Of a stretch of 42,845 nt of DNA, positions 1 through 42,845 are shown one piece after another. The DNA comes from an uncultured Clostridia bacterium (GTDB taxonomy: Bacteria > Bacillota > Clostridia > Christensenellales > UBA3700), in NCBI GenBank assembly GCA_944381275.1, contig CALWKO010000011.1, forward strand, positions 1 through 42,845, given 5' to 3'. A program made the translations under genes and the position numbers. Position 1 is the stretch's first letter, and each line of letters begins with the position of its first letter. Below the pieces are notes generated by a model. The model was not told the origin of the DNA, did no database searches, and saw only the letters and a program-made list of their open reading frames with translations.

Positions 1-791
1 TCGGGATTGGTGTAGACGCTCACGAACATAAACTCGTGCAGTTTGTTGGTCATCTCGTCGAAGAGGGGGGATTGCTTGATATAACCCTTCTCGTAGCTCG
101 TTTCCACCAGGTCGTATATCATGTTGTTTATGCGCACGCCCTTGCTGTGCCCCAGCACTTCCACGCAGTCTTTGGGCAGGTCGGATTCTGAAAGCACGCC
201 CGCGCATTCCGCGTCCTCTATGTCGTGATTTATGTAGGCGAATCTGTCTGCATATATCAAAAGTTTGCCTTCTAGGGTGGCAGGTGTATCAAAATAGCGG
301 TGGTTTGCTATGCCGTCGCGCACCTCCCAGGTAAGGTTCAGTCCCTTGCCGTCGCCTTCCAGCAGGTCCACCACGCGCAGGGAATGGCGGCTGTGGATAA
401 ATCCTCCTTTAATAAGGTTGTTCAGCACTCCTTCGCCCGCATGGCCGAATGGGGTATGCCCCAAATCGTGTCCCAGGCACATCGCCTCGGTGAGGTCCTC
501 GTTCAGGCGCAGGGCGCGAGCCATTGTGCGCGCTATCTGAGCCACTTCCAGCGTGTGAGTAAGGCGCGTGCGGTAATGGTCGCCCTCGGGCGAGAGGAAC
601 ACCTGCGTTTTGTGTTTAAGGCGGCGGAACGCCTTGCAATGAATTATCCTGTCGCGGTCGCGCTGATATTCCGTGCGCAAAGGGCAGGGCGGAATGGGGG
701 TCATCCTGCCCTTGGTGTCCTTCACGTGCTGAGCGTACTTGCTCAAATATCCTTCTTCCACAATCTGTAAATAAGCGTTTTTGTATTCCAT
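1..791 (-). CDS. dgt: dGTPase-like HD-domain triphosphohydrolase, 5' part (runs off left edge)
   Basis: Reading the minus strand from 791 gives an open frame of about 263 codons with no stop before the window edge, so the 3' end is missing. It begins [17 protein letters not shown] and contains [29 protein letters not shown] and [16 protein letters not shown], the histidine and aspartate pattern of the HD superfamily as found in deoxyguanosinetriphosphate triphosphohydrolases, which cleave dGTP to deoxyguanosine and triphosphate. An in-frame ATG two codons upstream (797) is an alternative start. There is no Shine-Dalgarno sequence, and a sigma-A promoter ends only 6 bp before the ATG, so the transcript may be leaderless. 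In many Clostridia dgt lies just upstream of dnaG in the same direction; here it is divergent. Family assignment is firm; true substrate specificity is inferred. Confidence 0.9.
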
Positions 792-797
792 ATACAT

Positions 798-826
798 ATT
801 ATAGCAGTTTTTCTTCTTGAATACAA
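798..826 (-). promoter_or_regulatory. Sigma-A promoter of dgt
   Basis: On the minus strand, TTGTAT (821-826) and TATAAT (798-803) are separated by exactly 17 bp. The -10 is preceded by TGC, giving an extended -10. The expected start point, about 7 bp downstream, coincides with the ATG at 791. Confidence 0.75.
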
Positions 827-871
827 TACCCATTTTCAAAAAAGCGCAAGCTATCGTTATAAAAAATATAA

Positions 872-1111
872 ATACCTTTACCCAACCTCGTCCGAACACA
901 TTTTACAAATGTAATTGATTTTATTTGATATATGTTTTTTGTCGGTATTACTAGTTACCTGTAAAATGCTCGCTTTTAGCGAGGTGGATTTCGTTCAGTT
1001 TTGTGCGAGATGGCGCGCAGTTGTAGTACCTCCTACAACAAACGACATCTCGTGCAAAAATGGGCGGAAGGCACCCGCTTAAAGTGTTCGGGCGAGGTTG
1101 GGTAAAGGTAT
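872..1111. repeat. 240-bp inverted-repeat (MITE-like or structured RNA) element
   Basis: The outer ends are near-perfect inverted repeats of about 33 bp: the left arm from 872 begins ATACCTTTACCCAACCTCG, and the right arm ending at 1111 is its reverse complement with a few mismatches. Inside are a small hairpin CTCGC-TTTTA-GCGAG (969-983) and a longer imperfect hairpin (999-1059) with paired blocks GCGAGATG/CATCTCG and GTTGTAG/CTACAAC. AAAAAATA occurs just outside both ends (861-868, 1112-1119), a possible target-site duplication, although AT-rich low complexity makes this weak. There is no convincing ORF inside. It could be a non-autonomous mobile element or a folded RNA. The rest of 792-1199 shows only AT-rich sequence. 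Confidence 0.65.
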
Positions 1112-1199
1112 AAAAAATAAAGCAATTTCGTAAAGGGTTTTTCCGCCTTAGCGTCGTATATTATTATTAGAACGGAAAATTGCAAGGGCAAAGGAATTT

Positions 1200-2942
1200 A
1201 TGGCGGATAATTTTAAAGATTGGCTGGAAGAGTTAAAAAGCAGGGTAAACATCGTGGACGTGGTGGAAGGTTACGTCAGCTTGAACCGCAAGGGCGGCAA
1301 GTATTGGGCGTGCTGTCCTTTCCATCACGAAAAAACGCCCTCGTTTTCTGTGGATGAAGCGGGCATGTACTATTGCTTCGGCTGCCACAAGGGCGGCGAC
1401 GTGATAAGTTTCGTGCAGGACATCGAGCACACGGATTTTATGGGCGCGGTGTCTATCCTTGCGGCAAAGGCGGGCATGACCGTGCCCGAATTTTCCAAAA
1501 AAGGGGACAGCGCCGGCATAAGCAAGAGGAAGAGGGACAGGCTGTATAATCTCATGCGCGAGGCGGCGTCTTTTTACCACAAAGCGCTCATGAGCGACGC
1601 GGGCAAAGCCGCGCGCGGCTACCTCGACGGCAGGGGGATCACCCGCCCCACGCTCACTTCTTTCGGCTTGGGGTTTGCGCCCGGCAGCGGACTTATCGAC
1701 AGGCTGAGGGAGATGGGGTACAGCAACGACGAAATGCTCGACGCCGGCGTGGCGGGCACGAGCAAATCGGGCAGGCTTTACGACGTGCTCGGCGGCAGAC
1801 TGATCGTGCCGATAATAAACAACTTGAAGCAGGTCATCGCGTTCGGCGGCAGGGTGCTTGAAAAGGGCGAACAGCCCAAATACCGCAACACCAAGGAGAC
1901 TGTCATCTTCGACAAATCCAAGGAATTGTTCGGTCAGCACACGATAAAAAAGGCGATGATAGAAGGCGCGGTGGACAGCGTCATCATGGTGGAAGGGTAC
2001 ATGGACGTCATCTCCCTCTATCAAGCGGGGATAAAAAATTGCATGGCTTCCATGGGCACGGCGCTCACCGTGCAGCAATCCCGCCTGCTCAAGAGGTATG
2101 CGGACAAGGTGTATATCTCCTACGACGGCGACTTTGCCGGGCAAAAAGCCACCATGCGCGGGCTGGACATTCTATACGGAGAGGGACTCTCGGTAAAGGT
2201 GGTGTCCATCCCCGGCGGCAAGGACCCGGACGAGTATGTGCGCGAGTTCGGCAAGCGCGGATATATGGACTTGCTCTCGCAGGCAAAGCCGCTTTTTGAA
2301 TACAAGCTGGACAAGCTGGCGGAAGGCTACGACCTAAATGTGGCGGAAGACAGGGGCGCATACGTCGTGGAGGCGGTAAAGGTGCTCTATGAGCTGAAAA
2401 ACCCCGCGCAGGTGGAAGCGTATATGGATTACATATCCGCCAAGGCGGACATTCCCAAGCCCGTGCTCGTCAAGCAGTACGCTCAGGGCGCGGAGGCGGA
2501 AGCCCGCCCCATCCCCAAGCCGGAGCTTACCAGGAAGACGGGCAAGTACTATAACGCCATGCGTTTTGTGCTCTATTCGCTCTTCGGCGGGCAAGAGGGG
2601 GTGGAAGTGTCCGACCTTTCCCAATACATCACCGACGCAGACCACAAGGCGATATATGTGGAGTACTGCCGCATAAAGTCCATCAAGGAGCCTACCTTGG
2701 ACGATCTGCAAGCCATGGCGGAGGAATACCCGGAGGTGGAGGAGATCTTCCGCGAGGGCAAGCGGGTGACGGAAGAGCAGGCGCCGCAGGTGTTTGCGGA
2801 CTGCATGCGTTCGTTGGAAAAGGAGAAGAACAGGCGCGAGATAATCGCCCTAACCAAGCAGATAGACGAGGAAAAAGATCCCGTAAAACGCGATTTGCTC
2901 TTAGCGCATTACGCGGAATTGACGGCAAAAAATAAAAAATAA
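1200..2942 (+). CDS. dnaG: DNA primase DnaG
   Basis: A 580-aa primase that makes RNA primers for the replication fork together with the replicative helicase. The N-terminal CHC2 zinc-binding domain shows [12 protein letters not shown] followed by [11 protein letters not shown]; the likely ligands are C39, H42, C59 and C62. The central TOPRIM catalytic part (about residues 258-345) has [16 protein letters not shown] with the catalytic Glu and [13 protein letters not shown] with the DxD metal-binding pair. The C-terminal third is the variable helicase-interaction region. Length is normal for Firmicutes. The ATG at 1200 follows AAAGGA at good spacing. rpoD begins 16 bp after the stop, the classic dnaG-rpoD macrooperon arrangement. 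Confidence 0.97.
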
Positions 2943-2958
2943 TTACATCGGAGGAGCT

Positions 2959-4146
2959 ATGAAAGAAGAAAAAGACATGAACGAAATCCCCGAAGAAGTC
3001 AGGATATTGCAGGGGCTGGACGAACAGCCTCAGCCCGCCGCCGCTCAAAACGGCGACGATGACGAGGAGAAGGCAGGCAAGCGCAAAGCCAGGATAGAAG
3101 CGGAAATAAACCGCCTCGCCGCGTCCGCCAAGGACGGGAAGATGAAGGAGAGCGAGCTCAACGACAAGCTGGAAAAGTTCGGACTTTCCATAGATAAGTA
3201 CGGGCTCACCGTGCAGGAGCTTGCGGACATATACAAGGCTCTTGAAGACATGGGCATCGTCATCGAGCAGAGCTCTCCCGCCGAAGTTTACGACATCTCC
3301 GACGGGCTGGAAGCCGCCACCGACGATTCGGTGAAGATGTATTTGAAGGACATCGGCACCGTGGCGCTGCTCACTCCCGACGAAGAGCGCGACCTCGCCC
3401 GCAGAATGGCGGAAGGGGACGAGAGCGCCAAAAAGAGGCTCTCCGAAGCCAACCTGCGCCTCGTCGTTTCCATCGCCAAGAGGTATGTGGGCAGGGGCAT
3501 GCAGTTCCTCGACCTCATCCAGGAGGGCAATATGGGACTTTTGAAGGCGGTGGAGAAGTTCGACTACACCAAGGGCTTCAAGTTCTCCACTTACGCCACT
3601 TGGTGGATAAGGCAGTCCATCACCCGCGCCATAGCCGACCAGGCTCGCACCATCCGCATCCCCGTACATATGGTGGAAACGATCAACAAGACGGGCAGGG
3701 TATCCCGTCAGCTACTGCAAAAGCTGGGCAGAGAGCCTTCCCCCGCCGAGATAGCCGCGGAGATGGGCATCCCCGTGGAAAAGGTCATCGAGATTCAAAA
3801 GATAGCGCAAGATCCCGTGTCCTTGGAAACGCCTATCGGCGAGGAAGAGGACAGCCACTTGGGCGACTTTTTGGAGGACGACAAGGCGGCTTCCCCTTCA
3901 GACAGGGCAGAGGCGAAGATGCTGCGCGAACAGCTCCTTCAAGTGCTCGACACCCTCACTCCCCGTGAAAACGAGGTCATCCGCAAGCGTTACGGTTTGG
4001 ACGATTCCCGCCCCAAGACGCTGGAAGAAGTGGGCAAGGAGTTCGACGTCACGCGTGAAAGGATCAGGCAGATAGAAGCCAAGGCGCTGCGCAAGCTGCG
4101 TCACCCCAACCGCACCAAAAAACTTAAAGATTTCATCAATAAGTAA
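2959..4146 (+). CDS. rpoD: RNA polymerase primary sigma factor RpoD (sigma-A)
   Basis: A 395-aa sigma-70 group 1 factor that directs RNA polymerase to housekeeping promoters. An acidic N-terminal region 1.1 is followed from about residue 150 by region 2, including [20 protein letters not shown], the -10 recognition/melting segment [20 protein letters not shown], and the region 3 start [16 protein letters not shown]. Region 4 has [14 protein letters not shown] and the helix-turn-helix [20 protein letters not shown] that reads the -35 box. The start follows GGAGGAG. Its stop overlaps the trmK start by one base (TAATG), implying translational coupling. Sigma-A type promoters recognised elsewhere in the window match its expected specificity. 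Confidence 0.98.
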
Positions 4147-4802
4147 TGGACAAGCGGCTGGAGAGCATTTTGAGCCATGTGAGCGCGAACGTGCTCGCCG
4201 ACATCGGCTGCGATCACGGAAAAGTGGCGGTATATGCCGTTTTGCGCGGACTTGCCAAAAGGGCGATCGCGGCGGACATCTCGGAAGAGAGCTTGAAAAA
4301 AGCGCGCGCTCTGGCGGCGGAAACGGGCGCGGAGGGCATTGAATTCCGCGTGGGCGACGGCATGAAGGTGCTCAAAGCAAACGAAGCGGACAACGTGGTC
4401 ATCGCGGGCATGGGCGCCAGGGAGATAAAAAAGATCCTCTCCCAAGCGCCCGAAACGGACGCCAAGTTCATCCTCGTCCCCCACGACGACGCGCCCATCC
4501 TGCGCGAATACCTCGCCCAAAGCGGCTATGAAAAGAGCAGTGACAGGATAGTAAAGGCGGGCGGCAAGTTTTACCCCGTGATAGTGTGCAAAAAAACGGG
4601 CAAGCCCTACCGTATAAGCGTGGAAGAGAGCTTGTACGGCACCTCTGCGGAAGATGAAGATTGCGTGGCTTACGCGCGCCAAAGGCTCGCCGTACTGCAA
4701 AAAATATGTTCGTCCATAAAAGAGGGCGACGCGCGTATAGTAGTGCCGCTCGCACATCTGCATACCACCTGCGAGCTGCTTAGGAGAGTAAATGAAAATT
4801 AA
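4146..4802 (+). CDS. trmK: tRNA (adenine-22-N1)-methyltransferase TrmK
   Basis: A 218-aa class I SAM-dependent methyltransferase matching the TrmK/YqfN family, which forms m1A at position 22 of tRNA in Gram-positive bacteria. The SAM-binding motif is LADIGCDHGKVAVYAV near the N-terminus; AADISEESLKKARALA is the acidic loop after strand 2; VVIAGMGAREI is the family-typical motif IV region, followed by ILVPHDDAPILREYL. Length matches the family. It begins inside the rpoD stop and overlaps the next gene by 11 bp. The neighbours on both sides follow the B. subtilis order sigA region-yqfN-yqfO, which supports the call. Confidence 0.92.
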   Translation: MDKRLESILSHVSANVLADIGCDHGKVAVYAVLRGLAKRAIAADISEESLKKARALAAETGAEGIEFRVGDGMKVLKANEADNVVIAGMGAREIKKILSQAPETDAKFILVPHDDAPILREYLAQSGYEKSSDRIVKAGGKFYPVIVCKKTGKPYRISVEESLYGTSAEDEDCVAYARQRLAVLQKICSSIKEGDARIVVPLAHLHTTCELLRRVNEN

Positions 4803-5556
4803 GGAAATTATCAAAATTGTGGAAGGTTATGCTCCGCTTGAATTGCAGGCGGAATTCGACAACAGCGGCATGCAGGTGTGCTTTGAAGAAGACGACGTGC
4901 GCGGCGTTCTGCTGTGCGTGGACGTGACCCCCGCGGTGATAGACGAGGCTGTTTCAAAGGGCGCGAATATGGTGATCTCTCACCACCCCGTGCTCTTTCA
5001 CCCGGTGAAGAAGATAGTCGACGGCGGCTTTATTTCCGACATCATCTTAAAGGCGGCTGCGGCTCGCGTGAGCATTTACAGCGCGCACACCAACCTCGAC
5101 TGCGTGCTGGGCGGGCTCAACGACTTCCTCGCCGGCGCGCTCGGCATAGACGTGGACATCGAGCGGGCGGGCGAGGGCGAATACTACCGCATAGGCACGG
5201 TGCACGGCTCGCTTACCTTCGGTCAATTTGCCGCAAACGTAGAACGCGCTGTGGGCGCAAAGGTGCGCACCATCGGCAACAAGGATAAAGTGGTGGCAGA
5301 GGCGCTCGTATCCACGGGCGCGGGCGGCGGCGACAGGGAGATGTTCTCCATGTGCATGCACGGCGGCGCGGACGTGGTGATAACGGCGGAAGTCAAGCAC
5401 GACGTGGCGGTCGCGTGCGCCGCGGCGGGACTTTGCGTGATAGAGCTCACCCACTACGACAGCGAAAAATGCGCCAGGAACATATTGGCGGGACTGCTCG
5501 GCAGCAAGGGCGTGGATTGCCTGTTTGCAAGCGAGCAAAGCCCTTATAACGAATAA
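4792..5556 (+). CDS. Nif3-like dinuclear metal centre protein (YqfO family)
   Basis: A 254-aa member of the Nif3/GTP cyclohydrolase I type 2-like family, toroidal hexamers with a two-metal centre in each subunit. Metal-binding segments are visible: MVISHHPVLFHPVK (His pair), YSAHTNLDCVLGGLND, and LTHYDSEKCA near the C-terminus. It lacks the PII-like insertion domain of the longer B. subtilis YqfO, so it is the short form. The cellular role of the family is not settled. The start follows GGAG within the end of trmK. Always being next to trmK in Firmicutes suggests a shared, unproven connection to tRNA or metal metabolism. Confidence 0.9.
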   Translation: MKIKEIIKIVEGYAPLELQAEFDNSGMQVCFEEDDVRGVLLCVDVTPAVIDEAVSKGANMVISHHPVLFHPVKKIVDGGFISDIILKAAAARVSIYSAHTNLDCVLGGLNDFLAGALGIDVDIERAGEGEYYRIGTVHGSLTFGQFAANVERAVGAKVRTIGNKDKVVAEALVSTGAGGGDREMFSMCMHGGADVVITAEVKHDVAVACAAAGLCVIELTHYDSEKCARNILAGLLGSKGVDCLFASEQSPYNE

Positions 5557-5569
5557 AAGGAGTAGGAAA

Positions 5570-6271
5570 ATGGAACTTAAAGATATGCTGGAATATCAAG
5601 AACTCGACAGGAAGTACTTTGTGCTGGAAAAAAAGCTGCGCGAAAGCGACGAGCTTAAAAACGCCAACAAGGTTCAGGCGGCGTTCAAGCAATCGCAGGA
5701 CGCCATTGTGAGTTTGAGCAGCAAGGCGCAGCAGAGGCTGGACGCCTTGACGCGTTTGCAGGAAAAATATCAGCGCGCGGTGCGCGAGCTGGAAGAGCTC
5801 ACCTCCGAAAGCGGCAACATAGAAGAGTTAAGGGAGGCGGACTTTTACGATAAGCGCCTTGCGGAGATAGACAAGGTCTTGGAAGGGCTGGAAAAGGAGA
5901 TAATCGCTGCGGGCGACGATTTAAAGTCCCTCTCCGGCGCCATCTCCCGCGAACAGCAGCAGCAACAGCAATTAAAGGCGCAATACGCCGCCGCCAAGAA
6001 GAAGTACGACGCGCTCAAACTCTCCATCCAAAAGGAGGCGTATCCTTACGTGAAACAGATGGAGCCTTTAAAGGCGAACATAGACCCCGCCCTTATGGAA
6101 CGCTACTTGCGCGTGAGGAATAACAGGAAGATGCCCGTGCTCGTACCCTACACGGCGAGCGGCGGCTGCGGCGGCTGCATGATGGAACTCTCCGAAAGTG
6201 AAAAGGGCAAACTTGCGGCAAGCGGCATATGCGAATGCCCCAACTGCGGCAGGTTGGTATATAAGGTATGA
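5570..6271 (+). CDS. Coiled-coil protein with C-terminal zinc ribbon (DUF164/C4 type)
   Basis: A 233-aa protein. Residues 1 to about 180 are heptad-rich, charged, predicted coiled coil, including a Gln-run (EQQQQQQL). The end holds a zinc ribbon: CGGCM, then CECPNCGR, giving CxxC and CxxC pairs for one Zn. This architecture is the C4-type zinc ribbon family often found beside nif3-like genes; a nucleic-acid-binding role has been proposed but the function is unknown. The ATG at 5570 is chosen because it follows AAAGGAG; an upstream in-frame start lies inside the previous gene and has no ribosome site. Stop and next start overlap (ATGA). Confidence 0.85.
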   Translation: MELKDMLEYQELDRKYFVLEKKLRESDELKNANKVQAAFKQSQDAIVSLSSKAQQRLDALTRLQEKYQRAVRELEELTSESGNIEELREADFYDKRLAEIDKVLEGLEKEIIAAGDDLKSLSGAISREQQQQQQLKAQYAAAKKKYDALKLSIQKEAYPYVKQMEPLKANIDPALMERYLRVRNNRKMPVLVPYTASGGCGGCMMELSESEKGKLAASGICECPNCGRLVYKV

Positions 6272-7065
6272 TAAAACACGAACGCTGGCACATTGCCGTC
6301 GCCTTCGGCGTGGGCGCGGTCCTCATCGTCGCCCCCGTCGTGCTTGTGGCGGTGCTCTACGCGCTTGACAAGATGGAACCCAGGTGGTATATGTACCTCA
6401 TCTTTATCCCCGTGGGCATATTCTCGGTGGTGCGCGGCTTTATGTTCCTTGTCGATAACCGCAACATCAAGATGCTGCAAACGCAAGGGGTGAAGGTCAA
6501 GGGCAAATACCTCAGCCACGGCAACAACCACGGCGACCGCAATCCCGTATACTACGTCCGTTACAGCTTCGAGGACGAAAACGGGCAGACGGTTCTCGCC
6601 ACCTCTCCCGCCCAATACACCTGGGAACAGGCGCTCGCCTTCCGCGCGGCGCAGGAGTTCACAGTGCTGTATAAAAACGGCAAATACATGATAGGGGAGG
6701 ACGCCGCCCGTCTGTTCGAAAAGCACTTCGACGACGTCACCAAGCTGAAGCAGGCGTATAACGAAGCCTTCAACATCGTCTACCGCGATATGATAGAGGA
6801 AGCTCAAGCGCAGATGAATCGCAGAACGGGCGCCGCACAAGGGGATGAATCGCAAGGCGAACAAGCTCAAGAGGGCGAAGCGCAAGGCGAGCAAGCTCAA
6901 GCGGGCGAGGAACCTCGGGAAGAAGCGGAACAAGCGGCAGCGGAGCAGGCGCAAGAGCCTTTGCAGGGCGAAGGCGAGCAGGGCGAAGAAACTCGCGAGC
7001 AAGAGGGCGCCGATCAAGAGGGCGAAGGCGGGCAAGATACCTCTCCGCCGAAAGGTGAAGAATAA
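6268..7065 (+). CDS. Membrane protein with DUF3592-like domain and acidic repetitive tail
   Basis: A 265-aa protein of unknown function. Two hydrophobic helices lie near residues 10-32 and 40-60, followed by a soluble beta-rich stretch (VKVKGKYLSHGNN, VYYVRYSFEDENGQ, FTVLYKNGKYMIGED) resembling DUF3592-type domains. From about residue 180 the sequence becomes a low-complexity Glu/Gln/Gly/Ala tail with imperfect GEQAQ and GEAQ repeats, strongly acidic and probably disordered. It is translationally coupled to the zinc-ribbon gene (ATGA overlap) and is the last gene of the dnaG operon. The tail is built from repeated GAGCAAGC/GGGCGAAG words and probably varies in length between strains. Confidence 0.7.
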   Translation: MIKHERWHIAVAFGVGAVLIVAPVVLVAVLYALDKMEPRWYMYLIFIPVGIFSVVRGFMFLVDNRNIKMLQTQGVKVKGKYLSHGNNHGDRNPVYYVRYSFEDENGQTVLATSPAQYTWEQALAFRAAQEFTVLYKNGKYMIGEDAARLFEKHFDDVTKLKQAYNEAFNIVYRDMIEEAQAQMNRRTGAAQGDESQGEQAQEGEAQGEQAQAGEEPREEAEQAAAEQAQEPLQGEGEQGEETREQEGADQEGEGGQDTSPPKGEE

Positions 7066-7080
7066 CAAGAGTAAAATATG

Positions 7081-7128
7081 GACAAAACGGCGCCGATTCA
7101 TATAAATATCCGTTTTGTCAACAAAACG
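7081..7128 (+). other. Alternative hairpins downstream of the dnaG operon
   Basis: GACAAAACGG (7081-7090) can pair with CCGTTTTGTC (7110-7119), while CGTTTTGT (7111-7118) can instead pair with ACAAAACG (7121-7128). The two folds are mutually exclusive. There is no T-run, so this is not a standard terminator; it may be an mRNA 3'-end structure or part of a regulatory switch before pit. Confidence 0.4.
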
Positions 7129-7226
7129 CAAGGCGCAGCAATATGCCGAAAAGTACATAATATATTCTTATTTTATGTATTATAATAATTATTTTTGCGC
7201 AAATTGCGTTATTATCCATAACCGCG

Positions 7227-7255
7227 TTGCAATCTTTTATAAAACGCATTAATAT
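7227..7255 (+). promoter_or_regulatory. Sigma-A promoter of pit
   Basis: TTGCAA (7227-7232), 17-bp spacer, TAATAT (7250-7255). The start point is expected about 7 bp later, leaving a leader of only 6-8 nt before the ATG at 7269. No Shine-Dalgarno sequence fits in that space. Confidence 0.65.
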
Positions 7256-7268
7256 GGAATAAAAAGAC

Positions 7269-8324
7269 ATGAGCACATATGCGATAGTTATACTTGTCAT
7301 GGCGGTGGCTTACACCTTTTACATGGGTTATTCAGACGGATCTAACGCCGTGGCGACCTGTGTGGCTTCGCACTCGCTCAAACCGTATACGGCTATATTC
7401 GTGTCCGCCGTGTGCAAATTCGTAACGCCCTTGCTCCTTTGTTATCTCATCGACAGCTACGGCGTTGCGGTCACCGTGGCTAGCTTGATAGATTCCGCCG
7501 CGCTTGCCAACGTTTCAAGCGAACTTGCCGGGTTTATCTTCCTGCTCTCCACCATGATCTCCGCGCTCCTGTGGTCGGGCGTTTCGGCGATCTTCAACGT
7601 GCCCAACTCCACTTCCCACACTCTGCTGGGCGGCTTGGTGGGGGCGGGCGCCGTCACCTTCGGCTTGGGCGCGATAGATTGGAATGCCGTGGGCATAAAG
7701 GTCATCTTGATGGTGTTCCTTGCGCCCGTCATCTGCATGAGCTTGGGCTTTTTATTGGAAAAGGCAATGGTGCGCCTCACTTCCTATCTCACCCGCTCGG
7801 CGGAAGCGCTCTTCAAGGGCGCGCAGGTGGTGAATATGATGGTGCTCTCCGGCGCCATCTCCTTGAATAACACGCAAAAAGGCTTGGGCGTATACCTGCT
7901 CGCCGTGGTGCTCACGGGCAGCGGCGTTTCAAATACCACCCAGGCGGCGGGGGAACTCCCCGTTTGGATAGTGATAATCTTTTGCGCCGCAATCGCCCTG
8001 GGACTGCTCACGGGCGGCTTCCGCCTCATCTATGCGATAGGCAAAAAGCTGTTCAGCTTAAACCTTATGCAATCTTATGTGGCGCAGACCTCGTCCATGG
8101 CGGTGAGCGTGCTCTCCACCGTGTTCGGCATCCCCATCTCCACGGGGCAGGTGATGACGTCCAGCATCATCGGCGTGGGCATGGCTCAGCGCGTAAGGGG
8201 CGTGCGTTGGACTAGGGCGATAAAAATATTCACGGGGTGGATAATCACTTTCCCCGTGGCAATGGGCGTGGGCGCGGCGATCTGCGCGCTGCTCAACGTG
8301 ATAATACCGGGAGGACTATTGTAA
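7269..8324 (+). CDS. pit: Low-affinity inorganic phosphate transporter, Pit family
   Basis: A 351-aa polytopic membrane protein of the PiT (PF01384) family, which carries phosphate, usually as a metal-phosphate complex, using an ion gradient. The two inverted signature repeats are visible: GYSDGSNAVATCVASHSL in the first half, and NVPNSTSHTLLGGLVGAG with FGIPISTGQVMTSSIIGVG as the re-entrant STxx segments. The first signature reads SDGSNA instead of the more usual NDGANA, a mild variant. It is paired with the DUF47 gene through a TAATG overlap, the usual pit-DUF47 operon. Its start lacks a ribosome site (see promoter). Confidence 0.93.
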   Translation: MSTYAIVILVMAVAYTFYMGYSDGSNAVATCVASHSLKPYTAIFVSAVCKFVTPLLLCYLIDSYGVAVTVASLIDSAALANVSSELAGFIFLLSTMISALLWSGVSAIFNVPNSTSHTLLGGLVGAGAVTFGLGAIDWNAVGIKVILMVFLAPVICMSLGFLLEKAMVRLTSYLTRSAEALFKGAQVVNMMVLSGAISLNNTQKGLGVYLLAVVLTGSGVSNTTQAAGELPVWIVIIFCAAIALGLLTGGFRLIYAIGKKLFSLNLMQSYVAQTSSMAVSVLSTVFGIPISTGQVMTSSIIGVGMAQRVRGVRWTRAIKIFTGWIITFPVAMGVGAAICALLNVIIPGGLL

Positions 8325-8920
8325 TGAAATTTTTCCGCAAGAGCATCAACTTTTATCATCTTCTCACTTCTCAATGCGAGAGCATGTCCGAAGGGTTGAC
8401 CGCTCTTTACAATTATTGCGTGACCAAGGAAGAATCCTTTGCCGACCAAGTGGTGAAGATAGAAGAAGACGGCGACATGCGCCGCCGCATCCTCATCGAC
8501 GAACTCAACCGCACCTTCATCACCCCAATTGAGCGCAAGGATATATTCAACCTCTCCCGCCAAATAGATGAGATTTTGGACTACGCCAAAGCCACCATCG
8601 ACGAGCTGCGCCTCTTCCGCATCCTTCCCGACGAAGCCATGACGGATATGGTCGGCATCCTCGTGGACATCTGCAAGCACATCACCCGCGCCGTAGAGAA
8701 CATGGAACATCACCCCGCCATCGCCAAGGACGAAGCCATCAAGGTGAAGGGGCTGGAAAACAAAGTGGGCAACCACTATTACCGCGCACTCGCCGCACTC
8801 TTTGACCAAGACGATATGCACCTCGTCTTCAAGTACCGCGAAGTCTACCGCCACCTAAATACTACGTCGGATGTAGCCGACGTTGCCATGGACTCGCTGC
8901 TGGATGTATTAATGCAGTAG
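8324..8920 (+). CDS. DUF47 (PhoU-like) Pit accessory protein
   Basis: A 198-aa all-helical protein of the DUF47/TIGR00153 family, distantly related to PhoU. The N-terminus is MKFFRKSINFYHLL, followed by the characteristic NRTFITPIERKDIFNLSRQI segment and DYAKATIDELRLF, and closing with FKYREVYRHLNTTSDVAD. Such proteins are nearly always encoded next to pit and are thought to modulate phosphate uptake. The ATG at 8324 shares a base with the pit stop codon, so translation is coupled. A hairpin, GCAGTA to TACTGC (about 8914-8936), spans the stop codon and could help end the message, but it has no T-tract. Confidence 0.9.
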   Translation: MKFFRKSINFYHLLTSQCESMSEGLTALYNYCVTKEESFADQVVKIEEDGDMRRRILIDELNRTFITPIERKDIFNLSRQIDEILDYAKATIDELRLFRILPDEAMTDMVGILVDICKHITRAVENMEHHPAIAKDEAIKVKGLENKVGNHYYRALAALFDQDDMHLVFKYREVYRHLNTTSDVADVAMDSLLDVLMQ

Positions 8921-8975
8921 AAAATATTTTTACTGCTCGCGGGCGCTCCATATAAGCCGCAGATATACTCGGCAA

Positions 8976-9118
8976 CGGGCGCAAGAGGGCGCTTTCAGCG
9001 CAGGGATTTTTGCGCAGATTTTCGCAAGGAGGCACGAAGTAGTAGCAGCGCTACCACGATGTGCCGCATTGCGGAAAGGTGCCGAAAAGACCGCGCTCAA
9101 AGTGTGCTCTTGCGCACG
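8976..9118. repeat. 143-bp long imperfect hairpin element
   Basis: The outer arms 8976-9001 (CGGGCGCAAGAGG...) and 9093-9118 (...CTCTTGCGCAC) are imperfectly complementary. Nested inside are GGCAC/GTGCC (from 9031) and a core GTAGC (9042-9046) with GCTAC (9050-9054). All arms share one symmetry axis near 9047, so the whole segment can fold as one long rod. No ORF or T-tract. The layout, with a GTAGTAG-type core and flanking arms, recalls the hairpin within the 872-1111 element. Confidence 0.6.
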
Positions 9119-9135
9119 GGGACGAGTAATGTCAA

Positions 9136-9192
9136 GGCACAAAAATCGAAAAATCACGTACAGGGAGTACGCTCATTTCCGATTTTTGCACC
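9136..9192. repeat. 57-bp imperfect hairpin with 5-nt loop
   Basis: GGCACAAAAATCG... (9136-9161) pairs with ...CGATTTTTGCACC (9167-9192) around the loop AGGGA; the arms end in GTAC next to the loop. There are about five mismatches over 26 bp. It follows the 143-bp hairpin by 18 bp and may belong to the same composite element. Confidence 0.6.
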
Positions 9193-9195
9193 TTT

Positions 9196-9342
9196 CCTAG
9201 TCTGACACGGCTTCTATGAAGTGCTTTTGTGGCGTAGCGTTAACAAGGTGTTTTATTAAAATAGTATGCTCAACCTTAAAATCAGGCACGTTCCTAGCCT
9301 AGCATTGAATCTATGAAGTGCTTTTGAAGCGCAGCATTAAAG
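9196..9342. repeat. Pair of 50-bp direct repeats
   Basis: The segments 9196-9245 and 9293-9342 are direct repeats 97 bp apart. Both start CCTAG, both contain TCTATGAAGTGCTTTTG (9213-9229 and 9310-9326, exact), followed by related GCGTAGCGTTAA and GCGCAGCATTAA. The remainder of 8921-9388 is non-coding with nothing else recognisable. Confidence 0.65.
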
Positions 9343-9388
9343 CGGTTAAAGATTAAATTTTTGAGAGCGGGCGCTACATTAGACCTTA

Positions 9389-9619
9389 TCATTGCTCTTC
9401 TTGAACAAGTTTCCCATTCTTTTTTTCGTTTTTATAGAGCTCATAAACATAGGCGGGACTATCAAAATAAAGCCCCGTGGCGGGGTCGCACAGCTTGGCA
9501 AATACTTGGGAAGAGTAGAACATATCTATCGCCTTATCGTAGTCTACGCATTCGTCTTCCACAATAAAGCAAACGATATTTTGAATGCTCTGTTCGATTA
9601 AAAATTTCACATTATCCAT
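9389..9619 (-). CDS. Small protein, third gene of DUF3791/DUF3990-type module
   Basis: A 76-aa protein starting MDNVKFLIEQSIQNIVCFIV, with DKAIDMFYSSQVFAKLCD and YVYELYKNEKK later. The preferred ATG at 9619 lies inside the end of the DUF3990 gene (13-bp overlap), implying coupled translation; an in-frame start at 9673 would add 18 residues but sits further inside that gene. It is small, acidic in the middle, helical, with no signal peptide or membrane helix. Proteins of this type are commonly found with DUF3990 genes. Its function is unknown; its place in the module suggests a partner or antitoxin-like role, which is inference only. Confidence 0.7.
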   Translation of the reverse strand: MDNVKFLIEQSIQNIVCFIVEDECVDYDKAIDMFYSSQVFAKLCDPATGLYFDSPAYVYELYKNEKKNGKLVQEEQ

Positions 9620-10119
9620 TTTACACCCGTCTTTTTTAAATAGTTTATCGCTTTCAATGTATGAAAAGAGCATTGATTTGACGGAGCATGATATTTCATT
9701 TCTTTAAGCAAAATTTTTCCGTCAATATACCCGCGCTGATATTGTGTGATGAGCGTTGTCAACGTATCGTTCGCCACAGGACCGAATACTATGTCGTACT
9801 TATTATCGGTATTGCATTCAGCTGAAGCGATATTTTTAAAGTTGCGGTTTCGGTTATTTATTACGAATACAGCCCATTCCTCGCTTGTTTGAGGGAAAAT
9901 TTTAACATTAAGCCCCGCAGTATCAAGTATATCATCCGGTGCTTCGAAAGAAATGACGCAAGGTTTGCCGCCGAATATAAGGCTTTTCCTAACAGCCATG
10001 GCTTTTGCTTGATCGTATTTTGTGGTTGTGTAAAATCCTTTACCGAAATCTTTATGCGGAGCGCATTTAGATAAATCGATATATTCAATGTCCATATTTG
10101 TTCCATGATATAAGATCAT
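9607..10119 (-). CDS. DUF3990 family protein, ADP-ribosyltransferase-like fold
   Basis: A 170-aa protein. The N-terminal MILYHGTN and the FGKGFYTTTKYDQAKAMA segment match DUF3990 proteins and look like the first two elements (His, then Tyr) of an H-Y-[E/D/Q] ADP-ribosyltransferase core; NQCSFHTLKAINYLK near the C-terminus would supply the third polar residue (Gln). VFGPVANDT is also typical of the family. No signal peptide, so it probably acts in the cytosol. It overlaps its upstream neighbour by 4 bp (ATGA) and its downstream neighbour by 13 bp. By fold analogy it could modify a protein, RNA or small molecule and be the toxic part of a toxin-antitoxin-like locus. Activity is not shown by the sequence. 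Confidence 0.75.
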   Translation of the reverse strand: MILYHGTNMDIEYIDLSKCAPHKDFGKGFYTTTKYDQAKAMAVRKSLIFGGKPCVISFEAPDDILDTAGLNVKIFPQTSEEWAVFVINNRNRNFKNIASAECNTDNKYDIVFGPVANDTLTTLITQYQRGYIDGKILLKEMKYHAPSNQCSFHTLKAINYLKKTGVKWIM

Positions 10120-10340
10120 GCGATTTTTCCTCCGTTACGCTTGCAGATAATGGTTAAGTCATCAACGGCGTCTTCGATAGAAAGCAAATGCTCCGCTTCG
10201 TAACAGTCTTTAAGAAAGCTTATACCGCCGTATTTTTTCAAATAAAAGTATGCTTCTTGAAGGGCAAGGGAATGCTTGTCCGAAAACTCGCCGATGCACA
10301 TCACGGTATATTCAATTCTGTTGCGAATATCTCTGTTCAT
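10116..10340 (-). CDS. DUF3791 family small protein
   Basis: A 74-aa helical protein, MNRDIRNRIEYTVMCIGEF at the start and FLKDCYEAEHLLSIEDAVDD near the end, matching the DUF3791 pattern (short proteins with a YxxLHxxS-like segment). It is the first gene of the minus-strand module, with GGAG 4-5 bp before the ATG and a strong sigma-A promoter. DUF3791 genes are typically found just upstream of DUF3990 genes, as here, with a 4-bp overlap. An antitoxin or chaperone-like role toward the DUF3990 product is the usual guess and is unproven. Confidence 0.75.
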   Translation of the reverse strand: MNRDIRNRIEYTVMCIGEFSDKHSLALQEAYFYLKKYGGISFLKDCYEAEHLLSIEDAVDDLTIICKRNGGKIA

Positions 10341-10363
10341 ATCTCCGTCTATCCATTTTTATC

Positions 10364-10392
10364 ATTATACAATATATAAGAAAAAATTTCAA
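10364..10392 (-). promoter_or_regulatory. Sigma-A promoter of the DUF3791/DUF3990 module
   Basis: On the minus strand, TTGAAA (10387-10392), 17-bp spacer, perfect TATAAT (10364-10369). The predicted start near 10357 leaves a 17-nt leader that includes the GGAG ribosome site. No obvious operator palindrome is seen over the promoter. Confidence 0.8.
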
Positions 10393-10467
10393 CCTTCAAT
10401 TGCGCTCGTTTTCCCGCCGCGCATTTTCACAGTCGCGAAAATTGCTATAAATCATTGAATTTTGATA

Positions 10468-10496
10468 TCGACACGTTGCTTGTGCGGGGATATAAT
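10468..10496 (+). promoter_or_regulatory. Probable sigma-A promoter of the 78-aa gene
   Basis: TCGACA (10468-10473, one mismatch from consensus), 17-bp spacer and perfect TATAAT (10491-10496), 66 bp upstream of the ATG at 10563. Confidence 0.6.
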
Positions 10497-10562
10497 TTTA
10501 TTGTAACAAATAGTTTTATTGCCGATTTAGTAAAAAGAGCGGCAAAATGTAAGGAGGAAATT

Positions 10563-10799
10563 ATGGCAAAAAGGCAAGGAAAGAGGGATGAAGATTTAAT
10601 AAAAGAAGAGCTTACAGAAGAGCAGGTGAAAGAGATAAAAGTCGAGTATTTCTGCAAGTTCGGGCATATGCCGCCTATTCCCATGTATCAGTCTACGGGG
10701 GAGGACAGCAAGTTCGGCAACTTCGTGAAGATGGCGATCGAAAGGGGCACTCCGCTTACTGAAAGGGACTATAATAAATATTATCCTAATAATGTGTGA
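10563..10799 (+). CDS. Small protein of unknown function (78 aa)
   Basis: The ATG at 10563 follows an excellent ribosome site (AAGGAGG, 5-bp spacing) and is preferred over an in-frame ATG at 10455 that lies upstream of the promoter. The product is charged at the N-terminus (AKRQGKRDEDLIKEELTEEQ), then has VEYFCKFGHMPPIPMYQSTG and ends LTERDYNKYYPNNV. One Cys, no membrane helix and no signal peptide. The FGHMPPIPMY segment looks like a conserved motif, but I do not recognise the family. It stands alone between the divergent DUF3791 module and the leuA leader; the leuA promoter begins 32 bp after its stop. Confidence 0.75.
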   Translation: MAKRQGKRDEDLIKEELTEEQVKEIKVEYFCKFGHMPPIPMYQSTGEDSKFGNFVKMAIERGTPLTERDYNKYYPNNV

Positions 10800-10831
10800 G
10801 TTACCTTCCGCTCGGCTTTTGCAAAAAACAC

Positions 10832-10860
10832 TTGACATAAGCAAATTCATTTTATATAAT
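10832..10860 (+). promoter_or_regulatory. Consensus sigma-A promoter of leuA
   Basis: TTGACA (10832-10837), 17-bp spacer, TATAAT (10855-10860): a perfect match to consensus, upstream of a T-box leader. Strong initiation with control placed at attenuation is typical of T-box genes. Confidence 0.9.
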
Positions 10861-10866
10861 AGATAC

Positions 10867-11108
10867 AACATATATAAAGGCTATGAACGGGAGCAGTATT
10901 GCGAAAGTCGGGCAGCAGAGAGCCGCCGTATGGTGAAAGGCGGACGAAGGCGCGCAAGAACCTCGCCCGGGAGCCGTGCGGGTGATATGTAATCCGCAAC
11001 GTCGGGAGCGTTATATCCCCAAAAGGCATCCGCGCAATACTAGGGCGGGTGTGAATAAGAGTGGTACCACGGCAATTACTTTCGTCTCTTTGGGGCGGAA
11101 GTTTTTTT
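10867..11108 (+). promoter_or_regulatory. T-box leader of leuA (probable CUC leucine specifier)
   Basis: The leader holds the conserved T-box AGAGTGGTACCACGGC (11058-11073), which pairs with the acceptor end of uncharged tRNA. Stem I features include AGCAGAGAGCCGCCGTATGG and, at the end of stem I, GAACCTCGCCCGGGAG, in which CTC at 10962-10964 is the best specifier codon, a Leu codon. Downstream is a terminator: stem 11078-11086 with 11093-11101 (including G-T pairs) followed by seven Ts. Low charged tRNA-Leu should stabilise the antiterminator and switch leuA on. The specifier is inferred from position, not from a computed fold. Confidence 0.88.
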
Positions 11109-11134
11109 ATACTAATAAAACAAGGAGGTAGTCT

Positions 11135-12799
11135 ATGAAGAACGTGGAAAAATACGGCAAAAGGTATTTCCTGCCGCCGCAGCCGTGCTTTGATTGGGTG
11201 AAGAAAGATTATGTCGATCATGCGCCCATATGGTGCAGCGTGGACTTGCGCGACGGCAATCAGGCGCTTATCGTGCCTATGAGCTTAGAGCAGAAATTGG
11301 AGTTCTTCTCGCTACTTTGCAAGATAGGATTTAAGGAGATAGAAATAGGCTTCCCCGCCGCGAGCGAAACGGAGTTCGAATTTTGCCGCGCGCTCATCGA
11401 GCGCAACCTCATCCCGGAGGACGTCACCATTCAGGTACTTACGCAATCGCGCGAGCATATAATAAAAAAGACGTTTGCCGCGCTCAAGGGCGCAAAAAGG
11501 GCGGTGGTGCACCTGTATAATTCCACGTCCGTGGCTCAGCGCAAGCAGGTGTTCCGCAAGGAAAAGCCGCAGATAATCGACATCGCCGTCACGGGCGCAA
11601 AACTGCTCATGAAGGAGGCGGAGGAAACTCCGGGCAACTTCACCTTTGAATACTCGCCCGAAAGTTTCACGGGTACGGAACCTGAATTCGCGCTGGAAAT
11701 ATGCAACGCCGTGCTCGACGTCTGGAAGCCCAACCCCGAGCGCAAGGTGATAATCAACCTGCCCGTAACGGTGGAAGAGAGCATGCCGCACGTCTACGCC
11801 CAGCAGGTGGAATATATGTGCAAGAACATGAAATACAGGGAAAACGTGATAGTTTCCACCCACCCGCACAACGACAGGGGCTGCGCGGTGGCGGACGCGG
11901 AATTCGCCCTGCTTGCGGGAGCGGACAGGGTAGAGGGCACGCTGTTCGGCAACGGCGAGCGCACGGGCAACGTGGACATCGTCACCTTGGCGCTGAACAT
12001 GTTCTCCCAGGGTGTGGACCCCGGGCTGGACTTCACCAATATGCCTTACCTTGTGGAAGAGTACGAAAAATTCACCGATATGAAGGTAAATCCCCGTCAG
12101 CCTTACGGCGGCGCGCTCGTGTTCGCGGCGTTCTCCGGTTCTCACCAGGACGCGATCGCCAAGGGCATGAAATATCACGAAGAAAAGGAAAAGGACAGGT
12201 GGAGCGTGCCCTATCTGCCCATCGACCCCAAGGACGTGGGCAGGCAGTACGACGGCGACGTCATCCGTATCAACAGCCAGTCGGGCAAGGGCGGCATAGG
12301 CTACCTGCTCGAAACGCGCTACGGCATCAATCTGCCCGCCAAGATGCGTGAAGATTTGGGCTATAAGGTGAAATCGGTCTCCGACCACAGGCACAAGGAA
12401 CTGCTCCCGGACGAGGTGAAGGAGATATTCGAAAAAGAGTACGTCAACCTCACTTCCCCCCTCAAAGTGCTTGAGCATCACTACAAGCAGGTGGACGGCA
12501 ACATCGACGCCACCGTCACCGTGCAATTCAACGGCGAAGTAAAGGAGCTGGAGGGCTTCGGCAACGGGCGCCTCAATGCGGTGAACGAGGCAATCAAGGG
12601 CATAATCCCCTTCGATTACCACATCGAAACATACCAAGAGCACGCCTTAACGCGCACTTCCAAATCGCTCGCGGTGTCCTATGTGGCGCTGCAAAAGGAG
12701 GGCGAAGATAAGCTCATCTGGGGCGCGGGCGTGCACAGCGACATAATCGTGGCTTCGGTCAACGCACTCGTCAGCGCGCTCGATAATATGCTGAAATAG
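11135..12799 (+). CDS. leuA: 2-isopropylmalate synthase (LeuA, long type 2 form)
   Basis: A 554-aa enzyme joining acetyl-CoA and 2-ketoisovalerate, the first committed step of leucine synthesis. The TIM-barrel domain (about 30-310) has WCSVDLRDGNQALIVPMS with the metal-binding Asp, IEIGFPAASETEFEF, THPHNDRGCAVADAE with the His pair, and GNGERTGNVDIVTLAL. The residues PRQPYGGALVFAAFSGSHQD and the C-terminal regulatory domain (about 420-554, ending VASVNALVSALDNML) mark the longer LeuA type 2 seen in yeast and Corynebacterium. The start follows AAGGAGG. It is controlled by a leucine-type T-box. No other leu genes are in the window. Confidence 0.96.
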   Translation: MKNVEKYGKRYFLPPQPCFDWVKKDYVDHAPIWCSVDLRDGNQALIVPMSLEQKLEFFSLLCKIGFKEIEIGFPAASETEFEFCRALIERNLIPEDVTIQVLTQSREHIIKKTFAALKGAKRAVVHLYNSTSVAQRKQVFRKEKPQIIDIAVTGAKLLMKEAEETPGNFTFEYSPESFTGTEPEFALEICNAVLDVWKPNPERKVIINLPVTVEESMPHVYAQQVEYMCKNMKYRENVIVSTHPHNDRGCAVADAEFALLAGADRVEGTLFGNGERTGNVDIVTLALNMFSQGVDPGLDFTNMPYLVEEYEKFTDMKVNPRQPYGGALVFAAFSGSHQDAIAKGMKYHEEKEKDRWSVPYLPIDPKDVGRQYDGDVIRINSQSGKGGIGYLLETRYGINLPAKMREDLGYKVKSVSDHRHKELLPDEVKEIFEKEYVNLTSPLKVLEHHYKQVDGNIDATVTVQFNGEVKELEGFGNGRLNAVNEAIKGIIPFDYHIETYQEHALTRTSKSLAVSYVALQKEGEDKLIWGAGVHSDIIVASVNALVSALDNMLK

Positions 12800-12803
12800 G
12801 AGA

Positions 12804-14261
12804 ATGTATAAGGCTTCAAAACACAGCACAACCGATCTTACGCAGGGCAGACATTTTGCAACCATAGCAAAGTTTGCCCTGCCTTTTATGCTGTCCGACT
12901 TTCTTCAACAGCTCTACAACGCGGTGGACAGCATTATAATCGGTCAGAACCTGGGCAGCGTCGCGCTCGCGGGCATAGGCGTCGCCACTCCCATAATGTC
13001 CATAGTTATGAACTTCCTCATGGGGCTAGCCATGGGTACGGGAGTCATCCTTTCGCAATACTTCGGCAGGGGAGATCATTACACCTTGAAAAGGGTGCTC
13101 ACCACGGGCATGATATCGGGCGGCGTATTCACCGTGGCGGCGAGCGCGATATGCGTGGGGCTTTCTGAATACTTCCTCATATGGCTGGGCACTCCGCAGG
13201 AGGCCATTCCGCCCGCCGCTTCGTATTTGAAGATAATCTTCGCCGGCGGCGTGTTCACGTTTTTGTATAATTACTATATGTTTTCCATGCGCGCGGTGGG
13301 CAACTCCGTGGCGCCGCTCGTGTTCTTGGGCGCGGGAGTGGTGCTCAACGCGGTGCTCGATATCGCCCTTGTGGTCTATACTCCGCTGGGGATAGAAGGG
13401 GCTGCAATCGCCACCATCGCGGCGCAGGCGCTTTCTGTGATCATGTGCGTTATATATGTGCGCAAGAGGGTGGAAATATTGCATATAGGTCGAAAAGAAT
13501 GGGTATTTGACAAGCGCTTATTCTCCACCTGCATGACTTACGGCTTGACCGTGGGCTTGCAGCAGGTGGTGGTTTACGCGGGCAGAATAGCCGTGCAGGG
13601 GCTGGTAAACACCTACGGCACGGATGTCATGGCGGGCGTGAACAACGCCACCCGATTAGACGCGCTCATGCAAACCCCTTGGCGCGGATACACCAACGCG
13701 CTCACCAATTACTACGCGCAAAATTGGGGCGCGGGCAAGAAGATGCGCATACAGCTCGGCTTTAAGGACAGCCTCTGGCTCGCCGTGGTCAACGCGGCGG
13801 TATTCCTCATCGTGGGCATATTTCTCTCCACGCCGCTCTCCCTCGCCTTTGTGGGGGAAGGTGAATCGCAGCCGGTGGTGGACGTGGGCGCACGCTTTTT
13901 GGAGATCACCACCTACGGCTACATCTTCGTGGGTATAATCTTGCTCTCCCAGGCGTTTTTCAAGGGCGTGGGCATGATGAAGTGCTTCTTCCTCACAACC
14001 GTTTCGTCCATAGCGGGGCGCGTGGCGTTTTCCTACCTCTTCGACCACTTTTGGGGAATAGAGGGTATGTATTGGGCGGTGCCCGCTTCTTGGGTGCTTG
14101 CCGGATGCGTGGGCATAATCTTTATCGTCTATACCTACTTTGCAAGGATAAAGCGCATGCCTCCCAACCCCTTCAAATCGCCCACCTGCCTCAACGCGAG
14201 CTTGATAATCACGGGCAAGGACAAGATAGATATAACCTCGTCCAACGATTACTACGCTTAA
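12804..14261 (+). CDS. MATE family multidrug/cation antiporter
   Basis: A 485-aa integral membrane protein with about 12 hydrophobic segments in two similar halves. Typical MATE features: FALPFMLSDFLQQLYNAVDS near the N-terminus, IGQNLGSVALAGIGVATPI, GLAMGTGVILSQYFGRGD, and NAVLDIALVVYTPLGIEGAA in the first half, with the matching second-half signal YAQNWGAGKKMRIQLG. MATE proteins export drugs or metabolites using sodium or proton gradients; the substrate cannot be told. The ATG at 12804 is 4 bp after the leuA stop, with AGGAG overlapping that stop, so it probably shares the leuA T-box. A terminator follows at 14329. Confidence 0.92.
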   Translation: MYKASKHSTTDLTQGRHFATIAKFALPFMLSDFLQQLYNAVDSIIIGQNLGSVALAGIGVATPIMSIVMNFLMGLAMGTGVILSQYFGRGDHYTLKRVLTTGMISGGVFTVAASAICVGLSEYFLIWLGTPQEAIPPAASYLKIIFAGGVFTFLYNYYMFSMRAVGNSVAPLVFLGAGVVLNAVLDIALVVYTPLGIEGAAIATIAAQALSVIMCVIYVRKRVEILHIGRKEWVFDKRLFSTCMTYGLTVGLQQVVVYAGRIAVQGLVNTYGTDVMAGVNNATRLDALMQTPWRGYTNALTNYYAQNWGAGKKMRIQLGFKDSLWLAVVNAAVFLIVGIFLSTPLSLAFVGEGESQPVVDVGARFLEITTYGYIFVGIILLSQAFFKGVGMMKCFFLTTVSSIAGRVAFSYLFDHFWGIEGMYWAVPASWVLAGCVGIIFIVYTYFARIKRMPPNPFKSPTCLNASLIITGKDKIDITSSNDYYA

Positions 14262-14328
14262 AATATCCGCTCCGCCCGTAAGGCGAGGGCGTATTTCCGT
14301 ATTTTCAGCAAAATTAAGGCAAAAAATC

Positions 14329-14350
14329 AAATTGCTTCGCAATTTTTTAT
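14329..14350 (+). terminator. Rho-independent terminator after MATE gene
   Basis: AAATTGC (14329-14335), loop TTC, GCAATTT (14339-14345) and a T-rich tail. It separates the leuA-MATE unit from the aromatic operon. Confidence 0.7.
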
Positions 14351-14369
14351 AATAAATAGTCCTATCCGC

Positions 14370-14398
14370 TTGAAAATGCGGTGAAATTGTTGTATCTT
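14370..14398 (+). promoter_or_regulatory. Sigma-A promoter of the aromatic operon
   Basis: TTGAAA (14370-14375), 17-bp spacer, TATCTT (14393-14398). The predicted start near 14405 gives a leader of about 27 nt with GAGGTAG before the aroF ATG. There is no room for a T-box or attenuator, so transcription control, if any, must act at the promoter. Confidence 0.65.
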
Positions 14399-14431
14399 AT
14401 TATTACTATATATTTTTTATGAGGTAGTCAA

Positions 14432-15448
14432 ATGATAGTTGTATTCAAACAAAATACGCCTGAAAAAGCGATAGAAGAACTCTCTAAGTCCATATCTTCC
14501 ATGGGCGTGCAGGTGAACAAGGTGGTGGGCAGTGAAGCCACCATTTTGGGCATCGTGGGTGACACCTCCAACGTCGACATGAAGGTGCTGGAAGCCAACG
14601 AGAACGTCGAGCGCGTGATGCGCGTTTCCGAGCCTTACAAAAAGGCGAACCGCAAATTCCACCCCGACCCCACGATAGTCAAGGTGGGGGACACGGCAGT
14701 GGGCGGAAAACAGCTCACGCTCATCGCCGGTCCCTGCTCGGTGGAGAGTGAAAAGCAGATAGTATCCATCGCCAAGGCGGTGAAAAAATCGGGCGCGACC
14801 ATGCTGCGCGGCGGCGCTTTCAAGCCTCGCACATCCCCTTACTCCTTCCAAGGTCTTAAATACGAAGGCTTGGAACTTCTTAAGGAGGCAAAGGCGGAAA
14901 CGGGACTTCCCATCGTCACCGAGCTCATGTCCCCCTATGACATCGACAGGTTCGTCAAGGACGTGGACGTCATTCAAATAGGCGCGCGCAATATGCAGAA
15001 CTTCGAACTGCTCAAGGAGCTGGGCAAGCTGGACAAGCCCATCCTGCTCAAGCGCGGTCTTTCCGCCACGATAGAAGAGTGGCTCATGTCCGCGGAATAC
15101 ATCCTCTCTGGCGGCAACCCCAACGTCATCTTGTGCGAAAGAGGCATTAGGACTTTCGAAACTTACACCCGCAACACCCTAGATCTTTCCGCAATCGTGG
15201 CGGTCAAAAAGGTATCGCACCTGCCCATCATCGTGGATCCTTCCCATGCTACGGGCAAGGCGTGGATGGTGCCCGCTCTCGCCCGCGCGGCGATCGCCGT
15301 GGGTGCGGACGGTCTCATCATCGAGGTGCACAACGATCCCGAGCACGCCCTGTGCGACGGCAGTCAATCCATCAAGCCCGAAATGTTCGACGAAGTGGTG
15401 CGCGATCTGCGCACGATAGCTCCCGTCGTGGGCAGGGAGATCAAGTGA
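14432..15448 (+). CDS. aroF: DAHP synthase, type I-beta with N-terminal ferredoxin-like domain
   Basis: A 338-aa enzyme condensing phosphoenolpyruvate and erythrose-4-phosphate, the first step of the shikimate pathway. Residues 1 to about 70 form a ferredoxin-like regulatory domain (MIVVFKQNTPEKAIEELSKS...), as in the Thermotoga type, which in relatives confers Phe/Tyr feedback. The barrel has LIAGPCSVES, GGAFKPRTSPYSFQG, IGARNMQNFELLKEL, LKRGLSATIEEWLMSAEYI, and DPSHATGKAWMVP, with PEP- and metal-binding residues present. It is the first gene of the supraoperon, and its TGA stop overlaps the aroB GTG start. Confidence 0.96.
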   Translation: MIVVFKQNTPEKAIEELSKSISSMGVQVNKVVGSEATILGIVGDTSNVDMKVLEANENVERVMRVSEPYKKANRKFHPDPTIVKVGDTAVGGKQLTLIAGPCSVESEKQIVSIAKAVKKSGATMLRGGAFKPRTSPYSFQGLKYEGLELLKEAKAETGLPIVTELMSPYDIDRFVKDVDVIQIGARNMQNFELLKELGKLDKPILLKRGLSATIEEWLMSAEYILSGGNPNVILCERGIRTFETYTRNTLDLSAIVAVKKVSHLPIIVDPSHATGKAWMVPALARAAIAVGADGLIIEVHNDPEHALCDGSQSIKPEMFDEVVRDLRTIAPVVGREIK

Positions 15449-16491
15449 AGACGCTGCGCGTAAACCTCGGCGAGAGGAGTTACGACATAGTAATCGAGCG
15501 CGGAGTGCTGGCGCGCGCGGGCGAATTTGTCACGTCCAAGGGCGGCAAAGTCTTTGTGATAACCGATTCCAATGTGGCTCCGCACTACCTCGCCGCGGCG
15601 GTGAAGTCGCTGGAAGGGGCGGGTTTGAGCGTGAAATCGGTCACTCTCCCCGCCGGTGAAAAGACCAAATCATTCAACACTCTCCCCATGCTCTATTCGC
15701 TCGCCTTGGAGTTCGGGCTCACCCGCTCGGACGCAGTCGTAACGCTGGGCGGCGGAGTGATAGGCGATCTGGGCGGCTTTATGGCGGCTACGTATATGCG
15801 CGGCGTGAAGTTCGTGCAGATCCCCACGTCATTGCTCGCTCAGGTGGACAGCTCCGTGGGCGGCAAAGTGGGGGTGGATCTTCCCCAAGGCAAAAACCTG
15901 GTGGGCGCCTTCCATCAGCCTTCGTGCGTGCTCATCGACCCGAACACTCTCTCCACGCTCTCTCCGCATTTTTTTGCGGACGGCATGGGCGAAGTCATCA
16001 AGTACGGCTGCATAAAGGATGAAAAACTCTTCAACCTTTTGGAAGAGATAGGCGGCGACAAAACTCGGCTTTTTGAACATATAGACGATATTATATACAC
16101 CTGCGTGAACATAAAACGCCTTGTGGTGGAGCACGACGAACGCGAGAGCGGCGAGCGCAAGCTGCTCAACTTCGGTCACACCTACGGGCACGCGCTGGAA
16201 AAGCTGAACAACTTCGAAATGTCGCACGGCGCGGCTGTGGCGGTGGGCATGGAGTACATCACCCGCATCTCCGAAAGAAGGGGGCAGACGCTCCCCGGCA
16301 CGGCGGAGAGAATCGCCAAGGTGTGCGCCGCCTACGGCTTGAACGAATCGCCTTCAAAGGATGTGGAGGGGATAATCTCCGCGGTAAAGAACGACAAAAA
16401 AAGCGGCAAGGGCGGTCTTGACGTCGTGCTGCTTAAAAAGATAGGCGAAGCCTACACCTTCCGCACCACGGCGGACTACTTCCGGGGGTGA
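15445..16491 (+). CDS. aroB: 3-dehydroquinate synthase
   Basis: A 348-aa NAD-dependent, metal-dependent enzyme cyclising DAHP to 3-dehydroquinate. The Rossmann-type half has VFVITDSNVAPHYL and the signature LGGGVIGDLGGFMAATYMRG; the next motif is PTSLLAQVDSSVGGKVGVDL, and GFGHTYGHALEK-like FGHTYGHALEKL supplies a metal-binding His. The GTG at 15445 is chosen as start because it overlaps the aroF stop (GTGA), gives the family length and begins KTLRVNLGERSYDIVI directly; longer versions would lie inside aroF. It overlaps aroA by 4 bp. Confidence 0.95.
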   Translation: MKTLRVNLGERSYDIVIERGVLARAGEFVTSKGGKVFVITDSNVAPHYLAAAVKSLEGAGLSVKSVTLPAGEKTKSFNTLPMLYSLALEFGLTRSDAVVTLGGGVIGDLGGFMAATYMRGVKFVQIPTSLLAQVDSSVGGKVGVDLPQGKNLVGAFHQPSCVLIDPNTLSTLSPHFFADGMGEVIKYGCIKDEKLFNLLEEIGGDKTRLFEHIDDIIYTCVNIKRLVVEHDERESGERKLLNFGHTYGHALEKLNNFEMSHGAAVAVGMEYITRISERRGQTLPGTAERIAKVCAAYGLNESPSKDVEGIISAVKNDKKSGKGGLDVVLLKKIGEAYTFRTTADYFRG

Positions 16492-17756
16492 GCATGAAGG
16501 TAAAAGTCTATCCCTGCAAACTCAGCGGCACGGCGATCGTGCCCGCTTCAAAAAGTTACGCGCACCGCGCGCTCATCTGCGCCGCACTCTCAAGCGGTGA
16601 AAGCCGGGTGGAATGCGCGGACATGAACGACGACATCCGCGCCACCGTCCGCGCCGTAACGGCGCTCGGCGCAAGGGTGACGTACTCCGGCGGCGTTCTT
16701 ACGATAAACGGCGTAAGCGGCAGGGTGAAGGAGGATATCGTCATCGACTGCGGCGAATCGGGCTCCACCTTGCGCTTTATGATCCCCGTTGCGCTCACCC
16801 TTTGCGACGGATACGTGCGCTTTGTGGGCGGGGGCAAGCTGGGCGAACGCCCGCTGGGCGAATACTTCTCTGTATTCGACTCCCAGGGCATATATTACCG
16901 CAATAACAGCGGTAAGGACGGGTTGGATCTCACAGTGCGCGGCGACCTCATCGCCGACGATTTCGAGCTGGAGGGCAACATAAGCTCGCAATTTATCAGC
17001 GGACTTCTGCTCGCGGCTCCTCGGCTCGCCTACGACAGCACCATAACCCTCTCCAAGCCGCTTGAAAGTAAGGATTACGTGCGCATCACCATGGACGTGA
17101 TGGGCAAGTACGGCGTAACGGCATATTACGATTCCGCGGCGCGCAAGTTCACCATATACGGTGAGCAGACCTTCAATTCTGCCCCCTATAAGGATACTCC
17201 TTATAAGGTGGAAGGGGACTGGTCGCAGGCGGCGTTCTTCTATGTGGCGCGCGCCCTCGGTCATAATATAGAGGTGAAGGGCGTGAGCAGCATGTCCGTT
17301 CAAGGTGACAAAGTCATCGCCGACATGCTGAACATGGTCAAGGCGGTTTCGCCCGACCGCATGCTCACCCTTGACGTGAAAAACGTGCCCGACATCGTCC
17401 CCGCGCTCTCGCTCGCGTGCGCGCTCAGAATGGGCGGCACCCACATAATCAACGCGGGCAGGCTGCGCATAAAGGAGTGCGACAGGCTCGCCGCCACCGT
17501 GCAGGGGATGAACGCCTTGGGCGCAAAGGTGAAAGAGGGCAAGGAAGATATGTTCTTCGACGGCGTGAAAAAACTTGCGGGCGGAGTGACTTTGCCCGAC
17601 TATCACGATCACCGCATGGTGATGACCTTTGCCGTTGCCGCCACCGTGTGCGAAAAGCCCGTGGTGATAACGGGTGCGGAGAGCGTAAGCAAGTCTTATC
17701 CCGCCTTCTTCAACGACTTTGAAAAGCTGGGCGGAAAGTATGAAATTCTCGAATAA
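16488..17756 (+). CDS. aroA: 3-phosphoshikimate 1-carboxyvinyltransferase (EPSP synthase)
   Basis: Up to 422 aa. It transfers the enolpyruvyl group of PEP to shikimate-3-phosphate. Two inside-out alpha/beta domains are evident: VPASKSYAHRALICAALSSG near the start, DCGESGSTLRFMIPVA, LGERPLGEY, ISSQFISGLLLAAP, then VEGDWSQAAFFYVA, VPDIVPALSLACAL, RIKECDRLAATVQGM and DYHDHRMVMTFAVAA toward the end. The GTG at 16488 overlaps the aroB stop (GTGA); an ATG two codons later (16494) is equally possible. The GESGSTLRF sequence replaces the GNAGTAMRP of the E. coli enzyme, as in many Clostridia. Confidence 0.95.
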   Translation: MSMKVKVYPCKLSGTAIVPASKSYAHRALICAALSSGESRVECADMNDDIRATVRAVTALGARVTYSGGVLTINGVSGRVKEDIVIDCGESGSTLRFMIPVALTLCDGYVRFVGGGKLGERPLGEYFSVFDSQGIYYRNNSGKDGLDLTVRGDLIADDFELEGNISSQFISGLLLAAPRLAYDSTITLSKPLESKDYVRITMDVMGKYGVTAYYDSAARKFTIYGEQTFNSAPYKDTPYKVEGDWSQAAFFYVARALGHNIEVKGVSSMSVQGDKVIADMLNMVKAVSPDRMLTLDVKNVPDIVPALSLACALRMGGTHIINAGRLRIKECDRLAATVQGMNALGAKVKEGKEDMFFDGVKKLAGGVTLPDYHDHRMVMTFAVAATVCEKPVVITGAESVSKSYPAFFNDFEKLGGKYEILE

Positions 17757-17767
17757 AGAGGTGTGAT

Positions 17768-18829
17768 ATGAGCGCTACTTGGGGAGAAAAATTAAAAGTC
17801 ACCATCTTCGGCGAATCGCACGGGGCAGCCATCGGCGTGGTCATCGACGGACTTCCCGCCGGCTTCAAGCCGGACTTTGCCTTAGTGGACGATATGATGG
17901 CGCGCCGCAGCGCCAAGGGCAAGGAGAAAATCGCCACTGCACGCAGGGAAGGCGACGAGTACGAGATAGTCAGCGGCTTTTTCAACGGCGCGGCTACGGG
18001 CACTCCGCTTGCCGCAATCATCCGCAATAAGGACACGCACTCGCCCGACTACGAGCGTATGCGCTACCTCATGCGCCCCGGTCACAGCGATTGGGGTTAC
18101 TTTGTGAAAGAGGGCGGCTTCAACGACTACCGCGGCGGCGGTCATTCTTCCGGCAGGCTCACCGCTCCGCTCGTGTTCGCGGGCGCAATCTGCAAGCAGG
18201 TTTTGAGCGAAAAGGGCATAAAAGTGGGAACGCATATCGCAAGCATAGCAGGCGTCGAGGACGTGCGCTTTGATCCCATCGCTCCCCAAATAGACGAGGT
18301 GGGCAAGAACGGCACCGTAAGCGAACAGGCGTGGGAAGCCATGCGCGATAAGGTGCTGGAAGCGGCTAAAAAAGGTGACAGCGTGGGCGGCGTCATCGAA
18401 TGCGCCGTGACGGGCGTCCCCGCCGGCGTGGGCGATCCCTTCTTCGACAGCCTGGAATCGCGCCTTGCGCACATGATGTTCTCCGTCCCCGCGGTCAAGG
18501 GCATTCAATTCGGCAAGGGCTACGCGCTCACAAGGATGAACGGCAGCGGAGCAAACGATCCCTTCCGCATGCAGGGTGATAAGGTGGTCACTTCCTCAAA
18601 CAACAACGGCGGCATCTTGGGCGGCATCACCACGGGCATGCCCGTCATATTCGACGTGGCGATCAAGCCCACCTCATCCATCTTCATCGAGCAGGACACC
18701 ATCGACGTGAGCAAGATGGAGAACGCCAAACTGCAAGTAAAGGGCAGGCACGACCCATGCATCGCCGTGCGCGCGGCAGTGGTGATAGAAGCCGCCGCGT
18801 CGATAGCAATTTTGGATAGCATTTTATAA
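17768..18829 (+). CDS. aroC: Chorismate synthase
   Basis: A 353-aa FMN-dependent enzyme converting EPSP to chorismate. Signatures: FGESHGAAIGVVIDGLPAG at the N-terminus, RRSAKGKEKIATARREGDE, IRNKDTHSPDYERM, GHSDWGYFVKEGG and RGGGHSSGRLTAPLVFAGAI for FMN and substrate binding, then NNNGGILGGITTGMPVIF and GRHDPCIAVRAAVVIEA. Length is normal. AGAGGTG lies before the ATG. The gap after aroA is 11 bp. Confidence 0.97.
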   Translation: MSATWGEKLKVTIFGESHGAAIGVVIDGLPAGFKPDFALVDDMMARRSAKGKEKIATARREGDEYEIVSGFFNGAATGTPLAAIIRNKDTHSPDYERMRYLMRPGHSDWGYFVKEGGFNDYRGGGHSSGRLTAPLVFAGAICKQVLSEKGIKVGTHIASIAGVEDVRFDPIAPQIDEVGKNGTVSEQAWEAMRDKVLEAAKKGDSVGGVIECAVTGVPAGVGDPFFDSLESRLAHMMFSVPAVKGIQFGKGYALTRMNGSGANDPFRMQGDKVVTSSNNNGGILGGITTGMPVIFDVAIKPTSSIFIEQDTIDVSKMENAKLQVKGRHDPCIAVRAAVVIEAAASIAILDSIL

Positions 18830-18830
18830 T

Positions 18831-19958
18831 ATGGACGAATTAAGCAAGGCAAGAGAGCAAATTGATAAGATAGACAAGCAGCTTGTCCCCCTCTTTGAAG
18901 AGCGCATGCGCGCGGGAGAGGCTGTGGCTCACGCGAAGGCGGCTTCCGGCGATACGACCGTATACAGACCCGAACGGGAAAAGCAGGTGCTCGCCGCCGC
19001 GGAAGATATGCTCAAGGACAAGCGCTTTTGCGCGGAAGTAAGGCAGTTCATGGGCGCGGTGATGGACATCAACAAGGATTTCCAAAAGCGCATCCTCTTC
19101 CCCTCAAAGGCGGAATATCCGCGCGGAGAGGTGGAAAAGACCGCCGTCGTCGGCTTTTTCGGCGATAGCGGTTCTCACTCCGACTTAGCTTGCGAAAGAT
19201 TCTTTCCTCAGGCAAAAAAGCGCCTCTCCTGTCCCACCTTCCGCGACGTCTTCGAAAAGTTGAAAGCGGGGGAGATCCGCTTCGGCGTGGTGCCGATAGA
19301 AAATTCTTCCACCGGATCGATAAGTGACGTCTACGATTTGCTCGGCGAATACGACTTCTTTATCGTGGCGGAGCGCTGGGAGCGCATCCGTCAGCATCTC
19401 GCCGCCATACCGGGGACTAAGGAGAGCGACATAAAGGAGATATATTCCCACCCGCAGGGCATAAGCCAATGCACGGAATATTTTTCCGACAGACCCGATA
19501 TAACCGCCGTTCCATTCGGCAACACGGCAAAGGCGGCGGCATATGTGTCTTCCTGCAAGGACAAGAGTAAGGCGGCTATCTGCTCGCAATCGGCGGCAAA
19601 ACTTTACGGGCTGGACATCATCGCCCGCGACATAAATTCGCAAAACGACAACTACACCCGTTTTATCGTAATATCCAAGTTTATGTGCCAAGGCGGCGGC
19701 GATAAGATATCCGTAATGTTCACGCTGGGCAACACCCCCGGCACCCTTTACGGAGTACTGCGCCACTTTGCCTTCAACGACATAAATTTGACCAAGATGG
19801 AATCGCGTCCGCAAAAGAATAAGCCGGGCGAATACATCTTCTATGTGGACATCTCCGGTAACGCCAAGGAGGCGGAAAGCGCGCTCTCGCTCGTGCGCTG
19901 CGACTGCGGATATTACAAGATGTTGGGCGAATACGTGAGGAGTGAAATAGATGAATAA
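18831..19958 (+). CDS. pheA: Bifunctional chorismate mutase/prephenate dehydratase (P-protein)
   Basis: A 375-aa fusion that turns chorismate into phenylpyruvate. Residues 1 to about 90 are an AroQ-type helical chorismate mutase (QIDKIDKQLVPLFEERM, VYRPEREKQVL). Residues about 103-280 are prephenate dehydratase (GFFGDSGSHSDLA, FGVVPIENSSTGSISDVYD, SHPQGISQC, and the catalytic NYTRFIVIS motif). From about 285 an ACT domain has NTPGTLYGVLRHFA and MESRPQKNKPGEYIFYV; the ESRP motif normally binds Phe, so feedback inhibition is likely. It begins 2 bp after aroC with no clear ribosome site and overlaps aroE by 8 bp. Confidence 0.96.
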   Translation: MDELSKAREQIDKIDKQLVPLFEERMRAGEAVAHAKAASGDTTVYRPEREKQVLAAAEDMLKDKRFCAEVRQFMGAVMDINKDFQKRILFPSKAEYPRGEVEKTAVVGFFGDSGSHSDLACERFFPQAKKRLSCPTFRDVFEKLKAGEIRFGVVPIENSSTGSISDVYDLLGEYDFFIVAERWERIRQHLAAIPGTKESDIKEIYSHPQGISQCTEYFSDRPDITAVPFGNTAKAAAYVSSCKDKSKAAICSQSAAKLYGLDIIARDINSQNDNYTRFIVISKFMCQGGGDKISVMFTLGNTPGTLYGVLRHFAFNDINLTKMESRPQKNKPGEYIFYVDISGNAKEAESALSLVRCDCGYYKMLGEYVRSEIDE

Positions 19959-21240
19959 GTATTGTGTGATAGGCGAGCATCTGCCTCATACCATGTCCCC
20001 TCAAATACACTCCATGTTCTTCAAGAGCATGGGTATACATGGCGAATACGGCGTGCGCGAATTTTCCCGCGAGGAGATAGTTAAGGCGCGCGGCGAACTT
20101 GAAAAATACGACGGCGTAAACGTGACCGTTCCCTATAAGCAGACGGTCATGCCCCTTTTGGACGAGATAAGCAAGGAAGCGCTCCATATCGGCGCGGTGA
20201 ACACCATAAAGAACGTGGGCGGCAAGCTCATCGGCTACAACACCGACCCTTACGGTTTTTCCGCCATGCTCAAGAAAAACGGCGTAGACGTCAAGGGCAA
20301 GCAGGCGGTGGTGCTGGGCAGCGGCGGCGCGGCTAAGTCCGTGCTGTATGCGCTCACGACCATGGGCGCGCAAGTGAAGTATGTGCGCCGCGACGTGGAC
20401 GAGGAGTTGCCCGATTACGAATATATCACCTATCCGCAGCTGGAAGAGAGCGGCAGCGGCTATCTGATAGTGAACACAACCCCCTTGGGCATGTATCCGC
20501 ATGTGGAGGGGTGCGCCGTGTCGCAAGCCGCGCTTTCCCGCTTTCAGGCGGCGGCGGACGTGGTATACAATCCCGTCATGACTCAATTTATCCGCAGGGC
20601 GCTCGCCGCGGGCTGTCACGCCTTCAGCGGACTTTATATGCTGGTGGCGCAGGGCATAGGCTCGCAGAGCATCTGGCGCGGGGAGGAGATCCAAACGCAG
20701 GACATCGACCCCATCTATAACGCGCTTCTGCGTGATTATTTCAAGGAAAACGGCGGGAATATCTACCTCACCGGCATCATGTCCTGCGGCAAATCCACCT
20801 TAGGCAAGATGCTTGCGGAGAGCTTAGGCAAACAATTTGTAGACGCGGACGATTACATAGTAAATATGGCAGGGGAGAGCATTCCCGATATGTTCAAAAA
20901 GGGCGAGGACTACTTCCGCACGCGCGAAACGCTCGCCATGGCGGAGCTTGCACAAAAGCGCGACCTCGTCGTAGCCGCGGGCGGCGGCGCCGTCACCAGG
21001 CAGATAAATTGCGACCTCATGCGTAACAGCGGCGTAGTCATCTACATCAACCGCAGCGTGGAGAACATAATAAAGGATGTGGACTGCTCGGGCAGGCCCC
21101 TTTTGGCAGGCGGCGCGGACAGGCTGCATACCATCTTTGCGCAAAGAAAGGCTATGTACGAGGGCAGCGCGCACTTTATAATAGATAACAACTCCACCGC
21201 CCAAGAGGGCTTGAAGAAGATAACGGAGATATTAAAATGA
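19951..21240 (+). CDS. aroE/aroK: Fused shikimate dehydrogenase-shikimate kinase
   Basis: A 429-aa two-domain protein performing two consecutive uses of the shikimate pathway: reduction of 3-dehydroshikimate and phosphorylation of shikimate. Residues 1 to about 262 are AroE: HTMSPQIHSMFF (substrate), NVTVPYKQTV with the catalytic Lys, GAVNTI, GYNTDPYGF with the Asp, and the NADP site VVLGSGGAAKSVLYAL. From about 267 AroK follows: Walker A TGIMSCGKSTLGK, DADDYI, FRTRET, AAGGGAVTR and SGRPLL. All expected kinase motifs are intact, though the P-loop is GIMSCGKS rather than the usual GFMGAGKS. No separate aroK is in the window. It overlaps both neighbours. Confidence 0.95.
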   Translation: MNKYCVIGEHLPHTMSPQIHSMFFKSMGIHGEYGVREFSREEIVKARGELEKYDGVNVTVPYKQTVMPLLDEISKEALHIGAVNTIKNVGGKLIGYNTDPYGFSAMLKKNGVDVKGKQAVVLGSGGAAKSVLYALTTMGAQVKYVRRDVDEELPDYEYITYPQLEESGSGYLIVNTTPLGMYPHVEGCAVSQAALSRFQAAADVVYNPVMTQFIRRALAAGCHAFSGLYMLVAQGIGSQSIWRGEEIQTQDIDPIYNALLRDYFKENGGNIYLTGIMSCGKSTLGKMLAESLGKQFVDADDYIVNMAGESIPDMFKKGEDYFRTRETLAMAELAQKRDLVVAAGGGAVTRQINCDLMRNSGVVIYINRSVENIIKDVDCSGRPLLAGGADRLHTIFAQRKAMYEGSAHFIIDNNSTAQEGLKKITEILK

Positions 21241-21680
21241 AGCTGGAGATAATCAACGGACCCAACATGAATATGCTGGGCATTCGCGAACCCAACATAT
21301 ACGGCACCACCACCTATTCCGACCTGTGCGGCATGATAGAAGACTATTGCAAGGAAAGGGGAGTGGACGCGCACTTTTTCCAGAGCAACTGCGAAGGGGA
21401 GATAATCACCCGCATCCACGAGTGCTACTTTGAAAAAGTTGACGGGATAGTGATAAATCCCGCCGCCTACACCCATTACAGCTACGCCATATTCGACGCG
21501 CTCAAAACGGTGAGCATCTCCACGGTGGAAGTGCACATATCGGACATAACCAAGCGCGAGGACTTCCGCCGCAATTCCGTCATAACTCCCGCCTGCGTTG
21601 CGCGCATAGCGGGCGAAGGAATTAACGGCTATATGCACGCAATAGATATTTTAGTGCAAAAAACATACAAAAATCAATAA
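21237..21680 (+). CDS. aroQ: 3-dehydroquinate dehydratase, type II
   Basis: A 147-aa enzyme of the dodecameric type II dehydroquinases, removing water from 3-dehydroquinate. INGPNMNMLGIREPNIYG carries the flexible lid Arg and the catalytic Tyr; SNCEGEIITRIHE, NPAAYTHYSYAIFDALK and EVHISDITKREDFRRNS hold the remaining active-site residues including the catalytic His. The start overlaps the end of aroE/aroK by 4 bp (ATGA). Its last codons contain one copy of a 17-bp repeat also found before tyrA. Confidence 0.96.
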   Translation: MKLEIINGPNMNMLGIREPNIYGTTTYSDLCGMIEDYCKERGVDAHFFQSNCEGEIITRIHECYFEKVDGIVINPAAYTHYSYAIFDALKTVSISTVEVHISDITKREDFRRNSVITPACVARIAGEGINGYMHAIDILVQKTYKNQ

Positions 21681-21715
21681 CGGTCGCATAATCTTAAGGT
21701 GCAAAAAACATACAA
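21654..21715. repeat. 17-bp exact direct repeat around aroQ end and tyrA leader
   Basis: GTGCAAAAAACATACAA occurs at 21654-21670, inside the aroQ 3' end, and at 21699-21715, just before tyrA, 45 bp apart. Confidence 0.8.
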
Positions 21716-21727
21716 TCGGGGTAAGAT

Positions 21728-22585
21728 ATGGATATAAAGGATAAGAACATCTTGATAATAGGCTTGGGCGTCGTGGGCGGTTCATACGCCATGGCGCTCA
21801 CCGGGGCGGGCTACAAAAACATATATGCCGTGAACAGGAGCGAGGGCTCGATAAAAAAGGCTCTCGGCCTCGGCATAATAAAGGGCGGCAGCACCAATGT
21901 GGAAGACTTCGCCCGCAATGCCGACATCGCCGTCATCGCCGTATATCCCACCGGTGCGGAGGACTGCGCCCGCAAGCTGGGCTCGCTCATGAAGAAGGGC
22001 AGCCTCGTCACCGACGTGCTCGGCATCAAGCGTTACTATTCTCAAAAAATATCCGCCGTCCTTCCCGACTACATCGACTACGTCCCCGCTCACCCCATGG
22101 CGGGCAGGGAAAAGCGCGGCTTGGACTATGCCTCCGCTCAAGTCTTGAAGGGCGCGAACTTCATCATCACCCCCATCGCCCGCTCCACCGAGCAGGGCAT
22201 TTGTGAGGTGAAACAGCTCGCCGAGGACATGGGCTTCGGCAAGATCCGCACTCTCACCCCCGACGAGCACGACAGCGTGATCGCTTACACTTCCCAGCTT
22301 CCCCACGCTCTCGCCGTTTCCCTCATCAACAGCGACGAAGAAGATTCAAACACGGGCGACTTTATAGGCGACAGTTTCCGCGATCTCACCCGCATCGCCG
22401 AAATCAATGCCGACCTTTGGCAGGAACTCTTCCTCGGCAACCGTGAAAACCTGCTCGCGGCGATAGATATGTTCACCGATCAGCTCTCCGCCATCCGCAG
22501 CGCCATCCAATCGGAGGACAAGGAAAGCCTAATCAAACTCTTCGAAAAATCCTCCGCCCGCCGCCACGCCCTAATCAAAAAATAG
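21728..22585 (+). CDS. tyrA: Prephenate dehydrogenase
   Basis: A 285-aa NAD(P)-dependent enzyme oxidising prephenate to 4-hydroxyphenylpyruvate for tyrosine synthesis. The Rossmann motif is LIIGLGVVGGSYAMAL; the substrate-binding part shows VPAHPMAGREKRGLDYA with the catalytic-region His, and DEHDSVIAYTSQLPHALAVS with the second conserved His. There is no C-terminal ACT domain, so Tyr feedback through ACT is not expected. It is the last gene of the operon, 47 bp after aroQ with GGGGTAAG before the ATG. No terminator hairpin with T-tract is evident after it. Confidence 0.95.
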   Translation: MDIKDKNILIIGLGVVGGSYAMALTGAGYKNIYAVNRSEGSIKKALGLGIIKGGSTNVEDFARNADIAVIAVYPTGAEDCARKLGSLMKKGSLVTDVLGIKRYYSQKISAVLPDYIDYVPAHPMAGREKRGLDYASAQVLKGANFIITPIARSTEQGICEVKQLAEDMGFGKIRTLTPDEHDSVIAYTSQLPHALAVSLINSDEEDSNTGDFIGDSFRDLTRIAEINADLWQELFLGNRENLLAAIDMFTDQLSAIRSAIQSEDKESLIKLFEKSSARRHALIKK

Positions 22586-22611
22586 CCACTCACAATAACT
22601 TCCCAACCGCA

Positions 22612-23640
22612 ATCGAGGTATATGCCGCGTACCTCAAATATTGTGCCGCGCATTTTATTAAGCAAATCGAGGGACGCAATGTATACCTCAAAACACGTGA
22701 TACCGCCCACTATGTAACGAAAAAAATGCCATATGTGTTGTTGAAAATTAATCGGTGCGCAAAAAATATGTTTTGATAAATATTTTTAATCACATCTCAC
22801 GAGGTATTATACATCGGATACCTCAAACAATAATATCTCATTTTATAAAACCAATCGAGATATACTACGCATACCGCAATATTACTTACGCCTATAAAGT
22901 TATAGAGGTACGGAAAATGTACCTCGAATAATATTCCCATATCATTCTTAAAAAAGGCTCCTTCCAATTGTTTTGCCGACGATAAAATTATGTGTACAGC
23001 ACATAATTTCGGCTGATTTAATATTGAATGTTAAATTGGATGGAAGCAAGATTGTTGCGTAATCTCATTCCTTTTACAAGCAGAGCAGTGCCAATCGAGG
23101 TACGGAAAACGTACCTCGCCCGCAAAACTCAACCTAGGTATTCAAAAGATACTTAGCTAAAGAGAGATAGTTAGGTATCCAAAAGATACTTAGAAAAAGA
23201 GGGTATGTCCGCTTTTGTGGACAGATTCCAAGCCAAGCGGGATAAAGTAGGGGGCGAGCGGCAAGAGTCGCTCCAAGTAATCGAGGTACGGAAAACGTAC
23301 CTCACGCACAAATAATAATCGAAGTACGGAAAACGCACCTCGCGCACAAAAACCAATCGAGGTACGGAAAACGTACCTAGCGCCACAATACTTGTCTTTT
23401 AATAATGCGGTGTGTTTCCCTTGCTTGATAAAATAAAAATATGTGTACAGCACATAATTTCACTTGAACTACTTCGGTGGCAGTAATCGAGGTACGGAAA
23501 ACGTACCTCGTGCCACAACTCCCATATCTTTAATAATGCGGTATATTTCCCTTGCTTGATAAAATCAAAATATGTGTACAGCACATAATTTCACTTGAAC
23601 TACTTCGGCGGCAGTAATCGAGGTACGGAAAACGTACCTC
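22612..23640. repeat. Array of at least 13 short palindromic (REP-like) hairpins
   Basis: The best copies read AATC, stem GAGGTACG, loop GAAAA, stem CGTACCTC, then G-C-rich sequence and ACAA. Exact or near-exact copies are at 23097-23117, 23283-23303, 23321-23341, 23359-23379, 23489-23509 and 23620-23640; one with an ATG-containing loop is at 22905-22925. Diverged relatives keep GAGGTA...TACCTC at 22615-22635, 22669-22689, 22801-22824 and 22857-22877, and CTAGGTAT...ATACTTAG types lie at 23134-23156 and 23171-23193. Substitutions in one arm are often matched in the other, which points to selection for the fold. Spacing is irregular, both orientations are equivalent, and no cas or transposase gene is near. 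Confidence 0.8.
22985..23009. repeat. Palindrome family TATGTGTACAGCACATA (first of four copies)
   Basis: AAATTATGTG, loop TACAG, CACATAATTT forms a 10-bp stem. Further copies are at 23440-23456, 23571-23587 and 23702-23718. The first and last copies are also the starts of a longer direct repeat: about 57 bp from 22991 and from 23704, similar at roughly 85 percent, both running through TTAAATTGGA. Confidence 0.75.
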
Positions 23641-23721
23641 GCGCCACAATATTTGTACTGTTAATAATGCGGCGTATTTCCCTTGCTTGATAAAATCAAA
23701 ATATGTGTACAGCACATATTT
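23401..23721. repeat. 131-bp tandem repeat, about 2.5 units
   Basis: Units begin with AATAATGCGG at 23401, 23532 and 23663, exactly 131 bp apart. The first two complete units share all but a few bases; the third is cut off after about 59 bp where it merges into the 57-bp repeat. Each complete unit contains one TATGTGTACAGCACATA palindrome and one GAGGTACG hairpin. Short minus-strand ORFs of about 60 codons recur in each unit but are by-products of the repeat. Confidence 0.9.
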
Positions 23722-23808
23722 TCGACCGATTTAACATCCAACATTAAATTGGACGAAGTTTGGCTGTCAAAACTTCCTTCGCTTTTCAATACGGGAAAAG
23801 TTCATCGA

Positions 23809-23872
23809 GGAATAAAGAATATGCTTCACAGGGTGATAAAGGAATAAAAAATATACTTCACAGGATGGGTAA
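23809..23872. repeat. Two tandem 32-bp repeats
   Basis: GGAATAAA...TTCACAGG units at 23809-23840 and 23841-23872 match at most positions. They close the repetitive tract just before the spoVA promoter. Confidence 0.7.
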
Positions 23873-23882
23873 GGTTAAGTTT

Positions 23883-23911
23883 GTATATAAACCGATTGCT
23901 TGCTCAAAATA
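23883..23911 (+). promoter_or_regulatory. Probable sigma-G (forespore) promoter of the spoVA operon
   Basis: GTATA (23883-23887), 17-bp spacer, CAAAATA (23905-23911). This fits the sigma-G consensus (GHATR, 17-18 bp, CATWHTA) with one mismatch in the -10. In B. subtilis spoVA is transcribed by sigma-G, which supports the reading. The start point would fall at about 23918. Confidence 0.55.
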
Positions 23912-23916
23912 ATGAT

Positions 23917-24015
23917 ATGAGAAAAACGGATATTCAGCCCGCCGCCGTGCGCGGCAAAAATCCCGAGGACAGGGAAGAGCGCTATAAGCCGCCGCTCATC
24001 AAGGAGAGCCGATGA
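23917..24015 (+). CDS. Possible 32-aa ORF translationally coupled to spoVAC
   Basis: A short frame with coding-like base use (codons rich in G or C at position 3) starting MRKTDIQPAAVRGKN and ending PPLIKESR, hydrophilic and basic. Its TGA overlaps the spoVAC ATG (ATGA), as in coupled genes, and AAGGAG near its end serves spoVAC. It has no ribosome site of its own, and the predicted sigma-G start point falls on its ATG, so it would have to be translated as a leaderless message. I do not recognise the product. It may be a genuine small spore protein, a coupling leader peptide, or chance. Confidence 0.4.
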   Translation: MRKTDIQPAAVRGKNPEDREERYKPPLIKESR

Positions 24016-24458
24016 TGGACGGAGGCGATTATTGTAAGTATGTGTCTAAAACAGCGCCCAGGACGAGCGAACTTAAAACATTGCTCGCGGCGTTCTGCGT
24101 GGGCGGTGTGATATGCATGATAGGTCAGGGCTTTACTGACCTATACACCTATTTATTGCCGGATGCGGAGGAGAGTATGCTCGGCGCGCTCACGTCTATG
24201 ACGATGATTTTTATCGGCGCATTGCTCACCGGGTTCGGAATTTACGACAAGATAGGCAGCATTGCGGGCGCGGGAAGCATTGTGCCCATCACCGGCTTTG
24301 CAAATTCCATCGCGTCGCCCGCCATGGAGTTCAGGAAAGAAGGGATAATCTTCGGACTTATGGCAAAGATGTTTGTAATTGCCGGTCCCGTCATAGTCAC
24401 GGGCGTGGTATCTTCGGTAATCGTGGGGATAATTTACCGCATTATCGCAATCGTATAA
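24012..24458 (+). CDS. spoVAC: Stage V sporulation protein AC (SpoVAC)
   Basis: A 148-aa membrane protein, part of the SpoVA channel that loads dipicolinic acid into the forespore and releases it at germination; SpoVAC itself behaves as a mechanosensitive channel in B. subtilis. After the polar N-terminus (YCKYVSKTAPRTSELK) come hydrophobic helices with FCVGGVICMIGQGF, ALLTGFGIYDKIGSIAGAGS and the strongly conserved IVPITGFANSIASPAMEF. Length is as in Bacillus. AAGGAG precedes the ATG. Expression in the forespore is expected. Confidence 0.96.
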   Translation: MMDGGDYCKYVSKTAPRTSELKTLLAAFCVGGVICMIGQGFTDLYTYLLPDAEESMLGALTSMTMIFIGALLTGFGIYDKIGSIAGAGSIVPITGFANSIASPAMEFRKEGIIFGLMAKMFVIAGPVIVTGVVSSVIVGIIYRIIAIV

Positions 24459-24499
24459 AGCGCGGCAGAACAATTAACAGCCGCCCAATCAATGTAAAA

Positions 24500-25510
24500 A
24501 TGAGGAAAGGAAAGCACACCTATGCGCCCGAAGAGGGCATTTATATAATAAACACATCTTCCATTGCCGGACCCAACGAGGGGCGCGGCAGGTTTTCTTC
24601 TTACTACGATATGGTGCTGGAAGATTATGATTGGAACTGCAAGACGCATGAAAAGACCGAGATAAAAATGCACAAGTTCGCCATCGAGCAGGTGATAGAA
24701 AAGAGCGCGCTCGGCAGGAGCGACGTCGATTGCATAGTGGGCGGAGATCTGCTCAATCAGTTGGTTGCGTCCACATTCGCCGCCCGCGAGTTTGAAATAC
24801 CTTGCCTGGGTGTGTACAGCGCGTGCGCTTCCTTCGGTGAAGCGCTGGCGATAAGCAGTTTTTTGATAGGCAGAGGTAACATGAACAACGTGGTGTGCTG
24901 CACGGGTTCGCACTTCGGGGCGGTGGAAAGGCAGTTCCGCTACCCATTGGAGCTGGGCACTCAGCCCGCGCCGTCGTCGCAATACACCGTCACGGCGGCG
25001 GGAAGCGCGCTTTTGAGCGCCAAGCGCAAGGAAAACGTGCCTATAATATCGGCATGTACGGTGGGAAAGATAGTGGACTACCACATCTGCGACGCCAACA
25101 ACATGGGCGCGGCTATGGCTCCCGCGGCGGCGGATACGATAATAACTCACTTGCAGGACATCGGGCGCGGAGAGGATTATTACGACTATATCTTCACGGG
25201 CGATTTGGGCAAATACGGCAGAGAAACGCTTTACTACCTGTGCAAAAAGCAGGGGTACGACTTGGCGGGATGCCTCAACGACTGCGGCGCGCTCATATAC
25301 AACGACGAACAAAAGGATATGCAAGGCGGTTCGGGTGCGGGGTGCCTCGCCGTGGTGTTCGCCTCTTATATCTATAAGGAGATGTGCGCGGGCAATATGA
25401 AAAAAGTTCTGCTCGTGCCCACGGGCGCGCTGCTTTCAAAGGGTTCGTCCTTGCAGGGGGAGAGTATCCCGGGGATCGCCCACGCCGTGGCGCTTGAGAT
25501 GAGGGAATAA
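24500..25510 (+). CDS. spoVAD: Stage V sporulation protein AD (SpoVAD)
   Basis: A 336-aa soluble protein with a thiolase-like fold that binds dipicolinic acid on the inner spore membrane. Conserved segments include IIAGP-like SSIAGPNEGRGRF near the N-terminus, DVDCIVGGDLLNQLVAS, LGVYSACASFGEALAIS with the thiolase-type Cys position, GSHFGAVERQFRYPLE, MGAAMAPAAADTI and YIFTGDLGKYGRE. It follows spoVAC by 41 bp and ends 1 bp before spoVAE. No strong ribosome site is seen before the ATG. Confidence 0.96.
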   Translation: MRKGKHTYAPEEGIYIINTSSIAGPNEGRGRFSSYYDMVLEDYDWNCKTHEKTEIKMHKFAIEQVIEKSALGRSDVDCIVGGDLLNQLVASTFAAREFEIPCLGVYSACASFGEALAISSFLIGRGNMNNVVCCTGSHFGAVERQFRYPLELGTQPAPSSQYTVTAAGSALLSAKRKENVPIISACTVGKIVDYHICDANNMGAAMAPAAADTIITHLQDIGRGEDYYDYIFTGDLGKYGRETLYYLCKKQGYDLAGCLNDCGALIYNDEQKDMQGGSGAGCLAVVFASYIYKEMCAGNMKKVLLVPTGALLSKGSSLQGESIPGIAHAVALEMRE

Positions 25511-25511
25511 T

Positions 25512-25889
25512 ATGGAGTGGTGGGAATATCTGATAAAATACGGCAAAGTATTCCTGGTGGGCGGCGCAGTCTGCCTCATCGGTCAAATACTCATCAACAG
25601 GACGAAGATGACTTCCGCCCGCATATTGGTCACATTCCTTCTGCTCGGAGTGGTGCTGGAAGCGGTCGGTGTATTTCACTATATAAAAGAGTGGGGCGGG
25701 GCGGGTATAACCGTTCCAATAACGGGCTTCGGCTCGTCCTTGGCGCAGGGCGCGATAAACGGCAGCAAGATAAGCCTGTTCCACGCAGTTACCTTCGGGC
25801 TTGCGAGCGTATCGGGCGGACTTACCGCCGCAATAGTGTTCGGCTTTCTAGTCGCGCTCATCTTCAAGTCAAAACCGAAGAAGCTGTAA
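25512..25889 (+). CDS. spoVAE: Stage V sporulation protein AE (SpoVAEb type)
   Basis: A 125-aa integral membrane protein, third component of the core SpoVA C-D-E channel. Motifs: FLVGGAVCLIGQILI, a central helix RILVTFLLLGVVLEAVG, the conserved ITVPITGFGSSLAQGAI (paralogous to the SpoVAC motif), and AAIVFGFLVALIFKSKPKK at the C-terminus. It starts 1 bp after the spoVAD stop. spoVAA, AB and AF are absent, so this is the minimal C-D-E set common in Clostridia. Confidence 0.95.
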   Translation: MEWWEYLIKYGKVFLVGGAVCLIGQILINRTKMTSARILVTFLLLGVVLEAVGVFHYIKEWGGAGITVPITGFGSSLAQGAINGSKISLFHAVTFGLASVSGGLTAAIVFGFLVALIFKSKPKKL

Positions 25890-26053
25890 GGAGGGGTTAG
25901 AAGCGCCCAAAACATATGGGGGAGGGGAGAAAATGCAATATAGATCGAGGGTAATTCCCGCTTTATGCAAAGCGCTAGCCTATCGCTCAAAAAGGCTTTT
26001 AGAGCAAACCGGGAGGGATATTTAAGAAAATAAATTGCTAAAAACATAATTCT

Positions 26054-26149
26054 TTATTGTTATAAAACAGAAAATAAAATGCCATATTATTCTTAATTAT
26101 CGCTATTTACATAATAAATAGAATAAAATATGCCGTTTTATAACAATAA
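26054..26149. terminator. AT-rich inverted repeat between convergent spoVAE and yunB
   Basis: TTATTGTTATAAAAC (26054-26068) is perfectly inverted at 26135-26149, and the inner parts are loosely complementary as well. Placed between converging genes, with A/T runs on both sides, it most likely acts as a bidirectional terminator, although the stem has very little GC. The rest of 25890-26154 has only weak small hairpins. Confidence 0.5.
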
Positions 26150-26154
26150 GAAAA

Positions 26155-26838
26155 TCAAGAGTTTGAGCTCGCGTTCATTCCGTTTTGCAAGTAAAATTCA
26201 GGCACCTTACCCACTATCACGCTTTCGCAAACGAGCGCGCTGGAAGGGCAAGTCACCACTATATTTTCTATCGGCAAAATTATCTCCACGCTCGCTTCCA
26301 CGTCTATGTAGATGCTGTGCAGCGTTTGGTTTATTCCCATCTCCTTAAATTCACTGCGGTAAGAACACGGCGCGTCGCCCACCGCGACTATTTCCAAATT
26401 CACGTCCGCGCCCAGGGTGGAGATGAGCGGCCAGCCGGTAAAGGCAAGCATGGGCACAGAGATCTCCTCCTGCTCGATCTCGCTCACGTGCGTTTGCACT
26501 ATGGTGGAGTATTGCGCCATCAGCTTGTTTATCTTCACCATATCGGCGGTTATCAAGGTTATGTCGCCGCTAGAATTTCTCTCTATATGCACATAAGAAG
26601 AGTAGGTGTCGTCAAATGTCGCCATAAGCTCGTCGAAGGCGGCGTTCATCTTCACCGTAAGGCGGTTGCTTATGGTGGTGCGCGTGAGTTGTTCTATTAT
26701 CTCGTTCGCCTGTTTGTTGAAAAAGAAGAAGAGCCCCACAGCCAAAACGGCTATAATGAGCAGGGCGGCGATGACTTTTTTGCGCTTACGCCGCGAGCGT
26801 TTTTTAGGTTCTTTCTCCGTAACGACGTAATAGGGCAT
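26155..26838 (-). CDS. yunB: Sporulation protein YunB
   Basis: A 227-aa protein of the YunB family, sigma-E-dependent mother-cell sporulation proteins of unknown mechanism. A basic stretch KKRSRRKRKKV precedes a single membrane helix (AALLIIAVLAVGLFFFF, about residues 25-41), then a secreted-side domain with ITLITADMVKINKLMAQYST, VPMLAFTGWPLISTLGADVN and GINQTLHSIYIDVEASVEIILP. The ATG at 26838 fits the family start; an upstream in-frame ATG at 26928 would add 30 unlike residues. There is no ribosome site. CATATTAT a few bases upstream resembles a sigma-E -10, but its -35 partner is poor. Confidence 0.85.
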   Translation of the reverse strand: MPYYVVTEKEPKKRSRRKRKKVIAALLIIAVLAVGLFFFFNKQANEIIEQLTRTTISNRLTVKMNAAFDELMATFDDTYSSYVHIERNSSGDITLITADMVKINKLMAQYSTIVQTHVSEIEQEEISVPMLAFTGWPLISTLGADVNLEIVAVGDAPCSYRSEFKEMGINQTLHSIYIDVEASVEIILPIENIVVTCPSSALVCESVIVGKVPEFYLQNGMNASSNS

Positions 26839-26922
26839 ATTTAATAATATGTCGCGCGCGCGGAAAAATTGAGTTTTTGCGATAAAAATAAAGGATAAAT
26901 GAGAAATGATGGCAAAATTTTC

Positions 26923-26951
26923 TTGCATAATGCGCGTTTTAATGGTAAAAT
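26923..26951 (+). promoter_or_regulatory. Sigma-A promoter of pheS-pheT
   Basis: TTGCAT (26923-26928), 17-bp spacer, TAAAAT (26946-26951), directly upstream of the T-box leader. Confidence 0.65.
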
Positions 26952-26957
26952 AAATAA

Positions 26958-27181
26958 AAAGCTATGAAGGAGAACGTGGCTCACCTCAAGCCGTATCAGA
27001 GATTTTGCCCCGTGGGCTGAAAGGGCAAATTGCGAGCGGGCGGGCGAATTCGCTCCGGAGCAGTCCTTTTGATAAGTAGGAAGGACCGGGAAGGACCGTT
27101 ATATCCGCAAAAGGCGCATATATTGCGTAAAAATAGGTGGTACAGCGTGCGGACGCCCTATGTCGGGAGTCCGTTTTTTTT
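26958..27181 (+). promoter_or_regulatory. T-box leader of pheS-pheT (UUC phenylalanine specifier)
   Basis: The conserved T-box AGGTGGTACAGCG lies at 27135-27147. Stem I shows CAGAGA and the paired TGCCCC/GGGCA region, then GAATTCGCTCCGGAG, where TTC at 27049-27051 sits in the specifier position, a Phe codon matching the downstream genes. The terminator CGGAC (27150-27154) with GTCCG (27169-27173) is followed by eight Ts. Uncharged tRNA-Phe should favour antitermination. Confidence 0.9.
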
Positions 27182-27204
27182 ATAAAATATAAGAGAGGTA
27201 TTGT

Positions 27205-28230
<1,026 letters not shown>

Positions 28231-28238
28231 GGTGAAAG

Positions 28239-30638
28239 ATGAAAGTTACGATAAATTGGCTTAAAGATTTTGTGGACATAGATATTCCCGCGCGCGAGCT
28301 TGCGGACAAGCTGGTGGGCGTGGGCTTCGAGGTCGAGGAGATAATCGACCCCCGTGAGAACATCAAAAACGTGGTTTTGGGCAAGATCCTCTCCATCGCC
28401 AAGCACCCTGACGCGGACAAGCTCGTCGTGTGCAAAATCGACGTGGGGAGCGAAATTTTGCAGATAGTCACGGGTGCGCACAACATTGCCGAGGGCGATT
28501 TGGTGCCCGTGGCAAAGGATGGCTCCCGCCTGCCCGACGGCAAAATCATCAAAAAGGGCAAGCTGCGCGGCGTGGAATCGTGCGGAATGCTCTGCAGCGG
28601 AGAAGAGCTCGGCTTGACCGATGCTGACTACGCGGGCGCGAGCGTTTACGGCATTTTGATAATGAACAAGGAAACCGCGCCCCTCGGCACGGACATCAAC
28701 GAGGTGCTGGGCAACGACGACGTGGTGCTCGACATAGGCGTAACCGCCAACCGCCCCGACTGCAACAGCGTTTACGGCATCGCGGGCGAGGTAGCCGCCG
28801 TGCTGAAAAAGCCGCTGCGCGCGCCCAAGCTCGACTATATCGCCGACTCGTCCAAGAAGATAGAGGACGTGGTGGCTGTGCAAGTGGACGCCCCGGACAT
28901 CTGCCAAAGATACATGGCCGCGGCGGTCACGGACATCAAGATCGCTCCGTCGCCCGAATACATCCGCAAACGCTTGAAGGCGGTGGGGCTGCGCCCGATA
29001 AACAACATGGTGGACATCACCAACTATGTGCTCATCGAGATGGGTCAGCCCATGCACGCTTTTGACGACAGGGACATCCATGGCGGAAAAATCATCGCCA
29101 GGCGTGCAAACGACGGGGAAAAGATAGTCACCCTCGACGGCAAGGAGTACGCCTTGAACAATAATATGCTCGTCATTGCCGACTGTGAAAAGGCTAATGC
29201 GGTGGCGGGCGTGATGGGCGGCATGAACAGCGGAATACGCGAAGATACCTCCCTTGTGGTGTTCGAAAGCGCCCGCTTCGTGCGCGACAGCGTAAGGCGC
29301 ACTTCCCGCAGTTTGGGGCTCAGGTCGGATTCCTCCGCTCGCTTTGAAAAGGGCGTGGACTTCTCCTGCCAGCCGCTCGGCTTAAAGCGCGCGCTCGCGC
29401 TCGTTCAGGAGTTCGGCTGCGGCAAGATAGCGCAGGGCATAATCGACATATGCGTGCCGATTCCCGAAAGAAAACCCATCGTCACTACCCCCGAAAAGAT
29501 AGACGCGATCTTGGGCATCGCCATAGACAACAAGGAGAAATTGAGCATCCTCAATTCCCTCAGAATACAATCGAAGATAGAAGGCGGCAAGCTCATCTGC
29601 ATAGCTCCCGCCGAGCGCGACGATCTGGAATCGGCAAACGACATCGCCGAGGAGATCATCCGCTATCACGGGTACGACAAGATAAGCGGCACCCTTATGG
29701 ACAAGGGCAGGCAGACTGTGGGCGGCAAGACGCGCGCCCAGCGCAACGAGGACAAGATAAAGGAGATCGCCGTATCCTGCGGCATGCACGAAACGCTCAC
29801 TTATTCCTTCATCTCGCCCGCGTTTGCGGACGTGCTGCGCCTGCCGGAGGACAGCTGCTTGCGCCGCACGGTGGAGATAATCAATCCGCTCGGCGAAGAT
29901 ATGTCGGTAATGCGCACACAGCTGGCTTATTCCATGATAGGCACGCTCGCAAGCAACATCTTGAAGTCGCAAAAAGCCGCGCGGATGTTCGAAGTAGCGG
30001 CGGTTTATCTGCCCAAGGGCGAAATTCCCATCACCGTTCAGCCGGAGGAACAGACGCATATCGTGCTCGGCGCTTACGGCAAGGACGAGGACTTTTACAC
30101 GATGAAGGGCGTGGTGGAGCTCATCTTGAAGGCGTTCGGCATTGACGTTAAGTATGTGCGCAGCGGCGCGCCTTTCCTGCATCCGGGCAGGTCGGCGGAC
30201 ATCATGAAGGGCAACAGGAGTATGGGCTATGTGGGCGAAGTGCACCCCGCCGTGGCTCGCAGTATGAACGTTTCCGAGCGCATGTATATTGCAGAGATAA
30301 ATATCGACCTCATCAATAAGTACGAAAAAACCGCCTATAAGTTTGAAGCGATAAGCAAATTCCCTCCCGTCGAGCGCGACATCGCCGTCGTGGTGGACGA
30401 GGACGTAACGGGCGCGGACATCTTGGATGCGGTGAAGAGCGCGGGCGGCGCCACCATGCGCGAAGCGGACATCTTCGACGTCTATCGCAGCGCGGCTATC
30501 GGCAAGGGCAAGAAGAGCGTGGCTGTGAACATGATCTTCCGAGCGGACGATAAGACGCTCACCGATGAGGAGATAGCGGAGAAGACGGATAAGATACTCG
30601 CCAAGTTGAAAGATAAACTCGGCGCAGAGCTGCGCTGA
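28239..30638 (+). CDS. pheT: Phenylalanyl-tRNA synthetase beta subunit
   Basis: A 799-aa subunit for tRNA binding and editing. Domain order: N-terminal MKVTINWLKDFVDIDI, EMAP-II-like tRNA-binding domain (about 40-150; HPDADKLVVCKIDVGSE), B3/B4 editing domain with DITNYVLIEMGQPMHAFD, B5 domain, the catalytic-like core with HETLTYSFISPAF and MRTQLAYSMIGTLASN, and the C-terminal FDX-ACB anticodon-binding domain (KFPPVERDIAVVVDE). Full normal length. Its stop overlaps the U32 gene start by one base (TGATG). Confidence 0.98.
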   Translation: MKVTINWLKDFVDIDIPARELADKLVGVGFEVEEIIDPRENIKNVVLGKILSIAKHPDADKLVVCKIDVGSEILQIVTGAHNIAEGDLVPVAKDGSRLPDGKIIKKGKLRGVESCGMLCSGEELGLTDADYAGASVYGILIMNKETAPLGTDINEVLGNDDVVLDIGVTANRPDCNSVYGIAGEVAAVLKKPLRAPKLDYIADSSKKIEDVVAVQVDAPDICQRYMAAAVTDIKIAPSPEYIRKRLKAVGLRPINNMVDITNYVLIEMGQPMHAFDDRDIHGGKIIARRANDGEKIVTLDGKEYALNNNMLVIADCEKANAVAGVMGGMNSGIREDTSLVVFESARFVRDSVRRTSRSLGLRSDSSARFEKGVDFSCQPLGLKRALALVQEFGCGKIAQGIIDICVPIPERKPIVTTPEKIDAILGIAIDNKEKLSILNSLRIQSKIEGGKLICIAPAERDDLESANDIAEEIIRYHGYDKISGTLMDKGRQTVGGKTRAQRNEDKIKEIAVSCGMHETLTYSFISPAFADVLRLPEDSCLRRTVEIINPLGEDMSVMRTQLAYSMIGTLASNILKSQKAARMFEVAAVYLPKGEIPITVQPEEQTHIVLGAYGKDEDFYTMKGVVELILKAFGIDVKYVRSGAPFLHPGRSADIMKGNRSMGYVGEVHPAVARSMNVSERMYIAEINIDLINKYEKTAYKFEAISKFPPVERDIAVVVDEDVTGADILDAVKSAGGATMREADIFDVYRSAAIGKGKKSVAVNMIFRADDKTLTDEEIAEKTDKILAKLKDKLGAELR

Positions 30639-32893
30639 TGGAACTGCTCGCGCCCGCGGGGAGCGTTTCCGCACTAAAAGCGGCGGTATATAACGGCGCA
30701 GACGCCGTATACCTCGGTTTGGATTTATTTAACGCGCGCGCGAAAGCGGAAAATTTCACCATAGAAAATATCAAGGAGCATATAGACTTTTGCCACCTTT
30801 ACGGGGTAAAGGTCTATATCGCTTTTAATACCTGCGTAAAGCAAAACGAACTTATATCCCTGAAAAAGTATGTGACCGTGGCGGCGGAAGCGGGCGCGGA
30901 CGCCTTTATCGTGACCGATATCGGCGCGCTTGGGATATTCCGCGAAAGCGGCGTACCGCTCCATGCGAGCACCCAGATGGGGGTGCACAACTACGAGGGC
31001 GCGCTCATGGCAAAGGCGCTGGGATTCACCCGCGTGGTGCTAGCCCGCGAATGCACCTTAGAAGATATAAAACAGGTGAAAAAAGCGGGGCTGGAGGCGG
31101 AAGTATTTGTGCACGGCGCGCTGTGCGTGTGCTTCTCCGGCGGCTGTTTGATGTCCTCGTTTATGAGCGGTGACAGCGGCAACAGGGGCAGGTGCAATCA
31201 ACCTTGCCGCCTGAAATATTCCTGCAACGGCAAGAGCGGATACCTGCTTTCCGCGGCGGATCTGAATATGCTCGGCAGGATAGATCTGCTTAAAAAAGCG
31301 GGCGCGGACAGCTTGAAAGTGGAGGGCAGATTAAAGACGGATTACTATTGCGGAGAGGTGATCTCCGCCTATCGCGCCGCGCTTGACGGCAAGTTGCAGG
31401 GGGATGAAAACTCCCGCCTGCTGCGCGCTTTTAACCGCGGCGGATTTACGGGCGGATACGGCGTTGACGATACAAACAAACTCATATCCGCAAAAATTCA
31501 AAACAATACGGGTGAAGAGAGCGGGCAGGTGATCGCCTGCGGACGGGGATATATCGACGTGCTCGCCGTTAAGGATATCTCCCAAGGCGACGGCATAAAG
31601 CTCGTCCGCGGCGGAGAGGAGATAGGCGGCTTTACCGCCGAAAAGATAGCCCCCCGCGGCAAAGTGCTGCGCATATCCTGTAAAAGCGAAGGGATAAAGG
31701 CGGGCGACAAGGTGTTCGTCACCTACGACAAGTCACGCGCGGAAGAACTCTCCCGCGTGAAAAAACACATCCCCGTCGCCTTCGCCTTGACGGCAAGCGT
31801 GGGTGAAAGGGCGATGCTCACCGCACAAGGGGCGGGCGAGCGCGTCACGGTATGCGGCGGCATCTGCGAACAAGCCAAGTCGGACGGCAGAGCTTCGGCG
31901 GAGCGCGTATTGAGCAAGTCGCAGGGCGAATTTGTCACGCAATCGGTAAGCGTGAACATAGGAGAAGCCTTCATTCCATCCTCAATATTGAACAATTTAA
32001 GAAGGGAAGCCGTGGAAAAACTGAAAGCGGCGATATTGCATAAATATAATAAAGAACGCCTCGTGCGCATTCCTTCATACACTTCCGCGCCGTGGGAGGG
32101 GAAGGAACGCTTTAATCCCTCGGTGGCGGAAAAGTATGTGATAACTTCAAGCGTTGAGGGGTTGAAAGCGGCAAAATCCTTCGGATACAACGCGATTTTA
32201 CAAATTACGGACTATAAGTCGAAAGAGCTGGAAATTATTATGAAAAACGATGTATTTGATAATACTTATGGCAATATTTTGGCTATTCCGTTAATACTGC
32301 GTTCTGCCGACATGAAAGTGATGAAGGCGTTTTTGAACGAGCACGCCGACAAGTTCGAGGGATTTTATTGCGAAAACTTGGGCGCAATCTATCTTGCACT
32401 CGAATACGGCAAGAAGATAATCGGCGGGATCGGTTTGAATATTTATAATAATAATTGCATAAAATATCTTCCGCTAGACGACTATGTCGCCTCCGTGGAG
32501 CTCAATAAAAACGAGCTTGCCGAGCTTGCTTCCCCCGTCGTCTACGCCTATGGCAGGGTGAGGCTGATGACCTTGACGCACTGCCCGATAAAGCTCAACT
32601 TGGGCGGGAGCTGTGCCGCCTGCCGCTATAAAGGGGATATAGAGTACAAGGATCGCTTCGGCACATACCCCATATACCGCACGCGCATATCTTCCTGCTA
32701 TTTTTCGCTTTGCAACCCCGCGCTCACCGACATAACTTCAAAATTTAACTTGGGCATTTTTGGTGGAAAAATTTTGCTGGATATGGTAAACTATTCTTTG
32801 GCGGATATAACTCGCACGCTCACGCGCTATAAAGAGGGCGTTGCGAGCGAGAGCGGCGTTACCTGCGGACATCTGCTCAGAGGAGTGAAATGA
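30638..32893 (+). CDS. U32 family protein with DUF3656 insert (RlhA-like)
   Basis: A 751-aa protein of the U32 family. MELLAPAGSVSALKAAVYNG and ADAVYLGLDLFNARAKAENF open the barrel; HGALCVCFSGGCLMSSFMSG and GNRGRCNQPCRLKY hold the four Cys that bind an iron-sulfur cluster in studied relatives. The middle (about 370-450) looks like the DUF3656 domain and the end carries TLTHCPIKLNLGGSCAACRY, as in long U32 proteins. Although named peptidases, these are mostly RNA hydroxylases: RlhA acts on 23S rRNA and TrhP on tRNA wobble uridine. The DUF3656 domain favours the RlhA-like group. Coupled to pheT and mutS2 by overlaps. Confidence 0.88.
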   Translation: MELLAPAGSVSALKAAVYNGADAVYLGLDLFNARAKAENFTIENIKEHIDFCHLYGVKVYIAFNTCVKQNELISLKKYVTVAAEAGADAFIVTDIGALGIFRESGVPLHASTQMGVHNYEGALMAKALGFTRVVLARECTLEDIKQVKKAGLEAEVFVHGALCVCFSGGCLMSSFMSGDSGNRGRCNQPCRLKYSCNGKSGYLLSAADLNMLGRIDLLKKAGADSLKVEGRLKTDYYCGEVISAYRAALDGKLQGDENSRLLRAFNRGGFTGGYGVDDTNKLISAKIQNNTGEESGQVIACGRGYIDVLAVKDISQGDGIKLVRGGEEIGGFTAEKIAPRGKVLRISCKSEGIKAGDKVFVTYDKSRAEELSRVKKHIPVAFALTASVGERAMLTAQGAGERVTVCGGICEQAKSDGRASAERVLSKSQGEFVTQSVSVNIGEAFIPSSILNNLRREAVEKLKAAILHKYNKERLVRIPSYTSAPWEGKERFNPSVAEKYVITSSVEGLKAAKSFGYNAILQITDYKSKELEIIMKNDVFDNTYGNILAIPLILRSADMKVMKAFLNEHADKFEGFYCENLGAIYLALEYGKKIIGGIGLNIYNNNCIKYLPLDDYVASVELNKNELAELASPVVYAYGRVRLMTLTHCPIKLNLGGSCAACRYKGDIEYKDRFGTYPIYRTRISSCYFSLCNPALTDITSKFNLGIFGGKILLDMVNYSLADITRTLTRYKEGVASESGVTCGHLLRGVK

Positions 32894-35235
32894 CGGAAGA
32901 AAAATCTATCTTCGCACTTGAATTGGACAAGGTTTTATCTAAGGCGTCCGGCTATTGCCACGACCCTGTCGCTTCGCGCGCCATGCTTTCCGTCCGTCCC
33001 GCCGCAAGTTACGAGGAAGCCGGCGCGCTTTTGCGCGAAACGCACGAAGCGGACATCATCCTTCACGAGTTCGTCACTTCGCCCGATTTTGCCCAAGGGG
33101 ACATAACCGAGTGCCTGGAAAAGGCGGAAAAGCTCTCCACCCTCACCGCCATGCAGGTGAGAAAAGTGGGCGTTGCCATGCGCACGGCAAGGCTGTGCCG
33201 CGCAGCGATAAGCGCGATCGAGGACGAAAGAATCGAACATATACGCAATATTTCTTCTCAAATAGCGGTGGATACGACCCTAGAAGGGCGGATTTTGGAA
33301 AGCGTCACGCAGGAGGGCGAACTCTCCGACGACGCCTCGGGTGAACTGCGCCGATTGCGCAGCGCGGTGAAGAGCGCGGGCGCGGCGGTGAGGAGCAGGC
33401 TCAATGCCTATCTTTCCGGTCCGGAGAGCAAATTTTTAATGGACAACCTCGTCACCATGCGTGAGGGAAGGTACGTTCTGCCCGTAAAGGCGGAGTGCCG
33501 CTCGTCCGTGCCGGGACTTCTTCACGACAGGTCGGCAAGCGGTTCCACCGTGTATATCGAGCCTTACGCCGTGGTGGAGATGAACAACGAGATCCGCGCC
33601 TTAAAGGCGGAAGAGCAGGCGGAGTGCGAGCGGATCTTGCAGGGCTTCACTTACGATATTTCTCAAATATCCGAGCACATAAAAAATTCGTGCGCCCTCG
33701 TCACCCGTCTGGACTGCATCTTTGCCCGCGCGAGCTACGCAAGGGATATAAGGGCGGTCATGCCCGTGTATTCGCACGGCGGCGAAGTGGACATCATCCG
33801 CGGCAGGCATCCGCTTATTGACAAGGAAAAAGTCGTCCCCGTGTCCGTTAAGCTGGGCGGCGAGTACAGCGTGATAATAATTTCCGGTCCCAACACGGGC
33901 GGTAAGACGGTCACTTTAAAGCTGTGCGGATTGTTCGCGCTGATGAGCGCGTGCGGCTTCTTCCTGCCGTGCGAAGAGGGCAGCAAGATGTCCTACTTCT
34001 CCGCCGTATACAGCGATATAGGCGACGATCAGTCGATAGAGCTCGCGCTCTCCACCTTCTCCTCGCACGTGGTGAACGTGGCGCGCATCTTGAAGAACGC
34101 GGACGGCGAAAGCCTGGTGCTCCTTGACGAGCTGGGCGCGGGCACCGACCCCGCCGAGGGCAGTGCGCTTGCCGTGGCGTGCGTGGAAAAATTGTTGGAA
34201 AAGGGGTGCAAGTGCATCGTCACTTCCCACTTCGACGAATTAAAGAGCTTCTCCGCCCACACTACGGGCGTGATAAACGCCTCTATGGATTTCGATCCCG
34301 AAACTTTCGCCCCCACCTATAAATTGCTGCTCGGCGTGGCGGGCTCTTCCAATGCCTTGGAGATAGCCTCCCGCTTCGGCATGCCGCGCGACGTGATAAA
34401 TCGCGCCTATGGGTTGATAGCTCCCGAAAAACGCGAGCTTTCCAAGCTGATAACGGGCGCGGAACAGGCGCTCAGAAACGCCCAAGCAGAGCGGGACAAG
34501 GCGCGCGAGGAAGAAAGGCAGGCGCGCGAGGAGCTGGAGAACGCGCGCAAGTTGCGTGAGCGTGCGGAAGAGATAAAGGATAAATTGGAAGAAAAGATGC
34601 GCCGCGGCTACCGCGAACTTCTCTCCGACTACGTCGAGGACGCGGAAGAGCTGGTGGAGCAGATAAAGCAAAAGGTGAAGGAGGGCGACGAGCGCGCGCT
34701 ATTTGAAGCCCGCCGCCTAAAAAATAAGCTGGCGGAAAGGGCAGGCGAACTTCCCTCGCGCACGGGCGCGGTAAAGCAGGATGGCGAGATAGAGGAAGGG
34801 GACACCGTCTACGTCAAATCGCTCGGCAAAAAGGCGATAGTGCTCGGCAAGAACAAGAAGGGCGAATACACCGTAAAGGCGGGTATTTTGACCACAATAG
34901 TCCCCTCATCCGACGTTTATAAGACGCAGAGCGAGCAGGGGAGTGAGAAAACCGCGCCCCGCAAGACCTCGCAATATTACGCCCGCCCCAACGTGGGAGC
35001 GGAACTGGACGTGCGCGGGCAGACGTGCGAAGAGGCGGTATATAATACGGATATATATATCGACAACGCCGCCATGGCGGGACTGCACGAGGTGCGTATC
35101 ATCCACGGCAAGGGGAGCGGAGCGCTGCGCAGCGCCCTGCGCGAGATGTTGAAGACGCACCCGCGTGTGGTATCCTTCCGCACGGGCAAGTACGGCGAGG
35201 GCGACGACGGCGTTACGATAGCGGAGATAAAATGA
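32890..35235 (+). CDS. mutS2: MutS2 family protein (ribosome rescue/recombination ATPase with Smr domain)
   Basis: A 781-aa MutS2. The helical clamp/lever domains come first (LLHDRSASGSTVYIEPYAV), then the ABC-type ATPase with Walker A ISGPNTGGKTVTLKL, the signature region STFSSHV, Walker B LVLLDELGAGTDPAEGSALA, and TSHFDELKSF. A charged coiled coil (about 515-600) and a KOW-like segment lead to the C-terminal Smr nuclease-like domain with ELDVRGQTCEEA and HGKGSGALRSAL. MutS2 lacks a mismatch-binding domain; in B. subtilis it splits collided ribosomes. The start overlaps the U32 stop by 4 bp. Confidence 0.97.
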   Translation: MTEEKSIFALELDKVLSKASGYCHDPVASRAMLSVRPAASYEEAGALLRETHEADIILHEFVTSPDFAQGDITECLEKAEKLSTLTAMQVRKVGVAMRTARLCRAAISAIEDERIEHIRNISSQIAVDTTLEGRILESVTQEGELSDDASGELRRLRSAVKSAGAAVRSRLNAYLSGPESKFLMDNLVTMREGRYVLPVKAECRSSVPGLLHDRSASGSTVYIEPYAVVEMNNEIRALKAEEQAECERILQGFTYDISQISEHIKNSCALVTRLDCIFARASYARDIRAVMPVYSHGGEVDIIRGRHPLIDKEKVVPVSVKLGGEYSVIIISGPNTGGKTVTLKLCGLFALMSACGFFLPCEEGSKMSYFSAVYSDIGDDQSIELALSTFSSHVVNVARILKNADGESLVLLDELGAGTDPAEGSALAVACVEKLLEKGCKCIVTSHFDELKSFSAHTTGVINASMDFDPETFAPTYKLLLGVAGSSNALEIASRFGMPRDVINRAYGLIAPEKRELSKLITGAEQALRNAQAERDKAREEERQAREELENARKLRERAEEIKDKLEEKMRRGYRELLSDYVEDAEELVEQIKQKVKEGDERALFEARRLKNKLAERAGELPSRTGAVKQDGEIEEGDTVYVKSLGKKAIVLGKNKKGEYTVKAGILTTIVPSSDVYKTQSEQGSEKTAPRKTSQYYARPNVGAELDVRGQTCEEAVYNTDIYIDNAAMAGLHEVRIIHGKGSGALRSALREMLKTHPRVVSFRTGKYGEGDDGVTIAEIK

Positions 35236-35669
35236 TATACGAGCGGGTATATGAAAAATATTCGTTAAAGCCGCTCCGGGCAGTCCTTCTCATAGCGGCG
35301 ATAGTCGGCGATATTGCGGCGGTGATACTCTTTTTTTCCGCCCTCGCCGACCATGTGCTGTTCGCGGCGGCGGCGGCTCTCGCCGCAATCGACTTTGCCC
35401 TGCGCCGCATAAGTTTGAAAACAGTGTATTCCTACCGCTATGTGCTCAGCGAAAAAGGGGTGGAGATATATTACGACATAATAGGAAAAAGCCGCCTTGT
35501 GCTCACCCTGGAAAAAGGGGTAAAACTCACACCGGCGCAGGAAAATTCCGCAGGTAAGAGGCTTTACGGGGACAGTAGCGCAATGCTCTTTGCGGCGGAA
35601 AAAGATGGGAAGGAATATATCGTGAGCTTAGATGAATTTATGTATTCCGTGTTGGAGGTGGATAATTGA
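35232..35669 (+). CDS. Small membrane protein of unknown function
   Basis: A 145-aa protein. Two adjacent hydrophobic helices (PLRAVLLIAAIVGDIAAVIL and VLFAAAAALAAIDFAL, about 15-60) are followed by a soluble domain of about 85 residues (YSYRYVLSEKGVEIYYDIIG, GKEYIVSLDEFMYSVLE) resembling a small PH-like beta domain of the kind found in many clostridial two-helix proteins. The family is not recognised with certainty. It overlaps mutS2 and the cysteine desulfurase by 4 bp each, so it is cotranslated with both, but there is no functional link visible. Confidence 0.75.
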   Translation: MIYERVYEKYSLKPLRAVLLIAAIVGDIAAVILFFSALADHVLFAAAAALAAIDFALRRISLKTVYSYRYVLSEKGVEIYYDIIGKSRLVLTLEKGVKLTPAQENSAGKRLYGDSSAMLFAAEKDGKEYIVSLDEFMYSVLEVDN

Positions 35670-36805
35670 TATATCTGGATAATGCCGCCACTACCCGCAT
35701 GTACGAAGAGTGCGCGGATACGGTCGATAAATATAACAGGGAACTTTACTTCAACCCGTCCGCACGCTACCGCCTCGCTTTAAAGGCGGAAGAGGCAATC
35801 AAGGAGGCGCGCTCCGCAATAGCCGACAAGCTGGGCGCGGATGAAGGGGAGATATACTTCACCGCTTCGGGCAGCGAGGCGGACAACATCGCTCTGCTGT
35901 GCAGTCTGCGCAGGAAGAGCGGCAGGGTGATAGTGGGCGCGGCGGAGCACTCGGCGGTGTATCAATGCGCGTGCGAGCTGGAGCGGCGCGGCTACGAGGT
36001 GGTCTTTGCGCCCGTCACGCGGTGCGGCACGGTTGATACGGCGGCGCTTGCTTCTCTGCTCACGGAAAATACCGTGCTGGTGTCGGTTATGCATGTATGT
36101 AACGAAACGGGCGCGGTGAACGACTTAAAGGCGATCTCCTCGCTCGTGAGGAAAAAGTGCCCCAAAGCGCTCGTGCACAGCGACGGAGTGCAGGCTTTCG
36201 GCAAACTGCCGATAAACGTGCGCGCGCTGGACGTGGACATGTATTCTATAAGCGGGCACAAGATACACGCCCCCAAGGGGGTGGGCGCGCTGTACGCCAA
36301 AAAGAGCGTGCACCTTTCCCCCTTCGTGTTTGGCGGCGGTCAGGAAAAGGGAGTGCGCAGCGCCACGGAGAACGTGGCGGGAATATGCGCCTTCGCCCGG
36401 GCGGCTAAGTTGGTCTATCCCCGCAATAAAATGAGGGAAGAAGAGTGGGAAAAAGAGCGGCTCGCCGCGGAAGAATACTTAAAAAATAATATGGACGATA
36501 TTGTTATTCTTTCCGAGCGCGGCAAATGCCTTTCCACCTTCCTCACCTTGGCGGTGAAGGGAATAAGAGGGGAAGTTATGGTGCACGTGCTCGATGAGCG
36601 CGGCATTATGATCGGCACGGGCAGCGCCTGTTCTTCCCACAGCTCCAATAAGCGTATACCGCAGGTTTTGGGCTTGGATAAGGAGTATTGGGACGGAATG
36701 ATCCGCCTTACCATAAGCGACATGAACTCCTCGGGCGACCTTTTGGAAGGGTGCAAAGCGCTCGTGCAGGCGGCAGAGGAAGAGCGGCGATACATCAAGA
36801 AGTAG
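35666..36805 (+). CDS. Cysteine desulfurase (NifS/IscS type)
   Basis: A 379-aa PLP-dependent enzyme releasing persulfide sulfur from Cys. Aminotransferase class V features: IYLDNAATTRMYEECAD at the start, TASGSEADNIALL, AAEHSAVYQCACEL, SVMHVCNETGAVNDLKAI, SDGVQAFGKLPINV, the PLP Lys in MYSISGHKIHAPKGVGALY, and the loop Cys in IGTGSACSSHSS. The short active-site loop and the direct neighbour thiI suggest it serves tRNA 4-thiouridine formation, like B. subtilis NifZ beside ThiI; that link is inference. Confidence 0.95.
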   Translation: MIYLDNAATTRMYEECADTVDKYNRELYFNPSARYRLALKAEEAIKEARSAIADKLGADEGEIYFTASGSEADNIALLCSLRRKSGRVIVGAAEHSAVYQCACELERRGYEVVFAPVTRCGTVDTAALASLLTENTVLVSVMHVCNETGAVNDLKAISSLVRKKCPKALVHSDGVQAFGKLPINVRALDVDMYSISGHKIHAPKGVGALYAKKSVHLSPFVFGGGQEKGVRSATENVAGICAFARAAKLVYPRNKMREEEWEKERLAAEEYLKNNMDDIVILSERGKCLSTFLTLAVKGIRGEVMVHVLDERGIMIGTGSACSSHSSNKRIPQVLGLDKEYWDGMIRLTISDMNSSGDLLEGCKALVQAAEEERRYIKK

Positions 36806-36819
36806 AGAGGTAAAAATAT

Positions 36820-37995
36820 ATGGATAAAGTGATAATGCTTAGGTACGGCGAACTCTTTTTAAAGGGCAGGAACCGTTCTTATTTCGAAGGGGTGCTCGCG
36901 CGCAACATCAAGCAGGCGCTCTCCCCCTTTGAGTGCAAATTCTCCCGCACTCAAAACAGGTATTACGTAGAGGATTATTCCTTCGAGGACGAGTATGCCA
37001 TCATCGAACGGCTGAGGAAGGTGTTCGGTTTGCACTCGCTCAGCGTCGCCGTAAAGGTGAAGACGGAGTACGAGGCGATCTACGCCGCGGCGATAGACTG
37101 CGCCCCCACCGCGGGAACCTTCCGCGTAAACGTGAAGAGGGCGGATAAAAAGCTCTCGATGAACTCCATGCAGATAGCAATCGAAGCGGGCGCGCGCATA
37201 CTCCGCGCCAAACCCGAACTCTCCGTCGACCTTCACGACCCGGACGCCGCCGTGAACATCGACATACGCGAAAACGGCTTTACATACGTCTTCGGCGAGA
37301 GCGTAGCTTGCGCGGGCGGCATGCCCGTAGGGACCGCGGGCAAGGGAATGCTCCTGCTCAGCGGCGGTTTCGACTCCCCCGTGGCGGGCTGGCGCATGGC
37401 GAAAAGGGGAGTAAAGGTTTATGCCGTGCATTATCACAGCTACCCCCATACCAGCCTTCAAGCCAAGGAAAAGGTGGTGGATCTAGCCAAAAAGCTCACC
37501 CCCTGGTGCGGGGATATAACCTTGTATGTGGTGCCGTTTACGCACATCCAGGAGGAAATTCACCGCCGCTGCAACGGCGATTTTATGATAACGGTCATGC
37601 GCAGGGTGATGGTGCGCATCGCCGAAAGACTCGCCAAAAAGGAGGGCTGCGGCTGCCTCATCACGGGCGAAAGCCTGGGTCAGGTGGCTTCCCAAACGAT
37701 GGAGAGCATTACTTCCACCGAAGACGCCGTGCTCGATCTCCCCATATTCCGCCCCCTCATCGCCATGGACAAGACGGAGATAATGGAGCAAGCCGAGCAC
37801 ATCGACACATACGATATAAGCAAGCAGCCGTTTGAGGATTGCTGCACGGTATTCTTGCCGCGCAATCCCGTCATCCACCCCAAGCTGGACGAAGCCAGGA
37901 GCGAAGAAGCCAAGCTGAAAGGGGAAGAAGAGATGATAGAAGAGGCGATCGCCGAGGCGGAAGTACTGCACTTGGGCGAAAAGGCGGCGGAATAG
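36820..37995 (+). CDS. thiI: tRNA 4-thiouridine synthase ThiI
   Basis: A 391-aa ThiI. The N-terminal NFLD/THUMP RNA-binding part (MLRYGELFLKGRNRSYFEGV; GTFRVNVKRADKKLSMNSMQ) precedes the PP-loop ATPase with LLLSGGFDSPVAGWRMAKRG and CLITGESLGQVASQTMESI. The C-terminal rhodanese domain of the E. coli enzyme is absent, as in most Firmicutes. It adenylates U8 of tRNA before sulfur transfer from the adjacent desulfurase. GAGAGG precedes the ATG, 14 bp after the desulfurase stop. It ends the pheST-led cluster. Confidence 0.96.
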   Translation: MDKVIMLRYGELFLKGRNRSYFEGVLARNIKQALSPFECKFSRTQNRYYVEDYSFEDEYAIIERLRKVFGLHSLSVAVKVKTEYEAIYAAAIDCAPTAGTFRVNVKRADKKLSMNSMQIAIEAGARILRAKPELSVDLHDPDAAVNIDIRENGFTYVFGESVACAGGMPVGTAGKGMLLLSGGFDSPVAGWRMAKRGVKVYAVHYHSYPHTSLQAKEKVVDLAKKLTPWCGDITLYVVPFTHIQEEIHRRCNGDFMITVMRRVMVRIAERLAKKEGCGCLITGESLGQVASQTMESITSTEDAVLDLPIFRPLIAMDKTEIMEQAEHIDTYDISKQPFEDCCTVFLPRNPVIHPKLDEARSEEAKLKGEEEMIEEAIAEAEVLHLGEKAAE

Positions 37996-38031
37996 GTAAT
38001 AAATTTTCGCGCACGCATTATAAATAATATA

Positions 38032-38061
38032 TTGACATATTTGCGGTAATAATGGTATTAT
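38032..38061 (+). promoter_or_regulatory. Sigma-A promoter of the P-type ATPase gene
   Basis: TTGACA (38032-38037), 18-bp spacer, TATTAT (38056-38061). The start point is expected at 38067-38069, which is the ATG itself at 38068. Confidence 0.75.
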
Positions 38062-38067
38062 CATAGT

Positions 38068-41000
38068 ATGGCAGCAAAAAAGAAGGGTGAAATGGTAAAG
38101 AATGAGCGGACCGCGGAGCAACCCGCGGCCGTTTTGCCGCCCGAAGAGCTTGCCGCGGATAAGGCAGAGGAAACTTTTGTGCAGGAAGCACCCGCAAAGC
38201 GCGGGAAGAAGGCCGCATGGGAAGAAAAGCCGGAGGAGATAAGGGAGCTCCCCTCGGCGGAAGAAAAGCCGCAGTCGCAGCAGGAGCCCCAAGAACAAGA
38301 GCAGTCCGCCGGGCAGGACGAAGCCCCCAAGCCCAAGAAAAAGCGCGGCAAAAAGAAGGCGCAGGAAGAGCCCCTTCCCAAGGAGGAAGAATTTGCGGCG
38401 GAACAGCCCGCGGCGGAAGAAGTCGCAGCGGAAGAGGTAAAGCCGCAAGAGGAGCTCCAAGCGCAACAGCAGCCCGCCAGGCAGGACGAAGCCCCCAAGC
38501 CCAAGAAAAAGCGCGGCAGAAATAAGGCGCAGGAAGAGCCCCTTCCCAAGGAAGAAGAATCCGCGGCAGAACAGCCAGCGGCGGAGCAGGCGGCAGCGGA
38601 AGAGGCAAAGCCGCAAGAATCCGCACCTCAAGAGCCCGCCGAGATTGCGGCGGACGAAGATCCTTCGTCACAAGAAAAGGGTAAAAAGCGCGGCCGCTTC
38701 GGTAAAAAGAAGAAGGAAGTAAAGGTGTTCGACTATCCGCTCGAGAGGGTGGAAGCCGCTCCCGACCAAGGACTTTCCGAAGAGCAGGCGCAGGAGCGCA
38801 TGGATCGCGGCTTGAACAACGAACAGCCCAACATCGTCACAAAATCTTACTTGAATATATTCCGTTTAAACGTCATCACTCTGTTTAACGGCTTGAACTT
38901 CCTGCTGGCGGCGCTCATTTTGGTGTACGGCAGCATAAAGAACATGACCTTTATCATATTGGTCATATGCAATATGGTGGTGGGCATAGTGCAGGAGATC
39001 CGCTCCAAACTCGTTTTGGAAAAGATGTCCTTGCTCAACGTGCCCAAAGTCAGCGTTATCCGCGGCGGTGAGAAAAAACAGGTGGATATGTCCGATATCG
39101 TCATCGACGATATAATCGAGATCCACGCCGGCGAGCAAATAGCTTCCGACAGCGTCGTAGTCAGCGGCGAGTGCGAAGTTAACGAAAGCATGCTCACGGG
39201 CGAGCAGGACGACATCCACAAAACGGCGGGCGCGGAGCTTCTTTCCGGCAGTATAGTGCAGGCGGGCACTTGCCGTGCGCGCGTTGTCAAGGTGGGTAAG
39301 GACAACTTTGCGTCCACCATCCTTACCGAAGCCAAGAAGTATAAAAAGTCCAAATCGCAGCTCATGCGCTCGATAAATTGGATAATCAGGATAGTTACCA
39401 TAGCCATCTTCCCCATGGGCATACTCATGTATCTCACAAACTGTGCGGACAGGGGGATAGGCTACCTTGATATGTTCAACATCACCTCGAGCGACATGGC
39501 GGAAAAAGTGAGCTCGGTGATAACCAACTCCGTCGCCTCCGTGGTGGGCATGATCCCTGAAGGACTCGTGATGATGACGTCCATCGCCCTTGCCGTGGGC
39601 GTTATCAAACTTGCGCGCAAGCAAACGCTCGTGCAAGATCTATATTCGATAGAAACGCTCGCCCGCGTGGATATGCTCTGCCTGGATAAGACGGGCACCA
39701 TAACCGAAGGCAGTATGCAGGTGGAGCGCGTGCATCAATACACCGATAAGTTAGGTTCGATAACGGACATAATGACGAGCATGGTCGCGGCGCTGGGCGC
39801 AAGCGGTTCCACATTCGAAGCGTTCGCCGATTATTTCAAGGGCGAAAATGTGTGGAGTCACATCTCCACCGTTCCCTTCTCATCCTCGCGCAAGTGGAGC
39901 GGGGCGGACTTCGGCGACAAGGGCAGGTTTATCGTGGGCGCGCCCGAATTCGTGCTCAAGGAGCGTTACTCGCTCGTGCAAAAGGATGTGGAAAATTACA
40001 CCAAGCAGGGCTATCGCGTCCTTCTTTTGGTATATTCTTCTCAACCTATAAAGGAGAACGTGCGGGAAGACAAGCTCAAGCCCGTTGCGCTCATCATCCT
40101 CTCCGACAAGATAAGGGCGAGCGCAAATTCCACCCTGCAATACTTCGCCGACCAGGGCGTGGAGATAAAAATCATCTCCGGCGACAACCCCATCACCGTA
40201 TCCAAGGTGGCGGAGCGCGCGGGCGTCAAGGGGTACGACAGCTATATCGACGCCACCACGTTAAAGACGGAAGAAGAAGTGCTCGCCGCCTGCGATAAGT
40301 ACACCATCTTCGGCAGGGTGACCCCCAAGCAGAAGAAGATACTCGTGCAGGGCTTGAAAGCCAAGGGGCACACCGTGGGCATGACGGGTGACGGCGTAAA
40401 CGACGTTATGGCGCTCAAGGAAGCGGACTGCTCCATAGCTATGGCGTCTGGCAGTGAAGCGGCGCGCAACGTGGCTCAGCTCGTGCTAATGAACAGCGAC
40501 TTTGCCTCTCTGCCCAGCGTGGTTTTGGAAGGCAGAAGGGTAATAAACAACATAGAAAGGGTGGCGTCGCTCTTCCTGGTAAAGACGACGTTCAGCACTC
40601 TGCTCACCCTTATGTGCATCATCTTGCAGACGTCCTATCCCTTCGTGCCCATCCAGCTCACCCTCATCAGCGCGCTGTTTGTGGGCATCCCGTCCTTCTT
40701 CCTCGCCCTCGAACCCAACGGCAGGAAGGTGGAAGGCAACTTCCTGAGCAAGGTGTTTTCAAAGGCTCTGCCGGCGGGCATGACCATAACGCTGATGGTC
40801 ACCATCGCCTGCGTGCTATACAGGGATATAGGGCTGGACGTTTCGGCGCAGATAGCCACAATGGCATTCTTCATCACAGCGCTTTCGTCGCTTATAGTAC
40901 TGCTTCAAGCGTGCTATCCGTATACAAAGCTGAGGCTGCTCATCATCGGTTTTGCCTTGGTGGTGCTCATCTTCGCCGTGAGTGTGGATTGGACGAGGGA

Positions 41001-41211
41001 GTTCTTCTCCATTACCTCGCTCACGTCCGATATGTTGAAGAATTTGATAATTATGATGGTCTGCGTCCCGCCGTGCATACTGTTCATGCGTGCGGAAGTG
41101 GGCGCGATACGCGAGCTGTATAGGACGATAAAGCGCTTCTTTATCAACGTATACACTTGGATAAAAAATACCGCAAATAAGTTCATCGGGAGTATAAAGA
41201 AGAACAAATGA
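38068..41211 (+). CDS. HAD-IC P-type ATPase (CtpE-like cation pump) with long charged N-terminal extension
   Basis: A 1047-aa pump. The conserved part begins near residue 237 ([20 protein letters not shown]), first membrane helix near 267. Motifs: actuator TGEQ (about 377-380, where TGES is usual), [15 protein letters not shown] in the membrane, phosphorylation site [11 protein letters not shown] (Asp540), nucleotide-domain segments and the hinge [20 protein letters not shown]. The nearest known type is CtpE, a calcium-related pump in mycobacteria; the ion is unproven. Residues 1-225 are disordered Lys/Glu/Pro/Ala-rich sequence containing two 56-residue repeats. There is no ribosome site at the first ATG; a second ATG at 38092 follows AAGGGTGAA and may be used. 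Confidence 0.9.
38314..38649 (+). repeat. 168-bp in-frame tandem repeat (2 units) in the ATPase N-terminus
   Basis: Units 38314-38481 and 38482-38649 both encode [12 protein letters not shown], then [12 protein letters not shown] and an Ala/Glu/Gln-rich stretch. The second half is more diverged. A third partial echo, [12 protein letters not shown], follows. Confidence 0.85.
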
Positions 41212-42746
41212 ATCATGAGTTAGTAGTTGTACTCGACTTCGGCGGTCAGTATAATCAGCTGATCGCGCGCAGGGTAAGGGAGCAGAACGTCTACTGCGAA
41301 ATGTACCCCTGCACCAAGCCGGCTAAGGAGATCCTCGCCAAAAACCCCAAGGGCATCATCTTCACGGGCGGCCCCTCCAGCGTTTACGAAGAGGGCGCGC
41401 CCAAGGTGGATAAAGCCATTTTGCAAGCGGGCGTCCCCGTGCTGGGCATCTGCTACGGCGCACAGCTCATCGCCCAAATGCTCGGCGGTGACGTAAAGCA
41501 CGCCGCCAAGCGCGAATACGGCCGTCAGCTGGCGACATACGATACGTCCTCGCCCATCTATAAGGGGCTCAACGAAAAGGGCGTGTGCTGGATGAGCCAT
41601 ACGGACAGGGTAGAGAGCTTGCCGGAAGGCTTCAAGGTGCTCGCAAGCACCGATACCTGCGCCATAGCGGCTTTCGGCAGCGAAGAAAAGCACATCTACG
41701 GCGTTCAGTACCACCCCGAAGTGGTGCACAGCGAGCAGGGCATCGACATGCTGCGCAACTTCCTCTATAATGTGGCGGGCGTGCACGGCGATTGGACTAT
41801 GGGCAACTTTGTGGCAAACAAAGTGGCGGAGTTAAAAGCGCTCATCGGCGAGAATAAAAAAGTGCTCTGCGCGTTCAGCGGCGGCGTGGACAGCGCCGTG
41901 GCGGCAACGCTCATCCACCGCGCGGTGGGTGACAACCTCACCTGCATCTTCGTCGACCACGGGCTGCTGCGCAAGTACGAAGCGGAGGAGGTCATGCGCG
42001 TGTTCAAGGAAGAGCGCGGCATGAACGTCATCTTGGCGGACGCTTCCAAGCGCTTCCTCAAAATTTTGCGCGGCGTGAAGGAGCCGGAGAAAAAGCGCAA
42101 GCTCATCGGCGCGGAATTTATCCGCGTATTCGAAGAAGAGGCGAACAAGATAGGCGAGGTGGATTTCCTCGTTCAGGGCACCATCTATCCGGACGTGATA
42201 GAATCGGGCTTGGGCAATTCCGCCACCATCAAGAGCCATCACAACGTGGGCGGACTGCCTAGCGTTATCAAGTTCAAGAGCCTTGTGGAGCCGCTGCGCG
42301 ACCTGTTCAAGGACGAGGTGCGCAAGGTGGGCTTCGAGCTGGGCTTGCCCAGGAACATAGTCATGCGCCAGCCCTTCCCGGGACCGGGACTTGCCATAAG
42401 GGTGATAGGCAACATCACCGAGCGCAAGTTAAAGATATTGCGCGACGCGGACTACATACTGCGTGAAGAAATCGCCTTAAACAACCTGGATACGGAAATT
42501 TGGCAGTACTTCGCCGTGCTCACCAACATGCGCAGCGTGGGCGTTATGGGGGACAGCAGGACGTATGACTACACCGTCGTTCTGCGCGCGGTCACTTCCG
42601 TTGACGGCATGACGGCGGATTGGGCGCGCATCCCCTTTGATGTGCTCAGCCGCATTTCCGAGCGCATAGTAAACGAAGTCAAGCACGTAAACAGGGTGGT
42701 TTACGACATCACGTCCAAGCCGCCGGCAACCATTGAATGGGAGTAA
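41208..42746 (+). CDS. guaA: GMP synthase (glutamine-hydrolysing)
   Basis: A 512-aa enzyme that aminates XMP to GMP. The class I glutamine amidotransferase (1 to about 190) has [33 protein letters not shown]-like [17 protein letters not shown] with the catalytic Cys, and [15 protein letters not shown] with the His-x-Glu. The ATP-pyrophosphatase domain has [18 protein letters not shown], followed by the dimerisation domain with [15 protein letters not shown] and the C-terminal [12 protein letters not shown]. Normal length. The ATG overlaps the ATPase stop by 4 bp with only a weak purine-rich ribosome site. Confidence 0.98.
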
Positions 42747-42797
42747 AATAGCGGATATACGCTTAAATCAAGTAAATTTTCTCAAAGGAGAAGGAAT

Positions 42798-42845
42798 ATG
42801 TTAACAGCAATAGTGGGAATCAACTGGGGCGATGAAGGCAAAGGC
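42798..42845 (+). CDS. purA: Adenylosuccinate synthetase, first 16 codons (cut by window edge)
   Basis: The ATG at 42798 follows AAAGGAGAAGG. The 16 visible residues include IVGINWGDEGKG, the highly conserved N-terminal GTP/IMP-binding motif of PurA (GxQWGDEGKG, here with Asn for Gln). It would start AMP synthesis from IMP, next to the GMP branch enzyme GuaA. Everything beyond the motif lies outside the window. Confidence 0.88.
   Translation, partial: MLTAIVGINWGDEGKG

Follow-up and report, generated by a model that had tools for sequence, protein, structure and literature searches.

Palindromic repeats in bacterial genomes are usually attributed to RAYT transposases. The BIMEs and REP/REPIN elements of Gammaproteobacteria, like the arrays described here, are short, imperfect, extragenic palindromes that occur in many copies, form families at the species level and are found in mosaic clusters and tandem arrays with common flanks. 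By definition, the hairpins of REP/RAYT elements have a GT[AG]G tetranucleotide on the 5' side of their foot, at a distance of 0-2 nt (PMC6006769). Such systems also comprise one TnpA-REP (RAYT) gene in single copy, as a rule with its REPs on either side. MITEs are also non-coding, repeated and of inverted-repeat structure, and lack an enzyme of their own; our arrays differ from them in that direct tandem organisation dominates and in that neither a parent transposon (by PF01797 matches and the flanking genes scanned) nor terminal inverted repeats were found, in intergenic DNA too diverged for target duplications to be read. The repetitive hairpin elements of mitochondrial intergenic DNA, for example the sponge RHE (PMC2800124), resemble ours in being hairpin families that differ between relatives and have no known enzyme, whereas our arrays lie on a bacterial chromosome, are larger and are regularly tandem. 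CRISPR arrays share with ours a small palindrome in direct repeats with short DNA between, but in our arrays the intervening DNA is itself repeated. A literature search for bacterial hairpin satellites of such a kind returned no direct precedent among the papers searched.

Results

The stretch of DNA analysed here (henceforth the window; 42,845 nucleotides) is one contig (C11) of the assembly of a gut bacterium (G000; 1.80 Mb, 95 contigs, 76% complete), whose closest named relative is Candidatus Alloclostridium intestinigallinarum (G002), a chicken-gut Clostridia MAG that is 98% complete. The genus comparison comprised six genomes, our own and five congeners (including G002, G003, G004 and G005). 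Gene order from tyrA to spoVAC is retained in all six, and the gap between the two genes measures 1,427 bp in our genome; four congeners have 425, 397, 217 and 216 bp there, and G005 has 2,190 bp with an inserted gene. As originally noted, at least 13 hairpins are packed into gene-free DNA: all 13 were located in 22,615-23,640 (Table 1), and no plausible gene lies over the tract, where the one open reading frame, of 87 aa, was judged to be due to chance. The pattern GAGGTAC-N7-GTACCTC, allowing ≤3 mismatches, has nine matches in the window, every one in the tract, whereas shuffled sequences have 0.62 on average and never more than 3, and the single-stranded unit has a folding energy of -10.4 kcal/mol (z -5.6). 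The common flanks that had been described are also present, with AATC before and GCGC..ACAA after the hairpins. A second palindrome, AAATATGTGTACAGCACATAATTT (GTGTACAGCACAT), overlooked earlier, has four copies in the tract (at 22986, 23437, 23568 and 23699), and a third hairpin family (TTAGGTATCCAAAAGATACTTA) gives 14 strand-wise matches in our genome and none in the five congeners at the stringency applied.

Table 1. Features of the tyrA-spoVAC interval (window coordinates); the 13 hairpin starts are the first positions of the hairpin rows or are given in brackets
Feature	Positions	Strand	Remark
prephenate dehydrogenase (tyrA)	21728..22585	+	left flank of tract; retained in 6/6 genus genomes
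hairpin, T/C mixed subtype GAGGTATATGCCGCGTACCTC	22615..22635	+	starts 30 bp past tyrA stop
diverged hairpin GAGGGACGCAATGTATACCTC	22669..22689	+	
hairpin GAGGTATTATACATCGGATACCTC, longer loop	22801..22824	+	read from sequence
diverged hairpin GAGATATACTACGCATACCGC	22857..22877	+	
hairpin GAGGTACGGAAAATGTACCTC	22905..22925	+	
second palindrome AATTATGTGTACAGCACATAATTT	22986..23009	no strand	
consensus hairpin GAGGTACGGAAAACGTACCTC	23097..23117	+	
two third-family hairpins (C/T)TAGGTAT(T/C)CAAAAGATACTTAG (23134, 23171)	23134..23193	+	
three hairpins, 38-bp tandem (23283, 23321, 23359)	23283..23379	+	
131-bp tandem composite, 2.8 copies	23355..23723	+	each copy = consensus hairpin + GTGTACAGCACAT palindrome (palindromes: 23437, 23568, 23699)
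consensus hairpin	23489..23509	+	
consensus hairpin	23620..23640	+	
32-bp direct repeat, two copies (AGGAATAAAGAATATGCTTCACAGGGTGATAA)	23808..23871	+	
SpoVAC	24012..24458	+	right flank of tract; retained in 6/6 genus genomes

Directly upstream of spoVAC, and overlapping it, lies a 32-aa open frame (MRKTDIQPAAVRGKNPEDREERYKPPLIKESR; 23917-24015, +). Each of the five congeners has an equivalent frame in this position (44-88% identity), which makes it a conserved small protein of the spoVA operon that may have escaped annotation. Elsewhere in the window we noted a T-box leader (RF00230, 109.7 bits; 10874-11092, +) upstream of a 554-aa ORF at 11135, and a tandem duplication of 168 bp, an in-frame length (2.0 copies, 89%; 38282-38618), inside a 1,047-aa ORF (38068-41211).

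A search of our whole genome with the hairpin consensus revealed a repeat family. The core motif at ≤3 mismatches gave 76 strand-wise matches as opposed to 0 for the reversed control, and a looser form gave 68 sites as opposed to 1. At least 70 (about 70-80) hairpin copies are distributed over eight or nine arrays in unrelated slots, on contigs C7, C9 (two units), C10, C11, C25 (two places), C33, C61 and C71. The statement that none of the hairpins occurs elsewhere is thus correct for the window and incorrect for the genome, and a local duplication without a family can be dismissed. Among the matches listed, a covariance model of the unit found no convincing site outside the arrays in our genome. 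The copy number is probably an underestimate, because several arrays touch or adjoin contig ends (the right end of C7, the starts of C61 and C71, and near the ends of C25 and C33). Wherever orientation can be told, units are direct and head-to-tail within arrays, with tandem periods of 38, 131 and 275 bp. A loop inversion relative to the flanks in the C25 array, first taken as an inversion event, was set aside; given the symmetry of the whole palindrome (AATCGAGG..CCTCGATT), flank orientation in that array is ambiguous. Further dispersed repeat families were seen near the GTGTACAGCACAT palindrome on C75 (L070), where they include TTAGGTATCCAAAAGATACTTA repeats, and on C88 (L071); these two contigs have one stretch in common, and an ORF on C88 resembles a DNA polymerase sliding clamp.

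The DNA between the hairpins bears on how the arrays grew. Linkers are more similar within arrays (0.29) than between them (0.11; p≤0.001), and most arrays contain the linker GCGCACAAAAACCAATC or one much like it, with an ancestral unit of ~38 bp that reads AATC-GAGGTACGGAAAACGTACCTC-GCGCACAAAAACC. Arrays at unrelated slots have blocks of 50-250 bp or more in common; the tract and the C33 array, for example, share a block of 245 bp at 88%. That linkers are homogenised within arrays yet derive from one ancestral 38-bp unit indicates that units were amplified locally and were also copied from slot to slot. The possibility that these are CRISPR arrays was rejected, since the DNA between the hairpins consists of repeated linkers, made uniform within each array, and not of unique spacers, and cas genes are absent among the flanking genes scanned.

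It had been suggested that the hairpin arms coevolve, with diverged copies continuing to pair. Base pairs were counted over 47 distinct units and eight stem pairs. The six outer pairs (1-6) vary, yet show zero compensatory double changes: one-sided changes in them break the pair or yield G-U and are left uncompensated. Cells with double changes number 10 at pair 7 and 6 at pair 8, the innermost pairs, and the total of 16 compares with 6.4 in shuffles. Since pairs 1-6 contribute nothing, the excess comes from the inner stem only, and it counts few events because it largely reflects two subtypes, C (GTACG/CGTAC) and T (GTATA/TATAC), which the covariation at pairs 7-8 mostly separates. Coevolution as a general feature of the arms is thus mostly wrong, although it holds for the innermost two pairs; the arms are conserved as sequence. 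A conserved structured RNA, in which covariation would extend across the helix, fits poorly with a stem that has no double change in six of its eight pairs, and Rfam searches (whole window at gathering threshold, tract at E≤1) gave chance matches only for the tract. The outer six arm bases are near-invariant as sequence and the hairpins are clustered at few sites, as a protein-binding platform with sites of the nucleoid, segregation or phage-decoy type would have them. We regard such a platform as very improbable: loop and spacing are variable, and the motif is wholly absent from close sisters, which have a different motif or none, whereas a site serving chromosome biology would be expected to persist.

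The hairpin motif is absent from four of the five congeners, and the fifth (G004) has one convincing, terminator-like singleton, which, among the matches listed for the covariance model, was also the one convincing site in any of the congeners. No ortholog of the gene beside it was found in our own assembly (76% complete). Single T-subtype hairpins occur in our species, with one in G004, while the C-subtype unit is abundant in our species only. The array sequence of the tract has no match in the sampled congener DNA (~1.3 Mb) or in 400 kb of our own background, unlike the adjoining 125 bp upstream of spoVAC, which match three congeners at 67-85%; the C25 gap is without an array in G002, G003 and G004. 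The motif has no match in phage and plasmid records, and the exact core has none in genome_contigs, a collection from which records near our own may be left out. One IMG/VR pattern match, in a GC-rich contig without an array, was taken as chance.

The G004 singleton (CAATCGAGGTATCCGGCAGATACCTCGATTTTTTT) sits just past a gene end, and the tract itself begins 30 bp past the end of tyrA, a position at which an ordinary terminator is found in three relatives; two units are terminator-like by score, on the minus strand. The ancestral singleton might have been an intrinsic terminator whose duplication gave rise to arrays that insulate genes or stabilise mRNA at RNA 3' ends. However, the three terminator-like sites in the tract barely exceed the 1.7 (sd 1.2) found in shuffles and are antisense to both flanking genes, most units have no T run, and some arrays lie upstream of genes (HxlR in C10 and C33). 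We therefore consider a terminator origin quite unlikely.

A de novo scan for hairpin arrays across the genus detected arrays in our genome and in G002, and not much in the sampled DNA of the four remaining congeners; over these congeners and five further genera, it made few calls, mostly of three copies. In one different genus (G007; L213:60-720), about four tandem copies of a ~175-bp unit with CGAACCACG..CGTGGTTCG hairpins lie at a contig start near tRNA-like genes and look different from our arrays. The G002 arrays consist of an unrelated hairpin, CTTGTCAAGTAGTACCTGACAAG, with a 50-bp period, 146 matches in that genome and 0 in the other five genomes of the genus. Two slots that hold our arrays, the gap between the SIR2-like and pseudouridine-synthase genes and the one downstream of the YccF gene, hold CTTGTCAAGTAGTACCTGACAAG arrays in G002. 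On these sequences, the array-growing habit persists between the sister species while the hairpin sequence is replaced. Slots with arrays in both species number two of the seven compared, in excess of random placement (expected coincidence ~0.1, a rough estimate that takes the number of clusters as about 20 and that of gaps as 1,700).

The remark that no mobilising enzyme is encoded beside the hairpins is supported: none was found among the flanking genes scanned, and Y1 transposases (PF01797) have no match in our 76%-complete genome. The flanking genes scanned beside arrays of our species and G002 are ordinary and include no recombinase; one G002 array adjoins a phage portal gene. The single Y1 gene of G002 is of IS200 type, is interrupted by a stop codon and lies in an isolated IS200-like context, and G003 has four PF01797 matches. 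The likeness to REP or MITE families that had been proposed holds insofar as this is a real REP/MITE/BIME-like family, repetitive, extragenic and palindromic, but membership in the REP/RAYT group (BIME, REPIN) does not. The absence of the GTAG foot was correctly noted: where GT[AG]G would be expected, the foot of nearly all units reads AATC (or GATT on the opposite strand), and the units are direct and head-to-tail instead of forming the inverted two-REP mobile unit. Our units also lie nearly all in a few islands, unlike the hundreds of dispersed singlets of BIMEs and REP/REPIN elements.

A Y1 (HUH) tyrosine transposase that mobilises the hairpins in trans, as in a REP/RAYT system of unusual sequence, would account for small, imperfect, extragenic palindromes in many species-specific copies, and the tandem clusters resemble those reported for REPINs (PMC3116915); our genome, moreover, is just 76% complete. 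We nevertheless judge it unlikely, given the foot and the direct units, the lack of a PF01797 match in our genome, the one stop-interrupted IS200-type copy in a 98%-complete G002 with its 146 hairpin matches, and the four PF01797 matches of G003 without comparable arrays in the 200 kb sampled.

Discussion

The tract is probably a BIME-like mosaic palindromic satellite with fast turnover at the species level, for which selfish or neutral amplification is favoured. On balance, we read it as part of a 'hairpin satellite', a mosaic family of palindromic repeats that is specific to this species and occupies about nine islands between genes; its units would grow by slippage or recombination, spread between islands, be mainly selfish or neutral, and be replaced as species diverge. 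The T-subtype would be the older form. Units may have multiplied locally by slippage or unequal recombination at the hairpins during replication, and may have reached other islands through ectopic recombination, template switching or a trans-acting enzyme. Most of the array DNA would be selfish or neutral, would be tolerated in the space between genes, and would be replaced wholesale by other hairpin families during species divergence. Set against this reading, the dispersal of units to several slots requires a copying route that we only infer, no precise insertion with a target duplication was seen in intergenic DNA this diverged, the conservation of 6 bp in the arms could point to recognition of their sequence, and the slots with arrays in both species hint at slot preference or function. 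It is possible, though doubtful, that a mobilising or copying activity common to the genus and not bound to any one sequence has time and again started new hairpin families at favoured slots, giving each species its own satellite in partly overlapping places.

Such hairpin islands break assemblies, which should serve as a warning. Two sister species each have a large hairpin-array family unrelated to that of the other, some of the slots being common to both, and with no intact RAYT-type transposase detected; how satellite-like DNA of bacteria spreads and turns over thus becomes testable within a small genus.
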